NCBI RefSeq assembly: GCF_014205255.1
Contig: NZ_JACHNE010000001.1
Span: forward strand, 1,488,001 to 1,552,000
Length of the DNA: 64,000 nucleotides
From: Streptomyces caelestis
GTDB lineage: Bacteria; Actinomycetota; Actinomycetes; Streptomycetales; Streptomycetaceae
Direction of reading: 5' to 3'
The notes beneath the pieces are model-generated. The model was given only the letters and a program-made list of their open reading frames with translations. It was not told the origin of the DNA and made no database searches. Positions 1-64,000 of this stretch are shown one piece after another. Within the stretch, counting starts at the first letter, position 1; the number at the start of each line of letters is the position of its first letter. A program made the translations under genes and the position numbers.

Positions 1-678
1 CTCCGCGATCGCAGGACAGCCGCGCGGGAGGCGGCCCTCCCGGGCTTCCGGCAGCTCGCGGCGACCGTCCGCGGCATGCGCCGCCACCCGCTGACCCTCG
101 CCTTCCTGCTGGCGTACCTCGTCTACAACGACGGCATCCAGACGGTGATCTCCCAGGCCTCGGTCTACGGCTCCGAGGAACTCGGCCTCGGGCAGTCCAC
201 CCTGATCGGCGCCGTCCTGCTCGTGCAGGTGCTGGCGGTGGCGGGCGCGCTGACGATGGGCCGGCTGGCCCGGATCTACGGGGCCAAACGCACGATCCTC
301 GGCTCGCTGGTCGCCTGGACGGTGACACTGGCCGCCGGGTACTTCCTGCCGGCCGGGGCGCCGGTGTGGTTCTTCGTCCTGGCCGCCGGCATCGGCCTGG
401 TCCTCGGAGGCAGCCAGGCGCTGTCCCGGTCCTTGTTCTCCCATCTCGTCCCGCCCGGCAAGGAGGCCGAATACTTCTCCGCGTACGAGATGAGCGACCG
501 CGGAATGAGCTGGCTCGGGCCGTTGCTGTTCGGGCTCACCTATCAGCTGACCGGGAGCTACCGGGACGCGATCCTCTCTCTGGTGGGCTTCTTCGTCATC
601 GGATTCGCCCTGCTCGTACGGGTTCCGGTGCGGCGTGCGATCGAAGAAGCGGGGAACCCGGTTCCTGACAGGATTTAG
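1..678 (+). CDS. MFS transporter, UMF1/Atg22-like family (5' end outside window)
   Basis: C-terminal part of a membrane transporter. The reading frame is open from base 1 with no stop, so the ATG at 76 is internal and the true start lies upstream of the window. About six hydrophobic segments are visible. The residues YNDGIQTVI near position 40 of the visible part are typical of the UMF1/Atg22-like branch of the major facilitator superfamily, and R-IYGAKR resembles the MFS cytoplasmic loop. The substrate cannot be told from sequence; members are often annotated as effluxers. The gene ends 266 bases before rbpA on the same strand. Confidence 0.85.
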   Translation, partial: LRDRRTAAREAALPGFRQLAATVRGMRRHPLTLAFLLAYLVYNDGIQTVISQASVYGSEELGLGQSTLIGAVLLVQVLAVAGALTMGRLARIYGAKRTILGSLVAWTVTLAAGYFLPAGAPVWFFVLAAGIGLVLGGSQALSRSLFSHLVPPGKEAEYFSAYEMSDRGMSWLGPLLFGLTYQLTGSYRDAILSLVGFFVIGFALLVRVPVRRAIEEAGNPVPDRI

Positions 679-761
679 CACTCGGCGCGAAAGGGCTGTA
701 GTGTACGCGTTTGGCCTGCCAGGCGTACCGTTACTGCGCGTCAAAGATGCCGAAACGCTGT

Positions 762-785
762 GTTACATCTGCTAGCAGATGTGAC
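762..785. promoter_or_regulatory. near-perfect palindrome upstream of rbpA
   Basis: A perfect 18-base palindrome ACATCTGCTAGCAGATGT (765-782) extends to 24 bases with one T/G mismatch. It lies between the MFS stop and the SigR-type promoter of rbpA, about 75 bases upstream of that promoter's -35. It could be a repressor or activator site, or a hairpin ending the MFS transcript, although no T-run follows it. Its AT-rich arms stand out in this GC-rich DNA. Confidence 0.4.
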
Positions 786-856
786 AAACCGGGCGCTGGT
801 GGGTACAACAAGGGCGGCTACGACGGCGACGCATGACCCGGAACGGGACTCGGAAC

Positions 857-884
857 GGGAATCTTTACCGCCGACCGGACGTTG
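857..884 (+). promoter_or_regulatory. SigR-type promoter of rbpA
   Basis: GGGAAT (857-862), 18 bases, then GTTG (881-884). This matches the thiol-stress sigma factor SigR consensus (GGAAT-N18/19-GTT). In S. coelicolor rbpA is known to be partly SigR-dependent, which fits. The expected start point is about 50 bases before the ATG of rbpA at 945. Confidence 0.8.
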
Positions 885-944
885 ACCGGATGACGACGAC
901 AGCGACACCTGTCCTGTGGGCGACAAGCCCGGGAGGCACGATTC

Positions 945-1319
945 ATGAGTGAGCGAGCTCTTCGCGGCACGCGCCTCGTGGTGACCAGCTACGAGACGGA
1001 CCGCGGCATCGACCTGGCCCCCCGCCAGGCCGTGGAGTACGCATGCGAGAAGGGGCACCGGTTTGAGATGCCCTTCTCGGTCGAGGCGGAGATCCCGCCG
1101 GAGTGGGAGTGCAAGGTCTGCGGGGCCCAGGCACTCCTCGTGGACGGCGACGGCCCGGAAGAGAAGAAGGCCAAGCCCGCGCGTACGCATTGGGACATGC
1201 TGATGGAGCGGCGAACCCGCGAGGAACTCGAAGAGGTCCTCGCGGAGCGCCTGGCGGTTCTGCGCTCCGGTGCGATGAACATCGCGGTTCATCCCCGAGA
1301 CAGCCGCAAGTCGGCGTAA
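945..1319 (+). CDS. rbpA: RNA polymerase-binding protein RbpA
   Basis: Actinobacterial transcription factor that binds RNA polymerase and the principal sigma factor (HrdB) and stabilises the open complex. The protein has 124 residues, the normal family length. The zinc-type core has C34, H38, C56 and C59. A basic linker follows at about 72-80, then the sigma-interaction helix with the arginine pair R89-R90 that is needed for HrdB contact in S. coelicolor. The ATG has a good ribosome binding site, GGGAGG at 931-936. It sits behind a SigR-type promoter and ahead of a strong hairpin terminator, so it is probably a single-gene unit. Confidence 0.97.
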   Translation: MSERALRGTRLVVTSYETDRGIDLAPRQAVEYACEKGHRFEMPFSVEAEIPPEWECKVCGAQALLVDGDGPEEKKAKPARTHWDMLMERRTREELEEVLAERLAVLRSGAMNIAVHPRDSRKSA

Positions 1320-1359
1320 GTCCCTCCGGGGCCTGGCCGAAAGTTACAGCGCGTCAAGG

Positions 1360-1400
1360 ACCGCGGGCGCCGTACTTCACGTACGGCGCCCGCGGTTTTT
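1360..1400 (+). terminator. rho-independent terminator of rbpA
   Basis: A 15-16 bp GC-rich stem (1360-1375 pairing with 1381-1396), a five-base loop TTCAC, then a run of five T. It lies 40 bases after the rbpA stop and between rbpA and the convergent fxsA gene. Confidence 0.9.
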
Positions 1401-1495
1401 GTCGTGCGCTCCTGTCGCGTGTTCTTGTCGTGCGCTCCTGCGGCTACGCCCCTACGACCTCTGCCGGGGCGCAGTGCACCCGGACGCCGGGACGC

Positions 1496-2071
1496 TCAGT
1501 GCGTCAGCGGCGGGCGCGGTTCCTGCGGCGTGTCGCCCGGCTCGTCCCTGACGACCTCGCCCGGGACGACCTTGCCGTCGGGCCGGTACATACGGGCCTG
1601 CTGGAAGGCGCCGCCCAGGGTGCCCGCGTCGGCCTCGCGGAGCTTGCGCTCGAAGGTGCGCTCAGCGGAGCGGCTCACGGCCTTCTGGACCGGGGGCAGC
1701 AGCAGGAGCAGGCCCACCGCGTCCGACACCAGGCCGGGGATCATCAGCAGGAGTCCGCCCAGCATCATCAGGCCGTTGCCCTCGCTGTTCGGCCGGGCCG
1801 CCGCGGGCATCACGCCGCTCTGTCGCTGTTGCAGCGCCTCGGAGAGGTTACGGAAGGCCCGCCGGCCGGCCCGCTTGATCACGACCGAGCCGAGGATGAT
1901 GCCCGCCACCAGGACGAGGAAGACCACCAGCCCGCTCGACGCCCCCGCGACCAGCGTGAGCAGCCAGATCTCCAGCACGAGCCACGCGGCGACGCCCAAC
2001 GGCAGGAACGTGCGCAGCCGGGAGCGCCGGGGCCGGGCGGGAGATCTGGGAGTCTGAGCGCCAGTCGTCAT
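1496..2071 (-). CDS. fxsA: FxsA family membrane protein
   Basis: Small integral membrane protein of 191 residues. The N-terminal half carries two hydrophobic segments (about 22-45 and 47-65) and a third lies near 100-125 (GGLLLMIPGLVSDAVG), the hallmark of the FxsA/YtfA family. In E. coli FxsA suppresses F exclusion of phage T7; the role in actinomycetes is unknown. The charged C-terminus is probably cytoplasmic. It is transcribed away from ppm1 in the same direction, downstream of a tandem repeat. Confidence 0.88.
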   Translation of the reverse strand: MTTGAQTPRSPARPRRSRLRTFLPLGVAAWLVLEIWLLTLVAGASSGLVVFLVLVAGIILGSVVIKRAGRRAFRNLSEALQQRQSGVMPAAARPNSEGNGLMMLGGLLLMIPGLVSDAVGLLLLLPPVQKAVSRSAERTFERKLREADAGTLGGAFQQARMYRPDGKVVPGEVVRDEPGDTPQEPRPPLTH

Positions 2072-2134
2072 GCCTCCAGTGTGCCTGGCCCCGGCTCAGC
2101 ACGGGATAAGGCCACGATCAGCTGTTCCTGTGAG

Positions 2135-2210
2135 CGGCCCGGCCGGGAAGCGGCCCGGTCGGGAAGCGGCCCGGTCGGGAAGCGGCCCGGTCGGGAAGCG
2201 GCCCGGTCGG
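2135..2210. repeat. 16-base tandem repeat, about 4.75 copies
   Basis: The unit CGGCCCGGTCGGGAAG repeats head to tail at 2135, 2151, 2167 and 2183, with a partial copy at 2199. The first copy has one T-to-C difference. It fills the short gap between the ppm1 stop (2215) and fxsA start (2071). Each unit can fold through CCCGG/CCGGG pairings, so the block may act as a set of small hairpins. Copy number is likely to vary between strains. Confidence 0.9.
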
Positions 2211-2214
2211 ATGG

Positions 2215-3018
2215 CTACGGATTCGACGGCTTGCCGCCGCGGCCCGTGACCTTCCCGACCCGCTCCCCCACGCCCCACGCCGTGACCCGCCACAGCGCCT
2301 CGACGAGGATGTCGCGGCTCATCTTGGAGTCGCCGAGTTCACGCTCGACGAAGGTGATGGGCACCTCCACGACGTGGTAGCCGGCCCTGACCGCGCGGCG
2401 GGCGAGGTCGACCTGGAAGCAGTAGCCCTGGGAGGCGACCTCGTCGAGGCCGAGGCCCTCCAGGGTCTCGCGGCGGAAGGCGCGGTAGCCGCCGGTGATG
2501 TCACGCAGCGGCAGATCGAGCGCCAGCCGGGAGTAGAGGCTGCCGCCCCGGGAGATCACCTCGCGGGACTTCGGCCAGTTCACCACCCGGCCGCCGGGCA
2601 CCCAGCGCGAGCCGAGCACCAGGTCGGCGCTCTTCAGGGCGGTGAGCAGACGGGGCAGTTCCTCGGGCTGGTGGGAGCCGTCGGCGTCCATCTCGACCAG
2701 CACGCCGTAGTCGCGCTCCAGGCCCCAGCGGAAGCCCGCGAGGTAGGCGGCGCCCAAGCCTTCCTTGCCCTTGCGGTGCAGCACGTGGACGTGGTCGTCG
2801 TCGACGGTCAGCTCGTCGGCCAGCTTCCCCGTGCCGTCCGGGCTGTTGTCGTCGGCCACGAGTACGTGCGCCTCGGGGACGGCCTCGCGCACCCGGCCGA
2901 CGATGCTCTTGATGTTCTCCGCCTCGTTGTAGGTCGGGATGATCACCAAGGCCGTGCCGAGCGGGCCGAACTTCCTCCCCTGAGCTCCTGCCGCGAGGGT
3001 TCCGTCGCCGTCGTTCAC
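2215..3018 (-). CDS. ppm1: polyprenol monophosphomannose synthase
   Basis: Family 2 glycosyltransferase that transfers mannose from GDP-mannose to polyprenyl phosphate at the membrane. The lipid-linked mannose feeds protein O-mannosylation by Pmt; in S. coelicolor ppm1 is needed for infection by phage phiC31. The GTG at 3018 gives 267 residues and is preceded by AAGGGG. The open frame continues upstream to 3543 but that part lacks family similarity. The nucleotide-binding motif DDNSPDGTG lies at 56-64 and the metal-binding DAD at 111-113. No membrane domain is fused, unlike mycobacterial Ppm1. Confidence 0.92.
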   Translation of the reverse strand: MNDGDGTLAAGAQGRKFGPLGTALVIIPTYNEAENIKSIVGRVREAVPEAHVLVADDNSPDGTGKLADELTVDDDHVHVLHRKGKEGLGAAYLAGFRWGLERDYGVLVEMDADGSHQPEELPRLLTALKSADLVLGSRWVPGGRVVNWPKSREVISRGGSLYSRLALDLPLRDITGGYRAFRRETLEGLGLDEVASQGYCFQVDLARRAVRAGYHVVEVPITFVERELGDSKMSRDILVEALWRVTAWGVGERVGKVTGRGGKPSNP

Positions 3019-3552
3019 TGATGCCCCTTCATGTCCGTACGCAGGGATCCACCATAGTGGGCCCGGCCTGCGATGACGTGACAGGACGTTCGAATGGTGG
3101 TGTCGAATCCGCAAGACGCGGGTAAGAATGCGCCTTCGGCTGCGAGCGTACGACGGATGGGGGCCCGGCGCCCTTCGGGCCGACCAGGGATCCGCTGGCT
3201 GCGGATCGACCGAAAGCCGTTGTCTACTGAGCTTCCGGGCCCCACCCGGGTCACACCTCCCCGACCGGCCGGAACGCTGCCTCGGCGCCGCGCCGGCCTG
3301 AGCCTGGCTCCCAGTGGCGGTGCGCCGGTGCGGCACACCGTCCCTGACCCGGCGGCGCTGCGGCGAGTGCGCGGACGTTCCCCGGTCGGGCGTCCGGTGG
3401 TGGACTCGGCCGAACCTACCGGCCCCCTGCGGCCGCCTGTCAACAGCCGTTTGACCTGTGCATATCCCGGCAAAGCCCTGGTCAGCGCGGAGGATGCGCA
3501 GGTCGCGCGACGGCGGCGCGGCGCATGATCGCATGCGCGCCACCCCCGTAGA
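3019..3552. other. 534-base gap without a recognisable gene
   Basis: Frames are open on both strands because of GC content, but none shows family similarity, a convincing ribosome binding site, or start and stop positions that fit the neighbours. It should contain the ppm1 promoter and the 3' end of the amidohydrolase transcript. I see no clear hairpin or operator. Confidence 0.5.
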
Positions 3553-5169
3553 TCACTCGCCCGGCCGTACGAAGACCGTGCGTCCGCCCACCACGGTGCG
3601 CAGACAGACGGGCAGGTCGCGGCCCGGGGTCAGATCGGGCAGGCCGGGGGTGCCGGAGCGGGGGTCCGTCGACCAGCGGGCGACCCGGTCGTCCGGGGCC
3701 TGGACCAGGAGTTCACCGGTGCGCCACACCGCGTAGTCGGCGGGCGCGCCCGGCGCCAGGACGCCCGCGTCGTCCCGCCCGACGGCCCGCCAGCCACCGC
3801 GCGTGTGCGCCGTGAACGCGGCGCGCACGGAGACGCGGTGCTCCGGCGTGCGGTGGAAGGCGGCGGCTCGCACCGTGCCCCAGGGGTCGAGGGGCGTGAC
3901 GGGGCTGTCGGAGCCGAAGGCGAGCGGCACACCGGCGCGCAGCAGCGCCGCGTAGGGGTTCAGCGCCCGGGCCCGCTCGACCCCCAGTCGCCGCGCGTAC
4001 ATGCCGTCCTCGCCACCCCACAGGGCGTCGAAGGCGGGCTGGACGGAGGCGGTGAGGCCGAGTTCGGCGAAGGCCGCGACGGTCTCGGGAGTGAGCATCT
4101 CGGCGTGCTCGATCCGGTGGCGGGCGGCCCGGACACGAGCGAGGCCGAGTTTGCCGGCGGCGGCCCGCACGCCCTCGACCACGGAGTCCACCGCCGCGTC
4201 GCCGATGGCGTGGAACCCGGCCTGGAGGCCCGCCTCGGTACAGGCCACGACGTGGGCGGCGACGGCGGCGGTGTCCAGGTAGGCCCTGCCGGTGTGGCCG
4301 GCGTCGGCGTACGGCTGGTGCAGGCAGGCCGTGTGCGAGCCGAAGGAGCCGTCGACGAACAGGTCGCCCGCGGCGCCGGCCGCGCCCAGCTCGCGGGCCT
4401 TGGCGACGTCCTCCTCGGCCCAGTAGCCGACGACGCGCGGACCGGGCTCCTCGGCGGCGAGGCGCAGCAGGCCGGTCAGGTCGTCCTCGGAGGAGATCTT
4501 GGGACCGCCGCACTCGTGGATCGTGCCGATGCCGAGCGAGGCGGCGTGCGCGAGGGCGGCGCGCTGGGCGTCGGCGCGCTGCCGGGGCGTCACGGCCGCG
4601 AACGCGGCGGCGCGGACGGCGTGGTGGGCGTCGGCGGTGAGCGGTCCGTCCTCGCGGGGGGCGTCGGGGACCAGGTCGAGCAGGGCGGTCGTGACGACCG
4701 CCGAGTGGACGTCGATCCGGCTGAGGTAGAGGGGCCGGTGGCCGGTGGCCTCGTCGAGTTCGGCTCGCGTCGGGGGACGGCCGCCGGGCCAGCGGGCGGT
4801 GTCCCAGCCGTGCCCGAGCAGCACGGGGTCGTCCGGCCGGGCGGCGGCGAAGTCCCGCACGAGGGCGAGTGCGGCCTCCAGGGAGGGCGCACCGGACAGG
4901 TCGAGGCCGGTGAGGGCGAGCCCGGTGGCGGTGGTGTGCACGTGCGCATCGGTGAAGGCCGGGGTGACCAGCGCCCCGTCCAGGTCGATCACCTCGTCGA
5001 CGCCGTCCGCGAAGGCCTCGGCAGCGCCCTCCGAACCGACCCAGGCGACCTGCCCCCGCTCCACGACCATGGCGGTAGCGAACGGATCGGCAGGGCTGTG
5101 CACCTCTCCACGACGGAGCAGGACGGTCTTCGGCGGGGCGGTGGACTCACTCATGAAGCCAAGTCTCAC
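3553..5169 (-). CDS. amidohydrolase family 3 protein (YtcJ-like)
   Basis: Predicted metal-dependent hydrolase of the amidohydrolase 3 family; the substrate is unknown. The fold is supported by DAHVH in the N-terminal part, FHAIGD and RIEH in the middle and FGSDSPV near the C-terminus, which supply the usual metal and catalytic ligands. No signal peptide is visible. The GTG at 5169 has GGAGG eight bases upstream and is preferred; the ATG at 5154 (533 residues) has no clear ribosome binding site. The gene stands alone, upstream of a long gap and downstream of the Lrp-type regulator on the same strand. Confidence 0.85.
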   Translation of the reverse strand: MRLGFMSESTAPPKTVLLRRGEVHSPADPFATAMVVERGQVAWVGSEGAAEAFADGVDEVIDLDGALVTPAFTDAHVHTTATGLALTGLDLSGAPSLEAALALVRDFAAARPDDPVLLGHGWDTARWPGGRPPTRAELDEATGHRPLYLSRIDVHSAVVTTALLDLVPDAPREDGPLTADAHHAVRAAAFAAVTPRQRADAQRAALAHAASLGIGTIHECGGPKISSEDDLTGLLRLAAEEPGPRVVGYWAEEDVAKARELGAAGAAGDLFVDGSFGSHTACLHQPYADAGHTGRAYLDTAAVAAHVVACTEAGLQAGFHAIGDAAVDSVVEGVRAAAGKLGLARVRAARHRIEHAEMLTPETVAAFAELGLTASVQPAFDALWGGEDGMYARRLGVERARALNPYAALLRAGVPLAFGSDSPVTPLDPWGTVRAAAFHRTPEHRVSVRAAFTAHTRGGWRAVGRDDAGVLAPGAPADYAVWRTGELLVQAPDDRVARWSTDPRSGTPGLPDLTPGRDLPVCLRTVVGGRTVFVRPGE

Positions 5170-5251
5170 AGGCCTCACCTCCACGCCTGAAACGGGGCGC
5201 CGGGAACCGCGCAGACCGGCCGCGAACTATCCGCGGCCGGAGAACCGGCGG

Positions 5252-5692
5252 TCAGATCCGGGGCGGCCGCGCCTCGTACGGCGTGGACAGCACCACCGTC
5301 GTCCGCGTGGACACCCCCGCCAACGACCGCACCCGCGCCAGCAGTTCCTCCAGCTCGTGCGGCGTCGCGACCCGCACCTTGAGGATGTAGTTCTCGTCGC
5401 CCGCGACGCTGTGGCACGCCTCGATCTCGGGCACGTCCGCGAGGCGGTCCGCGATGTCGTCGGGCGCGCTGGGGTCGAAGGGCTTGACCGAGATGAACGC
5501 GGTCATGGGCAGACCGACGGCCTCCGGGTCGACGACCGCGGCATAGCCGCGGATGACGCCACGCTGTTCCAGCCGGCGCACCCGCTGGTGCACGGCCGAC
5601 GTGGACAGCCCCGTGGCCTTGCCCAGGTCGGTGTAGCTCATCCGCCCGTCCTTGACGAGCAGCTGCACGATCTGTCGGTCCAGCTCCTCCAT
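5252..5692 (-). CDS. Lrp/AsnC family transcriptional regulator
   Basis: DNA-binding regulator of 146 residues. The N-terminal helix-turn-helix (about 1-50; LGKATGLSTSAVHQRVRRLE) is followed by an effector-binding RAM/ACT-like domain (about 65-140) with GDENYILKVRV. Such proteins sense amino acids or related acids. The start at 5692 begins the family domain directly; the ribosome binding site is weak. A small gene diverges from it at 5961, and the roughly 270-base gap holds an AT-rich inverted repeat that could be its operator. The amidohydrolase follows 82 bases downstream and may be co-transcribed. Confidence 0.92.
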   Translation of the reverse strand: MEELDRQIVQLLVKDGRMSYTDLGKATGLSTSAVHQRVRRLEQRGVIRGYAAVVDPEAVGLPMTAFISVKPFDPSAPDDIADRLADVPEIEACHSVAGDENYILKVRVATPHELEELLARVRSLAGVSTRTTVVLSTPYEARPPRI

Positions 5693-5862
5693 GACGCAAG
5701 AACCTACAGGGCGGTTGATCTCCTCGGATACCTGAGCGGCCCAGGCCATGGCAGGTTCGTGACCTGGCCGACGGCGGCTGTCAGCCGTCAGGGGGACAAA
5801 CCCGCCGCAGTGGGCACCTGCGCGCGGCATGTGACGAACGCCACAGGGCTCGAACAGTCTCC

Positions 5863-5881
5863 GTAATGTTCTCGTGATTAC
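5863..5881. promoter_or_regulatory. AT-rich inverted repeat between divergent genes
   Basis: GTAAT, nine bases, ATTAC. It lies in the divergent gap between the Lrp/AsnC gene and the small gene at 5961. Lrp-type proteins often bind imperfect AT-rich palindromes near their own gene, so this is a candidate operator. Confidence 0.35.
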
Positions 5882-5960
5882 CGCCCAGAGGGGACGGGAA
5901 GTGCTTGCTGTGGTCGAGGCCGCAGTGCCTGATACGGCCCAGCCCGAGGGGGAGAACCCA

Positions 5961-6395
5961 ATGCAGAGTCTTAAGCGCCCAAGTCGCACCGCACCCAAGC
6001 GGGAGCAGCTCGTCGTAGAGCCCGAGCCGGAGGGCGTCGAACCCGACGCCTTCGACGACGAGCTCGACGCCTACGACACCTTCGAGATGTTCCGGGTCGT
6101 CTGCCCGGACTGCGCACAGCCAATCGCCCTGCTGGCGGACGAGGAGGTTCTGCCGGAGCACGCGCTGTGCGCCTCGCCGTGGAACCCGTTCGGACTCACG
6201 GTCTGCGCCGGAACCGGCCGCAGCGCTGCGGACGCCCGCCCCGCGGACGAGTCCGTCGAACCGCAGGAGCAGGACACCGCCCTGCTGTTGACGCTCCCTC
6301 AGGGACTCGACTGGCGGACCCAGCCCTTCTCGCACGTCGGCGGCCCGGGCTCACGCCCCATCAGGGTCTCCGTCGTGCGCCACCAAGCGGCCTGA
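5961..6395 (+). CDS. conserved hypothetical protein with CPxC motif
   Basis: Protein of 144 residues that I do not recognise. An acidic N-terminal part is followed by a segment VVCPDCAQPIALLADEEV and further cysteines at HALC and TVCAG, which could form a small zinc or thiol site. There is no signal peptide or membrane segment. The ATG at 5961 has GAGGGGGAG upstream; a GTG further upstream also has a plausible ribosome binding site and would add about 20 residues. Codon use is typical of coding DNA here. It diverges from the Lrp/AsnC gene. Confidence 0.7.
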   Translation: MQSLKRPSRTAPKREQLVVEPEPEGVEPDAFDDELDAYDTFEMFRVVCPDCAQPIALLADEEVLPEHALCASPWNPFGLTVCAGTGRSAADARPADESVEPQEQDTALLLTLPQGLDWRTQPFSHVGGPGSRPIRVSVVRHQAA

Positions 6396-6586
6396 GCACG
6401 GGTCTTCTTCGCCCGCTCGCTCCATCCCCGTGACTGCCCCGCACCACGGCTCGCAGTCCGCCGTGGTGCGGGATCAGTGCGCCCGGATCCAGGCCACAGC
6501 CGGGCCGCGGGCGCCTCCGCGCCCCTGAACGCACGCCCGATTCCGCTGTCGGGTGACCTGTACGGCCTCTTCCGCGTTGCCCAGGT

Positions 6587-6835
6587 ATGACCCCCATCTC
6601 CTCAGCGACCGGGCGTCAACGCCTCCTGTTCGTCCCGCCACCCGCAGAATCGGTTCGGCCGACCGCGCCGCGCTATCAGGACCCGCCGATCTACCGCGAC
6701 CTGATGCGGGCCTGGGCAGAGCGCGGCCGCACACTCCCGGGCCGGCACGACCCGGAGTGGATGCGGCTCGCGGCGCCCTGGCGGGGCCTCGACCAGTTCA
6801 GCGTCCCTCTGGACCCACGAGATGGCGGGCGATGA
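6587..6835 (+). CDS. small conserved hypothetical protein
   Basis: Protein of 82 residues, function unknown. It is rich in proline, arginine and tryptophan, with the central string YRDLMRAWAERGRTLPGRHD and the end DPEWMRLAAPWRGLDQF. Codon use is strongly GC-ending, which supports coding. The ribosome binding site is poor (an AGG just before the ATG). It has no signal or membrane segment. Its 3' end overlaps the convergent acyl-CoA dehydrogenase gene by 38 bases. Confidence 0.65.
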   Translation: MTPISSATGRQRLLFVPPPAESVRPTAPRYQDPPIYRDLMRAWAERGRTLPGRHDPEWMRLAAPWRGLDQFSVPLDPRDGGR

Positions 6836-7970
6836 CCATCCGCTGGATCTGGTTGGTGCCCTCGACGATCTGGAGCACCTTCGCCTCGCGCATGTAGCGC
6901 TCCGCCGGGAAGTCCGCGGTGTAGCCGTAGCCGCCGAGGATCTGCACGGCGTCGGTGGTGACCCGCATCGCCGTGTCGGTGCAGTGCAGCTTGGCCATGG
7001 CCGCCTGCGTGGCGAACGGCCGGCCCGCGTCCCGCAGTCGCGCCGCCGCCAGGTAGAGCGCCCGGCCCGCCTCGATCTGGGTCGCCATGTCGGCGAGCAT
7101 GAAGCGCAGCCCCTGGAAGTCGGCGATCGGCTTGCCGAACTGGCGCCTCTCGGTCGCGTACGCCAGCGCCTGGTCGAGCGCCGCCTGCGCCACGCCGGTC
7201 GCGCACGCCGCGATGCCGAGCCGCCCCGAGTCGAGCGCCGACAGGGCGATCGCGAGGCCTTGCCCCTCCTCGCCGATACGCCGGTCGTCACCGACGCGCA
7301 CGCCGTCGAAGTGCACCTGGGCGGTGGGCGAGCCCTTCATGCCCATCTTCTTCTCGGGCGGCTCGGCGCTCAGTCCAGGCGCGTCGCCGGGCACCAGGAA
7401 CGCGGTGATGCCGCGCGGGCCCTCCTCGCCGGTGCGCGCCATGACCGTGTAGAAGTCGGCGATCCCGCCGTGTGTGATCCAGGCCTTGGTCCCGGTGATC
7501 ACCCAGGCGTCGCCGTCCCTCACGGCCTTGGTACGCAGGGCGGCCGCGTCGGAGCCGGAGTGCGGCTCGGAGAGGCAGTAGGCGCCGAGCAGGCCGCCGC
7601 CGAGCATCGCGGGCAGGTGCTCGACCTGCTGTTCCTTGGTGCCGTATGCGGCGAGTGCGTAGGAGGCGAGGGAGTGCACGCTGACGCCGAGGCCGACAGT
7701 GAGGCGGGCCGCGGCGAGCTCTTCGAGGACCTGGAGGTAGACCTCGTAGGGCTGGTCGCCGCCGCCGTACTCGGAGTCGTACGGCAGGCCGAGCAGGCCG
7801 GAGCGCGAGAGGAGGGTGAACAGCTCGCGCGGGAAGCGGCCGGCGTCCTCCTCCTCGGCCGCCTTCGGGACGATCTCCTGCTGCGCGATGTCGCGGACGA
7901 GCGAGATCAGGTCCCGGGCCTCCTCCGTGGGCAGTTGCCGGTCCACCGGCTGCGGGGCGCGGTCGGGCAT
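6798..7970 (-). CDS. acyl-CoA dehydrogenase
   Basis: FAD-dependent enzyme of 390 residues that oxidises an acyl-CoA to the 2-enoyl-CoA in fatty-acid or branched-chain acid breakdown. Family signatures include AYCLSEPHSGSDA (N-terminal/middle domain, flavin site), the QILGGYGYTADFPAERY segment and the C-terminal VEGTNQIQRMVIARHL. The catalytic base position (IVEGTNQ) is present, as in short- or medium-chain enzymes. The ATG at 7970 is chosen because GAGGAG lies about nine bases upstream. Chain length cannot be told. It is transcribed alone, away from the chitinase locus. Confidence 0.93.
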   Translation of the reverse strand: MPDRAPQPVDRQLPTEEARDLISLVRDIAQQEIVPKAAEEEDAGRFPRELFTLLSRSGLLGLPYDSEYGGGDQPYEVYLQVLEELAAARLTVGLGVSVHSLASYALAAYGTKEQQVEHLPAMLGGGLLGAYCLSEPHSGSDAAALRTKAVRDGDAWVITGTKAWITHGGIADFYTVMARTGEEGPRGITAFLVPGDAPGLSAEPPEKKMGMKGSPTAQVHFDGVRVGDDRRIGEEGQGLAIALSALDSGRLGIAACATGVAQAALDQALAYATERRQFGKPIADFQGLRFMLADMATQIEAGRALYLAAARLRDAGRPFATQAAMAKLHCTDTAMRVTTDAVQILGGYGYTADFPAERYMREAKVLQIVEGTNQIQRMVIARHLVGPEGR

Positions 7971-8187
7971 GGCGACGCTCTCCTCCCTGTCGGGCACTGG
8001 CGGGCGGGCCCGTGGGTGGGGGCGACGCCGCCGGGTCGTTCTGGTGCCTGGCCGATGGTTGCAGTTCCGGGTCTCGGAAGCTGCTGACCAGCGGCTCTGC
8101 GCTGTGAGTATGCCCGATCGGAGGCATCCCGTCACCAGTTAACGACCGCTTACTTCAAGAAATACCCGAGCGCCCCCGGGGAGCGAA

Positions 8188-8225
8188 ATTGGTCCGGACC
8201 ATTGATCTTACTGGTCTAGTCCTTC
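8188..8225. promoter_or_regulatory. two DasR-like operators (dre) upstream of chitinase
   Basis: Site 1 ATTGGTCCGGACCATT (8188-8203) is a perfect palindrome; site 2 ACTGGTCTAGTCCTTC (8210-8225) matches one half best. Each agrees with about 12 of 16 bases of the DasR consensus ACTGGTCTAGACCACT and with the 12-base direct repeats known from Streptomyces chitinase promoters. The sites start 22 bases apart, two helical turns. DasR represses chitin and N-acetylglucosamine genes until aminosugar phosphates release it. Confidence 0.75.
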
Positions 8226-8231
8226 TACTGT
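8202..8231 (+). promoter_or_regulatory. predicted chitinase promoter
   Basis: TTGATC (8202-8207), 18 bases, TACTGT (8226-8231). The second DasR-like operator fills the spacer, so bound repressor would block RNA polymerase. The same design occurs at 22980-23009. Confidence 0.5.
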
Positions 8232-8300
8232 TTCGCTCCACCCCTTCACCGCGTTCATGCCAATCGGCACGCGTTCCCTCTCCCCACGAGGAGACACCGG

Positions 8301-9481
<1,181 letters not shown>

Positions 9482-9491
9482 GCCTGGGCGG

Positions 9492-9533
9492 CCGGGGGGC
9501 GGAGGGATCGTGACGGATCCCTCCGCCCCCCGG
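9492..9533. terminator. bidirectional hairpin terminator
   Basis: A perfect 18 bp stem (9492-9509 pairing with 9516-9533) with a six-base loop, directly between the chitinase stop and the stop of the convergent TetR gene. There is no T-run, as is common in Streptomyces. Confidence 0.85.
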
Positions 9534-9534
9534 C

Positions 9535-10191
9535 TCATGCGTCTTGGCGGGCGGCCTCGGGAGCCGGGTAGGCGGGGTCCAGCTCCTCGATCGCGCGCAG
9601 GGCGCCGCTGAGTCCCTTCACCAGCAGCTCGCACATGGTCTCGCGGGCCAGTTGGGGGCGGTCGATCCATTCGAGGGTGGCGCCCTCGACGCTGCACACC
9701 CAGGCGAGCAGCCCCATGCGCGCCAAGGGGGTGATGTCGGCGCGGCCGTACGCCCCCTCGGCGATGGTGGTGACGATGGCCTCGCGCACGCCGTCACGGA
9801 TGGCGTGCACCTCGGTGTCGAAGCCGACGCCGCCGCTGACGATGGTGCGGTACGCGGCCTGGTGGTGCTCGGCGTAGCGCAGATAGCTGTCGATGGTGCG
9901 CTGGACGCGGTCGACCGGGGGCAGTTCGTGTCCGCTCGCCGCCAGGGTGACCAGCTCGGTGACCGAGTCCTGGATGATGGCCAGGTAGTAGCCGCGCTTG
10001 GACTGGAAGTAGTAGTAGATCAGCCCCTTGGCGACGTGCGCCTGCCGGGCGATGTCGTCCATCGACAGGGCGTCGTAGGACGTGTCGGCGAACAACCTCC
10101 GCCCGATCGCGATGAGTTCGGCACGGCGCGCCAGCGAGCGCTCGGTGCCGCGGGCTCTGGGACGCGCGGCAGGCTGTTGACTGATATTCAA
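9535..10191 (-). CDS. TetR family transcriptional regulator
   Basis: Repressor-type protein of about 218 residues. The N-terminal helix-turn-helix domain contains MDDIARQAHVAKGLIYYYFQSK, the classic TetR signature. The C-terminal domain, which binds an unknown ligand, is helical. There is no ATG; TTG at 10191 has AGGG upstream and is preferred over the TTG at 10209. It lies downstream of a small membrane-protein gene on the same strand; no drug pump is adjacent, so its target is unclear. Confidence 0.9.
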   Translation of the reverse strand: MNISQQPAARPRARGTERSLARRAELIAIGRRLFADTSYDALSMDDIARQAHVAKGLIYYYFQSKRGYYLAIIQDSVTELVTLAASGHELPPVDRVQRTIDSYLRYAEHHQAAYRTIVSGGVGFDTEVHAIRDGVREAIVTTIAEGAYGRADITPLARMGLLAWVCSVEGATLEWIDRPQLARETMCELLVKGLSGALRAIEELDPAYPAPEAARQDA

Positions 10192-10289
10192 TTTCGACCC
10201 TGGTTCCAACGGGCGGCGAGGCGGGACGTCCGCAGTATGGCAGGCCGGAGGGCAGGGTCGCGGGTCAGGTCACAGCACGCCGCGACCGG

Positions 10290-10448
10290 TCACAGGAGCC
10301 CGAGCTGGGTCACGAGCATCGCGAGGACCACGACGAGAGTCCAGCCCGCGACATGCTCGACGATCTTCGGACCGTCGTCCTGTGGGCCGCCGGTGCGGGC
10401 GCGGGCTGCGGTGGGGACGCGGGCTGCGGTGATTGCGTGCGCGGTCAT
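10290..10448 (-). CDS. small membrane protein, 52 residues
   Basis: A short open frame MTAHAITAARVP... ending KIVEHVAGWTLVVVLAMLVTQLGLL. The C-terminal 20 residues form one hydrophobic helix; the N-terminal part is polar with several arginines. Codon use is GC-ending. A weak GAGAAG precedes the ATG. It lies between the C39-like peptidase and TetR genes on the same strand, 98 bases before TetR. Function unknown; it may be a membrane-anchored small protein or a toxin-like peptide, but nothing shows this. Confidence 0.6.
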   Translation of the reverse strand: MTAHAITAARVPTAARARTGGPQDDGPKIVEHVAGWTLVVVLAMLVTQLGLL

Positions 10449-10536
10449 GTCTTCTCGCTGGTTCGATGCGGACGGGCTTCCCCCGAGGGCCTGTCCACCT
10501 TGCCACCGGGAGCGGCTTCTGCGACCGAGAGCTTGG

Positions 10537-11913
10537 TCACACGGGCACGCCCACGGCTGTCAGCGCCTTGCGCTGGGCGGCGGTCGGGCGTGCCGGGAAG
10601 TACAGGTAGCAGACGCCACCGGTGCCGGAGACGACCTTGCCGGAGGCGTTGTACCGCTTGGTCCGCAGCCAGATGTTCTCCCACTCCTGCCGCCGGTAGA
10701 CGCGCCGCACGGCCTCGTTGCTCTCCGAGGCGGGGTCGTTGGCGATGACGTCGCCGTCGGCCGTGAAGCCGACGACGGTCATGAGGTGCCCGGCTGTGCC
10801 GTACCCGGCGCCGGTCAGCTCCTCCTTCAGGAAGGACTGGGAGGTGATGGCCGGGATGCCCGCCGCGATCAGCGTCTCCAGGTCGGTGAGCGAGCCGAGC
10901 CGGGTGACCACGGCCTGGAGGTCCTCGAACGTGGCCGCGTAGGCGGCGTTGAACGGCCAGTTGCCGCAACCGGCGTACTGGTAGTCGTAGGTGAAGCGGG
11001 CCGCGTGGCACACCTGCGGATCGGCGTATGACGGATCCACCCAGGCCAGTTGTTCCGGGGTGAGCCGGCCACCCCAGTACTCGATGATCATCTGGGAGGA
11101 CGTCGGGCTGCACCATGCCTCGCCGCCGTTGTCGTACTCGGGGTACTGCCCCTTGTGGATCTCCTGCGAGTACCGCGGGACGACCAGTTCCCTGGCGAGG
11201 CCGGGCACGGACGCCGGGACGGTGAACCGGTCGGGTACGTCGGAGCCCATCGCGCCGAGCCGCCACACGGTGGGCGTGGCCTTGGTGCCCGGCTTGCGGT
11301 GGAGAGTCAGGCGCAGCCGGTACGAGGCGAGGCGCAGGCCTGTCGACGGGTCGTCGATCGCCAGGGTGTCGGTCCAGACGCTGCTCTTGCCGTCGCTCTG
11401 GTCGTCGACCGAGGTGCGCCGGATGTCCTGGTCGCCGGCCGCCCAGCGGCCCATCACGTACCAGGGGGTGCTGGTGCCGTCGGTGTAGGCGGCCTTGATC
11501 TCCGCCTGGAGCCAGGTGCCGGCCGGGGTGCGCGCGTTCCAGGAGACGATCGCCTCCGTCGCGGGGACGACGAGCCGGTGGACCGGGGATGTCCAGGTGC
11601 CGTACTCCCAGCGGGCGGTGGTGCCGGTGTGCGGGTCCGTGTAGTCGGTGGTCCCGGCGGGCTTCGCGATCGCCACGCCGGGGCGGGCGCCCGCGACGGC
11701 GCGGGTGCCCCGGGCGGTACCGCCCCACCAGTCGCCGTACGAGGTCCAGGCCCGGTTGTCCACGTGGGCCGGGACCGCGCGGGTGGGCTGCGCGGTGTCG
11801 GTCGTCATGGGCTCCTCGGTGTCGGCGGCCGCCGGACCCGAGCCAGCGGTGACGGCGGCGGCGACCGCGGCGGCCAGGACGGTTCTGCGGGACGGCTGTT
11901 CGGTTCTGCGCAT
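10537..11913 (-). CDS. secreted C39-family-like cysteine peptidase
   Basis: Exported protein of 458 residues. The N-terminus has a twin-arginine signal (RR at 9-10, then a hydrophobic run to about 30, AAA cleavage region). The middle is a beta-rich carbohydrate- or surface-binding-like segment. The C-terminal third is a papain-fold domain of the C39-like family: the catalytic cysteine is expected in GGEAWCSPTSSQ and the histidine in GTAGHLMTVVGF, with a later aspartate in VIANDPAS. The ATG at 11913 follows a G-rich ribosome binding site. It diverges from the kinase gene at 12109. Substrate unknown. Confidence 0.82.
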   Translation of the reverse strand: MRRTEQPSRRTVLAAAVAAAVTAGSGPAAADTEEPMTTDTAQPTRAVPAHVDNRAWTSYGDWWGGTARGTRAVAGARPGVAIAKPAGTTDYTDPHTGTTARWEYGTWTSPVHRLVVPATEAIVSWNARTPAGTWLQAEIKAAYTDGTSTPWYVMGRWAAGDQDIRRTSVDDQSDGKSSVWTDTLAIDDPSTGLRLASYRLRLTLHRKPGTKATPTVWRLGAMGSDVPDRFTVPASVPGLARELVVPRYSQEIHKGQYPEYDNGGEAWCSPTSSQMIIEYWGGRLTPEQLAWVDPSYADPQVCHAARFTYDYQYAGCGNWPFNAAYAATFEDLQAVVTRLGSLTDLETLIAAGIPAITSQSFLKEELTGAGYGTAGHLMTVVGFTADGDVIANDPASESNEAVRRVYRRQEWENIWLRTKRYNASGKVVSGTGGVCYLYFPARPTAAQRKALTAVGVPV

Positions 11914-12108
11914 GGCGGGGACCCCCGGGAGTCGGAGTCGGGCTGGGGCGGGGCAGGTCCGTGGCACGGTCGGTCGCACGCGTGTATGCGCCACATAGGA
12001 GCACAGCCCGCCGGGTCCCGCCAGCACTTCGGCCCGCGCCACGCCCACCAATATTGGCGTCGACCACTGGCACGCGCCGATGACCCCGCCGTTAGAGTGC
12101 TGCGCGAG

Positions 12109-12765
12109 ATGACTCCGCCCTTCCGCCCCGCACCGGGGCCCGCCGTCCGCGACCTGGCCTCCAGCATCCGCCGCCTCCCCCCTTCCTGCGGCCCGGTCCG
12201 TCTCGTCGGCGTCGACGGGCACGCCGGCTCCGGAAAGACCACGTTCGCCGAGCAGTTGGCCATGGCGCTGGGCGGCGCGCCGGTGCTGCGCCTCGACGAC
12301 ATCGCCACCCACGACGAACTGTTCGGCTGGACCGGACGGCTGCTGGACCAGGTGATCGAGCCGCTGGCCCACGGCCGGACCGCGCACTACGCCCCCTACG
12401 ACTGGCGCGCCCGCCGCTTCGGTACGCCGCGCCCCCTGCCGCCCGCTCCGGTGGTCCTCGTGGAGGGCGTCGGCGCGGGACGCCGGGCGCTGCGGCCCCA
12501 CCTGGCCCTGTTGCTGTGGATGGAGCTGCCCCGTGACGAGTCCTGGGCGCGGGGACGGTCACGGGACGGGGAGGAACAGCGGGAGTTCTGGGACGGATGG
12601 GTCCCGGCGGAACGCCGGCATTTCGCCGACGATCCCTCGCGGCCGTTCGCCGATCTCCTGGTACGACAGCGAGAGAAGGGGTACGAGGTGATTCCGGGGC
12701 CTGCGGGGCCTGTTGGACCGGGCCGGCCCCTCACGCACGGTGACGGGCCGCCCGCAGTGTGCTGA
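12109..12765 (+). CDS. uridine kinase-like P-loop protein
   Basis: Cytoplasmic protein of 218 residues. The Walker A motif GHAGSGKT lies at 37-44, and a conserved aspartate pair LRLDDI near 65 fits the substrate site of uridine kinase/AAA-type small-molecule kinases. A second motif VVLVEGVGAGRRALRP near 120 matches the family. The phosphoryl acceptor is not certain; such proteins are usually annotated as uridine kinase family. The ATG at 12109 is chosen because the P-loop fold starts soon after; the frame is open further upstream over the divergent peptidase gene. A palindrome CCAATATTGG (12048-12057) lies in the divergent gap. Confidence 0.8.
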   Translation: MTPPFRPAPGPAVRDLASSIRRLPPSCGPVRLVGVDGHAGSGKTTFAEQLAMALGGAPVLRLDDIATHDELFGWTGRLLDQVIEPLAHGRTAHYAPYDWRARRFGTPRPLPPAPVVLVEGVGAGRRALRPHLALLLWMELPRDESWARGRSRDGEEQREFWDGWVPAERRHFADDPSRPFADLLVRQREKGYEVIPGPAGPVGPGRPLTHGDGPPAVC

Positions 12766-13197
12766 ACTTGTGAAGGGCCTTGCGGGACAACTTGCCGAAG
12801 TGCTTCAACTCGGCTTGACCGGGGGCCCGTACAGGTCTTACGTTCTCAATGTGCGGCCATTCGGAGCCGCCCACAGACGCGAAGCCCCCGGTTGTTCCCC
12901 CGTGACCGGGGGCTTCGTTCTGTCTTCTGCCGTTCTTCCGGGCCCGGCGCGGCGCCGAATGCTCACCCTCGGTCACCGTGCGGGAGTGTGCCGCATCCGC
13001 TCCCACCTCGCCGAACGCCCCGTGCGGCACCCTACGGGGGCGCCGCCCCCGCAGGTACGATGCCCTCGTTGCGACCAACGGACGGTTGCTTCGCGCACCT
13101 TGCAACTCCGGTCCGTGGCACAGCGGTTCGAGCAGGGCAGCCGGCTGGGGGACGGCTCGTTGGTATACCGACGGGGGCACGGTTCGTGGGGGACGTG
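12766..13197. other. 432-base gap; hairpin but no gene
   Basis: Contains one clear hairpin at 12881-12916 (listed separately). The remainder has open frames without family similarity or ribosome binding sites. The last 60 bases are G-rich and must hold the leader of the AAA+ gene. No tRNA fold was found. Confidence 0.5.
12881..12916 (+). terminator. hairpin terminator
   Basis: A 12 bp stem (12881-12892 pairing with 12905-12916), 12-base loop, then GTTCTGTCTTCT, which is T-rich. Likely ends the kinase transcript. Confidence 0.7.
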
Positions 13198-15057
13198 ATG
13201 GACTTCGGCACGCAGGGCCCGCAGGCCCCGGCCGACCTCGCCTGGCTGCGAGGCGTGGACGCCTACACCATGGGCGCCTATCCGCAGGCGGAGGAGGAGT
13301 TCCGCGCCGCCGTGCGGATGGACTCCGGGATGGCCGACGGCTGGCTCGGGCTGCACGCGCTGCGCGTCGACACGACGACCGCGCTGCTTAGGATGTTCCG
13401 GCACCGGGAGCGCTTCGGGGAACAGCGCGCCCGCTATCGCCGGGCCCTCAACTCCTGGTACTGGCTGGGCTGGTGGGTGCAGCCCGTGCTGGAGAGCCCC
13501 CGCGATCTGCTGCTCGCGCACGCCTCCCACTGGCTGGACGGCCGCCACGTCCCCGAGCTGGACCGCGCCCTCGCCGGGCTGCCGCCGGTGGACACCGACG
13601 CCCATGTCCGCTTCCTGCACGCCTGCCGTGCCTATCTCGTCAAGGACTGGGAGCAGCTGGTCCGCCACACCGACCCGCTCCTGGACGACCCGATGCTCGG
13701 CATCGAGGCGGGCCTGTTCGGTGGCATGGCCCGGGTCCGCCTGGAGATGTACGGGCAGGCCGAACCGCTGCTGTCCGCCGCGCTGATGCGCTGCCGCAGC
13801 GAGCAGCCTCAGCGCAAGGAACTGCGTTACTGGCTGGCCCGGGCGCACGAGGGCACCGGCCGCAGCGCCGCAGCGCTCCCCCTGTACCGGGCCGTGCACC
13901 GCGTCGACCCCGCCTTCATGGACACCTCGGCCCGGCTCGCCGCGATCGCCGAGGGCGACGGGTACGACGAGGCCACGGACCTCGCGGCGATCACGCTCAC
14001 CGGCGCCGGCCAGGACGCCGTGGACGGTCCGGACGGGTTCGACCCGCTCTTCGGCACCGAGGGCCGCGACCTGAGACTGCCCGACCCCGAACCGCCGGCC
14101 TCCGCTCCCCTGCCGCCGCTCACCGACCCCGCGGTGCGCTCGCGGACCGGCCCGGCGCCGTCGCTGCCCACCGGACCCACCGATCCGGCGTTACTCGAGG
14201 CGGCGCTCACCGAGCTGGAGCGCATGGTGGGTCTGGAGCCGGTGAAACGCCAGGTCAAGGCGTTGTCAGCACAGCTGAACATGGCCCGGCTGCGGGCCGG
14301 CCAGGGCCTGCCGGTCCAGCCTCCCAAGCGGCACTTCGTCTTCTCGGGCCCCTCCGGCACCGGCAAGACCACCGTCGCCCGCATCCTCGGCCGCGTCTTC
14401 TACGCCCTCGGCCTGCTCGGCGGCGACCATCTCGTGGAGGCACAGCGGGCCGACCTGGTCGGCGAGTACCTCGGGCAGACGGCCGTGAAGGCGAACGAAC
14501 TGATCGACTCGGCGCTCGGCGGCGTGCTCTTCGTCGACGAGGCCTACTCGCTGTCCAACTCGGGCTACGGCAAGGGGGACGCGTACGGCGACGAGGCGCT
14601 CCAGGTGCTGCTGAAGCGGGCGGAGGACAACCGCGACCACCTCGTGGTGATCCTGGCCGGCTATCCCGAGGGCATGGACCGCCTCCTCGCCGCCAACCCC
14701 GGGCTGTCGTCCCGCTTCACCACCCGCGTCGACTTCCCCTCCTACCGGCCCCTCGAACTCACCGAGATCGGCAAGGTGCTCGCCGCGGAGAACGGCGACC
14801 TCTGGGACGAGGAGGCCCTCGACGAGCTGCGGTCCATCGCCGGGCACGTGGTGGACCAGGGGTGGATCGACGAGCTGGGCAACGGGCGGTTCCTGCGGAC
14901 GCTGTACGAGAAGAGCTGCGCGTACCGGGATCTGCGGTTGTCCGTGTATCCCGGGGCGCTGGGGAGGGAGGATCTGGCGACGTTGCGGTTGCCGGATCTG
15001 ATGCAGGCGTACGGGGAGGTGCTGTCGGGGAGGGGGCCGCAGGATCCGTCGGCCTAG
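13198..15057 (+). CDS. EccA-like ATPase: TPR-type N-terminus plus CbxX/CfqX AAA+ domain
   Basis: Cytoplasmic protein of 619 residues. Residues 1 to about 270 are helical repeats like the TPR domain of EccA, the ATPase of type VII (ESX) secretion. A proline-rich linker (about 290-330) leads to an AAA+ domain with Walker A GPSGTGKT (384-391), Walker B GVLFVDEAYS (442-451) and the arginine finger region LSSRFTT. There are no ESX genes beside it, so the link to secretion is only by family. One TTA codon (14191-14193, Leu332) lies in the linker, so translation may depend on bldA tRNA. ATG 13198 follows GGGGGA; an upstream GTG is possible. Confidence 0.88.
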   Translation: MDFGTQGPQAPADLAWLRGVDAYTMGAYPQAEEEFRAAVRMDSGMADGWLGLHALRVDTTTALLRMFRHRERFGEQRARYRRALNSWYWLGWWVQPVLESPRDLLLAHASHWLDGRHVPELDRALAGLPPVDTDAHVRFLHACRAYLVKDWEQLVRHTDPLLDDPMLGIEAGLFGGMARVRLEMYGQAEPLLSAALMRCRSEQPQRKELRYWLARAHEGTGRSAAALPLYRAVHRVDPAFMDTSARLAAIAEGDGYDEATDLAAITLTGAGQDAVDGPDGFDPLFGTEGRDLRLPDPEPPASAPLPPLTDPAVRSRTGPAPSLPTGPTDPALLEAALTELERMVGLEPVKRQVKALSAQLNMARLRAGQGLPVQPPKRHFVFSGPSGTGKTTVARILGRVFYALGLLGGDHLVEAQRADLVGEYLGQTAVKANELIDSALGGVLFVDEAYSLSNSGYGKGDAYGDEALQVLLKRAEDNRDHLVVILAGYPEGMDRLLAANPGLSSRFTTRVDFPSYRPLELTEIGKVLAAENGDLWDEEALDELRSIAGHVVDQGWIDELGNGRFLRTLYEKSCAYRDLRLSVYPGALGREDLATLRLPDLMQAYGEVLSGRGPQDPSA

Positions 15058-15067
15058 CTGCGGGCAA

Positions 15068-15090
15068 CCGTGCCGCCAAAGGCGGCACGG
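15068..15090. terminator. short hairpin terminator
   Basis: Perfect 10 bp stem CCGTGCCGCC/GGCGGCACGG with an AAA loop, ten bases after the AAA+ gene stop and between convergent genes. Confidence 0.75.
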
Positions 15091-15100
15091 GCGGGCGATG

Positions 15101-15148
15101 GGGGTGCCCCCTGCTCGAGCGAAGCCGAGAGCTTGGGCGAGGCACCCC
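15101..15148. repeat. Streptomyces intergenic repeat element
   Basis: Inverted arms GGGGTGCC (15101-15108) and GGCACCCC (15141-15148) enclose TGCTCGAGCGAAGCCGAGAGC. This CTCGAGCGAAGCCGAGAG core is a dispersed intergenic element familiar from Streptomyces chromosomes. It lies at a convergent gene end beside the terminator. Confidence 0.7.
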
Positions 15149-15181
15149 GCGGCGACGGGCTGCGCCCCCACCCGGCCTTGG

Positions 15182-16258
15182 CTACGTCGCCAGTACCTCC
15201 TCGCCGGACCTGGGCTCGGTCAGCCTCACCTCGCGCACCTCCCGATGCGCGGGATCCCGCACCTCCCCCACCAACAGCTCCAGCACATCCTCCAGCGCGA
15301 CCAGCCCGAGCACCTTCCCGGACCCGTCGGCCACCTGGGCCAGGTGCGTCGCCGCCCGCCGCATCACCGTCAACGCGTCGTCCAACGGCAACTCGGACCG
15401 CAGCGTCGTCATGGGCCGCCACAACTGCTGCGGCACGGCCCGGTCCGAGTGCTCCAGGTCGAGGACGTCCTTGACGTGCAGGTAGCCCATGAACGCGCCG
15501 TTCTCCGCGGCGACCGGGAACCGGGAGTACCCGGTGCGGGCGGTGAGCTCGACGATGCGGCCGGGGGTGACCGACGGGCTGACCGTCACCAGTGACTCGC
15601 GTGTCAGCAGGACGTCCGTCACCGGGCGGGAGCCCAGCTCCAGGGCGTCCTCCAGGCTTTCGGCCTCGTCGGGGTCGAGCAGACCCGCCTGGCCGGCGTC
15701 CTCCACCAGCCGGTTGAGCTGCTCACTGGTGAAGACGGCCTCGACCTCGTCCTTGGGCTCGACGTGGAAGAGCCGCAGGATGCCCTGGGAACAGGCCCCG
15801 AGGGCGGCGGTGATCGGCTTGCAGAAGCGGGCGAACCAGACCAGGCCGGGACTGAGCCACAGCGCGGCCTTCTCGGGGGCCGCCATCGCCAGGTTCTTCG
15901 GGACCATCTCGCCGATGACGAGGTGGAAGAAGACCACGGCGGCGAGGGCGATGACGTAGGTGAGCGGGTGGATCACGCCGTGCGGCAGGTGGAGCCACTC
16001 GAAGACCGGCTCCAGGAGGTGCGCGACGGTAGGTTCGGCGACCGCCCCGAGTGTGAGGGAGCAGATCGTGATGCCGAACTGGGCCGCCGCCATCATCTGT
16101 GGCAGCCGCTCCAGGCCGTAGAGGACCTGCCGGGCGCGGGCCGTGCCGAGCGGTTCGATCTGGCTGCGGCGTACGGAGACGAGCGCGAACTCGGCGCCGA
16201 CGAAGAAGCCGTTGGCGAGGACCAGCAGGGCGGCGAAGGTCAGTTGGAGCACGCTCAT
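15182..16258 (-). CDS. CNNM/CBS-pair membrane protein (HlyC/CorC family)
   Basis: Membrane protein of 358 residues. The N-terminal CNNM (DUF21) domain has three to four hydrophobic segments (about 1-150; LANGFFVGAEFALVSVRRS at the start, GEMVPKNLAMA later). A CBS pair follows (about 205-330; VTDVLLTRESLVTV and GLVALEDVLELLVGEV). Family members are linked to magnesium or other ion export. It is shorter than its upstream neighbour and lacks the C-terminal CorC/HlyC domain. Its ATG overlaps the stop of that neighbour in ATGA, so the two are translationally coupled. Confidence 0.9.
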   Translation of the reverse strand: MSVLQLTFAALLVLANGFFVGAEFALVSVRRSQIEPLGTARARQVLYGLERLPQMMAAAQFGITICSLTLGAVAEPTVAHLLEPVFEWLHLPHGVIHPLTYVIALAAVVFFHLVIGEMVPKNLAMAAPEKAALWLSPGLVWFARFCKPITAALGACSQGILRLFHVEPKDEVEAVFTSEQLNRLVEDAGQAGLLDPDEAESLEDALELGSRPVTDVLLTRESLVTVSPSVTPGRIVELTARTGYSRFPVAAENGAFMGYLHVKDVLDLEHSDRAVPQQLWRPMTTLRSELPLDDALTVMRRAATHLAQVADGSGKVLGLVALEDVLELLVGEVRDPAHREVREVRLTEPRSGEEVLAT

Positions 16259-17586
16259 CGGGCCGCCTCCACGATGGCGACGGGGGCCGTCCTGACCAGC
16301 CGGACCCGCTCGGCGCGGTAGTGGCCGACCTGGCGTACCGACAGCCGCCAGCCGGGCAGTTCCGCCTTGTCTCCGACGGCCGGGATGCGGCCCAGCAGGT
16401 CGGCGATCAGACCCGCGACGGTCTCGTACGGGCCTTCGGGCACCTCCAGGCCTATGCGCTGGAGGATGTCGACCCGGCAGCTGCCGTCGACGTCCCAGGC
16501 GAGCCTGCCGTCCTCCGGCGGGGCGGCGGCCAGCTCGGGCAGGTCGTGTCCGTCGTGCTCGTCGCGGACCTCGCCGACGATCTCCTCGACGATGTCCTCC
16601 AGCGTGACGACACCGGCCGTGCCGCCGTACTCGTCGACGACGACCGCGATCGGCTGCTCGCTGCGCAGGCGGGCGAGCAGCGGCCGTACCGGCAGCGTCT
16701 CGGGGACGAGCAGCGCCGGGCGGGCGATGCGGCCGACGGGGGTCCTCAGCCGGTCCCGCACGGGCACCGCCAGGGCGTCCTTGAGGTGGACCATGCCGAC
16801 GACCTCGTCGATCCTCTCCCGGTAGACGGGGAAGCGGGACAGGCCGGTGGCGCGGGTCAGGTTGACCACGTCCTCGGCGGTGGCCGAGGACTGGAGGGCG
16901 CTGACCTTCACGCGCGGCGTCATCACGTGCTGCGCGGTCAGCTCGCCCAGCGACAGGGTCCGGACGAAGAGGTCGGCCGTGTCCTGTTCCAGGGCGCCGG
17001 CCCGGGCGGAGTGGCGGGCGAGGGAGACGAGCTCGCCGGGGGTGCGGGCGGAGGCCAGTTCCTCGGCGGGCTCGAAGCCCAGGGCGCGCACGAGCCGGTT
17101 CGCGACGGCGTTGAGGCCGGCGATGACCGGCCGGAACAGCCGTGCGAAGACATGCTGCGGGCCCGCGACGAAGCGCGCGACCTGGAGCGGCCTGGACACC
17201 GCCCAGTTCTTGGGCAGGAGCTCGCCGATCACCATCTGCACGGCGGAGGCCAGCAGCATGCCGACGACGACCGTGACACCGGAGACGGCCCCCTCGGGGA
17301 CGCCGATCGAGGTGAACGGGCCGTGCAGCAGCTCGGCCAGCGCCGGTTCGGCGAGCATGCCGACGACCAGGGAGGTGATGGTGATGCCCAGCTGAGTGCC
17401 GGAGAGCTGGAAGGACAGCTCCTTGAGTGACTCGACGACGCGCTGGGCACGCCGGTCGCCCTCGGCGGCGGCCTTCTCGGCCTCCGGCCGTTCGACCGTC
17501 ACGAGTCCGAACTCGGCCGCCACGAAGAATCCGTTGGCGAGAATCAGCAGGAACGCGGCTGCCAGAAGCAGCAGGGGGATGGTCAT
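16255..17586 (-). CDS. hemolysin C/CorC family CBS protein
   Basis: Membrane protein of 443 residues and a paralogue of the next gene. It has an N-terminal CNNM domain with the matching motif LANGFFVAAEFGLVTVERP, a central CBS pair (about 215-345; VMTPRVKVSALQ, VVDEYGGTAGVVTLEDIVEE) and a C-terminal CorC_HlyC domain that is probably FAD-like in fold. Likely an ion-transport accessory or exporter. First gene of a two-gene unit, overlapping the second by four bases. The start lies about 236 bases from the PH-protein stop. Confidence 0.92.
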   Translation of the reverse strand: MTIPLLLLAAAFLLILANGFFVAAEFGLVTVERPEAEKAAAEGDRRAQRVVESLKELSFQLSGTQLGITITSLVVGMLAEPALAELLHGPFTSIGVPEGAVSGVTVVVGMLLASAVQMVIGELLPKNWAVSRPLQVARFVAGPQHVFARLFRPVIAGLNAVANRLVRALGFEPAEELASARTPGELVSLARHSARAGALEQDTADLFVRTLSLGELTAQHVMTPRVKVSALQSSATAEDVVNLTRATGLSRFPVYRERIDEVVGMVHLKDALAVPVRDRLRTPVGRIARPALLVPETLPVRPLLARLRSEQPIAVVVDEYGGTAGVVTLEDIVEEIVGEVRDEHDGHDLPELAAAPPEDGRLAWDVDGSCRVDILQRIGLEVPEGPYETVAGLIADLLGRIPAVGDKAELPGWRLSVRQVGHYRAERVRLVRTAPVAIVEAAR

Positions 17587-17732
17587 GATGCCGCCGCCTC
17601 CGCACGGTCGCGGACACGGTCCGCGCTATGTCGGCAGGGGGCGGCGCAGGTACTGCAGGACGATCCGTCCATCGCCGGAGGGGGTCACTCCTCGGTCAGC
17701 AGGAGCCTCTGTGCACCGGGCGGGGCAACAGA

Positions 17733-17761
17733 GGTGGAGGCGCATCCGTCGCGCCTCCACC
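17733..17761 (-). terminator. hairpin terminator after the rib-his run
   Basis: An 11 bp stem (17733-17743 pairing with 17751-17761) with a seven-base loop. It lies about 60 bases beyond the stop of the PH-protein gene and upstream of the CBS genes, so it probably ends the long rib-his transcript. Confidence 0.65.
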
Positions 17762-17822
17762 AACAGATTAATCAAGACACGGCCCGGTGCGGCAGTGGCG
17801 ACCGTCCTGTGGATCCGCCGAG

Positions 17823-18278
17823 TCAGCCCCGAGGCCGCTCGGGGTCCGCGACGGAACGGGCCTCGGCGAGCGCCCGCAGGGCCCGGGCGTCGGCGATCGC
17901 GCGCTGTCGGTTGATGCCCGGCTGGATGCCGAGCGCCGGCAGGCTGGTGCCGTCGCTGAGGTTGAGGAACACCCAGGGGTCGCCGGGCCGGAGGGTCACC
18001 TGAAGGATTTCGGCCCATTCCAGCCGGCGCTTGTTGGTGAGGTTGACCACGGTGACGCCGTCTGCGTCGGCGACGACCTTGGGTCGCGCCAGCAGAAGCA
18101 GCACCGCGTCCAGCAGGAGCGCCGTGACGACGAAGCTGAGACGCTCGGCGGGGCTGAGCTGCTTCAGCATCATCGCGACGGCCGTGATCACCACGAGGAT
18201 CGCGACGGCGGCGGTGAGCAGCACCGCGCGGGTGCTGCCCGGCCGGAAGGTGACGGGCAGGGTGGGCAGGTCGGACAT
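17823..18278 (-). CDS. PH domain-containing membrane protein
   Basis: Protein of 151 residues. Two hydrophobic helices (about 17-35 and 45-63) are followed by a bacterial PH-like beta domain (about 68-125; VVADADGVTVVNL ... WVFLNLSDG). The same kind of gene follows hisG in mycobacteria, so the linkage is old, but its role in histidine metabolism is unknown. It starts 13 bases after hisG and must be co-transcribed with it. Confidence 0.82.
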   Translation of the reverse strand: MSDLPTLPVTFRPGSTRAVLLTAAVAILVVITAVAMMLKQLSPAERLSFVVTALLLDAVLLLLARPKVVADADGVTVVNLTNKRRLEWAEILQVTLRPGDPWVFLNLSDGTSLPALGIQPGINRQRAIADARALRALAEARSVADPERPRG

Positions 18279-18291
18279 CAGTGCGCGCCCC

Positions 18292-19140
18292 TCACAGACG
18301 GCAGGCGTGGATGGCCGTGGTCAGGATGGCCCGGGCGCCGATGTCGTAGAGGTCGTCCATGATCCGCTGCGCCTCCTTGGCCGGGACCATCGCGCGGACG
18401 GCGACCCAGCCCTCGTTGTGCAGCGGGGACACGGTCGGCGACTCCAGGCCGGGGGTGAGGGCGACGGCCTTCTCCAGCTGCTCGACGCGGCAGTCGTAGT
18501 CCATCATCACGTACGTCCGAGCGACCAGGACGCCCTGGAGGCGGCGCAGGAACTGCTGCACCTTGGGGTCGTCGCCGTCCGCGCCGGTGCGGCGGATCAC
18601 GACGGCCTCGGACTTCATGATCGGCTCGCCGACGACCTCCAGGCCCGCGTTGCGCAGCGAGGTGCCGGTCTCGACGACGTCGGCGATGACCTGGGCGACG
18701 CCGAGCTGGATGGCGGTCTCGACGGCGCCGTCGAGGTGGACGACGGAGGCGTCGATGCCGTGGTCGGCGAGGTGCGCCGCGACGATGCCCTCGTAGGAGG
18801 TGGCGATCGTCTTGCCCGCCAGGTCCGCCGGGTCGCTGATCGTGCCGGGCTTGCAGGCGTAGCGGAAAGTGGAGCGGGCGAAGCCGAGGGCGAGGATCTC
18901 CTCCGCCTCGGCGCCGGAGTCGATCAGCAGGTCCCGGCCCGTGAGGCCGATGTCCAGCTGGCCGGAGGCGACGTAGATCGCGATGTCGCGGGGGCGGAGG
19001 TAGAAGAACTCGACCTCGTTCGTCGGGTCGACGATCCGCAGTTCCTTGGACTCCCGGCGCTGCTGGTAGCCGGCCTCATGCAGCATCTCCGCCGCAGGGC
19101 CTGACAGGGAACCCTTGTTGGGGACGGCGATGCGCAGCAT
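18292..19140 (-). CDS. hisG: ATP phosphoribosyltransferase
   Basis: First enzyme of histidine synthesis: ATP + PRPP to phosphoribosyl-ATP. The length of 282 residues shows the long form, with a C-terminal regulatory domain (about 210-282) that binds histidine for feedback control, so no HisZ is needed. MLRIAVPNKGSLS at the start, GLTGRDLLID and the PRPP-loop region VVHLDGAVETAIQLG are typical. It follows hisE by 46 bases on the same strand, separate from the main his operon. Confidence 0.97.
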   Translation of the reverse strand: MLRIAVPNKGSLSGPAAEMLHEAGYQQRRESKELRIVDPTNEVEFFYLRPRDIAIYVASGQLDIGLTGRDLLIDSGAEAEEILALGFARSTFRYACKPGTISDPADLAGKTIATSYEGIVAAHLADHGIDASVVHLDGAVETAIQLGVAQVIADVVETGTSLRNAGLEVVGEPIMKSEAVVIRRTGADGDDPKVQQFLRRLQGVLVARTYVMMDYDCRVEQLEKAVALTPGLESPTVSPLHNEGWVAVRAMVPAKEAQRIMDDLYDIGARAILTTAIHACRL

Positions 19141-19186
19141 GAGGTCGGCTTCCTTCGCGTGGGTGTCGTACGGGAACGGGTGCGGC

Positions 19187-19459
19187 TTACAGGTGGGCGT
19201 AGACGTCGTCGAGGGAGATGCCGCGGGCGACCATCATCACCTGGACGTGGTACAGCAGCTGCGAGATCTCCTCGGCGGCCGCCTCCTTGCCCTCGTACTC
19301 GGCGGCCATCCACACCTCGGCGGCCTCTTCGACGACCTTCTTGCCGATGGCGTGGACGCCCTTCTCGACCAGTTCTGCGGTGCGGGAAGTGGCGGGGTCG
19401 CCCTGGGCGGCCTTGTGCTGGAGCTCGGTGAAGAGCTCCTCGAACGTCTTCTTGGACAT
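19187..19459 (-). CDS. hisE: phosphoribosyl-ATP pyrophosphatase
   Basis: Second step of histidine synthesis: phosphoribosyl-ATP to phosphoribosyl-AMP and diphosphate. The protein has 90 residues, normal for stand-alone HisE. The all-alpha NTP-pyrophosphohydrolase fold is shown by [13 protein letters not shown], whose glutamates bind magnesium, and by [14 protein letters not shown]. It lies between ribH (34 bases upstream) and hisG and reads through from the riboflavin genes. Confidence 0.96.
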
Positions 19460-19493
19460 GGTGACGCTCAGCCTATGCCACAGGTGGCTTCCG

Positions 19494-19979
19494 TCAGCGC
19501 CAGGGTTCGGATACTGAGCGGAGCGTGGCCGCGGTCGCCACCGCGGCCGTCACCGCCTCGTGCCCCTTGTCCTCGCTGGAGCCCTCGATTCCGGCGCGGT
19601 CCAGGGCCTGCTCCTCGGTGTCGCAGGTCAGCACGCCGAAGCCGACGGGGACGCCGGTGTCGACGGAGACCTGGGTGAGGCCCTGGGTCACGCCCTGGCA
19701 CACGTAGTCGAAGTGTGGGGTTCCGCCGCGGATGACGACGCCGAGGGCGACGATCGCGTCGTAGCCGCGGCCCGCGAGGACCTTGGCGACCACGGGGAGC
19801 TCCCAGCTGCCGGGGACCCTGAGGAGGGTCGGCTCGTCGATGCCGAGGTCGTGCAGGGCGCGCAGGGCGCCGTCGACCAGACCGTCCATCACCTTCTCGT
19901 GCCACTGCGCCGCGATGACGGCGACCCGGAGGTCACCCACATTGCGTACGGACAGTTCCGGTGCACCCTTGCCGCTCAC
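19494..19979 (-). CDS. ribH: 6,7-dimethyl-8-ribityllumazine synthase
   Basis: Condenses 5-amino-6-ribitylaminouracil with 3,4-dihydroxy-2-butanone 4-phosphate, the penultimate step of riboflavin synthesis; the enzyme usually forms pentamers or 60-mers. It has 161 residues. The signatures [12 protein letters not shown] and [16 protein letters not shown] are present, including the catalytic histidine in the latter. The GTG at 19979 follows GGGAGA. It starts 20 bases after ribBA. Confidence 0.96.
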
Positions 19980-19999
19980 GTCTCTCCCTCTGTGCTCTG

Positions 20000-21289
20000 T
20001 TACTGGTTGCCACAGGCCGGCACGGTGGTCGTGTCCAGCCAGGGCAGGTCGTGGCCCATCCGGTCCCGCTTGGTGCGCAGGTAGCGGAGGTTGTGCTCGC
20101 CGGCGCTCACGGGCATCGGCACGCGGGCCTTGACCGCGATGCCGTGGCGGACGAGCGCGTCGGTCTTGTCGGGGTTGTTGGTCAGCAGGCGCACGCCGCG
20201 CACGCCGAGGTCGGCGAGGATCTGCGCTCCGGCGCCGTAGTCGCGGGCGTCGGCGGGCAGGCCGAGTTCGAGGTTGGCGTCGAGGGTGTCGTGGCCCTGC
20301 TCCTGGAGTTCGTAGGCGCGCAGTTTGGACATCAGGCCGATGCCGCGGCCCTCGTGTCCGCGCAGGTAGACCACGACTCCCCGGCCCTCGGCCTGGATGC
20401 GGGCCAGCGAGGCGTCCAGCTGGGGTCCGCAGTCGCAGCGGGCGGAGCCGAAGACGTCGCCGGTGAGGCATTCGGAGTGGACGCGGACCAGGACGTCGTC
20501 GCCGTCGCCGATCTCGCCGTGCACCAGGGCGACGTGTTCGACGCCGTCGACGGTGGAGCGGTAGCCGTAGGCCGTGAAGGTGCCGTGGGCGGTGGGCAGT
20601 TGGGTCCTGGCCTCACGGCGGACGGTGGGTTCGCTGCTGCGGCGGTAGGCGATCAGGTCCTCGATGGAGATGATCGTCAGGCCGTGCTTGCGGGCGAAGG
20701 GGATCAGCTCGGGCAGGCGCAGCATCGTGCCGTCCTCACCGGCGATCTCGACGATCGCGCCGGCCGGGCGCAGGCCCGCGAGGCGGGCGAGGTCGACGGC
20801 GGCCTCGGTGTGGCCGTTGCGCGTCAGGACCCCGCCGGGCCGGGCACGCAGCGGGAAGATATGGCCGGGGCGGACGAAGTCGTCGGGTCCGGAGACGCCG
20901 TCGGCGAGCAACTGGAGGGTGGTGGCGCGGTCGGAGGCCGAGATGCCGGTGCTCACGCCGTGCGCGGCGGAGGCGTCGACGGAGACCGTGAACGCGGTCT
21001 TCATCGACTCGGTGTTGTCCTCCACCATCTGGGGGAGCTTCAGCCGGTCCAGCTCCTCGCCCTCCATGGGGGCGCAGATCAGGCCGCGGCACTCGCTCAT
21101 CATGAAGGCGACGATCTCGGGGGTCGCCTTCTCGGCGGCGATGACGAGGTCGCCCTCGTTCTCCCGGTCCTCGTCGTCGACGACCACGACCGGGCGGCCC
21201 GCCGCGATGTCGGCGATGGCCTGCTCGACGGGGTCGAGCGCGAAGTCCTCGACGTCGTCGGTGCTGTACAGGGCGCTTGCGGCGCTCAT
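20000..21289 (-). CDS. ribBA: bifunctional DHBP synthase / GTP cyclohydrolase II
   Basis: Two-domain enzyme of 429 residues supplying both riboflavin precursors. The N-terminal domain (about 1-215) is 3,4-dihydroxy-2-butanone 4-phosphate synthase: [11 protein letters not shown] binds the metal and [16 protein letters not shown] is conserved. The C-terminal domain (about 220-425) is GTP cyclohydrolase II: the zinc ligands lie in [15 protein letters not shown] and the arginine/tyrosine catalytic region in [11 protein letters not shown]. Its ATG overlaps the stop of ribM (ATGA), so the two are translationally coupled. Confidence 0.97.
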
Positions 21290-21927
21290 GCCGGAGCTCC
21301 TTCCAGGGCGGGCTGTGCTGCCGCGCGGGAGCGCAGCCACCAGTCGCGCAGGCCCCACAGGACGAGCGCGCCGTAGATGACGTAGACGAAGCCGGAGAAG
21401 GCATAGCCGTTGGCGAAGTTGAGGGGCACGCCGACGAGGTCGACGAGCAGCCAGGCGAACCAGAACTCGACCATGCCGCGGGCCTGCGCGTACATGGCGA
21501 CGATCGTGCCGACGAAGATGTACGCGTCCGGCCAGGGGTCCCAGGACAGGGTGGGGTACGCCTTGAAGAGGAGCGCCACGGCGACCGTACCGGCGGCGGC
21601 CGCTGCGATCATCGCTCCGCGCTCGCGCCAGGTGGCGAACCGTACGGCGATGTGGCCGTCCTCCGCCTGGCTCTTGCCGCGCTGCCACTGCCACCAGCCG
21701 TACAGGGCCACGACCATGACGACCGCCTGTTTGCCCGCACTGCCGGTCAGATGGCCGAAGAAGACCCCGAAGAGGATGAGGCCGGCCAGGAACTGCACGG
21801 GCCACGTCCATATGGAGCGCCGCGAGCCGAGGGCGAGGGCGGCCAGGCCGAAGAGGTTGCCGATCATGTCCGACCAGAGGATGTGCTGGCCGAAGAGGAC
21901 GAACGCCTCGGAGTTCAGCGAGTTCAC
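21286..21927 (-). CDS. ribM: PnuC-like riboflavin transporter RibM
   Basis: Membrane protein of 213 residues with six to seven hydrophobic segments, of the PnuC vitamin-transporter family. PnuC proteins normally carry nicotinamide riboside, but a member placed inside an FMN-riboswitch operon matches RibM, shown to import riboflavin in Streptomyces davawensis. WYQWQRGK-like and [20 protein letters not shown] segments line the predicted pore. It overlaps ribE upstream and ribBA downstream by four bases each. Confidence 0.88.
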
Positions 21928-22541
21928 TTGGCCGCCGCCCCTTCGGACGAGGCCCGGTCGCCCAGCATCCGCTCGACGTACTTGGCGATGACGTCCACCT
22001 CGAGATTGACCGGGTCGCCGGGCTGCTTGTGGCCGAGCGTGGTCAGGTCGAGGGTGGTGGGGATGAGGCTGACGGTGAAGTAGTCGGGGCCGGCGTCGAC
22101 GACGGTGAGGCTGATGCCGTCGACGGTGATGGAACCCTTCTCGACCACGTACCGGGTGAGGTCAGCGGGGAGGGAGATCTTCACGATCTCCCAGTGGTCG
22201 GAGGGCTTGCGTTCCAGGATCTCGCCCGTGCCGTCCACGTGGCCCTGCACGATGTGCCCGCCGAGGCGTTCGCCGACGGCCATGGGCCGTTCGAGGTTGA
22301 CGCGGGAGCCGGCCTTGAGCGCGCCGAGGCTGGAGCGGTTGAGGGTCTCGGCCATCACGTCGGCGGTGAACTCGTCGCCCTCGTGGTCGACGACCGTGAG
22401 GCAGACGCCGTTGACGGCGATGGAGTCGCCGTGTTTCGCGCCCTGAGTGACGACGGGGCCTCGCAGGCGGAAGCGACAGGCGTCGTCGAGGGTCTCGACG
22501 GCGGTGACCTCGCCCAGCTCTTCGACGATTCCGGTGAACAC
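21924..22541 (-). CDS. ribE: riboflavin synthase, alpha chain
   Basis: Dismutates two lumazine molecules to riboflavin and the pyrimidine that is recycled. The protein has 205 residues and two similar lumazine-binding halves: [11 protein letters not shown] ... NGVCLTVV and [11 protein letters not shown] ... DGISLTVVD. The N-terminal MFTGIVEE-type start (here GTG at 22541) is diagnostic, with AGGAGG nine bases upstream. First gene of the operon, directly below the FMN riboswitch. Confidence 0.97.
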
Positions 22542-22632
22542 TTCCCGGGTCCTCCTGCCTCTTCGGGCACGGACTCCGGGGCTGTCGATGACGACAGAAG
22601 TACGAGCGAGGACACCGGGGACGACGCCGGAC

Positions 22633-22657
22633 GAAGTCCGTCCGGAGGACGGACTTC
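22633..22657 (-). promoter_or_regulatory. hairpin between FMN riboswitch and ribE
   Basis: An 11 bp stem (22633-22643 pairing with 22647-22657) with a three-base loop. It lies 30 bases below the aptamer and about 90 bases above the ribE start. Its strand reads GAAGTCCGTCC, similar to the aptamer's own GGTTAAAGTCCGG segment, so it may form part of the expression platform. No T-run follows. Confidence 0.5.
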
Positions 22658-22687
22658 TTCGGCGGCGCGCACGTATGCCCGCTCGCC

Positions 22688-22814
22688 GCGCACTGCCTCC
22701 CATCCGGACTTTAACCGTCGGTCCAGGAATTTCACCTGGTCAACCGGCCGCTGGAGGCGACCGGGTCGCGGACTGTAACCGCCGGTTCGGACTTTCACCG
22801 ACCCCGGAGTGCGC
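22688..22814 (-). ncRNA. FMN riboswitch (RFN element)
   Basis: All conserved parts of the RFN aptamer are visible on the minus strand: closing stem P1 (AGTGCGC/GCGCACT, 22808-22814 with 22688-22694), GGGGTCGGTGAAAGTCCGAA, GCGGTTACAGTCCGCGACCC, GGTTGACCAGGTGAAATTCC and the terminal GGTTAAAGTCCGGATGGGAG. It senses FMN and should repress ribE-ribM-ribBA-ribH when flavin is plentiful. Confidence 0.96.
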
Positions 22815-22979
22815 TGCTACTGATACATGGCCAGTGTGCCACGCCTGATCGACGTCCAGATGGGCGAGCGGTGTGGGGTGCCTCACAGAACGTGCCACCG
22901 CCCTTCCCGAGCGCGACGGGGTGTTCCAACTCCCCTGCGGGCGTCCGGCCTTGACGGGCTTCGGCTTGGTCCACACCTA

Positions 22980-23009
22980 TTGACGCTTTGGTCTAGTCCT
23001 TTCTAGGGT
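22980..23009 (+). promoter_or_regulatory. promoter with DasR-like operator in its spacer, upstream of ECF41 gene
   Basis: TTGACG (22980-22985), 18-base spacer, TAGGGT (23004-23009). The spacer contains TGGTCTAGTCCTTT (22989-23002), the same string core as the second operator of the chitinase promoter. It points at the sigma gene starting at 23120, giving a leader of about 100 bases. Eleven of 16 bases match the DasR consensus. No chitin gene follows. Confidence 0.55.
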
Positions 23010-23119
23010 CGAGGGCAGCGGGCAGCTGCGCAGACCGGCTCGGCGGCGGTGACGACGGCCCTTGCCCGCCGTCGGGCCTTCGCACGTCGTACGGGCGGTG
23101 TTCTGGCAGGGTGAGGCGT

Positions 23120-24007
23120 ATGACCACCACGCTCGCCCACGAGTTCGAGACCCACCGGCCCCGGCTGTTCTCGCTCGCCTACCGGCTGCTGGGCTCCGCG
23201 GAGGAGGCGGAGGACGCGGTCCAGGACGCGTATCTGCGCTTCAGCGGCGCGGACCGTACGGAGATCGAGCACCCGGCGGCCTGGCTGGCCAAGGTCGTCA
23301 CCAACCTCTGCCTGAACCGACTGACCTCCGCCCGGGCCCGGCGCGAACGGTACGTCGGGACCTGGCTGCCCGAGCCGGTGCTCACCGCGGACGGCACGCT
23401 CGGCCCGCTGGAGTCGGCCGAGCAGCGGGACGCCGTGTCGATGGCGATGCTGGTGCTGCTGGAGCGGCTCACGCCGGCCGAGCGGGCGGTGTACGTGCTG
23501 CGGGAGGCGTTCGGGTACGGGCATCGGGAGATCGCCGGGGTGCTGGATCTGAGCGAGGCCAACTGCCGCCAGCTGTACCGGCGGGCCGTGCGGCGGGTGG
23601 GTGAGCCGCAGGCCCGGTTCGAGGCGGCGTCCGAGCAGCAGGAGAAGCTGGTCACGTCGTTCATCACGGCGGCCCGCGACGGCGACCTGGGCGGGCTGGA
23701 GAAGCTGCTCGCGGCCGACGCCACCTGGTGGAGCGACGGGGGCGGGAAGGTGACGGCGGCCCGGTGGCCGGTCGAGGGCGGGCTCAAGGTCGCCCGGTTC
23801 CTGGCGGGCGGGGGCCCGAAGTTCGCGGTGGGCCTGGAGTTCACCGTCGCCGAGGTCAACGGTGCGACGGGGCTTGCCAGCTGGGCGGGCGACACGCTCG
23901 TGGGCCTGGCGGCGTTCGAGGTGCGCGACGGGCTGATCGCGGAGGTGCGGGCCGTGGTCAACCCGGAGAAGCTGGCGTATGCACGGCGTCAGCTCACCCG
24001 GCGGTAG
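23120..24007 (+). CDS. ECF41-group RNA polymerase sigma factor (SigJ-like)
   Basis: Extracytoplasmic-function sigma factor of 295 residues. Regions sigma-2 (about 8-75; YRLLGSAEEAEDAVQDAYLR) and sigma-4 (about 110-165; RLTPAERAVYVLREAFGYGHREIA) are followed by a SnoaL-like C-terminal domain of about 115 residues. The DGGGKV motif and the end motif NPEKL mark group ECF41, in which the extension replaces an anti-sigma factor and tunes activity. ATG 23120 has AGGGTGAGG just upstream. ECF41 genes usually adjoin a carboxymuconolactone decarboxylase, oxidoreductase or epimerase (COE) gene; the reductase at 24579 fits. Confidence 0.93.
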   Translation: MTTTLAHEFETHRPRLFSLAYRLLGSAEEAEDAVQDAYLRFSGADRTEIEHPAAWLAKVVTNLCLNRLTSARARRERYVGTWLPEPVLTADGTLGPLESAEQRDAVSMAMLVLLERLTPAERAVYVLREAFGYGHREIAGVLDLSEANCRQLYRRAVRRVGEPQARFEAASEQQEKLVTSFITAARDGDLGGLEKLLAADATWWSDGGGKVTAARWPVEGGLKVARFLAGGGPKFAVGLEFTVAEVNGATGLASWAGDTLVGLAAFEVRDGLIAEVRAVVNPEKLAYARRQLTRR

Positions 24008-24492
24008 AAACGGCGGGCCGCCGGCGCGGGCTCGGGATCGTCGGGCGGGGCGCGAGGCGCCGGGCTCGGTCGCCGTCGCGCTCATGGTCGCGGAGGCGCG
24101 GATCGTCCGGCCCGGGGCGCCGGGCGCGGTCGCAGGCGTGGACGCCGGGCGCGGCGCGGGACGTCGGGCGTGAGGCGCCGGGCACCGCGCGGGACGCTGG
24201 GCGCGGTCGCGGTCGCGGTCGTGGACGCCGGGCGCGGCGCCGGGCGCCGGGCTCGGTCTCGGAATCGCCGGTGGGGCGCGGGATCGTCGGGCGTGAGGCG
24301 CCGGGCACCGCGCGGGACGCTGGGCGCGGTCGCGGTCGTGGACGCCGGGCGCGGCGCCGGGCTCGGGGCGCCGGGCGCGGTCGTAGGCGTGGGCGCCGGG
24401 CACCGCGCGGGACGCCGGTCGCGATCGCCATCGCGCTCATGGTCGCGGAGGCGCGGATCGTCGGGCCCGGGGCGCGGGCAGCCGGGCGGGGG
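24008..24492. repeat. repetitive, very GC-rich spacer with long imperfect direct repeats
   Basis: The whole stretch is built from variants of GGCGCCGGGCGCGGTCGCGG-like blocks. Two long copies start GTCGGGCGTGAGGCGCCGGG at 24163 and 24286 and run about 80 bases with a small indel. A separate 31-base string beginning TCGCGCTCATGGTCGCGGAG occurs exactly at 24076 and 24431, 355 bases apart. Any open frames here translate to Arg/Gly/Ala/Pro-rich low-complexity sequence, so I regard it as non-coding. It separates the ECF41 gene from its probable target promoter. Confidence 0.85.
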
Positions 24493-24520
24493 TGTCACAT
24501 TCGGCAGGGGCTGTTCGGTC
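24493..24520 (+). promoter_or_regulatory. ECF41-type promoter of the reductase gene
   Basis: TGTCACA (24493-24499), exactly 16 bases, CGGTC (24516-24520). The published ECF41 consensus is TGTCACA-N16-CGTC. It lies about 60 bases before the reductase ATG, on the correct strand. Confidence 0.75.
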
Positions 24521-24578
24521 TCAGGTGCAGAGGCGGCGCTCCGTCCGGGAGCGCCGGCGTCCGAAGGGACTGAACAGC

Positions 24579-25355
24579 ATGACCACGATCCTGGTCACCG
24601 GCGGCACCGGAACGCTCGGCCGGCTCGTCACCGAGCGGCTGCGCGCGGACGGGCACGAGGTCCGGGTGCTCAGCCGGCGCACCCAGCCGTACGCGGTCGA
24701 CCTGCGGGAGGGCGGTGCCGCGCTGGACGCGGCCGTCGCCGGTGTGGACACGATCGTGCACTGCGCGTCGTCGCCGAAGGGCGACGAGCAGGCGGCGGCC
24801 AACCTGATCAGGGCTGCGCGCGGGGCCGGTGTGCGGCACCTCGTCTACATCTCCATCGTGGGCGTCGACCGGGTGCCGTTCCGCTACTACAAGAGCAAGC
24901 TCGCGGTGGAGAGGCAGGTCGAGGAGTCGGGACTCGGCTGGACCGTGCTGCGGACGACGCAGTTCCACGACCTGCTCGTCATACTGCTCCAGGGGCTGTC
25001 GAAGCTGCCGGTCCTGTTCCTGCCGGCCGGTGTCCCGGATCAGCCGGTCGAGGTGGCCGAGGTCGCCGACCGGCTGACCGAGCTGGCGGCGGGGGCACCG
25101 GCGGGGCGAGTCGAGGACATGGGCGGACCGGAGGTGCGGACGCTCGAGTCCCTGGCCCGCGCGTATCTGAAGGCGACCGGCCGGCGCCGGGCGGTCGTGA
25201 ACGTGCCGCTGTGGGGCGCGGCGTACCGGGGATTCCGCAGCGGTGGTCACCTGGCGCCGCAGCGGGCTGTCGGCACGGGCACGTTCGGGGAGTACCTGGC
25301 GCGGCGGTACGGGGGCGAGCAGGCGCGGGCGGACAGCGGGCGGTCCAGGGCGTGA
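24579..25355 (+). CDS. NAD(P)-binding atypical SDR (NmrA/epimerase-like); ECF41 partner
   Basis: Protein of 258 residues with an N-terminal Rossmann fold: VTGGTGTLG at 6-14 binds the dinucleotide, and VYISIVGVDRVPFRYYKSKLAVE holds the tyrosine/lysine region of extended or atypical short-chain dehydrogenases. The substrate is unknown. It is probably the COE partner of the ECF41 sigma factor upstream, because it has an ECF41-type promoter. GAAGGGA lies nine bases before the ATG. It converges with the ROK gene, with a 15-base gap. Confidence 0.88.
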   Translation: MTTILVTGGTGTLGRLVTERLRADGHEVRVLSRRTQPYAVDLREGGAALDAAVAGVDTIVHCASSPKGDEQAAANLIRAARGAGVRHLVYISIVGVDRVPFRYYKSKLAVERQVEESGLGWTVLRTTQFHDLLVILLQGLSKLPVLFLPAGVPDQPVEVAEVADRLTELAAGAPAGRVEDMGGPEVRTLESLARAYLKATGRRRAVVNVPLWGAAYRGFRSGGHLAPQRAVGTGTFGEYLARRYGGEQARADSGRSRA

Positions 25356-25370
25356 CACCCGGCGCCGGCC

Positions 25371-26633
25371 CTACCACCGCTGTACGGGCCGCTCCCCTGG
25401 GGTGAAGAGTTCCTCCTGGGCACGGTCGCGGGCCGTGAGGAGCGCGCCGCGCAGGACCGCGCTGCCGCCGAGTGTGGTCGTCCGTACCTCCGTGGGCAGG
25501 GGGGTCATCCGGGCGACGCGGTGCTGCACGCGGGCGGCGAGTTCGGCGCCGCCCGCTTGGCCGACCTCGCCGCCGAGCACCACGCAACCGGGGTCCAGGA
25601 TCGCGACGACGGAGGCGACGCCGACGGCGATACGGTCGGCGAGGGCGTCGAGGAAACGGGCAGCGGGGACGGCCGTGGGGGACTGCGACGCCCCGGCCCC
25701 CGTCTCCGCCCCCCGCACGTGACCCACCGCCGACCGCACCAGACCGACCGCCGACCGCACCACCCCCACCACCGACGGCTCCTGCCCCCGCTCCGCCGGA
25801 ACCCCGCACCGCGCCGCGAGGTCCACGACCGCGCCCGACGCGGCCAGGGAGTGGAAGCCGCCCTCGCAGCCCGTCGAGGACGGCAGCGCGGCCGTGCCCG
25901 GGACCGGGAGGAAGCCGATCTCGCCGGTGCCGCCGGAGGCACCGCGCCGCAGCGCGCCGTCGAGGACCACCGCCGCGCCCGTTCCGTGGCCCAGCCACAG
26001 CAGGACGAAGGTGTCCCGGTCCCGGGCCGCCCCGTCACGCTGCTCCGCCAGCGCCGCGAGGTTGGTCTCGTTCTCCACGCTCACCCGGGCCTCGGGCAGC
26101 CGCTCCTGGAGGGCGGCGACGAGCCGGCGGTGCCACTCCGGCAGCCCGGAGGAGTCGCGGAGTTCGCCGCTGGCCGGGTCGATCAGGCCGGGCGCCCCGA
26201 TCCCGACGGTGTGCAGCCGGTCGGCGCCGGCCTCCTTCACCACGCGCTCGACCAGCCCGACCGCCTGCTCCACGGCCGGGCCCGTGCCCGTGCCATCGCC
26301 GATGGGCGCCGACGCCTCGGCCAGCACATGTCCCACCAGGTCGGCGACGGTCACGGCGACGCCCTCGGTGCGTATGTCCAGCGCGGCGAGGTGCGCCCGG
26401 TCGGCGACGATGCCGTACACCCTGGCGTTGGGTCCGCGCCGCTCCTCCCCCGCCTCGCCGACCACCGCGATCAGCCCGGCGGCGGTGAGGCGGTCCACGA
26501 GGTCGGCGACGGTCGGCCGGGACAGGCCGGTCAGCTGCTTCAACTGCCCTGCCGTCAGCGGGCCCTCCTGCTGGAGCAGGCGCAGGGCGAGCCGGTCGTT
26601 GATGGCCCGGGCGGTGCTCGGGGATGCGGGCAT
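25371..26633 (-). CDS. ROK family transcriptional regulator
   Basis: Repressor-type protein of 420 residues. An N-terminal winged helix (about 10-70; GQLKQLTGLSRPTVADLVDRL) precedes a ROK sugar-kinase-like domain with the glycine-rich phosphate motif region (LDIRTEGVAVTVADL), GIGAPGLIDP and GHGTGAAVVLDG. The usual zinc-cysteine cluster is reduced to GCEGGF. An unusual low-complexity insert with a repeated SAVGLVR/SAVGHVR lies in the C-terminal half (DNA 25721-25761). ATG 26633 follows AAGGA. It diverges from an MFS gene across a perfect palindrome, so it probably controls that transporter, perhaps in response to a sugar. Confidence 0.9.
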   Translation of the reverse strand: MPASPSTARAINDRLALRLLQQEGPLTAGQLKQLTGLSRPTVADLVDRLTAAGLIAVVGEAGEERRGPNARVYGIVADRAHLAALDIRTEGVAVTVADLVGHVLAEASAPIGDGTGTGPAVEQAVGLVERVVKEAGADRLHTVGIGAPGLIDPASGELRDSSGLPEWHRRLVAALQERLPEARVSVENETNLAALAEQRDGAARDRDTFVLLWLGHGTGAAVVLDGALRRGASGGTGEIGFLPVPGTAALPSSTGCEGGFHSLAASGAVVDLAARCGVPAERGQEPSVVGVVRSAVGLVRSAVGHVRGAETGAGASQSPTAVPAARFLDALADRIAVGVASVVAILDPGCVVLGGEVGQAGGAELAARVQHRVARMTPLPTEVRTTTLGGSAVLRGALLTARDRAQEELFTPGERPVQRW

Positions 26634-26699
26634 GCCGGGATCCTTCCAGATCTGCGGGACCACACGGCCGTGTGCTCCGGTCGGCGGTCATCCCCTTAT

Positions 26700-26722
26700 C
26701 TATCAGGCAGGGTTCCTGATAG
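26700..26722. promoter_or_regulatory. palindromic operator between ROK and MFS genes
   Basis: Perfect 8-base arms CTATCAGG and CCTGATAG separated by seven bases. It lies about 67 bases from the ROK start and 100 from the MFS start. The AT-rich arms and divergent position suggest the binding site of the ROK regulator. Confidence 0.65.
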
Positions 26723-26821
26723 TTTACCCGCGCCAACGCGCCAACGCGCCGACACACCGACGGCCATGGGCGGGGAGACGCGAGGCGAGCGGGGAACACC
26801 AGGAGAGGACGGGGCCGGACA

Positions 26822-28027
26822 ATGAGCAACGTGGTCTACGAACAGCGCGAGGTGAAGCGGTCGCGGTACGCCGTGGCCGCCGTCTTCGCCGTGCACGGCG
26901 CCGTGACCGGCTCGTTCGCCACACGTGTGCCGTGGATCCAGGACCACGCGGGCGTCAGCGCCGGACAGTTGGGGATCGCGCTCGCCTTCCCCGCGCTCGG
27001 CGCGTCCGTCGCGATGCCGCTCGCCGGCAGCGTCAGTCATCGCTTCGGTGCCCGCAACGCGCTGCGCGGACTGATCGCCCTGTGGACGCTGTCACTGGTC
27101 CTGCCGTCCCTCGCGCCGAACCTGCTCACGCTCTGCCTGGCGCTGTTCACCTACGGCGCCACGGCGGGCATGGCCGACGTGGCGATGAACGCGCTGGGCG
27201 TCGAGGTCGAGAACCGCCTCGGCCGGTCGATCATGTCCGGGCTGCACGGCATGTGGAGCGCGGGCGCCCTGGTCGGCTCGGCGGCCGGCACGCTCGCCGC
27301 CCACCTCGGCTCGGACGCCCGGCTGCACCACGTCCTGGCCGCCGCGGTCCTCACCGTCCTCGGCGTGCTGTCCTGCCAGTGGGTGCTCGACCTCCAGCCC
27401 GCCGAGGACGAGGAGCCGCCGCCGAGGTTCGCGCTGCCGCCCCGGTCGGCGCTGCTCATCGGCGCGATCGGGTTCTGCGCGGTGTTCGCCGAGGGCGCGA
27501 GCCTGGACTGGTCGGCGGTCTATCTGCGCGAACAGCTTCAGACCTCGGCCGGTCTCGCGGCGGCGTGCACGACGGGCTTCACCCTCACGATGGCCATCGC
27601 CCGGATCGCCGGCGACCGGATCGTGGACCGCTTCGGCGCCGTGCGGACCGTGCGCGCGAGCGGTGTGCTCGCCGTCCTCGGCGGGCTGCTGATCGTCGTG
27701 GCGGAGCAACCGGCGGTGGCCATGGCCGGATTCGCGCTGATGGGGCTGGGCATCGCCGTCGTCGTCCCGCTGTGCTTCGCGGCGGCGGGCCGCAGCGGGT
27801 CCAACCCGAGCCTGGCCATCGCGGGCGTCGCGACCATCACGTACACCTCGGGACTGATCGCGCCGAGCGCGATCGGCCTGCTGGCGCAGGCGACCAGTCT
27901 GATGGTGTCGTTCGCACTGGTGACGCTGCTGTCCGGGGGGCTGGTGGCGTTCGCGCGCGTGCTGCGCCCCGGCGACCGGGCGAAGACCGGCCAGGCGGAC
28001 GCGGCGGTCCCCGACCCGCGTCCCTGA
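26822..28027 (+). CDS. MFS transporter
   Basis: Membrane protein of 401 residues with about 12 hydrophobic segments. The loop after segment 2 reads SVSHRFGARNALRG, a typical MFS signature, and DRIVDRFGAVRTVRASG repeats it in the second half. The protein resembles the fucose/YbjJ-like branch of sugar or drug exporters, but the substrate is not certain. It pairs with the divergent ROK regulator, which favours a carbohydrate-related substrate. Confidence 0.88.
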   Translation: MSNVVYEQREVKRSRYAVAAVFAVHGAVTGSFATRVPWIQDHAGVSAGQLGIALAFPALGASVAMPLAGSVSHRFGARNALRGLIALWTLSLVLPSLAPNLLTLCLALFTYGATAGMADVAMNALGVEVENRLGRSIMSGLHGMWSAGALVGSAAGTLAAHLGSDARLHHVLAAAVLTVLGVLSCQWVLDLQPAEDEEPPPRFALPPRSALLIGAIGFCAVFAEGASLDWSAVYLREQLQTSAGLAAACTTGFTLTMAIARIAGDRIVDRFGAVRTVRASGVLAVLGGLLIVVAEQPAVAMAGFALMGLGIAVVVPLCFAAAGRSGSNPSLAIAGVATITYTSGLIAPSAIGLLAQATSLMVSFALVTLLSGGLVAFARVLRPGDRAKTGQADAAVPDPRP

Positions 28028-28129
28028 ACGGACGCCCCGCCGACCCGGGCAGCCCCGGTCACCACCGCTCCTGACGCACCCCGACAATGGTCCGGACACT
28101 CGCACGCACGACGAAAGCGAAACCGCACC

Positions 28130-29509
28130 ATGGATCTCGGCGTCCGCTGGAAACTGCACGGCGACGGACGCACCCCGGCGCCCGGCGCCGTGGTCCGCCC
28201 CGACGAGCGGCTCTCCTGGCCGCGCACGGCCGGGCTGGGCGCCCAGCACGTGGTGGCCATGTTCGGGGCGTCCTTCGTGGCCCCGGTCCTGATGGGCCTG
28301 GACCCCAACCTGGCGATCATGATGTCGGGCGTCGCGACCGTCGTGTTCCTGCTCGCCACCCGCGGCCGCGTCCCCAGCTATCTGGGCTGCTCGCTGTCCT
28401 TCGTCGGCGTGGCGGCGGTGATCCGGGCCCAGGGTGGCAGCAGCGCCACCGTCACCGGCGCGGTCTTCGTCGTCGGCGCCGCGCTGTTCCTGGTGGGGCT
28501 CGCCGTGCGGCGGTTCGGGGCACGCATCATCCACGTCGCGATGCCGCCGATCGTGACCGGCGCGGTGGTGATGCTGATCGGCTTCAACCTGGCGCCGGTG
28601 ACGGCCTCGACGTACTGGCCGCAGGACCAGTGGACGGCGCTGCTGGTGATGCTCTTCACCGGGCTGGCGGTCGTCTGCCTGCGCGGCTTCTGGTCCCGGA
28701 TCGCGATCTTCCTGGGGCTGGTCTTCGGATACGGCATCTCCTGGGTCTTCGACCTGGTCTTCGGCAAGATCCACTCGGTGGACGCGAGCGGCAAGCTCAC
28801 CGACCACTGGCGGCTCGACCTCTCCGGCGTGGGCCAGGCCGACTGGATCGGGCTGCCGACCCTGCACGGCCCGTCGTTCGAGTGGTCGGCGATCCTGGTC
28901 GCCCTGCCGGTCGTCATCGCCCTGGTCGCGGAGAACGCCGGGCACGTCAAGGCGGTCGGCGAGATGACCGGCGACCCGCTGGACGACAAGCTCGGCACGG
29001 CGATCGCCGCCGACGGCGTCGGCTCGATGCTGTCCACCGCGGTCGGCGGCCCGCCCAACACCACGTACTCCGAGAACATCGGCGTGATGGCCGCGACCCG
29101 CGTGTACTCGACGGCCGCCTACTGGGCCGCCGCCGGATTCGCCCTGCTCTTCGGCCTCTGCCCGAAGTTCGGCGCGGTCGTCGCCGCGATCCCGGGCGGT
29201 GTGCTCGGCGGCATCACCGTCATCCTGTACGGCATGATCGGCCTGCTAGGTGCCCAGATCTGGATCAACGCCGAGGTGGACCTGCGCAATCCGCTGAACC
29301 TGGTGCCGGCGGCCGCGGGCATCATCATCGGCGTCGGCAACGTCTCCATGGAGATCACGGACACCTTCTCGCTGAGCGGCATCGCGCTCGGCACGCTCGT
29401 CGTCATCACCGGCTACCACGCGCTGCGGGCCTTCGCCCCGCCCCACCTGAAGACGCAGCAGCCGCTGCTGGACGAGGGCACCAGCTCCTACGACGAGGCC
29501 AGGTCGTAG
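28130..29509 (+). CDS. uracil/xanthine permease, NCS2 (UraA) family
   Basis: Nucleobase:cation symporter of 459 residues with about 14 membrane segments. The substrate-binding glutamate is expected in ALVAENAGHVKAVGEM and the second binding segment in VGGPPNTTYSENIGVM; both are intact. The motif fits uracil better than purine carriers. It is not in the pyrimidine operon. Its start is about 100 bases after the MFS stop and co-transcription is possible. Its 3' end overlaps the convergent GH6 gene by 22 bases. Confidence 0.92.
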   Translation: MDLGVRWKLHGDGRTPAPGAVVRPDERLSWPRTAGLGAQHVVAMFGASFVAPVLMGLDPNLAIMMSGVATVVFLLATRGRVPSYLGCSLSFVGVAAVIRAQGGSSATVTGAVFVVGAALFLVGLAVRRFGARIIHVAMPPIVTGAVVMLIGFNLAPVTASTYWPQDQWTALLVMLFTGLAVVCLRGFWSRIAIFLGLVFGYGISWVFDLVFGKIHSVDASGKLTDHWRLDLSGVGQADWIGLPTLHGPSFEWSAILVALPVVIALVAENAGHVKAVGEMTGDPLDDKLGTAIAADGVGSMLSTAVGGPPNTTYSENIGVMAATRVYSTAAYWAAAGFALLFGLCPKFGAVVAAIPGGVLGGITVILYGMIGLLGAQIWINAEVDLRNPLNLVPAAAGIIIGVGNVSMEITDTFSLSGIALGTLVVITGYHALRAFAPPHLKTQQPLLDEGTSSYDEARS

Positions 29510-30693
29510 GCGTACGACGCCGTGAACGTCCCCGGCCTGCCCTTGCAGCCGTCCGACTCCCCCGGCAGCTTGACCCACAGGTAGGCGTCGATCCGGTCCT
29601 CGCCGGTGCTGAGGGTCGGTGTCCGGCCGAGCTTGCGGCCCGCCGGGTCGCACCACGTGCCGTCGGGCGGGGCGCCGTTGCCGTTGCGGCTGGTGTCGAT
29701 GACGGCGCCCAGGCTCGCCGGGCCGCCCAGCGCGTCGAGAACCCGCCGGTCGTAGGCCACCTCGTCGGCCGTGGTGTGGAAGTTGGAGACGTTGCTGAAG
29801 ATGCCGTCGGAGGCCTCGGGCGAGGCCGCACCGGCCTGCCGCAGCCACGCCGCCTGCTGGCCGGGCGCGTTCCAGCCCGAGTGCCCCGCGTCGAAGTACA
29901 CGCGTGCCCGCGGGTTGGCGGTCTTCAGGACGCGTCCGGCCCGGGCCAGCGAGGCGAAGCGGTCCGCGCGCTCACCGGCCGGCAGGCACTCGGCCTGGGC
30001 GACCGAGTCCGGCTCCAGGACGACGATGACCTCGCCGGAGCCCAGCCCGTCGGCGAACCGGTCGATCCACGCGTCGTACGCGTCCAGGTCGGGCGCCCCG
30101 CCCTGGGAGTATCCGCCGCAGTCCCGGCCGGGAATCGCGTAGGGCACGAGGACGGGCACTCGGCCCTGTGCGGCACCGCCCGACGTCACGGCGGCGACCC
30201 GGGCGGTGAGCGTGTCCGGGGAGTAGTCGGCGAACCAGACGGCGGCCGGCTGGTCGGCGATACGGGAGGCGATGACCGCGTGGCGGGGATCGCCGGAGTG
30301 GGCCCGGACCCAGTCGAGCACCTGGGAGGCGGGGTGGCGGTAGAGCCGAGGGCTCACGGAGGTGATCCGCTCCCGCGTCTTCCGCGTCCTCGACGGCGAC
30401 GGCGTGGGGCTCGGCGTCCTGGGCGCGGAGGTGACAGGCGTCGGGGAAGCGGACTCGGTGGCCGACGGGGACGCCGACGGCATCGCGGGCAGGGGCGCCA
30501 TGCGGGGCGACGCGGACACCTCGGGGCGCCTGGCCTGGTCCGGGCCGCGCCGGTCGTCGAAGGCGGACAGCACCCCGGCGACCGCCCCGGCGGCGACCAC
30601 GACGGAGGCCGCCACGACCATCGCGCCACGCCGGACGGCGCGCCTGCGCTCGGCCCTGCGGGCGGCCAGGCGCTGGGCACGTAAGCCTGACAC
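29488..30693 (-). CDS. glycoside hydrolase family 6 (cellulase-type), membrane-anchored or secreted, TTA codon
   Basis: Protein of 401 residues. A basic N-terminus and one hydrophobic segment (about 22-42) form an uncleaved anchor or a long signal. A Ser/Pro/Thr-rich linker (about 55-105) leads to the GH6 barrel: YAIPGRDCGGYSQGG, VVLEPDSVAQAECL with the catalytic aspartate, and WVKLPGESDGC with the base region. The likely substrate is a beta-1,4-glucan. There is no cellulose-binding module. The fourth codon is TTA (30682-30684), so translation may need bldA tRNA. GTG 30693 follows a GGAG-rich stretch. Confidence 0.9.
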   Translation of the reverse strand: MSGLRAQRLAARRAERRRAVRRGAMVVAASVVVAAGAVAGVLSAFDDRRGPDQARRPEVSASPRMAPLPAMPSASPSATESASPTPVTSAPRTPSPTPSPSRTRKTRERITSVSPRLYRHPASQVLDWVRAHSGDPRHAVIASRIADQPAAVWFADYSPDTLTARVAAVTSGGAAQGRVPVLVPYAIPGRDCGGYSQGGAPDLDAYDAWIDRFADGLGSGEVIVVLEPDSVAQAECLPAGERADRFASLARAGRVLKTANPRARVYFDAGHSGWNAPGQQAAWLRQAGAASPEASDGIFSNVSNFHTTADEVAYDRRVLDALGGPASLGAVIDTSRNGNGAPPDGTWCDPAGRKLGRTPTLSTGEDRIDAYLWVKLPGESDGCKGRPGTFTASYAYDLASS

Positions 30694-30795
30694 GGTGCTG
30701 CTCCCCCTCCCCCTGCGGCGGGGGCGTTCCCCCGTTTCGGGGAAGCGCCGGGCCCGCCGGTGCTCCCGCCAGCCTAGAGCTGGGACTCTGCCCGC

Positions 30796-31494
30796 ATGCC
30801 GCGATGCGAACAAGTCCCCCCAGCCGTGGACACTCCGGTCGACGGAGTCATCTCCCGTATGCGCGCCCTCGACGCGACCCTGCACCCCCGGGACGGGGTG
30901 GCCGTCTTCAACCGCGTCTATCTCGCCGTGACGGAAGCGGTGGACCGGTACGTCGACACCGGGCGGTTCGCGGACCCGCACGCCGCGATCACGCTGGACG
31001 TACGGTTCGCGCAGCGGTACCTGGAGGCCGTCGAGGCGGTGGCCGCCGAGCGTCGCCCACCGGCCTGCTGGCGGCCGCTGTTCCAGTTGCGCCGCCATCC
31101 CGGGGTACGTCCGCTGCAGTTCGCGCTCGCGGGCATCAACGCGCACATCGGGCACGATCTCGCGCTGGCCGTCGTGGACACCTGCCGTACGCTCGGCTGC
31201 GTACCCGCCGACCTGGAGGACGAGTTCGACGCGGTGGGCGATCTCCTCGTCTCGCTGGAGGAGCGCATCCGCGAAGATCTGATGCCGGGCCCCGACCTGC
31301 TCCAGATCGCCGACCCGCTGACCCACCTGCTGGGCTCGTGGAGCCTGGAGCGGGCTCGCGACGCGGCCTGGACGGCGGCCCGGGCCCTGTGGGCCCTGCG
31401 CGAACTCCCCGACATCGCCGGAGAGTTCACGGAACACCTGGACACGGCGGTGGGCCTCGCGGGGCGCATGCTGCTCACGCCGTTGCAGCGCTGA
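30796..31494 (+). CDS. DUF5995 family protein
   Basis: Cytoplasmic, mostly helical protein of 232 residues. Signals include VFNRVYLAVTEAVD, WRPLFQLRRHPGVRPLQFALAGINAHIGHDL and a histidine-containing middle part, typical of DUF5995. Histidines in GINAHIGHDLA could bind metal. Function unknown. It diverges from the GH6 gene with about 100 bases between starts. The ribosome binding site is weak. Confidence 0.8.
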   Translation: MPRCEQVPPAVDTPVDGVISRMRALDATLHPRDGVAVFNRVYLAVTEAVDRYVDTGRFADPHAAITLDVRFAQRYLEAVEAVAAERRPPACWRPLFQLRRHPGVRPLQFALAGINAHIGHDLALAVVDTCRTLGCVPADLEDEFDAVGDLLVSLEERIREDLMPGPDLLQIADPLTHLLGSWSLERARDAAWTAARALWALRELPDIAGEFTEHLDTAVGLAGRMLLTPLQR

Positions 31495-31852
31495 TCCAAC
31501 TCGGCTGCCCGGGCGCCGACTTCGGACGCAGGTCTGGTGACAGGATCGTTCGGCGAGGAACGGCACCCCCATGACCTCCTGCCTCCGCGACACCGACACG
31601 GTGCTGGTGGAGAAGCCGCCCCTGGTCGGGAGCATGGACGCGGTGGCGCCGCCGGGCCGGTGGCCCGGCGGACGAGGATGCCACCGAGTCCGTACGCGAT
31701 GCCGTCCCGAGCCCGCGGCCACGACCGGTACGGCGGGTGTTCACGTCCCGGACAGGCCGGCGCGGCGAGGAACGTTCGGCCCGCCAGGCGGACAGGACCC
31801 GCGCCGGGCCCGGGCCGTGACGGCCGAGCCCGTCGGAGGTCCGGCCGTGCGG
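31495..31852. other. 358-base gap, no gene supported
   Basis: Lies between the ends of the DUF5995 gene and the convergent monooxygenase gene. On the minus strand a short hydrophobic-looking stretch (DGIAYGLGGILVRR) could be a decayed membrane-protein remnant, but nothing else supports it. A GC palindrome-like run GGCCGGTGGCCCGGC near 31660 may be a terminator. Confidence 0.4.
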
Positions 31853-33550
31853 TCAGTCCTCCGGCAGTTCGACGGGCGCGATCTCGTCGTAGACGTCGCC
31901 GGGGCCCGGGTTGGCCGGGTCGGTCGTGCCGCCGAAGTGGTGCATGACGCCCCAGACCGCGTTGAGGGCGGTCTGGACGGCGCCCTCGGCCCAGCCGGCC
32001 GTCCAGGAGATGTCGTCGCCGGCGAGGAAGATGCCGCGCTTGTCCTCGGGCAGCCGGTTCTGCATGAAGTGCGTGAACAGGCGCCGCTGGTAACGGTAGT
32101 GGCCGGGCAGGTTGGCCTTGAACGCGCCCATGAAGTAGGGCTCGTTCTCCCAGGAGACGGTCACCGGGTTGCCGATGACGTGCTTGCGGATGTCGACCTT
32201 GGGATAGATCTCGCCGAGCGACTTCAGCATGACCTCCATCCGCTCGTTCGCGGACAGCGGCAGCCACTTCAGGCTGTCGTCGCACCAGGTGTAGGAGAGG
32301 CAGATGACGGCGGGCTGGTCCGGGCCGTTGTCGAGGAGATAAGTCCCGCGCGTCATACGGTCGGTGAGCGTCATCGACATGACGTCCCGGCCGGTCTCCT
32401 CGTCCTTGTCCAGCCAGAACGGCCGGTCGACCGGTACGAAGAGCTTGGAGCTCTCCATGTAGTGGGTGCGCTCGATGGCCGTCCAGTGGTCGATCGGGAA
32501 GAGCGAGTCGTCGCAGTCGATCTTCGACAGCAGCATCCAGGACTGTGCGGTGAAGATCGCCGCCGGGTAGGTGCGGATGTCGCCGTGCGCGTCGGTCACC
32601 GTGATGCGGTTGCCCGCGGTGCGGTGCAGGCGGGTGACGGCCGGGCGGGGCTCGCCGTTGTCGTGCAGCTTCGCGAGCGAGGTCCCGTAGGCCCAGTGGA
32701 CGATCTTCTCCGGCTCGCGCTCCCAGAGGCGGAGCGGCAGTTGCTGGGAGCCGCCGACGATGCCGCGGTGGTGGTCGTCGGCCTCGGTGTAGACGACGCG
32801 GAGGATCTCCAGGATGGAGTTCGGGAAGTCGGTGTCCCAGCCGCCCGTGCCGAAGCCGACCTGGCCGAAGATCTCGCGGTGCCGGAAGGACCGGAACGCC
32901 TCGGAGTCGCAGAGGAAGCCGTAGAAGGTCTGGTTGTCGAGCTTCTCGACGAGCCGGGACCAGATCTCGCGGATGCGCGGCACGTCCCGCTCGCGCAGGG
33001 CGCGGTTCATGTCGGAGAAGTCGGCGCCCTCTTCCAGGCACCGGTTCCAGGCCTCGGCGACGTCCCGGTAGACCTGGGGCAGGTCGGCGATCGTCTCGGC
33101 GTAGTGCGACTCGCCCTTGAGGTCGACGACGGTCGACGGGGTCGTCTCCGCCAGGGGGTTGGGGAAGGGCCGCGTCTGAAGGCCGACCAGGTCGATGTAG
33201 TGCTGGAGGGCGGTGGAGGACGGCGGGAAGCGCATCGCGCCCATCTCCGCGGTGAGGGAGTCGTCGCACCCCTCGAAGCCCACCGTCCGCAGCCGACCGC
33301 CGATCCGGTCGGCCTCGTACAGGACCGGCTTGAGGCCCATCTTCATCAGCTCGTACGCGGCGACGATGCCGGACAGGCCACCGCCGATGACCGCGACCTC
33401 CGTGCCGTGCTCGGTCGCGGGTATCTGCCCGAGGCCCGCCGGGTGGGCGAGGAAGTCGTCGTAGGCGTACGGGAAGTCCGGGCCGAACATGGTGATCGGC
33501 GGCTGCTGCGCGTCTGCGTGCTCGACGGCGTTGGGCACGGTGGACGTCAT
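31853..33550 (-). CDS. flavin L-amino-acid 2-monooxygenase (DavB/IaaM-like amine oxidase)
   Basis: FAD enzyme of 565 residues that should oxidatively decarboxylate an L-amino acid to its amide. The dinucleotide fold VAVIGGGLSGIVAAYELMK (52-70), E79 and GGRLRT (84-89) bind FAD. The segments FGQVGFGTGGWDTDFPNS, GHYRYQRRLFTHFMQNRLPE and the end GIFLAGDDISWTAGWAEGAVQT are those of bacterial lysine 2-monooxygenase (DavB) as I recall it; tryptophan and phenylalanine monooxygenases are related. Lysine is thus the best guess, not proven. The amidase gene lies 45 bases upstream in the same unit, as in davBA. Confidence 0.82.
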   Translation of the reverse strand: MTSTVPNAVEHADAQQPPITMFGPDFPYAYDDFLAHPAGLGQIPATEHGTEVAVIGGGLSGIVAAYELMKMGLKPVLYEADRIGGRLRTVGFEGCDDSLTAEMGAMRFPPSSTALQHYIDLVGLQTRPFPNPLAETTPSTVVDLKGESHYAETIADLPQVYRDVAEAWNRCLEEGADFSDMNRALRERDVPRIREIWSRLVEKLDNQTFYGFLCDSEAFRSFRHREIFGQVGFGTGGWDTDFPNSILEILRVVYTEADDHHRGIVGGSQQLPLRLWEREPEKIVHWAYGTSLAKLHDNGEPRPAVTRLHRTAGNRITVTDAHGDIRTYPAAIFTAQSWMLLSKIDCDDSLFPIDHWTAIERTHYMESSKLFVPVDRPFWLDKDEETGRDVMSMTLTDRMTRGTYLLDNGPDQPAVICLSYTWCDDSLKWLPLSANERMEVMLKSLGEIYPKVDIRKHVIGNPVTVSWENEPYFMGAFKANLPGHYRYQRRLFTHFMQNRLPEDKRGIFLAGDDISWTAGWAEGAVQTALNAVWGVMHHFGGTTDPANPGPGDVYDEIAPVELPED

Positions 33551-33595
33551 GGGGTACGGACTCCTTGGAGAAGAAACAGACGGGTGCGGGGGGTG

Positions 33596-34384
33596 TCAGA
33601 CGAGTGGCCCGTAGAGGCCCGGGCGCCGGTCCCGCAGATACGGGTTGGTCTCGCGCGACGCGGCGAGGAAGGCGGGGTCGACGTCGGCGAGGACGAGCTC
33701 CTCGGCGCGCCCGGCCCGGGTGCGGGCGACCCCGTCGGGCCCGGCGAGCGTGGACAGCCCCACGAACTCGAACTCGCCCTCCCGGCCGACCCGGTTGACG
33801 TAGGCGACATACATCTGGTTCTCGAAGGCCCGCACCGGGATCATCGACTCGGCGACGAACTGGAACGGGTGCATCTGCGCGGTCGGGACGACCAGCAGGT
33901 CGGTGCCGGCGAGGGCGTGGGCGCGGACGTTCTCCGGGAACTCGACGTCGTAGCAGATCAGGATGCCGACGCGCAGGCCGTCGAGCTCCGCCTGGACGAC
34001 CGGCTGGTCCCCGGCCGTGAAGTGGTCGCGCTCGAAGCAGCCGAAGAGGTGGGTCTTGCGGTAGTTGGCGAGACGGGTGCCGTCGGCGGAGATCAGCTGG
34101 GCGGAGTTGAACACGGCGTCGCCGGCCCGCTCGGGATAGCCGTAGGCGATCGCGAGGCCGTGCCTGGTCGCGGTCTCGGCGATGGCGTCCGCGCAGTCGC
34201 CGTCGGCGGGCTCGGCGAGCCGGCCGACGGCGTCGCCGATCGCGTACCCGGTCAGGAACATCTCGGGCGCGACCAGCAGCCCGGCGCCCGCGGCGGCGGC
34301 CCGGCCCGCGACCTCGTCGAGGACCTTGAGGTTCTCGGCGGTGGAGCCGGGTCGGCCGGAGCTCTGGAGCAGGGCGGTGCGCAT
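33596..34384 (-). CDS. carbon-nitrogen hydrolase, DavA-like amidase
   Basis: Nitrilase-superfamily amidase of 262 residues. The catalytic triad is complete: E41 (PEMFLTGY), K110 (YRKTHLFG) and C144 (LICYDVEFPE). Similarity to 5-aminovaleramide amidase (DavA) is high in all three motif regions. It would hydrolyse the amide made by the monooxygenase encoded next to it. First gene of the pair, with GAGGAA before the ATG. An array of three TTGC half-sites lies 84-140 bases upstream. Confidence 0.85.
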   Translation of the reverse strand: MRTALLQSSGRPGSTAENLKVLDEVAGRAAAAGAGLLVAPEMFLTGYAIGDAVGRLAEPADGDCADAIAETATRHGLAIAYGYPERAGDAVFNSAQLISADGTRLANYRKTHLFGCFERDHFTAGDQPVVQAELDGLRVGILICYDVEFPENVRAHALAGTDLLVVPTAQMHPFQFVAESMIPVRAFENQMYVAYVNRVGREGEFEFVGLSTLAGPDGVARTRAGRAEELVLADVDPAFLAASRETNPYLRDRRPGLYGPLV

Positions 34385-34691
34385 GCGTGTTCCTCACCGG
34401 TACGCAGGGGTTTCGGGGGTCGGATAGACGGTACGGTCGGCGGCTTCGGCCGGACAAGGAGCAGCCGTTGCGCGCTCGTGAGCGGATCATTGCGTTCGCC
34501 GCCAGGTCTGCGGCGATTCGTTGCGGGCCCTCCGGTCGTACGGCCGGTCCGCCCGTGGGCGCAGGCCCGGGCGGGTTTCCCCGCCGGGTGGCGGAGGCGG
34601 GGTCCCGTCCCCGGTGCGATGTGGCGCGGGCGCCGCGCCGGGACAGTGGTGAGCGTCCAGTTGACGTGCGTCACCTGCCGAAAGGACCGCC
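34385..34691. other. divergent 307-base regulatory gap
   Basis: Separates the amidase gene from the secreted-protein gene. It holds the TTGC half-site array at 34468-34524, listed separately. No further gene is supported. Confidence 0.6.
34468..34524. promoter_or_regulatory. three-part TTGC operator array upstream of the amidase/monooxygenase pair
   Basis: TTGCGCG (34468), 11 bases, ATCATTGCGTTC (34486), 19 bases, TTCGTTGC (ends 34524). The TTGC boxes are 22 and 31 bases apart. The same arrangement with spacers one base shorter occurs at 39255-39309 before the permease/Lrp genes. Spacing near whole helical turns and repeated half-sites suit an Lrp/AsnC-type octamer. Confidence 0.6.
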
Positions 34692-35234
34692 ATGAACCGC
34701 CGTACGAGGACCGCCTTACTCGGCTCCGCGCTGCTGCTCACCATCGCCGCCGCAGCCGGCTCCGCCGGGGCCTCCGGCCCCGACGAGAGCAAGCGTGAGG
34801 CCGCCGCGCTCACCGGCGAGGCCAAGCTGTACCGGTCGGCCGGGGACGACATCACCTTCTCCTTCGACGCGCACCTGGCCGCGAAGGACAAGGCCGACCC
34901 GACGAAGGCGACCGGCACCTTCGAGTGGAGCCACTACCTGAACGGCGAGGGTGCCTGGGCGAAGGCCGAGGTCGACTGTCTGCTGACCGGCGGGAAGGTC
35001 GCCGTCGTCTCCGGTGTGATCACCGACTCCGACCTGCCGGGCGCCGAGGGAAAGCGCGTCGGCATCACGGTCCACGATGTCGGCCGGCATGACCGCCTCG
35101 GCTACAGCTGGGCGTCCACGGGCAGCCCCGTCGAGACGAAGGAGCTGCCCAAGTGTGTGGGCTCCGCCCCCTTCGAGAAGGTCAGGAAGGGGACGGGCGA
35201 CTTCAGGGTCGTGCCGTGGCAGCCCGCCCTCTAA
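34692..35234 (+). CDS. small secreted protein, TTA codon
   Basis: Exported protein of 180 residues with a standard Sec signal peptide (about 1-28; RRTRTALLGSALLLTIAAAA, cleavage near AGA-S). The mature part is beta-rich, with two cysteines (VDCLL and PKCVG) that may form a disulfide. I do not recognise the family. Codon 9 is TTA (34716-34718), which suggests bldA control. GAAAGGA precedes the ATG. Its end overlaps the convergent MFS gene by 32 bases. Confidence 0.82.
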   Translation: MNRRTRTALLGSALLLTIAAAAGSAGASGPDESKREAAALTGEAKLYRSAGDDITFSFDAHLAAKDKADPTKATGTFEWSHYLNGEGAWAKAEVDCLLTGGKVAVVSGVITDSDLPGAEGKRVGITVHDVGRHDRLGYSWASTGSPVETKELPKCVGSAPFEKVRKGTGDFRVVPWQPAL

Positions 35235-36399
35235 CCAGCGCCAGCGCCGTCACCAGATAGGGGATCGCCAGCACCGCGAAGACGGTGCTGTGCGCCCTGC
35301 CCGTGCCGAGCAGCGCGTACACGCCGAACGTGGCGACCGTCGCCAGCTCGGTGCCCAGGCTCGCCACGGAGGTGAGCGTGGCCCGGCGGGACTCGTCGAT
35401 ACGGTGCTGGAGGCGGGCGTCGGCCAGCACCTCCGCCAGCTGGAACCCGGCGAAGGCGAGGCTCACGAGAGCGATGCCCGCCAGTGAGCGGGCCGCGGCT
35501 CCCGCGGCCAGGGCGAGTGCGGCGCCCGCCAGCAGCGCGGCGAGACCGGACGGGCCGAGGCGTTCGGCCGGTCCGGTCAGGAGGCTGCCGACGGTGACGC
35601 CCGCCCAGATCAGCATGATCAGGTAGGGCACCGTCGCCTCGGCGACGCCGATGTCCCGGACCAGCAGCGGGGTGTACTCGTCGAGCGCGCCCCACACCGC
35701 GGCCACGGCCGGAATCAGCAGCAGGGCGCCGCGCACGGAACGGTCCCCGCGGACATCGGCGAGCCCGGTCCGCAGCGTCGTCACCCAGCTGTCGCCGGCG
35801 TCGTCCGGCCGCACCCGGTGCTCGGGGAACCGGGTCGCGATGACGGCGGTCAGCACGCAGGCCAGGAAGCTCGCGGCACCGACCGCCGCGTAGCCGCCCT
35901 GGGCGAAGACGGGCCCCGCGAGGCCGAGGGAGGCCACGGTGCCCACCAGCCGCGCGGCCCGGGCCCGGCCCATGACCCGCGCGTACCGGCCGGCGGCGCC
36001 GAGCCGGTCCAGCTCGTCGTACACCAGCGCCTCCAGCGCACCGGAGCCGAGCGCCCCGCCCGCGCCCCACAGGACGAAGCCGGCCGCGAAGGCCCAGTAC
36101 GACGGCACGATCACCCACAGCGCGAAGCCTGCGGCGGTGAGCAGCGGGCCGATCCACAACAGCCTCCGGCGCGACATGGCGTCGGCCCAGGCGCCGGAGG
36201 GCACTTCCAGCACCACCGAGGTGATCGACCACAGGGCGAACAGGGAGGAGATCTGCCAGAGCGACATGCCGGTGTCGGCGAACAGCAGCGCGTACACCGG
36301 GTAGAGCAGGACGAAGTCGTCGAGGAACGCGTAGCCGTACAGCGTGGTCGTCAGCCGCCGGGCACCGGAGGCGGGCACGCGTGCAGGTGAGAGTGTCAT
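35203..36399 (-). CDS. MFS transporter
   Basis: Membrane protein of 398 residues with about 12 hydrophobic segments. LEVPSGAWADAMSRRRLLWIG after the second segment is a typical MFS loop-2-3 motif. Probably a drug or metabolite exporter; substrate unknown. GGAAGG lies five bases before the ATG. It is transcribed alone. Confidence 0.88.
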   Translation of the reverse strand: MTLSPARVPASGARRLTTTLYGYAFLDDFVLLYPVYALLFADTGMSLWQISSLFALWSITSVVLEVPSGAWADAMSRRRLLWIGPLLTAAGFALWVIVPSYWAFAAGFVLWGAGGALGSGALEALVYDELDRLGAAGRYARVMGRARAARLVGTVASLGLAGPVFAQGGYAAVGAASFLACVLTAVIATRFPEHRVRPDDAGDSWVTTLRTGLADVRGDRSVRGALLLIPAVAAVWGALDEYTPLLVRDIGVAEATVPYLIMLIWAGVTVGSLLTGPAERLGPSGLAALLAGAALALAAGAAARSLAGIALVSLAFAGFQLAEVLADARLQHRIDESRRATLTSVASLGTELATVATFGVYALLGTGRAHSTVFAVLAIPYLVTALALVRGRAATARP

Positions 36400-36692
36400 G
36401 AGGCCTTCCCGCAGGGACGGATCGGATGCCGGAGGTACGGCGTCCGAGGCGGCCCTCGGGAGGCGCGGCTGGTGGATCAATGTCGCCAGGTCATGACACC
36501 GATGGTAGGCGGGCCGGGGCCCGGAGCACAGCGATAATGCCCTCACGGGTCCTCCGCCGGGAGGAGGGCGGGCGCCGCCCGTCTCCGCCGAGCGGCGATG
36601 GATGTCCGCCTGCTTGAGGAGGCCCCCGCACGGACGGGCGCGCGAGACTGGCTGGGCGGGCCGAACCCGACCGGTCGGCGAAGGGGGTCTTC

Positions 36693-37178
36693 ATGGTCGC
36701 CGCCGCACTGCTCTCCCTGCCGTACGTCGACGAGCACACGACGGTCGTCACGGCGGACGCCGAGGTCGTGTGGGGGGCGCTCGGTGAGGTTCTGGACCGC
36801 TCCTTCGGGGGTGGCCGAGCGGCCGCGTACGCACGCCTGGCCGGCTGCGCCGACCGCACGGCCTCCGGGCCCCGTCCCTTGGGGGAAGGCTCGACGATTC
36901 CCGGTTTCCGGGTGGCCTGCGCGGTTCCGGGCGCGGAGCTGGCCCTGATCGGGCGTCATCACTTCTCGACGTACGCCCTGCTCTTCCACCTGGACGCGGC
37001 CGGCCAGGGACGCACTCGGCTGCGTGCCGAGACCCGGGCGAGGTTCCCCGGCCCGGCCGGCGCCCTCTACGGTCGTCTCCTCATAACCACGGGCGGACAC
37101 GCGCTCGGCGTTCGGCGCCTGCTGACGGCGGTGCGCAGGGTCGGCGACACCGCCGAGACGCGCCGGCAGGAACGCTAG
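36693..37178 (+). CDS. DUF2867/SRPBCC-like hypothetical protein
   Basis: Protein of 161 residues, perhaps a helix-grip (START/SRPBCC-like) fold: VVTADAEVVWGALGEVLDRSF at the start, a beta-rich middle (GFRVACAVPGAELALIGRHH) and a final helix YGRLLITTGGHALGVRRLL. Such proteins bind hydrophobic ligands, but no function is known for this one. AAGGGGG precedes the ATG. It overlaps the convergent Lrp gene by four bases. Confidence 0.75.
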   Translation: MVAAALLSLPYVDEHTTVVTADAEVVWGALGEVLDRSFGGGRAAAYARLAGCADRTASGPRPLGEGSTIPGFRVACAVPGAELALIGRHHFSTYALLFHLDAAGQGRTRLRAETRARFPGPAGALYGRLLITTGGHALGVRRLLTAVRRVGDTAETRRQER

Positions 37179-37627
37179 GTCGGCGATCCCGACGAGAAGC
37201 GCCGCAGCAGCGGCGACAGCACGAGCACGGACTTGGTCCGCTCGACGAACGGCTCACCGGCGATCCGCTCCAGGACCCGTTCGAAGTGCCGCATGTCGGA
37301 GGCGAAGACCTGGGCGATCGCGTCCGCGTCCCCGGTGACGGTGGACGCGGCCACGACCTCCTGGTAGCGCTCCAGGCCCCGCTGGATGGTCTCCGGGGAG
37401 GTGTTGCCCCGGCAGTAGATCTCGACGAACCCCTCGGTCTGCCAGCCGAGGGCGCCCGGGTCCACCCGTACGGTGAAGCCGGTGATGGCACCGGTGGCCC
37501 GCAGCCGGTCCACGCGCCGTTTCACGGCGGGCGCGGACAGGCCGACGATCTGGCCGATGTCGGCGTAGGAGCGGCGGGCGTCCTCGGCGAGGGCGTGCAC
37601 AATGCGTTCGTCGAGATCGTTCAGCAC
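37175..37627 (-). CDS. Lrp/AsnC family regulator linked to permease
   Basis: Regulator of 150 residues. The N-terminal helix-turn-helix is clear (about 2-50; ADIGQIVGLSAPAVKRRVDRL) and the C-terminal part is the amino-acid-sensing domain (about 65-140). GTG 37627 starts the domain but has no clear ribosome binding site. It begins 10 bases after the stop of an amino-acid permease on the same strand, so it depends on the permease transcript and perhaps on coupled translation. It is a good candidate for the protein that reads the TTGC arrays. Confidence 0.9.
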   Translation of the reverse strand: MLNDLDERIVHALAEDARRSYADIGQIVGLSAPAVKRRVDRLRATGAITGFTVRVDPGALGWQTEGFVEIYCRGNTSPETIQRGLERYQEVVAASTVTGDADAIAQVFASDMRHFERVLERIAGEPFVERTKSVLVLSPLLRRFSSGSPT

Positions 37628-37637
37628 AGTGGGTCGG

Positions 37638-39104
37638 TCACTTTTCGGATGGTGCGAGTCGGGAACGGCGATAGCCGTACACGAAGTAGAACACGAGCCC
37701 GGCGGCCATCCAGACACCGAAGACGACCCAGGTCACGGTCGGCAGGCTGCCCATCATCCAGACGCAGAAGGCGAAGCCCAGCGCGGGCAGGACCGGCGAG
37801 AGCGGCACCCGGAAGGTGCGGGGCATCTCCGGCCGGGTCCGGCGCAGCACCACGACGGCCACGTTGACCAGCGCGAAGGCGAACAGGGTGCCGATGCTGG
37901 TGGCGTCGGCGAGCTGCCCGAGCGGGATCGCGGCGGCCAGGACACCGCAGAACAGGGAGACGATCAGGGTGTTGGCGCGGGGCGTGCCCGTCTTCGGGTG
38001 GACCCTGGCGAACACCTTCGGCACGAGCCCGTCGCGGGACATGGCGAACAGGATGCGGGTCTGTCCGTACAGCACGGTCAGGACGACGCTCGCGATGGCG
38101 ACGACGGCGCAGAACGCCAGCAGCGTGCCCCAGAAGCTCTGCCCGGTGACCTCGCGCATGATCTGGGCGAGGGCGGCCTCGGAGTCGGTGAAGTTCTTCC
38201 ACGGCTTGGCGCCTACGGCGACGGCCGCGACGAGCACGTACAGCGCGGTGACGATGACGAGCGACAGCATGATCGCGCGGGGCAGATCGCGCTGGGCGTT
38301 CTTCGCCTCCTCGCCGGCGGTGGAGGCGGCGTCGAAGCCGATGTAGGAGAAGAACAGCGTGGCACCGGCGGCGCTGACACCGGCCATGCCGAGCGGCATG
38401 AAGTTCTCGTAGTTGCCGGAGCGGAAGCCCTGGACGCCGATGGCGCAGAACATCACCAGCGCGGCGATCTTCACGATGACCATGACGGTGTTGGCGCGGG
38501 CGGACTCGCGGGCGCCGCCCAGCAGGAACGCCATCGCGAGCATGACGACGATCAGCGCGGGCAGGTTGAACACTCCGCCGTCGCCGGGCGGTGCGGACAG
38601 GGCGGCCGGGATGGTGACGCCGACGGTCCCGTCGAGCAGCTCGTTGAGGTACTCGCCCCAGCCGACGGCGACGGCGGCGACGGACACGCCGTACTCCAGG
38701 ACCAGGCACCAGCCGCATATCCAGGCGATCAGCTCGCCCATCGTTGCGTACGCATACGAGTACGAGGAGCCGGAGACCGGGATGGTACCCGCCAGCTCGG
38801 CGTAGGACAGGGCAGAGAACAGGGCGGTCAGGCCGGCGATGACGAAGGCGAGCGTGACGGCCGGGCCCGCCTTGGGGACGGCCTCCCCGAGCACGACGAA
38901 GATGCCGGTGCCGAGGGTGGCACCGATGCTGATCATGGTGAGCTGCCACAGCCCGAGGGTGCGCCGCAGCGAGCCTCCCTCGCCCTGGCCACCCTCCGCG
39001 ACCAGGTTCTCCACCGGCTTGCGACGCATGAGGCGCGCGCCGACGCCCGGGGACGGCGGGGCGGTCTGACTACTGCTGTGCGGGGGTGCGCCTTGGTCGA
39101 GCAC
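37638..39104 (-). CDS. APC superfamily amino acid permease
   Basis: Transporter of 488 residues with 12 or more membrane segments. The first segments contain ISIGATLGTGIFVVLGE, the conserved unwound helix of the APC family, and SYAELAGTIPVSGSSYSYAYATMGE, typical of the cationic amino acid transporter (CAT) branch. A basic amino acid such as lysine is therefore possible. GTG 39104 has AAGGAG seven bases upstream. Followed by the Lrp regulator. Confidence 0.92.
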   Translation of the reverse strand: MLDQGAPPHSSSQTAPPSPGVGARLMRRKPVENLVAEGGQGEGGSLRRTLGLWQLTMISIGATLGTGIFVVLGEAVPKAGPAVTLAFVIAGLTALFSALSYAELAGTIPVSGSSYSYAYATMGELIAWICGWCLVLEYGVSVAAVAVGWGEYLNELLDGTVGVTIPAALSAPPGDGGVFNLPALIVVMLAMAFLLGGARESARANTVMVIVKIAALVMFCAIGVQGFRSGNYENFMPLGMAGVSAAGATLFFSYIGFDAASTAGEEAKNAQRDLPRAIMLSLVIVTALYVLVAAVAVGAKPWKNFTDSEAALAQIMREVTGQSFWGTLLAFCAVVAIASVVLTVLYGQTRILFAMSRDGLVPKVFARVHPKTGTPRANTLIVSLFCGVLAAAIPLGQLADATSIGTLFAFALVNVAVVVLRRTRPEMPRTFRVPLSPVLPALGFAFCVWMMGSLPTVTWVVFGVWMAAGLVFYFVYGYRRSRLAPSEK

Positions 39105-39254
39105 GCGCTGACTCCTTCGTCACTGCCGGTCTCGGGTGGCAGGGACCGGCAGTGTCCCGCCCGACAGCCGGGACCCACCGAGCGGGGTCCCCGCCACGCC
39201 ACGTACGAGGCGACAGCCTACGAGCAGGGACGTTGCCCGTGTAATGCAGCAACC

Positions 39255-39309
39255 TTGCGCGTGCCCGCAAGATCATTGCGTTCCTCGGGACTGGCCGGAG
39301 GTTCGTTGC
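39255..39309. promoter_or_regulatory. three-part TTGC operator array upstream of the permease/Lrp unit
   Basis: TTGCGCG (39255), 10 bases, ATCATTGCGTTC (39272), 18 bases, TTCGTTGC (ends 39309). TTGC boxes are 21 and 30 bases apart. A fourth CGTTGCAC follows near 39329. It overlaps the 3' end of the GNAT gene and lies 150-205 bases before the permease start. Near-identical to 34468-34524. Confidence 0.6.
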
Positions 39310-39839
39310 ACGTCGGCGTTCGTCCGTTGCACAGGACTTGTCCGGACCAGCTCTTTCACCAGAAACGTGAGCTCCTCGACACACTCGTGCGTGACTCCGT
39401 CGTGGTCCTCGTAGGACCAGCGGCCGACGTAGGGGGCGAGTGGCAGATAGCCGAGCCGGGCGTAGAGGGCGGCGGCGCTCGGGTTGTCGTCGGCGACGCC
39501 GAGGCCGACGGCCGTACGGCCCCGCTCCCGGGCGCGTTCCTCGGCGGCCCGGACCAGGGCGCTGCCGATGCCGCGCGAGCGCAGCTTCTCGGGCCACACG
39601 GACAGCGCGTTGATCTCCGGGCAGCCGGGCCGTGCCGCCCGTACGGTCGCGTCGTCGCAGCCGCCCCAGCGCAGCTCCGTGTGTCCCACGGGCCGCCCGT
39701 CGAGCCAGGCGACGAGATACGTGCTCTGCCCCCGCTCCTGGCGCTCGAAGCGGCGCGCGTGGAAGGAGGTGGCGCCCGGGGAGCCGATGTACTGGTCGAG
39801 CACCGCCACATCGGCGGCCCGGCAGACGGTGATCTCCAT
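39273..39839 (-). CDS. GNAT family N-acetyltransferase
   Basis: Acetyltransferase of 188 residues. The acetyl-CoA-binding motif A is RSRGIGSALVRAAEERARERG (about 87-107; the R-x-x-G-x-G/A pattern), and NPSAAALYARLGY is motif B. Substrate unknown. ATG 39839 is preferred; the ribosome binding site is weak. The last 20 residues are polar and low in similarity, and their DNA contains the TTGC array. Confidence 0.88.
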   Translation of the reverse strand: MEITVCRAADVAVLDQYIGSPGATSFHARRFERQERGQSTYLVAWLDGRPVGHTELRWGGCDDATVRAARPGCPEINALSVWPEKLRSRGIGSALVRAAEERARERGRTAVGLGVADDNPSAAALYARLGYLPLAPYVGRWSYEDHDGVTHECVEELTFLVKELVRTSPVQRTNADVQRTSGQSRGTQ

Positions 39840-39870
39840 GGCGTACGACGGTAGGGCGCCCGCACGCAGA

Positions 39871-39897
39871 AGGCCCCCGATTTTCCCTCGGGGGCCT
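39871..39897 (-). terminator. hairpin terminator after guaB1
   Basis: A 10 bp stem AGGCCCCCGA/TCGGGGGCCT with a seven-base loop TTTTCCC, 20 bases beyond the guaB1 stop. Confidence 0.75.
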
Positions 39898-39916
39898 GGG
39901 ACGAGGCGTGGGGCTG

Positions 39917-41467
<1,551 letters not shown>

Positions 41468-41842
41468 TCATCCAGGCTGGTCAGGGGCGCCTTTAGAGGA
41501 TGCTCCAAGCCCCAGGGTCACGAAGAGACCCGGGCCCCGGTCCGTCGCCTCCGCGAAGATCTCCTCCGCGACCTGCCACTCCTGGGGCCGCTCCTCGGCG
41601 TACCCCCGCCACCCCCGGACGACGACCAGCAGCCCTCGCTCCACGGCTCCCTCGGGCCAGAGGGCGGGGTCGGACAGGCAGTCGGCGAGGGCGTCCCAGT
41701 TGCGGCCGAACCACTCGGGCAGGGAGAGGTCACGGGCGCAGCGGTCCATGAGGCCCGCCTTGTCCGTGACCCCCTCCAGGTCCAGCACGAGCACGATCCG
41801 GCCGGCCGGATCGTCCGGCACCTCCCGCGCCTCCCTGGCCAT
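41468..41842 (-). CDS. barstar family protein
   Basis: Protein of 124 residues resembling barstar, the inhibitor of the RNase barnase. The signature LPEWFGRNWDALADCL matches the inhibitor helix region, followed by a beta-rich C-terminal half. No barnase-like RNase gene is beside it, so it may protect against a toxin encoded elsewhere or have another role. ATG 41842 has GGAG about nine bases upstream. It begins three bases after the SorC regulator gene. Confidence 0.85.
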   Translation of the reverse strand: MAREAREVPDDPAGRIVLVLDLEGVTDKAGLMDRCARDLSLPEWFGRNWDALADCLSDPALWPEGAVERGLLVVVRGWRGYAEERPQEWQVAEEIFAEATDRGPGLFVTLGLGASSKGAPDQPG

Positions 41843-41845
41843 ACG

Positions 41846-42865
41846 TCAGACTCCGTCCGGATCGGTCCTGTTGAGCGCCGACTTCGGTGCCGGGCCCGCC
41901 GTCATCAGATAGTCCGCGGCCGAGGTGTCCGTCACCAGGCTGGTGACGAGCCCGGACCGCAGCACCGCGTCGATCGCGGGCCCCTTGCGCTGTCCGCCCG
42001 CGATCGCGACGACCTCGGGGATGCGGCGGAGCTGGTCGGCCTTGACGGTGATGCACCGCTCGCCCAGGTCCCGGCCGACCCTTCGGCCTTCGGAGTCGAA
42101 GAGGTGCGCGGACATCTCGGCGGCGACACCGAGGGAGGCGTAGTGCGCGCGCTCCTCGTCGCTGAGCATGTCGTGCACCGTGGAGATCCCGGGCTCCCAG
42201 GAGCCGATGGAGACGCAGGCGACGGTGACCTTGTCGAAGTGTTCGAAGGCCCGGGCGATCCCCGTCTGGTTGCGCAGCGCCGTGGCCGTGGCCGCGTCGG
42301 GCAGCAGCATCGGCGCGTAGATGGGGTGCGCGTCACCGCCGGAGACCTGGGCCGCTCGGCGTACGGCCTCGACCGAGCCGCGCTCGGCGGTCCCGGCGTC
42401 GTACACGCCCGTCAGCTGCACCACCGTGCACGGCGGCAGCCGGTCGAGCGCCGCCGCCATGTGGATGGTGGAGCGGCCCCAGGCCAGGCCCAGCACATCA
42501 CCTTCGTTGACCAGCTCGGCGAGCAGGTCGGCGGCCACTTCTCCCAGGTTCTCGGGGTCGGGTGACTCCTCGGCCTCGGCCGGGGACTCGACCACGACGG
42601 CGTGCCTGAGACCGTAGCGGGCGCGGAGCGCGTCCGAGCGCTCGGCGTCCAGCTCCGCAGGCACACGGATCTCGATACGTACGAGATCCCGTTCGAGGGC
42701 GGTCTCCAGGACCCGGGCCACCTTGAAGCGGCTGACGCCGAACTCCTCCGCGATCTGGATCTTGGACTTCCCCTCGAGGTAGAAGCGGCGGGCCATGGCC
42801 GCCGCCTGCACCAGCTCAGCGGGTCCCATCCGCATGGCTGACCGGCCCGCCGACATACCCGACAC
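41846..42865 (-). CDS. SorC/DeoR family sugar-binding transcriptional regulator
   Basis: Regulator of 339 residues. The N-terminal helix-turn-helix (about 25-60; SKIQIAEEFGVSRFKVARVLE) is followed by a sugar-phosphate-binding domain of the SorC/GlpR fold (GDVLGLAWGRSTIHMAAAL, then AGGQRKGPAI near the end). Ligands in this family are phosphorylated sugars. GTG 42865 follows GAGGAG by six bases and is preferred over GTG 42889. rpe lies upstream on the same strand 102 bases away, consistent with a pentose-phosphate link. Confidence 0.9.
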   Translation of the reverse strand: MSGMSAGRSAMRMGPAELVQAAAMARRFYLEGKSKIQIAEEFGVSRFKVARVLETALERDLVRIEIRVPAELDAERSDALRARYGLRHAVVVESPAEAEESPDPENLGEVAADLLAELVNEGDVLGLAWGRSTIHMAAALDRLPPCTVVQLTGVYDAGTAERGSVEAVRRAAQVSGGDAHPIYAPMLLPDAATATALRNQTGIARAFEHFDKVTVACVSIGSWEPGISTVHDMLSDEERAHYASLGVAAEMSAHLFDSEGRRVGRDLGERCITVKADQLRRIPEVVAIAGGQRKGPAIDAVLRSGLVTSLVTDTSAADYLMTAGPAPKSALNRTDPDGV

Positions 42866-42967
42866 GGCGATCTCCTCACTGCTGTTCACACTCTGGATTC
42901 GCCGTTCATCCTTGCAGATCCGGCGCGGTTGATCAGCCCTGATGAGAGCCGTTCACTTTGCTGTGGC

Positions 42968-43654
42968 TCAGTGGTCGCAGGCCCAGGAGGCCTTGGCGGT
43001 GGCCGCCTCGGCCTGCGTGCGTAGTGCACGTACCGCCTCGGCCGGGTCGTTTGCCCCGTAGACCGCCGATCCGGCCACGAAGACGTCGGCTCCGGCGTCC
43101 GCGCACCGCTCGATGGTGGAGGCGGAGACTCCGCCGTCGACCTGGAGCCAGAGCTCCAGACCGTGCTTGCTGATCAACTCGCGGGTGCGGCGAATCTTCG
43201 GAAGCATGATGTCGAGGAAGGCCTGTCCCCCGAAGCCCGGTTCGACCGTCATGATCAGCAGCATGTCGAGCTCGGGGAGCAGGTCCTCGTACGGCTCGAT
43301 GGGGGTCGCGGGCTTCAGCGCCATGGAGGCGCGGGCGCCCTTGGCACGGATCTCCCGGGCGAGCCGGACCGGTGCGGCGGCCGCCTCGACGTGGAAGGTG
43401 ACGGAACCGGCCCCCGCTTCGACGTACTGGGGCGCCCACCGATCGGGGGCCTCGATCATCAGGTGGCAGTCCAGCGGAGTGTCCGTCGCACGCGCCAGCG
43501 ACTCCACGACCGGCACACCGAGCGTGAGGTTCGGGACGAAATGGTTGTCCATGACGTCGACGTGGAGCCAGTCGGCTCCCTCCACCGCCTTCGCCTCGTC
43601 CGCGAGGCGAGCGAAGTCGGCGGACAGGATGCTGGGGTTGATCTGCGCGGCCAT
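42968..43654 (-). CDS. rpe: ribulose-phosphate 3-epimerase
   Basis: Interconverts ribulose 5-phosphate and xylulose 5-phosphate in the pentose phosphate pathway. It has 228 residues and a TIM barrel; [25 protein letters not shown] and the phosphate site [13 protein letters not shown] hold the catalytic aspartates and the metal-binding histidines. It diverges from the MMPL gene with 65 bases between starts. Ribulose 5-phosphate is also the riboflavin precursor. Confidence 0.97.
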
Positions 43655-43719
43655 GACCCAAGACTGCCATGCCCGCCGAGGGTTGTGGGCATCGGTCCCG
43701 GGTCGCAGAGGGGCTTGCC

Positions 43720-45861
43720 ATGAAACAGGGCGTCGCGCACCTCGTCTGCGGGCGGCGGGCCAAGTGGCTGGTGCTGGTCCTGTGGGTGGTGGTGCTGTTC
43801 GTCGCCGCGCCGTTCGCCATGAAGCTCACCGACGCCCAGGACAACGACGCGTCGTCCTGGCTGCCGGGGTCCGCGGAGTCGACGCAGGTGCTGGAGCTCT
43901 CCGAGGACTTCCGGCCGGAGCAGATCCCGGCGATCGTGATCTACGCCCGGGACAGCGGGCTGACGGTCCAGGACCGGGCGGAGATCGCCGAGGACGTGCG
44001 GCAGCTCAAGGAGCTGCGTGACCACGGCATCCGGGGCGCGGAGACCCGGGGGCCGGTCTTCGACCGGCAGACGGATCCGCGGGCGGCGCAGGTCTTCGTG
44101 CCGATCACGATGGACGAGGAGGGCTGGGAGCGGATCTCGCCCGCCGTCGACTCCATCCGGGACGACGTCGGCGAGGGCGGCGGCGGGCTGGCCGTGCACA
44201 TCACGGGCCCGGGCGGTACGTCGGCGGACTTCGCGGAGGCATTCGAGGGCATCGACTCGACGCTGCTGTTCTCGGCGATGACCGTCGTCATCGTCATGCT
44301 GCTCATCACCTACCGCAGCCTGACCCTGCTGCTGATCCCCCTGATCTCGGTGGTCTGCGCGCTGTTCGCCTCCCAGGCGCTGATCTACCTGCTGGCCGAG
44401 CACGCGGGCCTGACGGTCAACGGCCAGAGCGCCGGCATTCTCACGGTGCTGGTCTTCGGGGCGGGGACGGACTACGCCCTGCTGCTGGTCGCCCGCTACC
44501 GGGAGGAGCTGCGCCGGCACGAGGACCGGCACGAGGCGATGGCCCTGGCGCTGCACCGCGCGGGCCCCGCGGTGCTCGCCTCCGGCGCGACGGTCGTGCT
44601 GAGCATGCTGGTGCTGCTGGCCGCCGAGATGAACTCCACCAGCGGCCTGGGACCGGTGGCCGCCATCGGCGTCGCGGTCGCCCTGCTGGCGATGATGAGC
44701 CTCTTCCCCGCCCTGCTGGTGATCTTCGGCCGGTGGATCTTCTGGCCGGTGGTCCCGCACCACGGCGCGCCCGACCCGACCGAGCACGGCATCTGGGCGC
44801 GCATGGGCCGCCGTATCGCCCGCCGCCCGCGCACGACGTGGGCCGTCACGGCACTGGCCCTGGCTGTCTGTTCGCTGGGCCTGATCCAGCTGCGCGCGGA
44901 GGGCATCGGCAACGCGGACGCGTTCACCGGGACACCGGACTCGATCACCGGCCAGGAGGTGTCGGCGCGCTACTTCCCGGCGGGCAGCGGCGATCCCCTG
45001 GTCATCATCAGCAACCAGGCGCAGGCCGAGCAGGTGGGCCGCGCGGTCGCGGCGACGCAGGGCGTGGTCCCGCAGTCCCTCGGGCTGCCGCCCGGCACCA
45101 AACCGGCCTTCGAGGGCAAGGTCCTGTTCGAGGCCACCATGACCGCCCCGGCGGACAGCGAGGCCGCCAAGGAGACGGTCGAGCGGGTGCGGGACACCGT
45201 GCACGCGGTGCCGGACGCCGACGCCCGGGTGGGTGGCGGTACGGCGGCCCTGCTGGACATGGACGAGGCGACCACGCACGACAACATGCTGATCATCCCG
45301 CTGGTGCTGGTGGTCGTCCTGCTGATCCTGTGCGTCCTGCTGCGCGCCCTGATCGCCCCCCTGCTGCTGATCGGGACGGTGATCCTGTCGTTCGCGGCGG
45401 CCCTCGGCATCAGCGCGCTGGCCTTCCGGTACCTCTTCGACTACGCGGGCGAGGCGACCGACTTCCCGTTGTTCGTCTTCGTCTTCCTGGTCGCCCTGGG
45501 CATCGACTACAACATCTTCCTCACCACGCGCATCCGCGAGGAGGCGGCCGGCCAGGGCACCAGAGCGGGCGTGGTCACCGGGCTCGCCACCACCGGAGCG
45601 GTCATCACCTCCGCCGGCCTGGTCCTGGCCGGCACCTTCGCCGCCCTCGGCACCCTCCCGATGGTCGCCTTCGCCGAGATCGGCTTCGCGGTCGCCCTCG
45701 GCGTCCTCATCGACACGTTCGTCGTGCGCTCGGTCCTGGTCACGTCACTGTTCCTGGACGTGGGCCCGAAGGTGTGGTGGCCGCACCGGCTGGCCAGGGA
45801 GGACGGCGGTGCGGCGGCCCGGGAGAGGGTCGGAGCGGGGGTCAGCCGGTCCGGCGGATGA
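43720..45861 (+). CDS. MMPL/RND family transporter
   Basis: Membrane protein of 713 residues of the MmpL type. The two halves each have one segment, a large external loop, then five to six segments (about 180-360 and 530-700). [20 protein letters not shown] and [15 protein letters not shown] are the paired conserved motifs of MMPL proteins, with the proton-relay aspartate-tyrosine pair. Exports lipids or other hydrophobic metabolites; substrate unknown. GAGGGG precedes the ATG. It overlaps the convergent rsmB end by 20 bases. Confidence 0.92.
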
Positions 45862-47269
45862 GCGCCAGGTACATCGCGTCGGTCCCGTGCCGGTGCGGCC
45901 ACAGCTGCACGTCGGGCCCCTCGCCGAGATCCGGTACGCCGGGCAGCAGCGGCCGGGCGTCGACGAGATCGGTGTCCGGGTACTGCTTGAGGACGTCGGC
46001 GACCACGGCCCTGGTCTCGGCGAGGTGCGGCGAACAGGTCGCGTAGCCGACGACGCCGCCGACCCGCACCGACTCCAGGGCGGTGCGCAGCAGGCCGCGC
46101 TGCAACGGCGCGAACCCCTCCAGGTCCTCCGGCCGACGCCGCCAGCGTGCCTCGGGGCGGCGCCGCAAGGCACCGAGCCCGGTGCACGGCACGTCGACCA
46201 GCACGCGGTCGAAGCTGCCGGGCCGCCACGCCGGACGCGTCCCGTCCGCGGCGATCACCTGGTACGGCCCGGGATTTCCGTCCAGCGCCCTGGCCACGAG
46301 CCCGGCCCGGTGGACCTGCTTCTCGGAGGCGACGAGCAGCGCGCCCCGCTGGGCCGCGAGGGCACCGAGCAGCGCGGCCTTGCCGCCGGGCCCCGCACAC
46401 CCGTCCAGCCACCGCCGGTCGGGCCCGTCCAGCGGCGCGTTGGCAAGAGCGAGCGCCACGAGCTGGCTGCCCTCGTCCTGCACGCCCGCACGTCCGTCCC
46501 GTACGGCCGCGACGGCGCCCGGCTCACCGCCCTCGGTCAGCCGCACGGCGTACGGCGACCAGTGCCCCGGCACGGCGGCGTCCTCTTCGAGCAGTTCCTC
46601 GGCGGTGGCCCGACCGGGCCGCGCCACCAGGGTCACCTCGGGCCGCTCGTTGTCGGCGCGCAGCAGGTCCTCGATGCCGGAGCGACCTCCGCCGAGGGAG
46701 TCCCACAGCGCGGACACGACCCACCGCGGATGCGAGTGGACGACGGCGAGATGGTCCTCGGGATCCTCGTCGTAGGCCGGCGCGATCCGCTCCAGCCAGC
46801 CGTCCAGATCGTGCTGCGCCACCTTCCGCAGCACGGCGTTGACGAACTTGGCCCGCCCGTCGCCGAGCACGACCCGCGCGAGCTCGACCGTGGCGGACAC
46901 GGCCGCGTGCGTCGGGATCCGCGTCCCGAGCAGCTGATGCGCGCCGAGACTCAGCACGTCCAGCACCGGCGGGTCGACCTCCCGCAGCGGCCGGTCCACG
47001 CAGGCCGAGACGACCGCGTCGTACGTCCCCTGCCACCGCAGCGTCCCGTACACCAGCTCGGTGGCGAGCGCCGCGTCCCGGGCGTCGAACTTCTCGGGGC
47101 CCTCCTGCTCCCGCGCCTTGCGCAACAGCGGCGGCAGAACGAGGTTGGCGTAGGCGTCCCGCTCGTCCACGGCCCTCAGCGCCTCGAAGGCGAGGATGCG
47201 GACGGGGTCCTTCTTGGGCCGACGGTAGGGCTTGCCGGACGTACGGGGCCGACGGGGCTGGTCGCTCAC
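45842..47269 (-). CDS. rsmB: 16S rRNA (cytosine-967-C5)-methyltransferase
   Basis: Methylates C967 of 16S rRNA with SAM. It has 475 residues: an N-terminal NusB-like RNA-binding domain (about 20-165) and a C-terminal Rossmann methyltransferase domain. The SAM site is DGCAGPGGKAALLGA; the two catalytic cysteines lie in VDVPCTGLG and YATCSPH. The GTG at 47269 is not preceded by a strong ribosome binding site. It follows fmt by 69 bases on the same strand, a common pairing. Confidence 0.96.
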   Translation of the reverse strand: MSDQPRRPRTSGKPYRRPKKDPVRILAFEALRAVDERDAYANLVLPPLLRKAREQEGPEKFDARDAALATELVYGTLRWQGTYDAVVSACVDRPLREVDPPVLDVLSLGAHQLLGTRIPTHAAVSATVELARVVLGDGRAKFVNAVLRKVAQHDLDGWLERIAPAYDEDPEDHLAVVHSHPRWVVSALWDSLGGGRSGIEDLLRADNERPEVTLVARPGRATAEELLEEDAAVPGHWSPYAVRLTEGGEPGAVAAVRDGRAGVQDEGSQLVALALANAPLDGPDRRWLDGCAGPGGKAALLGALAAQRGALLVASEKQVHRAGLVARALDGNPGPYQVIAADGTRPAWRPGSFDRVLVDVPCTGLGALRRRPEARWRRRPEDLEGFAPLQRGLLRTALESVRVGGVVGYATCSPHLAETRAVVADVLKQYPDTDLVDARPLLPGVPDLGEGPDVQLWPHRHGTDAMYLALIRRTG

Positions 47270-47338
47270 GAAAAAGGTGCTCCGGGTGTGAGAAGAAGTG
47301 CGCCGTCCAGCCTACGCCGCCCCGGACGTGCCGCTGTG

Positions 47339-48271
47339 TCAGCCCCCGAGCCGCTCGCCCTCGGTGATCCGCACCCCGCGTGCCCAGTCCGCCGCCCGCA
47401 TCGGCTTCTTGCCCTGGGCCTGCACCCAGATCAGCTCCACGGCGTGCGAGCCGGTGCCGACGTACACGTTGTTCTTCCCGGCGGAGATCTGCCCCGGGGC
47501 GAGATCCGTCCGGTCCGGTACGGGGGTGGCCTGGATGGGCTTGAGCCGCTCACCGCGGAACGTGGTCCACGCGCCGGGAGCAGGGGTGCAGCCCCGGACC
47601 ATCCGGTCGACGCGCAGCGCGGGGGCGTTCCAGTCGATGCGGGCGTCCTCGACGTTGACCTTCGGGGCCAGGCTGACCCCCTCGGCCGGCTGAGGTACGG
47701 CCTTCAGCGTGCCGTCCTCGATCCCGTCCATGGTCGCCGCGAGCAGCCCGGCACCGGCGAAGGCCAGCCGCGTCAGCAGATCCCCGCTGGTGTCGGTGGG
47801 CCGGATCTCCTCGGTGACCGTCCCGTACACCGGCCCGGAGTCGAGCCCCTCCTCGATCAGGAACGTGGAGGCGCCGGTGATCTCGTCCCCGGCCATGATG
47901 GCGTGCTGCACGGGCGCGGCCCCGCGCCAGGCCGGCAGCAGGGAGAAGTGCAGATTGACCCAGCCGTGCACGGGGATGTCGAGGGCGACCCGGGGCAGCA
48001 GCGCGCCATAGGCGACGACGGGGCAGCAGTCCGGCCCGATCTCCCGCAGCCGCTCCAGGAACTCGGGGTCCTTCGGCTTCGCCGGCTTCAGCACTTCGAT
48101 CCCGGCCTCCTCCGCCCGCTCGGCGACGGGCGACGCGACGAGCCTGCGCCCCCGCCCGGCCGGCGCGTCCGGCCGCGTGACGACGGCGGCCACCTCGTGC
48201 CGCCCGGAGGCGAGAAGAGCGTCCAGAGCGGGAACGGCGACCTCGGGTGTACCGGCGAAGACGAGCTTCAT
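47339..48271 (-). CDS. fmt: methionyl-tRNA formyltransferase
   Basis: Formylates the initiator Met-tRNA with 10-formyl-THF. It has 310 residues. The N-terminal domain carries the catalytic asparagine-histidine region [18 protein letters not shown] and the SLLPxxRG signature; the C-terminal OB-like domain binds tRNA. ATG 48271 starts the fold directly (MKLVFAGT); the frame is open upstream. Head of the fmt-rsmB unit. Confidence 0.97.
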
Positions 48272-49140
<869 letters not shown>

Positions 49141-49158
49141 GCCACCCCTGCCCGTGTC

Positions 49159-49189
49159 CTGCCCTCCCGGAACACCTCCGGGAGGGCAG
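49159..49189. terminator. bidirectional hairpin terminator
   Basis: A 12 bp stem (49159-49170 pairing with 49178-49189) and a seven-base loop between the convergent HTH and priA genes. No T-run. Confidence 0.8.
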
Positions 49190-49216
49190 CGGCGTCTACG
49201 GACGCTGACCAAGGAC

Positions 49217-51376
49217 TCACCCGATGTCAGCCGGATCGATCCGCACCCAAATCCCACTGCCACTGCCGCTGCCACTCCCCCGAGCCATCCGCGCAGCCTG
49301 CGCAGCTTTCAGCGCGGCGGCCAGCGCGGCGCCCTTCCCCGGTGGCACCCGGATCAGCGCCCGCTCCCACTGCTCCCCGGGCGGCGGCGCACCCGCCCGC
49401 CGCGGTCGGCCCGCGGCGAGGACGGGCAACGGAACCGGCCCCAGCATCTCGGCCTCCGGCGGCAGTTCGGCCGCGTGCAGAAACTCGGCCACCGCTTCCA
49501 CCGGCCCCGACACGGCCGCCATCCGCGACACCGGCGGAAAACCGAGCTCGGCCCGCTCGGCGAGTTCCCGCACCGCGTGACCGACGGGGTCCCACCGTAC
49601 GAGCGCCTGGACGGGCCGCAGCGTCGGCTCGGCCACGACCACCACCGTGCCGCCGGCCGGCTGCGGCCGGACGAGCGACGCGGCCGCGATCCACCGCCGC
49701 AGCGCGTCCTCCCCGGCCCGTAGATCGGGCCGCCCGAGCATGGCCCACCCGTCCAGCAGCAGTGCCGCCGCGTAGCCGCCCTCGGCGACGGGCTCGGCCC
49801 CCGGCGTGCTCACCACCAGCGCGGGCGCCCCCGGCACCGTGTCGAGCACGTGTTCACGACCCGAGGTCCGCACGGGAACGGCGGGGAAGGCCCGTCCGAG
49901 TTCCTCGGCGGTCCGCCGCGCGCCCACCACCGAGGCGCGCAGCCGGAAGGCACCGCACTCCGGGCAGTGCCAGCCGCCCTCCTCACGGCCGCACCACCCG
50001 CAGCACAACGCGCCGCCGTCCCGCGTTTCCAGCGGCCCGGAGCAGTGCCGGCACCGCGCCGGTGCCCGGCAGTTGGCGCACGCCATGCGCGGCACGTATC
50101 CCCGCCGGGGCACCTGCACCAGCACCGGGCCGTGTCGCAGGCCCTCTCTGGCGACCTGCCAGGCGAGGGTCGGCAGCCGGGCGGCACGGGCGGCCTCGTC
50201 CCGCGTGAGGTCCCCGTCCCCGACGGTGCGGACGAGCGGAGCGGCGGCGCGTACCTGCTCACGCCCGGCGACCAGCGGGCGCGCCCAGCCGCTCTCGACG
50301 AGCTGCGCGGCCTCCACCGTGCAACCCCAGCTGCCCAGCAGGAAGCCGCACTTGTCCTGGGCGGCCCGCAGCAGCAGCACCTCGCGTGCGTGGGGCTGCG
50401 GGGCGTGCTGCTCGCTGTGGCTGTCGTCCCCGTCGTCCCAGATGGCGACCAGCCCGAGGTCCTGGACCGGCGCGAACATCGCGGCCCGGGTCCCGATCAC
50501 GGCCCGTACGGAGCCCCGCCGGACCGCGAGCCACTGCGCGTACCGCTTCTCGGGACCCGCGTCGGCGGTGAGCACCGCGTGCCGTCCCTCCCCCAGCAGG
50601 GCTGTCAGGGCGGCGTCGACCCGCGCGACCGCCCGCCCGTCGGGCAGGACGGCGAGGGCCCCGCGGCCGGAGGCCAGCGTCGCCACGACGGCCCGGGCCA
50701 GTTCCTCGCTCCACTCCGAGCCGGGCAGCGCGTTCCACACGGCCCGTGGCGCACCGCCGGAGGCCAGCGACTCCACGAAGGCCGCTCCCCGCTCGTACCG
50801 CTGCCAGGAGCCCGTCTCGGGCGCCGGGGGCGGCGGCAGCGGTGCGGGCGAGGGGCGCTGCTCGGCCCGGGCGTTGCGCGGCGGCACGGCGAGCTGCAGG
50901 ACGTCGGCGAGGCTGCCCGCGTACCGGTCGGCGACCGCACGGGCCAGTCCCAGCAGTTCCTCGCTGAGCACCCGCTCGGGCGACACGACCTGGGCGAGGG
51001 CGGCCAGCGGTCCCGAGTAGTCGGACTCGTCCAGCCGCTCGACGAGGAACCCGTCGATCAGCCCGCCGCCCTCGCGCCGCCCTTCCCGCACCCGGTGCCG
51101 ACCGGCCCCGAACCGCACCCGCACCCGCACGCCCGGCTGGGCCTGCTCGTCCAGCTCCTCGGGCACGGCGTAGTCGAAGTACCGGTCGAGATGGAGCACG
51201 CCCTTGTCGACGAGCACCCGCGCGACGGGCAGGTCCTTGGCGAGCGCGGCCCCCCGCCAGGTCCGCGGCTTGGCCCGGGGCGTCCGGGCCTTCCGCACGC
51301 TCTCCCGGATGAGCGCGAGCTGCTCGGGCGGCGCGCCCTGCGCACCGCCGTCCGCCTGTTCGTTCTCGCTGCTCAC
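49217..51376 (-). CDS. priA: primosomal protein N' (PriA), actinobacterial form
   Basis: Replication-restart protein of about 719 residues. It has the N-terminal DNA-binding domain, a helicase-like core and the zinc cluster ACANCRAPARC ... CCGWCGREE ... CPECG. The Walker A loop is not GxxGSGKT but GALAVLPDGRA, and the DEEH box reads DDGDDSH, so ATPase activity is doubtful, as in other actinobacteria. GTG 51376 is chosen because the upstream codons (TTT, GGT, AAT) are atypical. The C-terminus has a short Gly-Ser repeat. Confidence 0.9.
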   Translation of the reverse strand: MSSENEQADGGAQGAPPEQLALIRESVRKARTPRAKPRTWRGAALAKDLPVARVLVDKGVLHLDRYFDYAVPEELDEQAQPGVRVRVRFGAGRHRVREGRREGGGLIDGFLVERLDESDYSGPLAALAQVVSPERVLSEELLGLARAVADRYAGSLADVLQLAVPPRNARAEQRPSPAPLPPPPAPETGSWQRYERGAAFVESLASGGAPRAVWNALPGSEWSEELARAVVATLASGRGALAVLPDGRAVARVDAALTALLGEGRHAVLTADAGPEKRYAQWLAVRRGSVRAVIGTRAAMFAPVQDLGLVAIWDDGDDSHSEQHAPQPHAREVLLLRAAQDKCGFLLGSWGCTVEAAQLVESGWARPLVAGREQVRAAAPLVRTVGDGDLTRDEAARAARLPTLAWQVAREGLRHGPVLVQVPRRGYVPRMACANCRAPARCRHCSGPLETRDGGALCCGWCGREEGGWHCPECGAFRLRASVVGARRTAEELGRAFPAVPVRTSGREHVLDTVPGAPALVVSTPGAEPVAEGGYAAALLLDGWAMLGRPDLRAGEDALRRWIAAASLVRPQPAGGTVVVVAEPTLRPVQALVRWDPVGHAVRELAERAELGFPPVSRMAAVSGPVEAVAEFLHAAELPPEAEMLGPVPLPVLAAGRPRRAGAPPPGEQWERALIRVPPGKGAALAAALKAAQAARMARGSGSGSGSGIWVRIDPADIG

Positions 51377-51463
51377 GCTTGCATTCTTACCAAACACCAC
51401 TGACATCCGACGGCGCCCGAGTACCCGTCTCGCCCGCACACCGGACGCACACCGGACGCACGA

Positions 51464-51497
51464 CGAGGCCCGGCGCCCCGAAGGGTGCCGGGCCTCG
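51464..51497 (-). terminator. hairpin terminator after metK
   Basis: An 11 bp stem CGAGGCCCGGC/GCCGGGCCTCG extended by GCCC/GGGT pairing, about 50 bases beyond the metK stop. Confidence 0.8.
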
Positions 51498-51548
51498 CGA
51501 GGTACCGCGACGGCGTCGGGCCCACGGCCCCGCCGTCTTCCCGGGGAC

Positions 51549-52757
51549 TTACAGGCCCACGGCCTTGCGCAGCGCGTCCACGCGGTCCGTCCGCTCCCAG
51601 GTGAAGTCGGGAATCTCGCGGCCGAAGTGGCCGTACGCCGCCGTCTGGGAGTAGATCGGGCGGAGCAGGTCGAGGTCGCGGATGATGGCGGCCGGACGGA
51701 GGTCGAAGACCTCGTCGATCGCCTTCTCGATCTTCTCCGTGTCGACCTTGGCGGTGCCGAAGGTCTCGACGAACAGACCGACCGGCTCGGCCTTGCCGAT
51801 GGCGTACGCCACCTGGACCTCGCAGCGGGTGGCGAGACCCGCGGCGACCACGTTCTTGGCGACCCAGCGCATCGCGTACGCCGCGGAACGGTCGACCTTG
51901 GACGGGTCCTTGCCGGAGAAGGCACCGCCGCCGTGGCGGGCCATGCCGCCGTAGGTGTCGATGATGATCTTGCGGCCGGTCAGGCCCGCGTCACCCATCG
52001 GGCCGCCGATCTCGAAGCGGCCGGTGGGGTTGACCAGGAGGCGGTAGTTCTCCGTGTCGAGCTTGATGCCCTCGTCGAGCAGCGCCTTCAGCTCCGGGTC
52101 GACGACGAACTCCTTGATGTCCGGAGCCAGGAGCGAGTCCAGGTCGATGTCGGAGGCGTGCTGGGAGGAGACCACGACGGTGTCCAGGCGGACCGCCTTG
52201 TCGCCGTCGTACTCGATGGTGACCTGCGTCTTGCCGTCCGGGCGCAGGTAGGGGATCGTGCCGTTCTTGCGCACGTCGGACAGGCGCTTCGACAGGCGGT
52301 GCGCCAGGAAGATCGGCAGCGGCATCAGCGTCGGCGTCTCGTCCGTCGCGTAGCCGAACATCAGGCCCTGGTCGCCTGCGCCCTGCTTGTCGAGCTCGTC
52401 CTCGTCGCCCTCGACACGGGACTCGTACGCCGTGTCCACGCCCTGGGCGATGTCCGGCGACTGCGCCCCGATCGACACCGAAACGCCGCAGGAGGCGCCG
52501 TCGAAGCCCTTCTTCGAGGAGTCGTAGCCGATTTCGAGGATCTTGCTCCGGACCAGCGTCGCGATGTCCGCGTACGTCTTGGTCGTGACCTCGCCGGCCA
52601 CGTGCACCAGGCCGGTCGTGATCAGGGTTTCGACGGCGACCCGGGAGGTCGGGTCCTCGCGGAGCAGCGCGTCGAGAATGGTGTCGCTGATCTGGTCAGC
52701 GATCTTGTCGGGGTGACCCTCGGTCACGGACTCCGAGGTGAACAAGCGACGGGACAC
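51549..52757 (-). CDS. metK: S-adenosylmethionine synthetase
   Basis: Makes SAM from methionine and ATP. The protein has 402 residues, the normal length. [12 protein letters not shown], the methionine/ATP site [12 protein letters not shown], and the P-loop-like [19 protein letters not shown] are intact. GTG 52757 follows AGGGAG. The 237 bases upstream separate it from coaBC and must hold its promoter; no SAM riboswitch is visible. In Streptomyces, extra SAM stimulates antibiotic production. Confidence 0.98.
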
Positions 52758-52994
52758 AACGCTCCCTGGGGTTGCAGCGGCTGCTGGCTGATCATTGGCG
52801 GACGGCGGGGGCTGCACCCGGCGCCGTCCGTGGAACAGTTTATCGGTCACGCTTCGGCCACGGCCCACCTGTCTCGCCACTCGGAAGTGCTGTGACCTGC
52901 GGCACGGGCATTCTGCCCAATGCCGTGCTGCGTTGGCCAGAGGCGCCACGCCCCGATCGGCCGGGTTTCACGGGTGCGCAGAGCGACTGAAACA

Positions 52995-54197
52995 TCAGCG
53001 GAGGCGCTCGACCACCAGGCCCCACACGGTTTCGGCCAGGGCTTCCTTGGGGCCGTGGGGCACCGCGGTCTCGCTGCCGTCGGCGCCGAGGACGACGGCC
53101 TCGTTCTCCTCGGAACCGAAGGTCCTGCTCTCCCCCACCTCGTTCACCACCAGCAGATCGCAGCCCTTGCGCTTCAGTTTGGCGCGGCCGTTGGCGAGCA
53201 CGTCGTCGGTCTCCGCCGCGAAGCCGACGATCACCTGCTCGGGGCGCGAGCGGCCGGCGGAGATCTCCGCGAGGATGTCCGGATTCCGTACCAGGGTGAT
53301 CGGCTCCGGCTCCTGGTCGTCCTTCTTCTTGATCTTCCCGGCCGCGTACACCGCCGGGCGGAAGTCCGCCACCGCGGCCGCCATGACCACCGCGTCGGCG
53401 TCGGCGGAGGCCTTCAGCACCGCCTCGCGCAGCTGCACGGCCGTGCCGACGGGGACGACGTCCACGCCGGCCGGGTCGGGCAGGGCGCTGTTGGCCGCGA
53501 TCAGCGTGACGCGAGCGCCACGGGCGGCCGCGGTGCGGGCGAGGGCGTAGCCCTGCTTGCCGGAGGAGCGGTTGCCGAGGAACCGGACGGGGTCCAGGGG
53601 CTCGCGGGTGCCGCCGGCGCTGACCACGACATGCCGGCCCTTCAGGTCGGGCTCGGTCACGCCCCGGGCGAGCACCCGGCGGCAGACCTCGAAGATCTCG
53701 CCCGGGTCGGGCAGCCGGCCCTTGCCGGTGTCGACGCCGGTGAGGCGGCCCACGGCCGGTTCGATGACGAGGGCGCCGCGGCGGCGCAGCGTCGCCACGT
53801 TCTCCTGGGTGGCCGGGTGCTCCCACATCTCCGTGTGCATGGCGGGGGCGAAGACGACCGGGCAGCGGGCGGTGAGCAGGGTGTTGGTGAGGAGGTCGTC
53901 GGCGAGGCCGTGGGCCGCCTTGGCGAGCATGTCGGCGGTGGCGGGGGCGACGACGACCAGGTCGGCGTGCTGTCCGATGCGGACGTGCGGGACCTCGTGC
54001 ACGTCGTCCCACACCTCGGTGGAGACCGGGTTTCCGGAGAGCGCGGACCAGGTGGCGGCGCCGACGAAGTGCAGGGCGGAGGCGGTGGGCACCACGCGCA
54101 CCTCATGGCCCGACTCCGTCAGCCGCCGCAGCAGCTCACAGGCCTTGTACGCGGCGATGCCGCCACTGACCCCCAGAACGACCTTCGGCTTGTCCAC
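52995..54197 (-). CDS. coaBC: bifunctional phosphopantothenoylcysteine decarboxylase/synthetase
   Basis: Two steps of coenzyme A synthesis. The protein has 400 residues. The N-terminal flavin domain (CoaC, about 1-180) holds the catalytic histidine in WDDVHEVPHVRIG and the proline-asparagine-type loop PAMHTEMWEHP (active-site PAMN-type motif). The C-terminal CoaB domain has SAGGTREPLDPVRFLGNRSSGKQG and AAAVADFRP. GTG 54197 follows GGGGAGAG. It lies downstream of rpoZ, separated by a strong hairpin. Confidence 0.96.
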   Translation of the reverse strand: MDKPKVVLGVSGGIAAYKACELLRRLTESGHEVRVVPTASALHFVGAATWSALSGNPVSTEVWDDVHEVPHVRIGQHADLVVVAPATADMLAKAAHGLADDLLTNTLLTARCPVVFAPAMHTEMWEHPATQENVATLRRRGALVIEPAVGRLTGVDTGKGRLPDPGEIFEVCRRVLARGVTEPDLKGRHVVVSAGGTREPLDPVRFLGNRSSGKQGYALARTAAARGARVTLIAANSALPDPAGVDVVPVGTAVQLREAVLKASADADAVVMAAAVADFRPAVYAAGKIKKKDDQEPEPITLVRNPDILAEISAGRSRPEQVIVGFAAETDDVLANGRAKLKRKGCDLLVVNEVGESRTFGSEENEAVVLGADGSETAVPHGPKEALAETVWGLVVERLR

Positions 54198-54247
54198 GTC
54201 TCTCCCCGGACCTCGGCAACCGGCACACCGTACGACTCCATGACACA

Positions 54248-54282
54248 CCACAGGCCCGGCAGTCGGCCTGCCGGGCCTGTGG
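54248..54282 (-). terminator. strong hairpin between rpoZ and coaBC
   Basis: A perfect 15 bp stem (54248-54262 pairing with 54268-54282) with a five-base loop, 30 bases beyond the rpoZ stop. No T-run. Probably ends or weakens the sIHF-gmk-rpoZ transcript. Confidence 0.8.
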
Positions 54283-54311
54283 AAAAGTCAGCGTCACGCT
54301 GCAAACAGCAC

Positions 54312-54584
54312 TTACTGCGCCGGGCCCTCGACGGCCTCGGACGTCAGCAGCCCCGCGTTGATCTCGCGCAGGGCGATCGAGAGCGGCTTCTCGTGGACGT
54401 GGGTGTCGACGAGAGGACCGACGTACTCGAGGAGACCCTCGCCGAGCTGCGAGTAGTACGCGTTGATCTGGCGGGCCCGCTTGGCCGCGTAGATCACGAG
54501 GCTGTACTTCGAGTCGGTGGCCTCGAGGAGCTCGTCGATCGGCGGGTTGATGATGCCCTCGGGCGCGGAGATGGAAGAGGACAC
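54312..54584 (-). CDS. rpoZ: RNA polymerase omega subunit
   Basis: Small subunit that helps assemble RNA polymerase by binding the beta-prime C-terminus. It has 90 residues. [19 protein letters not shown] and [13 protein letters not shown] are the conserved omega segments. GTG 54584 follows GGAAGG. It lies 70 bases after gmk, as in most actinobacteria. In S. coelicolor omega is needed for normal differentiation and antibiotic production. Confidence 0.96.
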
Positions 54585-54654
54585 GCTCTACCTTCCGATG
54601 GATGGGAAAGATTCTGTCGGGGTGATCAGCGAACCCGGAAACGGTCAGCGATGG

Positions 54655-55212
54655 TCACACGACGTCCACCAAGGCTAGCAGCTCGCGAGCCACGTCCTCG
54701 ACGGAGGTGTTGACCAGGGTCGTATCGAACTCGGGCTCGGCGGCCAGCTCGGTCTTCGCCGCCTGGAGCCTGCGCTCGATCACCTCGGGCGGTTCGGTGC
54801 CCCGCCCGGTGAGTCTGCGCACCAGCTCCTCCCAGGAGGGGGGAGCCAGGAACACCAGCTGGGCCTCGGGCATCGACTCCCGGACCAGACGGGCGCCCTG
54901 GAGGTCGATCTCGAGGAGTACGGGCTCGCCCTTCTCCAAACGCTCCTGCACGGCCGCACGCGGCGTGCCGTAGCGGTTGCCGGCGAACTCGGCCCACTCC
55001 AGCAGTTCGCCGTTGGCGATCAGCTTGTCCATCTCGTCGTCGCTGACGAAGAAGTAGTGGACTCCCTGCTTCTCGCCGGGGCGGGGCTTGCGGGTCGTCG
55101 CCGAGACCGAGAGCCAGACCTCGGGGTGTTCCTTGCGCATATGGGCGACGACCGTGCTCTTGCCGACCCCGGAGGGGCCGGAGAGCACGGTCAGCCGCGG
55201 ACGTTCACTCAT
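54655..55212 (-). CDS. gmk: guanylate kinase
   Basis: Phosphorylates GMP to GDP. The protein has 185 residues. The P-loop GPSGVGKS lies at 12-19, [21 protein letters not shown] is the GMP-binding segment, and [10 protein letters not shown] is conserved. ATG 55212 starts the fold directly; the ribosome binding site is weak. It starts 58 bases after the sIHF stop. Confidence 0.97.
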
Positions 55213-55270
55213 GCAGCGATTATCCAGCAATCCCGGAGTGCCCGGGACTCGCTTCCCCGGAATGCCCGGT

Positions 55271-55594
55271 TCAGGAGCCGGTGCTGCCGAACTCGCGCTC
55301 CAGGGAGGCGATCTGGTTGGAACCGAGGCCGCGCACCCGACGGCTCTCGGAGATACCGAGTCGCTCCATGATCTGCTTGGCGCGGACCTTGCCCACGCCC
55401 GGGAGGGACTCCAGGAGGGCGGAGACCTTCATCTTGCCGATGACGTCGTTCTCCTGGCCCTGCTTGATGACCTCGTGAAGGGAGGCGCCGGAGTGCTTGA
55501 GTCGATTCTTGACCTCGGCCCGCTCCCGGCGAGCCGCGGCGGCCTTTTCGAGCGCGGCTGCGCGCTGTTCAGGGGTAAGGGGCGGAAGAGCCAC
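55271..55594 (-). CDS. sihF: Streptomyces integration host factor (sIHF)
   Basis: Nucleoid-associated protein of 107 residues, the length of S. coelicolor sIHF. It is mostly helical: a basic N-terminal helix (about 10-35), then the helix-hairpin-helix-like segment [19 protein letters not shown] and the end [17 protein letters not shown]. It binds DNA without strong sequence preference, affects supercoiling, sporulation and antibiotic production. GTG 55594 follows GAGGTG by about eight bases. Likely first gene of a unit with gmk and rpoZ. Confidence 0.96.
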
Positions 55595-55704
55595 GCCTAC
55601 GTCACCTCGGATGTCGAACTGTCGGATACGGACCGGTGAGGAACCTAGTCGCCCCACACCTGGGGAGCTACGAGCAACACGCTTCGCCCGTTCACTCTCG
55701 TCGG

Positions 55705-55733
55705 AGACTAGCGGGCAAGTCCGCCAGAGTCAG
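55705..55733 (-). promoter_or_regulatory. predicted vegetative promoter for sIHF-gmk-rpoZ
   Basis: On the minus strand CTGACT (55728-55733) and TAGTCT (55705-55710) are separated by exactly 17 bases, matching HrdB-type promoters. The start point would be about 100 bases before the sIHF GTG. Confidence 0.5.
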
Positions 55734-55861
55734 CGAGAACAGCGGAAAAGTCCTGGTCAGCCTTCATCTGAACGGACATTTAGGACATACTGCCCCGGAT
55801 TTGAGGATGTATTCAGACTCAAGCACGCCCCGGACCACTCATCGGAGGACTCCGGAAGAGG

Positions 55862-56707
55862 TCAGGAGGAGGTCACGGTGTGACGTATCTCCTTCGCGAA
55901 GCGCTCCGCGGCGTCACGCAGCGCGACCGCGTCGGGACCGTGGCGTAGCACTCCCCGGCTGACGTTCGGCACGACGTTGCGCACCGCCGCCCCGAAGACC
56001 CGGGGAAGATCGGCCGGCGTCGCCCCCTGGGCACCGATGCCGGGCGCGAGGAGCGGGCCGTTGATGTCCAGGTCGTACGACGACAGGTCACCGAGGGTCG
56101 CGCCGACGACCGCGCCGAAGGACCCCAGCGGCTCCTCCCCCGCGTTCTCGGCGGACAGGTGCGCGAGCATGGTCGCTCCGACGTTGCGGCCGTCGGACCG
56201 CACGGCGTGCTGCACCTCGCCGCCCTCCGGGTTGGAGGTCAGCGCCAGCACGAACAGCCCGGCGCCGCTCTCCCGCGCCAGCGCGACGGCCGGGCTCAGC
56301 GAGCCGTAGCCGAGGTAGGGCGAGACGGTCAGCGCGTCGGAGAACAGCGGCGCGTCCTTGTGCAGGAAGGACTCGGCGTACGCGGCCATGGTCGAGCCGA
56401 TGTCGCCGCGCTTGGCGTCCATCACGACCAGCGCGCCCGCGGCCCGCGCCTCGGCCACCGACTTCTCCAGGACGGCGACGCCCCGCGAGCCGAACCGCTC
56501 GAAGAACGCGCTCTGCGGCTTGAGCACGGCGACCCGGTCGGCCAGGGCCTCGACGACCGTGCGGCTGAACCGCTCCAGGCCCGCCACGTCGTCGTCGAGG
56601 CCCCACTCGGCGAGCAGGGAGGCGTGCGGGTCGATGCCGACGCAGAGCGGGCCGCGCTCGTCCATCGCCCGGCGCAGGCGGGCGCCGAAGGGTTCGGGAC
56701 CACTCAT
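55862..56707 (-). CDS. pyrF: orotidine-5'-phosphate decarboxylase, type 2
   Basis: Last step of UMP synthesis. The protein has 281 residues, typical of the actinobacterial type 2 enzyme. [14 protein letters not shown] contains the catalytic lysine-aspartate pair and [11 protein letters not shown] is the family start. Its ATG overlaps the pyrD stop (ATGA). Last gene of the operon. Confidence 0.97.
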
Positions 56708-57810
56708 GCCGTCTTCCTCACGTCGGCGCCCACCGCGTCGGCGAGCGTGGCGTACGGGCTGGTGCGCAGGCGCGCGGCGAGCCCCTTGTGGATCGCGCGG
56801 CCCCAGAAGGGCCCCTCGTAGATGAAGGCGCTGTAGCCCTGGACCAGCGTGGCACCGGCCAGGATGCGCTGCCAGGCGTCCTCGGCGTTCTCGACGCCGC
56901 CGACGCCCACCAGGGTGATCCGGTCGCCCACGCGCGCGTAGAGGCGGCGCAGGACCTCCAGGGAGCGTTCCTTGAGGGGCGCCCCGGACAGTCCGCCGGT
57001 CTCCTTGACCAGGGAGGGATCGGACTTCAGGCCGAGCCCTTCGCGCGCGATGGTGGTGTTCGTGGCGATGATCCCGTCCAGGCCGAGTTCCACGGCGAGG
57101 TCGGCGACGGCGTCGACGTCCTCGTCGGCGAGGTCCGGCGCGATCTTGACCAGGAGCGGGACGCGCCGCGCGGACACCGTGCGGTCGGCGGCCTCGCGGA
57201 CGGCGCTCAGCAGGGGGCGCAGTGCCTCCGTGGCCTGCAGGTCGCGCAGACCGGGCGTGTTCGGTGAGGAGACGTTGACCACGAGGTAGTCGGCGTAGGG
57301 TGCCAGCCGCTCGGCGGACTTCACGTAGTCCGCGACGGCCTCCTCCTCGGGTACGACCTTGGTCTTGCCGATGTTGACGCCGACGACGGTCTTGAAGACG
57401 GGCGTCCGGGAGGCCAGGCGGGCGGCGACGCGGAGCGACCCGTCGTTGTTGAAGCCCATGCGGTTGATCAGCGCTCGGTCCTTGACCAGCCGGAACAGCC
57501 GCTGCTTGGGATTGCCGGGCTGCGGCTCGCCGGTGACCGTGCCGATCTCGACGTGGTCGAAGCCGAGCATGGCCATGCCGTCGATGCCGACGGCGTTCTT
57601 GTCGAAGCCCGCGGCGAGCCCGAAGGGGCCGTGCATGCGCAGCCCGAAGGCCTCCGTGCGCAGCTCCTTGTGGCGGGGCACGAGGGCGGCCGCGAGGAAG
57701 GTGCGCAGGACGGGGACGCGGGCGGCCAGCCGGATCCAGCGGAAGGCGAGGTGGTGGGCCTGTTCCGGGTCCATCCGCTTGAAGAGCAGACTGAAAAAGA
57801 TCTTGTACAT
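56704..57810 (-). CDS. pyrD: dihydroorotate dehydrogenase, class 2
   Basis: Membrane-associated FMN enzyme of 368 residues that oxidises dihydroorotate with quinone. The N-terminal amphipathic part (about 1-45) marks the quinone-linked class. [14 protein letters not shown] holds the catalytic serine region and the FMN site is [14 protein letters not shown] short direct repeat upstream duplicates its ribosome binding site and creates a three-codon ORF. A strong hairpin lies between it and carB. Confidence 0.96.
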
Positions 57811-57817
57811 GGTGTCC

Positions 57818-57829
57818 TCACGAAGACAT
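57818..57829 (-). CDS. three-codon upstream ORF (MSS-stop) before pyrD
   Basis: ATG TCT TCG TGA on the minus strand, ending seven bases before the pyrD ATG. Its own ribosome binding site GTGAGGAC is an exact copy of the pyrD one: 13 bases (57814-57826) recur at 57834-57846. The TGA of the mini-ORF is part of the pyrD TGAGGA box, so a ribosome stopping there would sit on the pyrD start region. Confidence 0.45.
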
Positions 57830-57844
57830 GGGCGTCCTCACGAA

Positions 57845-57874
57845 GAGGGGGACACCGTCTCCGGTGTCCCCCTC
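57845..57874 (-). terminator. hairpin inside the pyr operon, between carB and pyrD
   Basis: A perfect 13 bp stem (57845-57857 pairing with 57862-57874) with a four-base loop, eight bases after the carB stop and directly before the duplicated ribosome binding site of pyrD. It may attenuate expression of pyrD-pyrF or protect the carB end of processed mRNA. Confidence 0.7.
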
Positions 57875-57881
57875 GGGGCTG

Positions 57882-61191
<3,310 letters not shown>

Positions 61192-61199
<8 letters not shown>

Positions 61200-62334
61200 G
61201 CTGGCCCTCCATCAGGGATACGAAGCGATCGAACAGGTAGGCGGCGTCGTGCGGGCCGGCTGCCGCTTCGGGGTGGTACTGGACGCTGAAGGCGGGGCGG
61301 TCCAGGAGCTGGAGCCCCTCCACCACGTTGTCGTTCAGGCACACGTGCGACACCTCGGCGCGGCCGAACGGGGTGTCGGAGACCTGGTCGAGCGGGGCGT
61401 CGACGGCGAAGCCGTGGTTGTGCGCGGTGACCTCGACCTTGCCGGTCGTACGGTCCTGCACCGGCTGGTTGATGCCGCGGTGGCCGTACTTCAGCTTGTA
61501 GGTGCCGAAGCCGAGGGCGCGGCCGAGGATCTGGTTGCCGAAGCAGATGCCGAACAGCGGGGTGCCGCGCTCCAGCACGCCCTGCATCACGGAGACGGGG
61601 TGGTCGGCGGTGGCCGGGTCGCCGGGGCCGTTGGAGAAGAACACGCCGTCCGGGTTCACCGCGTAGACGTCCTCGACGGTCGCGGTCGCCGGGAGCACGT
61701 GTACCTCGATGCCGCGCTCGGCCATGCGGTGCGGGGTCATGCCCTTGATGCCGAGGTCGACGGCGGCGACGGTGAACTTCTTCTCGCCGATCGCGGGGAC
61801 GACGTACGGCTCGGTGGTGGCGACCTCGGCGGAGAGGTCCGCGCCCTTCATCTGGGGGGCTTCCTGCACGCGCGCGAGGAGTGCGCTGTCGTCCTTGACG
61901 GCGTCGCCGCTGAAGATGCCGACGCGCATGGCGCCGCGCTCGCGCAGGTGGCGGGTGAGGGCGCGGGTGTCGATGCCGGAGATCCCGACGACGCCCTGCG
62001 CCGCCAGCTCCTCGTCCAGCGAGCGCCTGGAGCGCCAGTTGGACGGCACGCGCGCGGGGTCGCGCACGACGTACCCGGAGACCCAGATGCGCTTGGACTC
62101 CATGTCCTCGTCGTTCACGCCGGTGTTGCCGACGTGCGGTGCGGTCATCACCACGACCTGGCGGTGGTATGAGGGGTCGGTCAGGGTCTCCTGGTAGCCG
62201 GTCATGCCGGTGGAGAACACCGCTTCGCCGAAGGTCTCCCCCACGGCCCCGTAGGCACGGCCGCGGAAGACCCGGCCGTCCTCCAGGACGAGTACGGCGG
62301 GAGTTTTGGCGGCTCCCCTGGTGGAGGTGGTCAT
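61192..62334 (-). CDS. carA: carbamoyl phosphate synthase, small subunit
   Basis: Glutamine amidotransferase subunit of 380 residues. The N-terminal half is the CPSase small domain; the C-terminal class I amidotransferase has the cysteine in [13 protein letters not shown] and the histidine-glutamate in [11 protein letters not shown]. It overlaps the PH-like gene upstream by four bases (ATGA) and carB downstream by eight. Confidence 0.98.
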
Positions 62335-62900
62335 CGTTCGGCGCCTTCCCTGCTGTTCGTTTCGATCATTGCGTTGATGGCCTCGACCCACTCGTTGTGC
62401 TCGGCCGCGTGGTCGGAGCGGAAGCCGGAGTCGATCAGCCGGTCGCCGTGCTCCCAGGTGACGACGAGCAGGCCGCCCTCGGTGAGCACCTTGCCCGCGA
62501 TGCCCTTGTCGAGCCGGGCCTCGCGGAGCTGTGCGGCCGGGACGAAGAAGTCGCTCGCCCCGGGGCGTACGACGTCCAGCCCGGCGTCCGTGAGCATGAG
62601 CTCGGCGCGGCTGCGGGTGCCCAGGCCGTGCGCGACGATGCGGTCGAGCCACTGTCCGGCGGTGGTGGATCCGTGGTAGCGGCCGCTCGTCGTCAGGCGC
62701 ACGGGGCCCGTCTCGTCCGGGGGCGTGGGCAGCTCGGGCAGGTCGCCCTGGAGCGTGCCGCGCCACTTCCAGCCCTCGCGCATCAGCCAGTAGACGAGCG
62801 CGACGAACAGGGCGAGGCCGACGACCCAGCCGATGCGAGCGGCCCAGTCGGTCACTTGCGCCGATTCCTTCTCGGCGGCGAGCAGGAGTACAGGTGTCAC
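62331..62900 (-). CDS. PH-like membrane protein in the pyr operon
   Basis: Protein of 189 residues. One hydrophobic segment (about 17-38) near the N-terminus is followed by a short linker and a mostly beta PH-like domain (about 75-180; [37 protein letters not shown]). Probably anchored at the membrane with the domain inside. Its role in pyrimidine synthesis is unknown. GTG 62900 overlaps the pyrC stop and its TGA overlaps the carA ATG, so it is tightly coupled on both sides. Confidence 0.78.
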
Positions 62901-64000
62901 GTGAGCTTCCCGTCGACGAGCGTGGCCTTGCCCCGCAGCCACGTGTGCGTCACACGGCCCGGCAGCTCACGACCCTCATAGGGGGTGTTGCGGCTGCGCG
63001 AGGCGAAGCCCGCGGGTTCCACGAGCCCACGGTATGCCGTGTCGACCAGGGTGAGGTTGGCGGGCTCACCTGCCGAGACGGGACGGCCCTGGCCCGTGGC
63101 CTGTCCGATCTGCGCGGGCTTGACGGACATCCGGTCGGCGACGCCGGCCCAGTCCAGCAGGCCCGTGTCGACCATGGTCTCCTGCACCACTGACAACGCC
63201 GTCTCCAGGCCGACCATGCCCATGGCTGCGGCGGCCCACTCACAGTCCTTGTCCTCGTGCGGGTGCGGGGCGTGGTCGGTGGCGACGATGTCGATCGTGC
63301 CGTCGGCGAGCGCCTCGCGCAGGGCCATCACGTCGCGCTCGGTGCGCAGCGGCGGGTTGACCTTGTAGACGGGGTTGTACGTCCGGACCAGTTCGTCGGT
63401 GAGGAGCAGGTGGTGCGGGGTGACCTCGGCGGTGACGGCGATACCGCGGGACTTGGCCCAGCGGACGATCTCGACGGACCCGGCGGTCGACAGGTGGCAG
63501 ATGTGGACGCGCGAGCCGACGTGGTCGGCGAGCAGGACATCCCGGGCGATGATCGATTCTTCGGCCACCGCGGGCCAGCCCCCGAGTCCCAGCTCGGCGG
63601 AGACGACGCCCTCGTTCATCTCGGCGCCCTCGGTCAGCCGCGGCTCCTGCGCGTGCTGCGCGACGACACCGCCGAAGGCCTTCACGTACTCCAGGGCGCG
63701 GCGCATGATCACGGCGTCGTGGACGCACTTGCCGTCGTCGGAGAAGACCGTGACGCCGGCGGCCGATTCGTGCATGGCGCCCAGTTCGGCGAGCTTCTTG
63801 CCCTCCAGGCCGACGGTGACGGCGCCGATCGGCTGGACGTCGCAGTAGCCGTGCTCCTTGCCGAGCCGCCAGACCTGCTCGACGACACCGGCGGTGTCGG
63901 CGACCGGGAAGGTGTTGGCCATGGCGAACACGGTGGTGTAGCCGCCGGAGGCCGCGGCGCGGGTACCGGTGAGGACGGTCTCGGAGTCCTCCCGGCCCGG
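62897..64000 (-). CDS. pyrC: dihydroorotase (5' end outside window)
   Basis: Cyclises carbamoyl aspartate to dihydroorotate. The frame stays open to the window edge, so the N-terminus with its metal-binding HxH is missing; the first codons visible encode [20 protein letters not shown]. The visible part has the histidines CHLSTAGS and [12 protein letters not shown] and the aspartate in [13 protein letters not shown] that complete the two-metal site. Upstream pyrB and pyrR are expected just outside. Confidence 0.97.

Follow-up and report, generated by a model that had tools for sequence, protein, structure and literature searches.

The window analysed here is a 64,000-nucleotide stretch of the Streptomyces caelestis genome that carries two putative two-gene operons on its reverse strand, their limits, like the promoter hexamers described below, being predicted from sequence. 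The davAB operon begins with a davA-like carbon-nitrogen hydrolase (amidase) gene (33596–34384; Pfam CN_hydrolase, 6.7e-50), whose product passes the cut-off of PF00795 (CN-hydrolase) and that of none of its 11 NCBIfam matches. It is followed by a davB-like gene (31853–33550) for a flavin L-amino-acid monooxygenase/oxidase of 565 amino acids; the closest solved enzyme to DavB is 3we0, an L-amino acid oxidase/monooxygenase (L-AAO/MOG; phmmer, 9e-240), and a davB match of at least 80% identity occurs in 143 of 150 Streptomyces genomes. The second operon opens with an APC-family amino-acid permease gene (37638–39104; NCBIfam TIGR00909, 620 bits, cut-off 556.8) and continues with the gene for a 150-residue regulator (37175–37627; Pfam HTH_AsnC-type 1.1e-15, AsnC_trans_reg 2.4e-14), which we propose as the protein that binds the arrays described next. 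Its AsnC-type winged helix-turn-helix (PF13404, 57.6 bits, cut-off 27) and RAM domain (PF01037, 53.4 bits, cut-off 25) place it in the Lrp/AsnC family, and none of its eight matches to NCBIfam equivalogs (LysM, AsnC, Lrp, LrpA) reaches cut-off, the best being LysM at 65.5 bits against 180. Relatives of this Lrp are also present in plasmid records of Embleya (64%) and Nonomuraea (61%).

Two arrays of GCAA-bearing units, likewise on the reverse strand, lie upstream of davA and of the permease-lrp operon, both where the preliminary description had placed them. On the davA side GCAA starts at 34524, 34493 and 34471 (spacing 31/22 bp), within unit 1, CGCAACGAATCGCCG (34511–34525), unit 2, CGCAATGATCCGCTC (34480–34494), and unit 3, CGCAACGGCTGCTCC (34458–34472). 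On the permease side it starts at 39330, 39309, 39279, 39258 and 39236 (spacing 21/30/21/22 bp), so that the three-part order claimed for both sites is real but the permease-side array reaches past the span first given to it at both ends. The core triplet here is unit 1, TGCAACGAACCTCCG (39296–39310), unit 2, CGCAATGATCTTGCG (39266–39280), and unit 3, CGCAAGGTTGCTGCA (39245–39259). Unit 2 is a 15-bp inverted repeat, CGCAA-N5-TTGCG, with all five outer pairs intact in 40 of 58 loci; the davA-side units are mostly half-sites, unit 2 there having 0/5 outer pairs in 75 of 92 loci. An extra upstream unit, TGCAACGGACGAACG (39317–39331), has its counterpart in 45 of 58 loci, where a GCAA stands 20–21 bp 5' of unit 1, and a further GCAA (39233–39236) follows that of unit 3 by 22 bp. 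The spacings of 21–22 and 30–31 bp between imperfect inverted repeats agree with Lrp-type operators, for which sites two or three helical turns apart are a trait recorded in PMC2995911.

In both core triplets unit 3 adjoins the -35 hexamer of a predicted promoter, with an 18-bp spacer between it and the predicted -10: TTGTCC (34452–34457) and TACCGT (34428–34433) before davA, TTACAC (39239–39244) and TAGGCT (39215–39220) before the permease gene. Counted from the third GCAA, TT stands at +14 in 92/92 davA and 58/58 permease upstream regions and TAnnnT at +38 in 96% and 95% of them; both occur together in 88/92 and 55/58. This geometry is found at 149 of 5,082 GCAA words in these loci, 143 of which are array sites.

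The original claim named loss of the array from related species retaining the genes as an outcome that would refute it; this test favoured the claim, since both arrays show strong conservation across the relatives examined. From 110 loci we used the upstream regions with 260 bp available, 96 of davA (92 distinct, four pairs being identical, and the window's own sequence included) and 60 of the permease gene (matches that began beyond residue 39 were excluded, and 13 lrp loci had no permease match). The core triplet is exact upstream of 92/96 davA and 58/60 permease genes, and the six remaining loci are each off by one letter; the spacing is 31/22 in 91 davA upstream regions and 30/21 in 56 permease ones. 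Mean conservation before davA rises from 0.37 bits per base 5' of the array to 1.8–2.0 in the first unit (GCAA and the next ten bases) and 2.0 at each GCAA. One set of relatives comprised the best 80 of 548, with patterns taken among the matches listed, and is biased to close relatives.

An array profile, trained on 60 arrays from other Streptomyces (close relatives included, S. caelestis left out), retrieves the two window sites from the 8.94-Mb genome at E = 3.6e-15 and 6.6e-14, and these are its only strong matches, which leads us to reject a large regulon. The next match (position 8209816, E = 0.007) has none of 12 queried proteins nearby. Across 61 Streptomyces genomes, counting matches with E up to 1e-3 only, 79 of 82 strong matches have davB or lrp no more than 5 kb away, and the other three belong to one relocated davA and two paralogous lrp2-ddaH loci. 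Eight of the 61 have no match at 1e-3: G037 and G050 are without both genes, and G005, G041, G047, G053, G056 and G058 keep the genes with weaker arrays (in G047 and G056 the davA upstream region fits the module pattern; G058 gives weak partial matches only). In G012 some 3.8 Mb separate davA from permease-lrp, each with its array, and davB stands alone without one; G045, in which no davA turned up, has the array upstream of davB.

Chance or low-complexity likeness of two GC-rich upstream regions is a practically negligible explanation. The 12-base core, ATCATTGCGTTC, had been called unlikely by chance; taken alone it is weak evidence and only mildly rare, because six matches with up to two mismatches occur in the window against 1.49 expected, whereas chance hardly accounts for the ordered array. 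In Markov-shuffled upstream regions, three GCAA at 28–34 and 20–23 bp appear in just 5 of 19,200 and 12 of 12,000, against the near-complete conservation given above, and together with the matches in 61 genomes and the per-base conservation these shuffles refute a chance origin. Genome-wide the 12-mer has two exact copies, both in the window, and 16 with one mismatch (the reversed control pattern has none). By eye, neither the one-mismatch copy at 62365 nor the two-mismatch copy at 38740, inside the permease frame, is accompanied by a second or third unit, and we do not count them as arrays. Coding constraint from the neighbouring GNAT gene, already discounted in the preliminary description, can likewise be rejected: its stop codon (39273–39275) does fall within unit 2 of the permease-side array, yet a GNAT match ends within 450 bp of the permease start at only 10 of 58 permease-side arrays.

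The Lrp at 37175–37627 appears to be the best candidate regulator of both arrays, as it lies in one target operon, co-occurs with davB and has a paralogue with a like array. Among 150 genomes davB and Lrp are both present in 142 and both absent from five, two of which are only 78–82% complete; G375 is also without either. The discordant genomes each have more than 1,100 contigs: in G073 and G149 Lrp is present and the davB match weaker, and in G028 davB is present and no Lrp ortholog was found. Physical linkage and shared ancestry account for part of this co-occurrence. In one family outside the genus (f17), all seven sampled davB genomes have an Lrp of 58–61%, and paired GCAA, 31 or 22 bp from one another, precede davA in five of the six upstream regions read, the sixth (L256) having no GCAA there; no third GCAA was seen before davA in this family, and five of six permease upstream regions have no GCAA pair. 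Four further families were sampled with six davB genomes, none of which has a close Lrp or shows a GCAA pair within the 230 bp read upstream of davA or davB. In a family of the class other than the Streptomycetaceae the order is permease-davA-davB, mostly with an adjoining Lrp, so that the remark that the gene order here differs from davBA plus transporter as known elsewhere needs amending. The paralogue, Lrp2, has the helix-turn-helix core AVKRRVDR in common with Lrp, and its gene lies with a like array and a like promoter geometry before ddaH-rocD, although three of nine lrp2-ddaH regions do not fit the full module pattern.

It is very improbable that some other, unlinked regulator binds the arrays and the neighbouring Lrp is a bystander. 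That reading could draw on 13 loci in which lrp has neither a permease gene beside it nor an array in the 260 bp upstream, so autoregulation is not universal; davA was read in 11 of them, and its array is exact in nine and one letter off in L053 and L096. Strong profile matches nevertheless turn up at no promoters other than those of davA (or davB), permease-lrp and lrp2-ddaH, and this speaks against a global regulator; this Lrp clade is the regulator type common to array-bearing loci, and GCAA pairs are not seen in the sampled families without Lrp. The suggestion of an Lrp-controlled uptake and breakdown regulon is supported by these comparisons.

Array, conservation, geometry, co-occurrence and paralogue were observed directly; binding, activation, ligand and substrate we infer as follows, and give the scheme a probability of about 0.72: Lrp would bind both arrays cooperatively and activate both operons when there is ample effector, which is probably lysine or else a different basic amino acid. 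Both arrays would serve as operators for the Lrp/AsnC product of 37175–37627, whose dimers would recognise 15-bp units of the type CGCAR-N5-YTGCG, often with just the 5' half well matched. Three or four such units, two and three helical turns apart, lie on one face of the helix, which would allow several dimers, or one octamer, to bind cooperatively and wrap the DNA. The promoter-proximal unit ends exactly at the predicted -35, which a long 18-bp spacer follows, at an equal distance in both operons, and its placement 5' of and adjoining this hexamer suits an activator making contact with RNA polymerase. With effector in plentiful supply (most likely L-lysine, otherwise ornithine or arginine), Lrp would activate uptake by the permease, raise its own synthesis through the permease-lrp operon and turn on davAB breakdown, an oxidative decarboxylation to the amide followed by hydrolysis. 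That the regulator turns the genes for basic amino-acid breakdown and those for importer and regulator on together is the most likely outcome.

The same Lrp and operators could instead repress both operons until the amino acid relieves them, or the apo form could activate and lysine shut it off, as proposed for archaeal LysM; we consider this unlikely. In archaeal Lrps the effector usually acts as a co-repressor or else abolishes activation, as suggested for LysM (PMC2995911), actinobacterial Lrps are described that include repressors (PMC11609053; PMC11033246), and one GCAA of the permease-side array, recurring 22 bp downstream of unit 3 in 30 of 58 loci, falls between the predicted -35 and -10. 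Against this, all three davA-side units end 5' of the predicted -35, the rigid distance to -35 and -10 in three kinds of promoter fits polymerase contact better, and the comparable rocD-Rv2323c cluster of M. tuberculosis, with its neighbouring regulator Rv2324, is reported as arginine-induced (PMC4569260).

Lysine as substrate and effector is likewise the favoured choice, with ornithine and arginine as alternatives. Aligned with L-AAO/MOG, the DavB pocket keeps Arg102, Trp235, Asp238, Tyr416, Trp418, Phe473 and Trp516 and shows Cys254 to Ala, Gln258 to His and Ala515 to Gly, Cys254 being a key residue for the oxidase/monooxygenase ratio of that enzyme. Because the lysine-binding residues are mostly kept, a basic amino acid would fit DavB, and this would also suit a pathway for arginine (or ornithine) in which davB encodes an arginine 2-monooxygenase and davA a guanidinobutyramide amidase. 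Arginine 2-monooxygenase activity has long been described from Streptomyces, L-AAO/MOG also acts on ornithine and arginine (kcat/Km for ornithine exceeds that for lysine, the two assayed at different pH), and the paralogous Lrp2 adjoins arginine genes. We nonetheless regard the arginine pathway as doubtful: the relative oxidase activity of the closest solved enzyme on arginine is 6% of that on lysine, and a distinct arginine/ornithine locus, ddaH-rocD with an Lrp2 of its own, is already present in S. caelestis. The description of lysine catabolism in S. clavuligerus via cadaverine (PMC3880171) counts against a lysine oxygenase route.

Somewhat short of even odds, and put forward tentatively, is a broader reading in which this Lrp clade uses a standard promoter module, CGCAR (15 bp)-3 turns-CGCAR-2 turns-CGCAR adjoining the -35 with an 18-bp spacer, copied or inherited between unrelated operons. 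It may have given rise to two branches, one for lysine (Lrp, davAB, permease) with mostly GCAA half-sites and one for arginine/ornithine (Lrp2, ddaH-rocD) with mostly GCAG, giving two-channel sensing of basic amino acids. A fixed operator–promoter distance in three kinds of operon under two paralogous regulators may offer a clean case for Lrp activation of sigma-70-type promoters. If the scheme holds, Streptomyces would also break down a basic amino acid by a regulated oxygenase route, beside the cadaverine route described for S. clavuligerus, with the predicted regulator, operator and importer present in most genomes examined. Since lysine supply feeds beta-lactam biosynthesis (PMC3880171), a switch over lysine loss would then be of practical use.

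Our literature search found no link between davBA and an Lrp; its query for Streptomyces AsnC with a permease or amine oxidase gave nothing bearing on the locus, and that for S. coelicolor locus tags around the locus gave a reference-gene paper only. The main text of PMC12930585 does not mention Streptomyces. Among characterised relatives, SCAB_Lrp2 (PMC11609053), SCO3361 and SACE_Lrp (PMC11033246) are of the same protein family and are described as regulating themselves or a neighbouring gene. SCAB_Lrp2 responds to tryptophan, and its reported site, GTCCACGTCCCCGTCGAC, is unlike the array (PMC11609053). Its identity with the present Lrp is unsupported; this OP1 site, from the promoter of SCAB_Lrp2 (SCAB_75421) itself, has no match with up to two mismatches in the S. 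stelliscabiei locus L091, no S. scabies record being found for the comparison.

The davBA genes form the L-lysine monooxygenase pathway of Pseudomonas, which the locus resembles in its flavin monooxygenase (near L-AAO/MOG) and CN-hydrolase and from which it differs in lying near an APC permease and an Lrp. Rv2324 of M. tuberculosis is presumably an Lrp/AsnC protein. The gene set of its rocD-Rv2323c neighbourhood is like lrp2-ddaH-rocD and arginine-inducible; the amino acid there is arginine, not lysine, and the available excerpts of PMC4569260 describe no operator. Archaeal local Lrps (LysM, Ss-LrpB, Ptr2), as presented in PMC2995911, are alike in their HTH_AsnC and RAM domains, in clusters of imperfect inverted repeats two to three turns apart and in controlling amino-acid or permease genes. 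The present system differs from them in its CGCAR-N5-YTGCG unit, in having bacterial promoters of sigma-70-like type whose predicted -35 and -10 lie at a near-invariant distance from the operator, and in its proposed targets, basic amino-acid catabolism and uptake. A local Lrp/AsnC regulon is already a known type; the rigid promoter architecture seen here is common to two paralogous regulators.

The preliminary description had proposed a three-part array at two sites, and this proved correct. On the coding (minus) strand, davA (33596-34384), which encodes a carbon-nitrogen hydrolase, is preceded by three GCAA words starting at 34524, 34493 and 34471. Its companion davB (31853-33550, minus strand) encodes a flavin amine oxidoreductase whose closest solved relative is 3we0, an L-amino acid oxidase/monooxygenase (9e-240). 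At the second site GCAA begins at 39330, 39309, 39279, 39258 and 39236, before the gene for an APC amino-acid transporter (the permease) that is followed by the gene for the Lrp/AsnC protein (Lrp, 37175-37627); here the core triplet is flanked by one additional unit upstream and one GCAA downstream. The second permease unit, CGCAATGATCTTGCG, is a 15-bp inverted repeat, CGCAA-N5-TTGCG, with all five outer pairs present in 40 of 58 loci, and the third, CGCAAGGTTGCTGCA, matches at 3 of 5 pairs in 51 of the 58. Units before davA retain their 5' half and mostly lack the 3' half.

The identical 12-base core of the two arrays had been put forward as improbable by chance; taken alone the 12-mer is weak evidence, with 6 occurrences in the window at up to two mismatches vs 1.49 expected, and 2 exact and 16 one-mismatch copies genome-wide. 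One near-copy, ATCATTGCGTTG, lies at 62365-62376, and no array is seen around it in the window sequence. Conservation was counted in 80 loci of the closest Lrp relatives (the best 80 of 548, 78 of them Streptomyces by name, identity up to 99%) together with 30 Streptomyces davB loci, the window's own included, using 260 bp from each of 96 davA upstreams (92 distinct, 66 of the 96 on named contigs) and 60 permease upstreams. Three GCAA are found in 92 of the 96 davA upstreams (spacing 31/22 in 91 and 29/22 in 1) and in 58 of the 60 permease upstreams (30/21 in 56 and 31/21 in 2), conservation in relatives with the genes being the check that had been suggested; Markov-shuffled upstreams contain the array in 5 of 19,200 cases for davA and 12 of 12,000 for the permease. 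ACAA replaces the first GCAA in the 4 davA misses, and GCAT the third in the 2 permease misses. Around the davA array, information averages 0.37 bits/base in the adjoining upstream sequence, climbs to 1.8-2.0 within unit 1 and to 2.0 at every GCAA, and drops to 0.2-1.1 bits/base over the 15 bases separating units 1 and 2, a profile resembling a footprint. Before the permease, the sequence immediately preceding the array is also conserved (mean 0.87 bits/base), in keeping with the additional unit there. No permease was found in 13 of these best 80 of 548 Lrp loci, and 7 of the 13 (L050, L058, L079, L083, L085, L089, L094) retain GTKTTCTACTT directly upstream of lrp; its likeness to the C-terminal coding end of the permease suggests that permease and array were deleted there.

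In both operons unit 3 directly adjoins the -35 hexamer of a predicted minus-strand promoter; in the window the davA promoter reads TTGTCC-N18-TACCGT and that of the permease TTACAC-N18-TAGGCT. Counted downstream from the third GCAA, TT at 14 bases and TAnnnT at 38 occur in 88 of 92 davA and 55 of 58 permease upstreams, and of the 5,082 GCAA words on both strands of the same loci 149 have that geometry, 143 of them array sites. The position of the units, all upstream of the -35 and at a fixed distance from it, favours activation by Lrp; in the rival reading Lrp would repress instead.

The putative regulon appears to be small. A profile of 60 arrays, built from sequence only, finds two strong sites in the 8.94-Mb single-contig genome, both in the window (3.6e-15 and 6.6e-14), the next having an E value of 0.007. 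This third-best match, at G000:C1:8209816-8209844 in the window's own genome, spans the second half of the array only, and none of the queried genes lies near it. Across 61 Streptomyces genomes the profile has 82 listed matches at 1e-3, spread over 53 genomes, and 79 of these are at most 5 kb from davB or lrp; the other 3 are a davA apart from davB and lrp in genome G012 and the lrp2-ddaH loci of G014 and G028. In G012, davA, permease-lrp and davB lie far apart from one another (L192, L193, L194), with the array at davA and at permease-lrp and absent at davB; in G045 it stands before davB, and davA was not found. Eight of the 61 genomes are without a match at 1e-3: G037 and G050 lack both davB and lrp, and G005, G041, G047, G053, G056 and G058 retain the genes, but their arrays score lower (E 0.001 to 0.22 at best), the module of array and fixed promoter distance being matched before davA in G047 and G056 (L201, L211) and G058 having weak partial matches only, before davA and the permease.

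At presence criteria of at least 80% identity for davB and at least 76% for Lrp, 142 of the 150 Streptomyces genomes contain both genes and 5 contain neither (G037, G050, G079, G120, G121), of which G050 is 82% and G079 78% complete. In G073 and G149 Lrp is accompanied by a davB match of lower strength, and in G028 davB is present with Lrp not found; each of these three assemblies exceeds 1,100 contigs. Genome G375 is missing both. In a class-wide sample davB is matched at 1e-150 or better in 34 of 246 genomes, 13 of the 34 outside Streptomyces. All seven davB genomes of one non-Streptomyces family of the same class (f17) have an Lrp of 58-61% identity, read within the davB locus in six and on a separate contig in G243, and the gene order is permease-davA-davB in 6 of 7, locus L255 ending at a contig end. 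Seen at L251 (9661-10089) and other loci of this family is a compact permease-davA-davB cluster with Lrp convergent and two GCAA units before davA. The GCAA pair of its davA upstreams is 31 bp apart in 4 of 6 loci and 22 bp in a fifth, with none in the sixth, and 1 of 6 permease upstreams has a pair. In the 6 davB genomes from other families, no Lrp match at 1e-15 exceeds 39% identity, and no GCAA pair was found in the 230 bp read at their six Lrp-less loci. The array thus follows Lrp, part of the pattern being explained by shared ancestry and physical linkage.

A paralogue, Lrp2, is 54-58% identical, and its gene precedes ddaH and rocD. At locus L207 the dimethylargininase scores 390 bits (NCBIfam cut-off 300) and the ornithine transaminase 488 (cut-off 378), and the same three genes lie in the window's own genome at about 5087-7764 of L212 (G000:C1:1250000-1262000), where the array between lrp2 and ddaH is mostly of GCAG type. 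Such intergenic arrays consist of GCAG or GCAA units, for example CGCAGCATTCCTGCG or CGCAACACTGTTGCG. The full module pattern, -35 and -10 distances included, is matched in 6 of 9 lrp2-ddaH regions (L196, L207, L212, L213, L215, L218) and not in the other three (L214, L216, L217). With the helix-turn-helix core AVKRR[VL]DR common to Lrp, the f17 Lrps and Lrp2 (8 sequences aligned), these arrays are the strongest hint so far that the module may be the signature of this Lrp clade.

As to what the operons would act on, DavB retains the L-AAO/MOG pocket residues Arg102, Trp235, Asp238, Tyr416, Trp418, Phe473 and Trp516, with Cys254 altered to Ala, Gln258 to His and Ala515 to Gly (numbered as in the paper, chain minus 20, derived by hand from the alignment). 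Since L-AAO/MOG accepts Lys, Orn and Arg, according to PMC5832979, the retained pocket makes a basic amino acid a well supported candidate substrate for DavB, with lysine the likeliest. For S. clavuligerus, PMC3880171 describes a lysine catabolic route via cadaverine.

We found no paper connecting an Lrp with davBA or with this permease in the literature searched, most subscription journals lying outside the search, and the published actinobacterial Lrps of PMC11609053 and PMC11033246 have different targets. According to PMC2995911, Lrp proteins bind clustered imperfect inverted repeats with centres two or three helical turns apart and can wrap DNA, a description that the window arrays fit. 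An M. tuberculosis cluster that resembles lrp2-ddaH-rocD is, together with its neighbouring regulator, arginine-induced (PMC4569260), which by analogy supports the view that the Lrp operons may be induced by their substrate. We file Lrp and the arrays as a putative local Lrp regulon, an already known kind, with a promoter module that is unusually rigid and used more than once.
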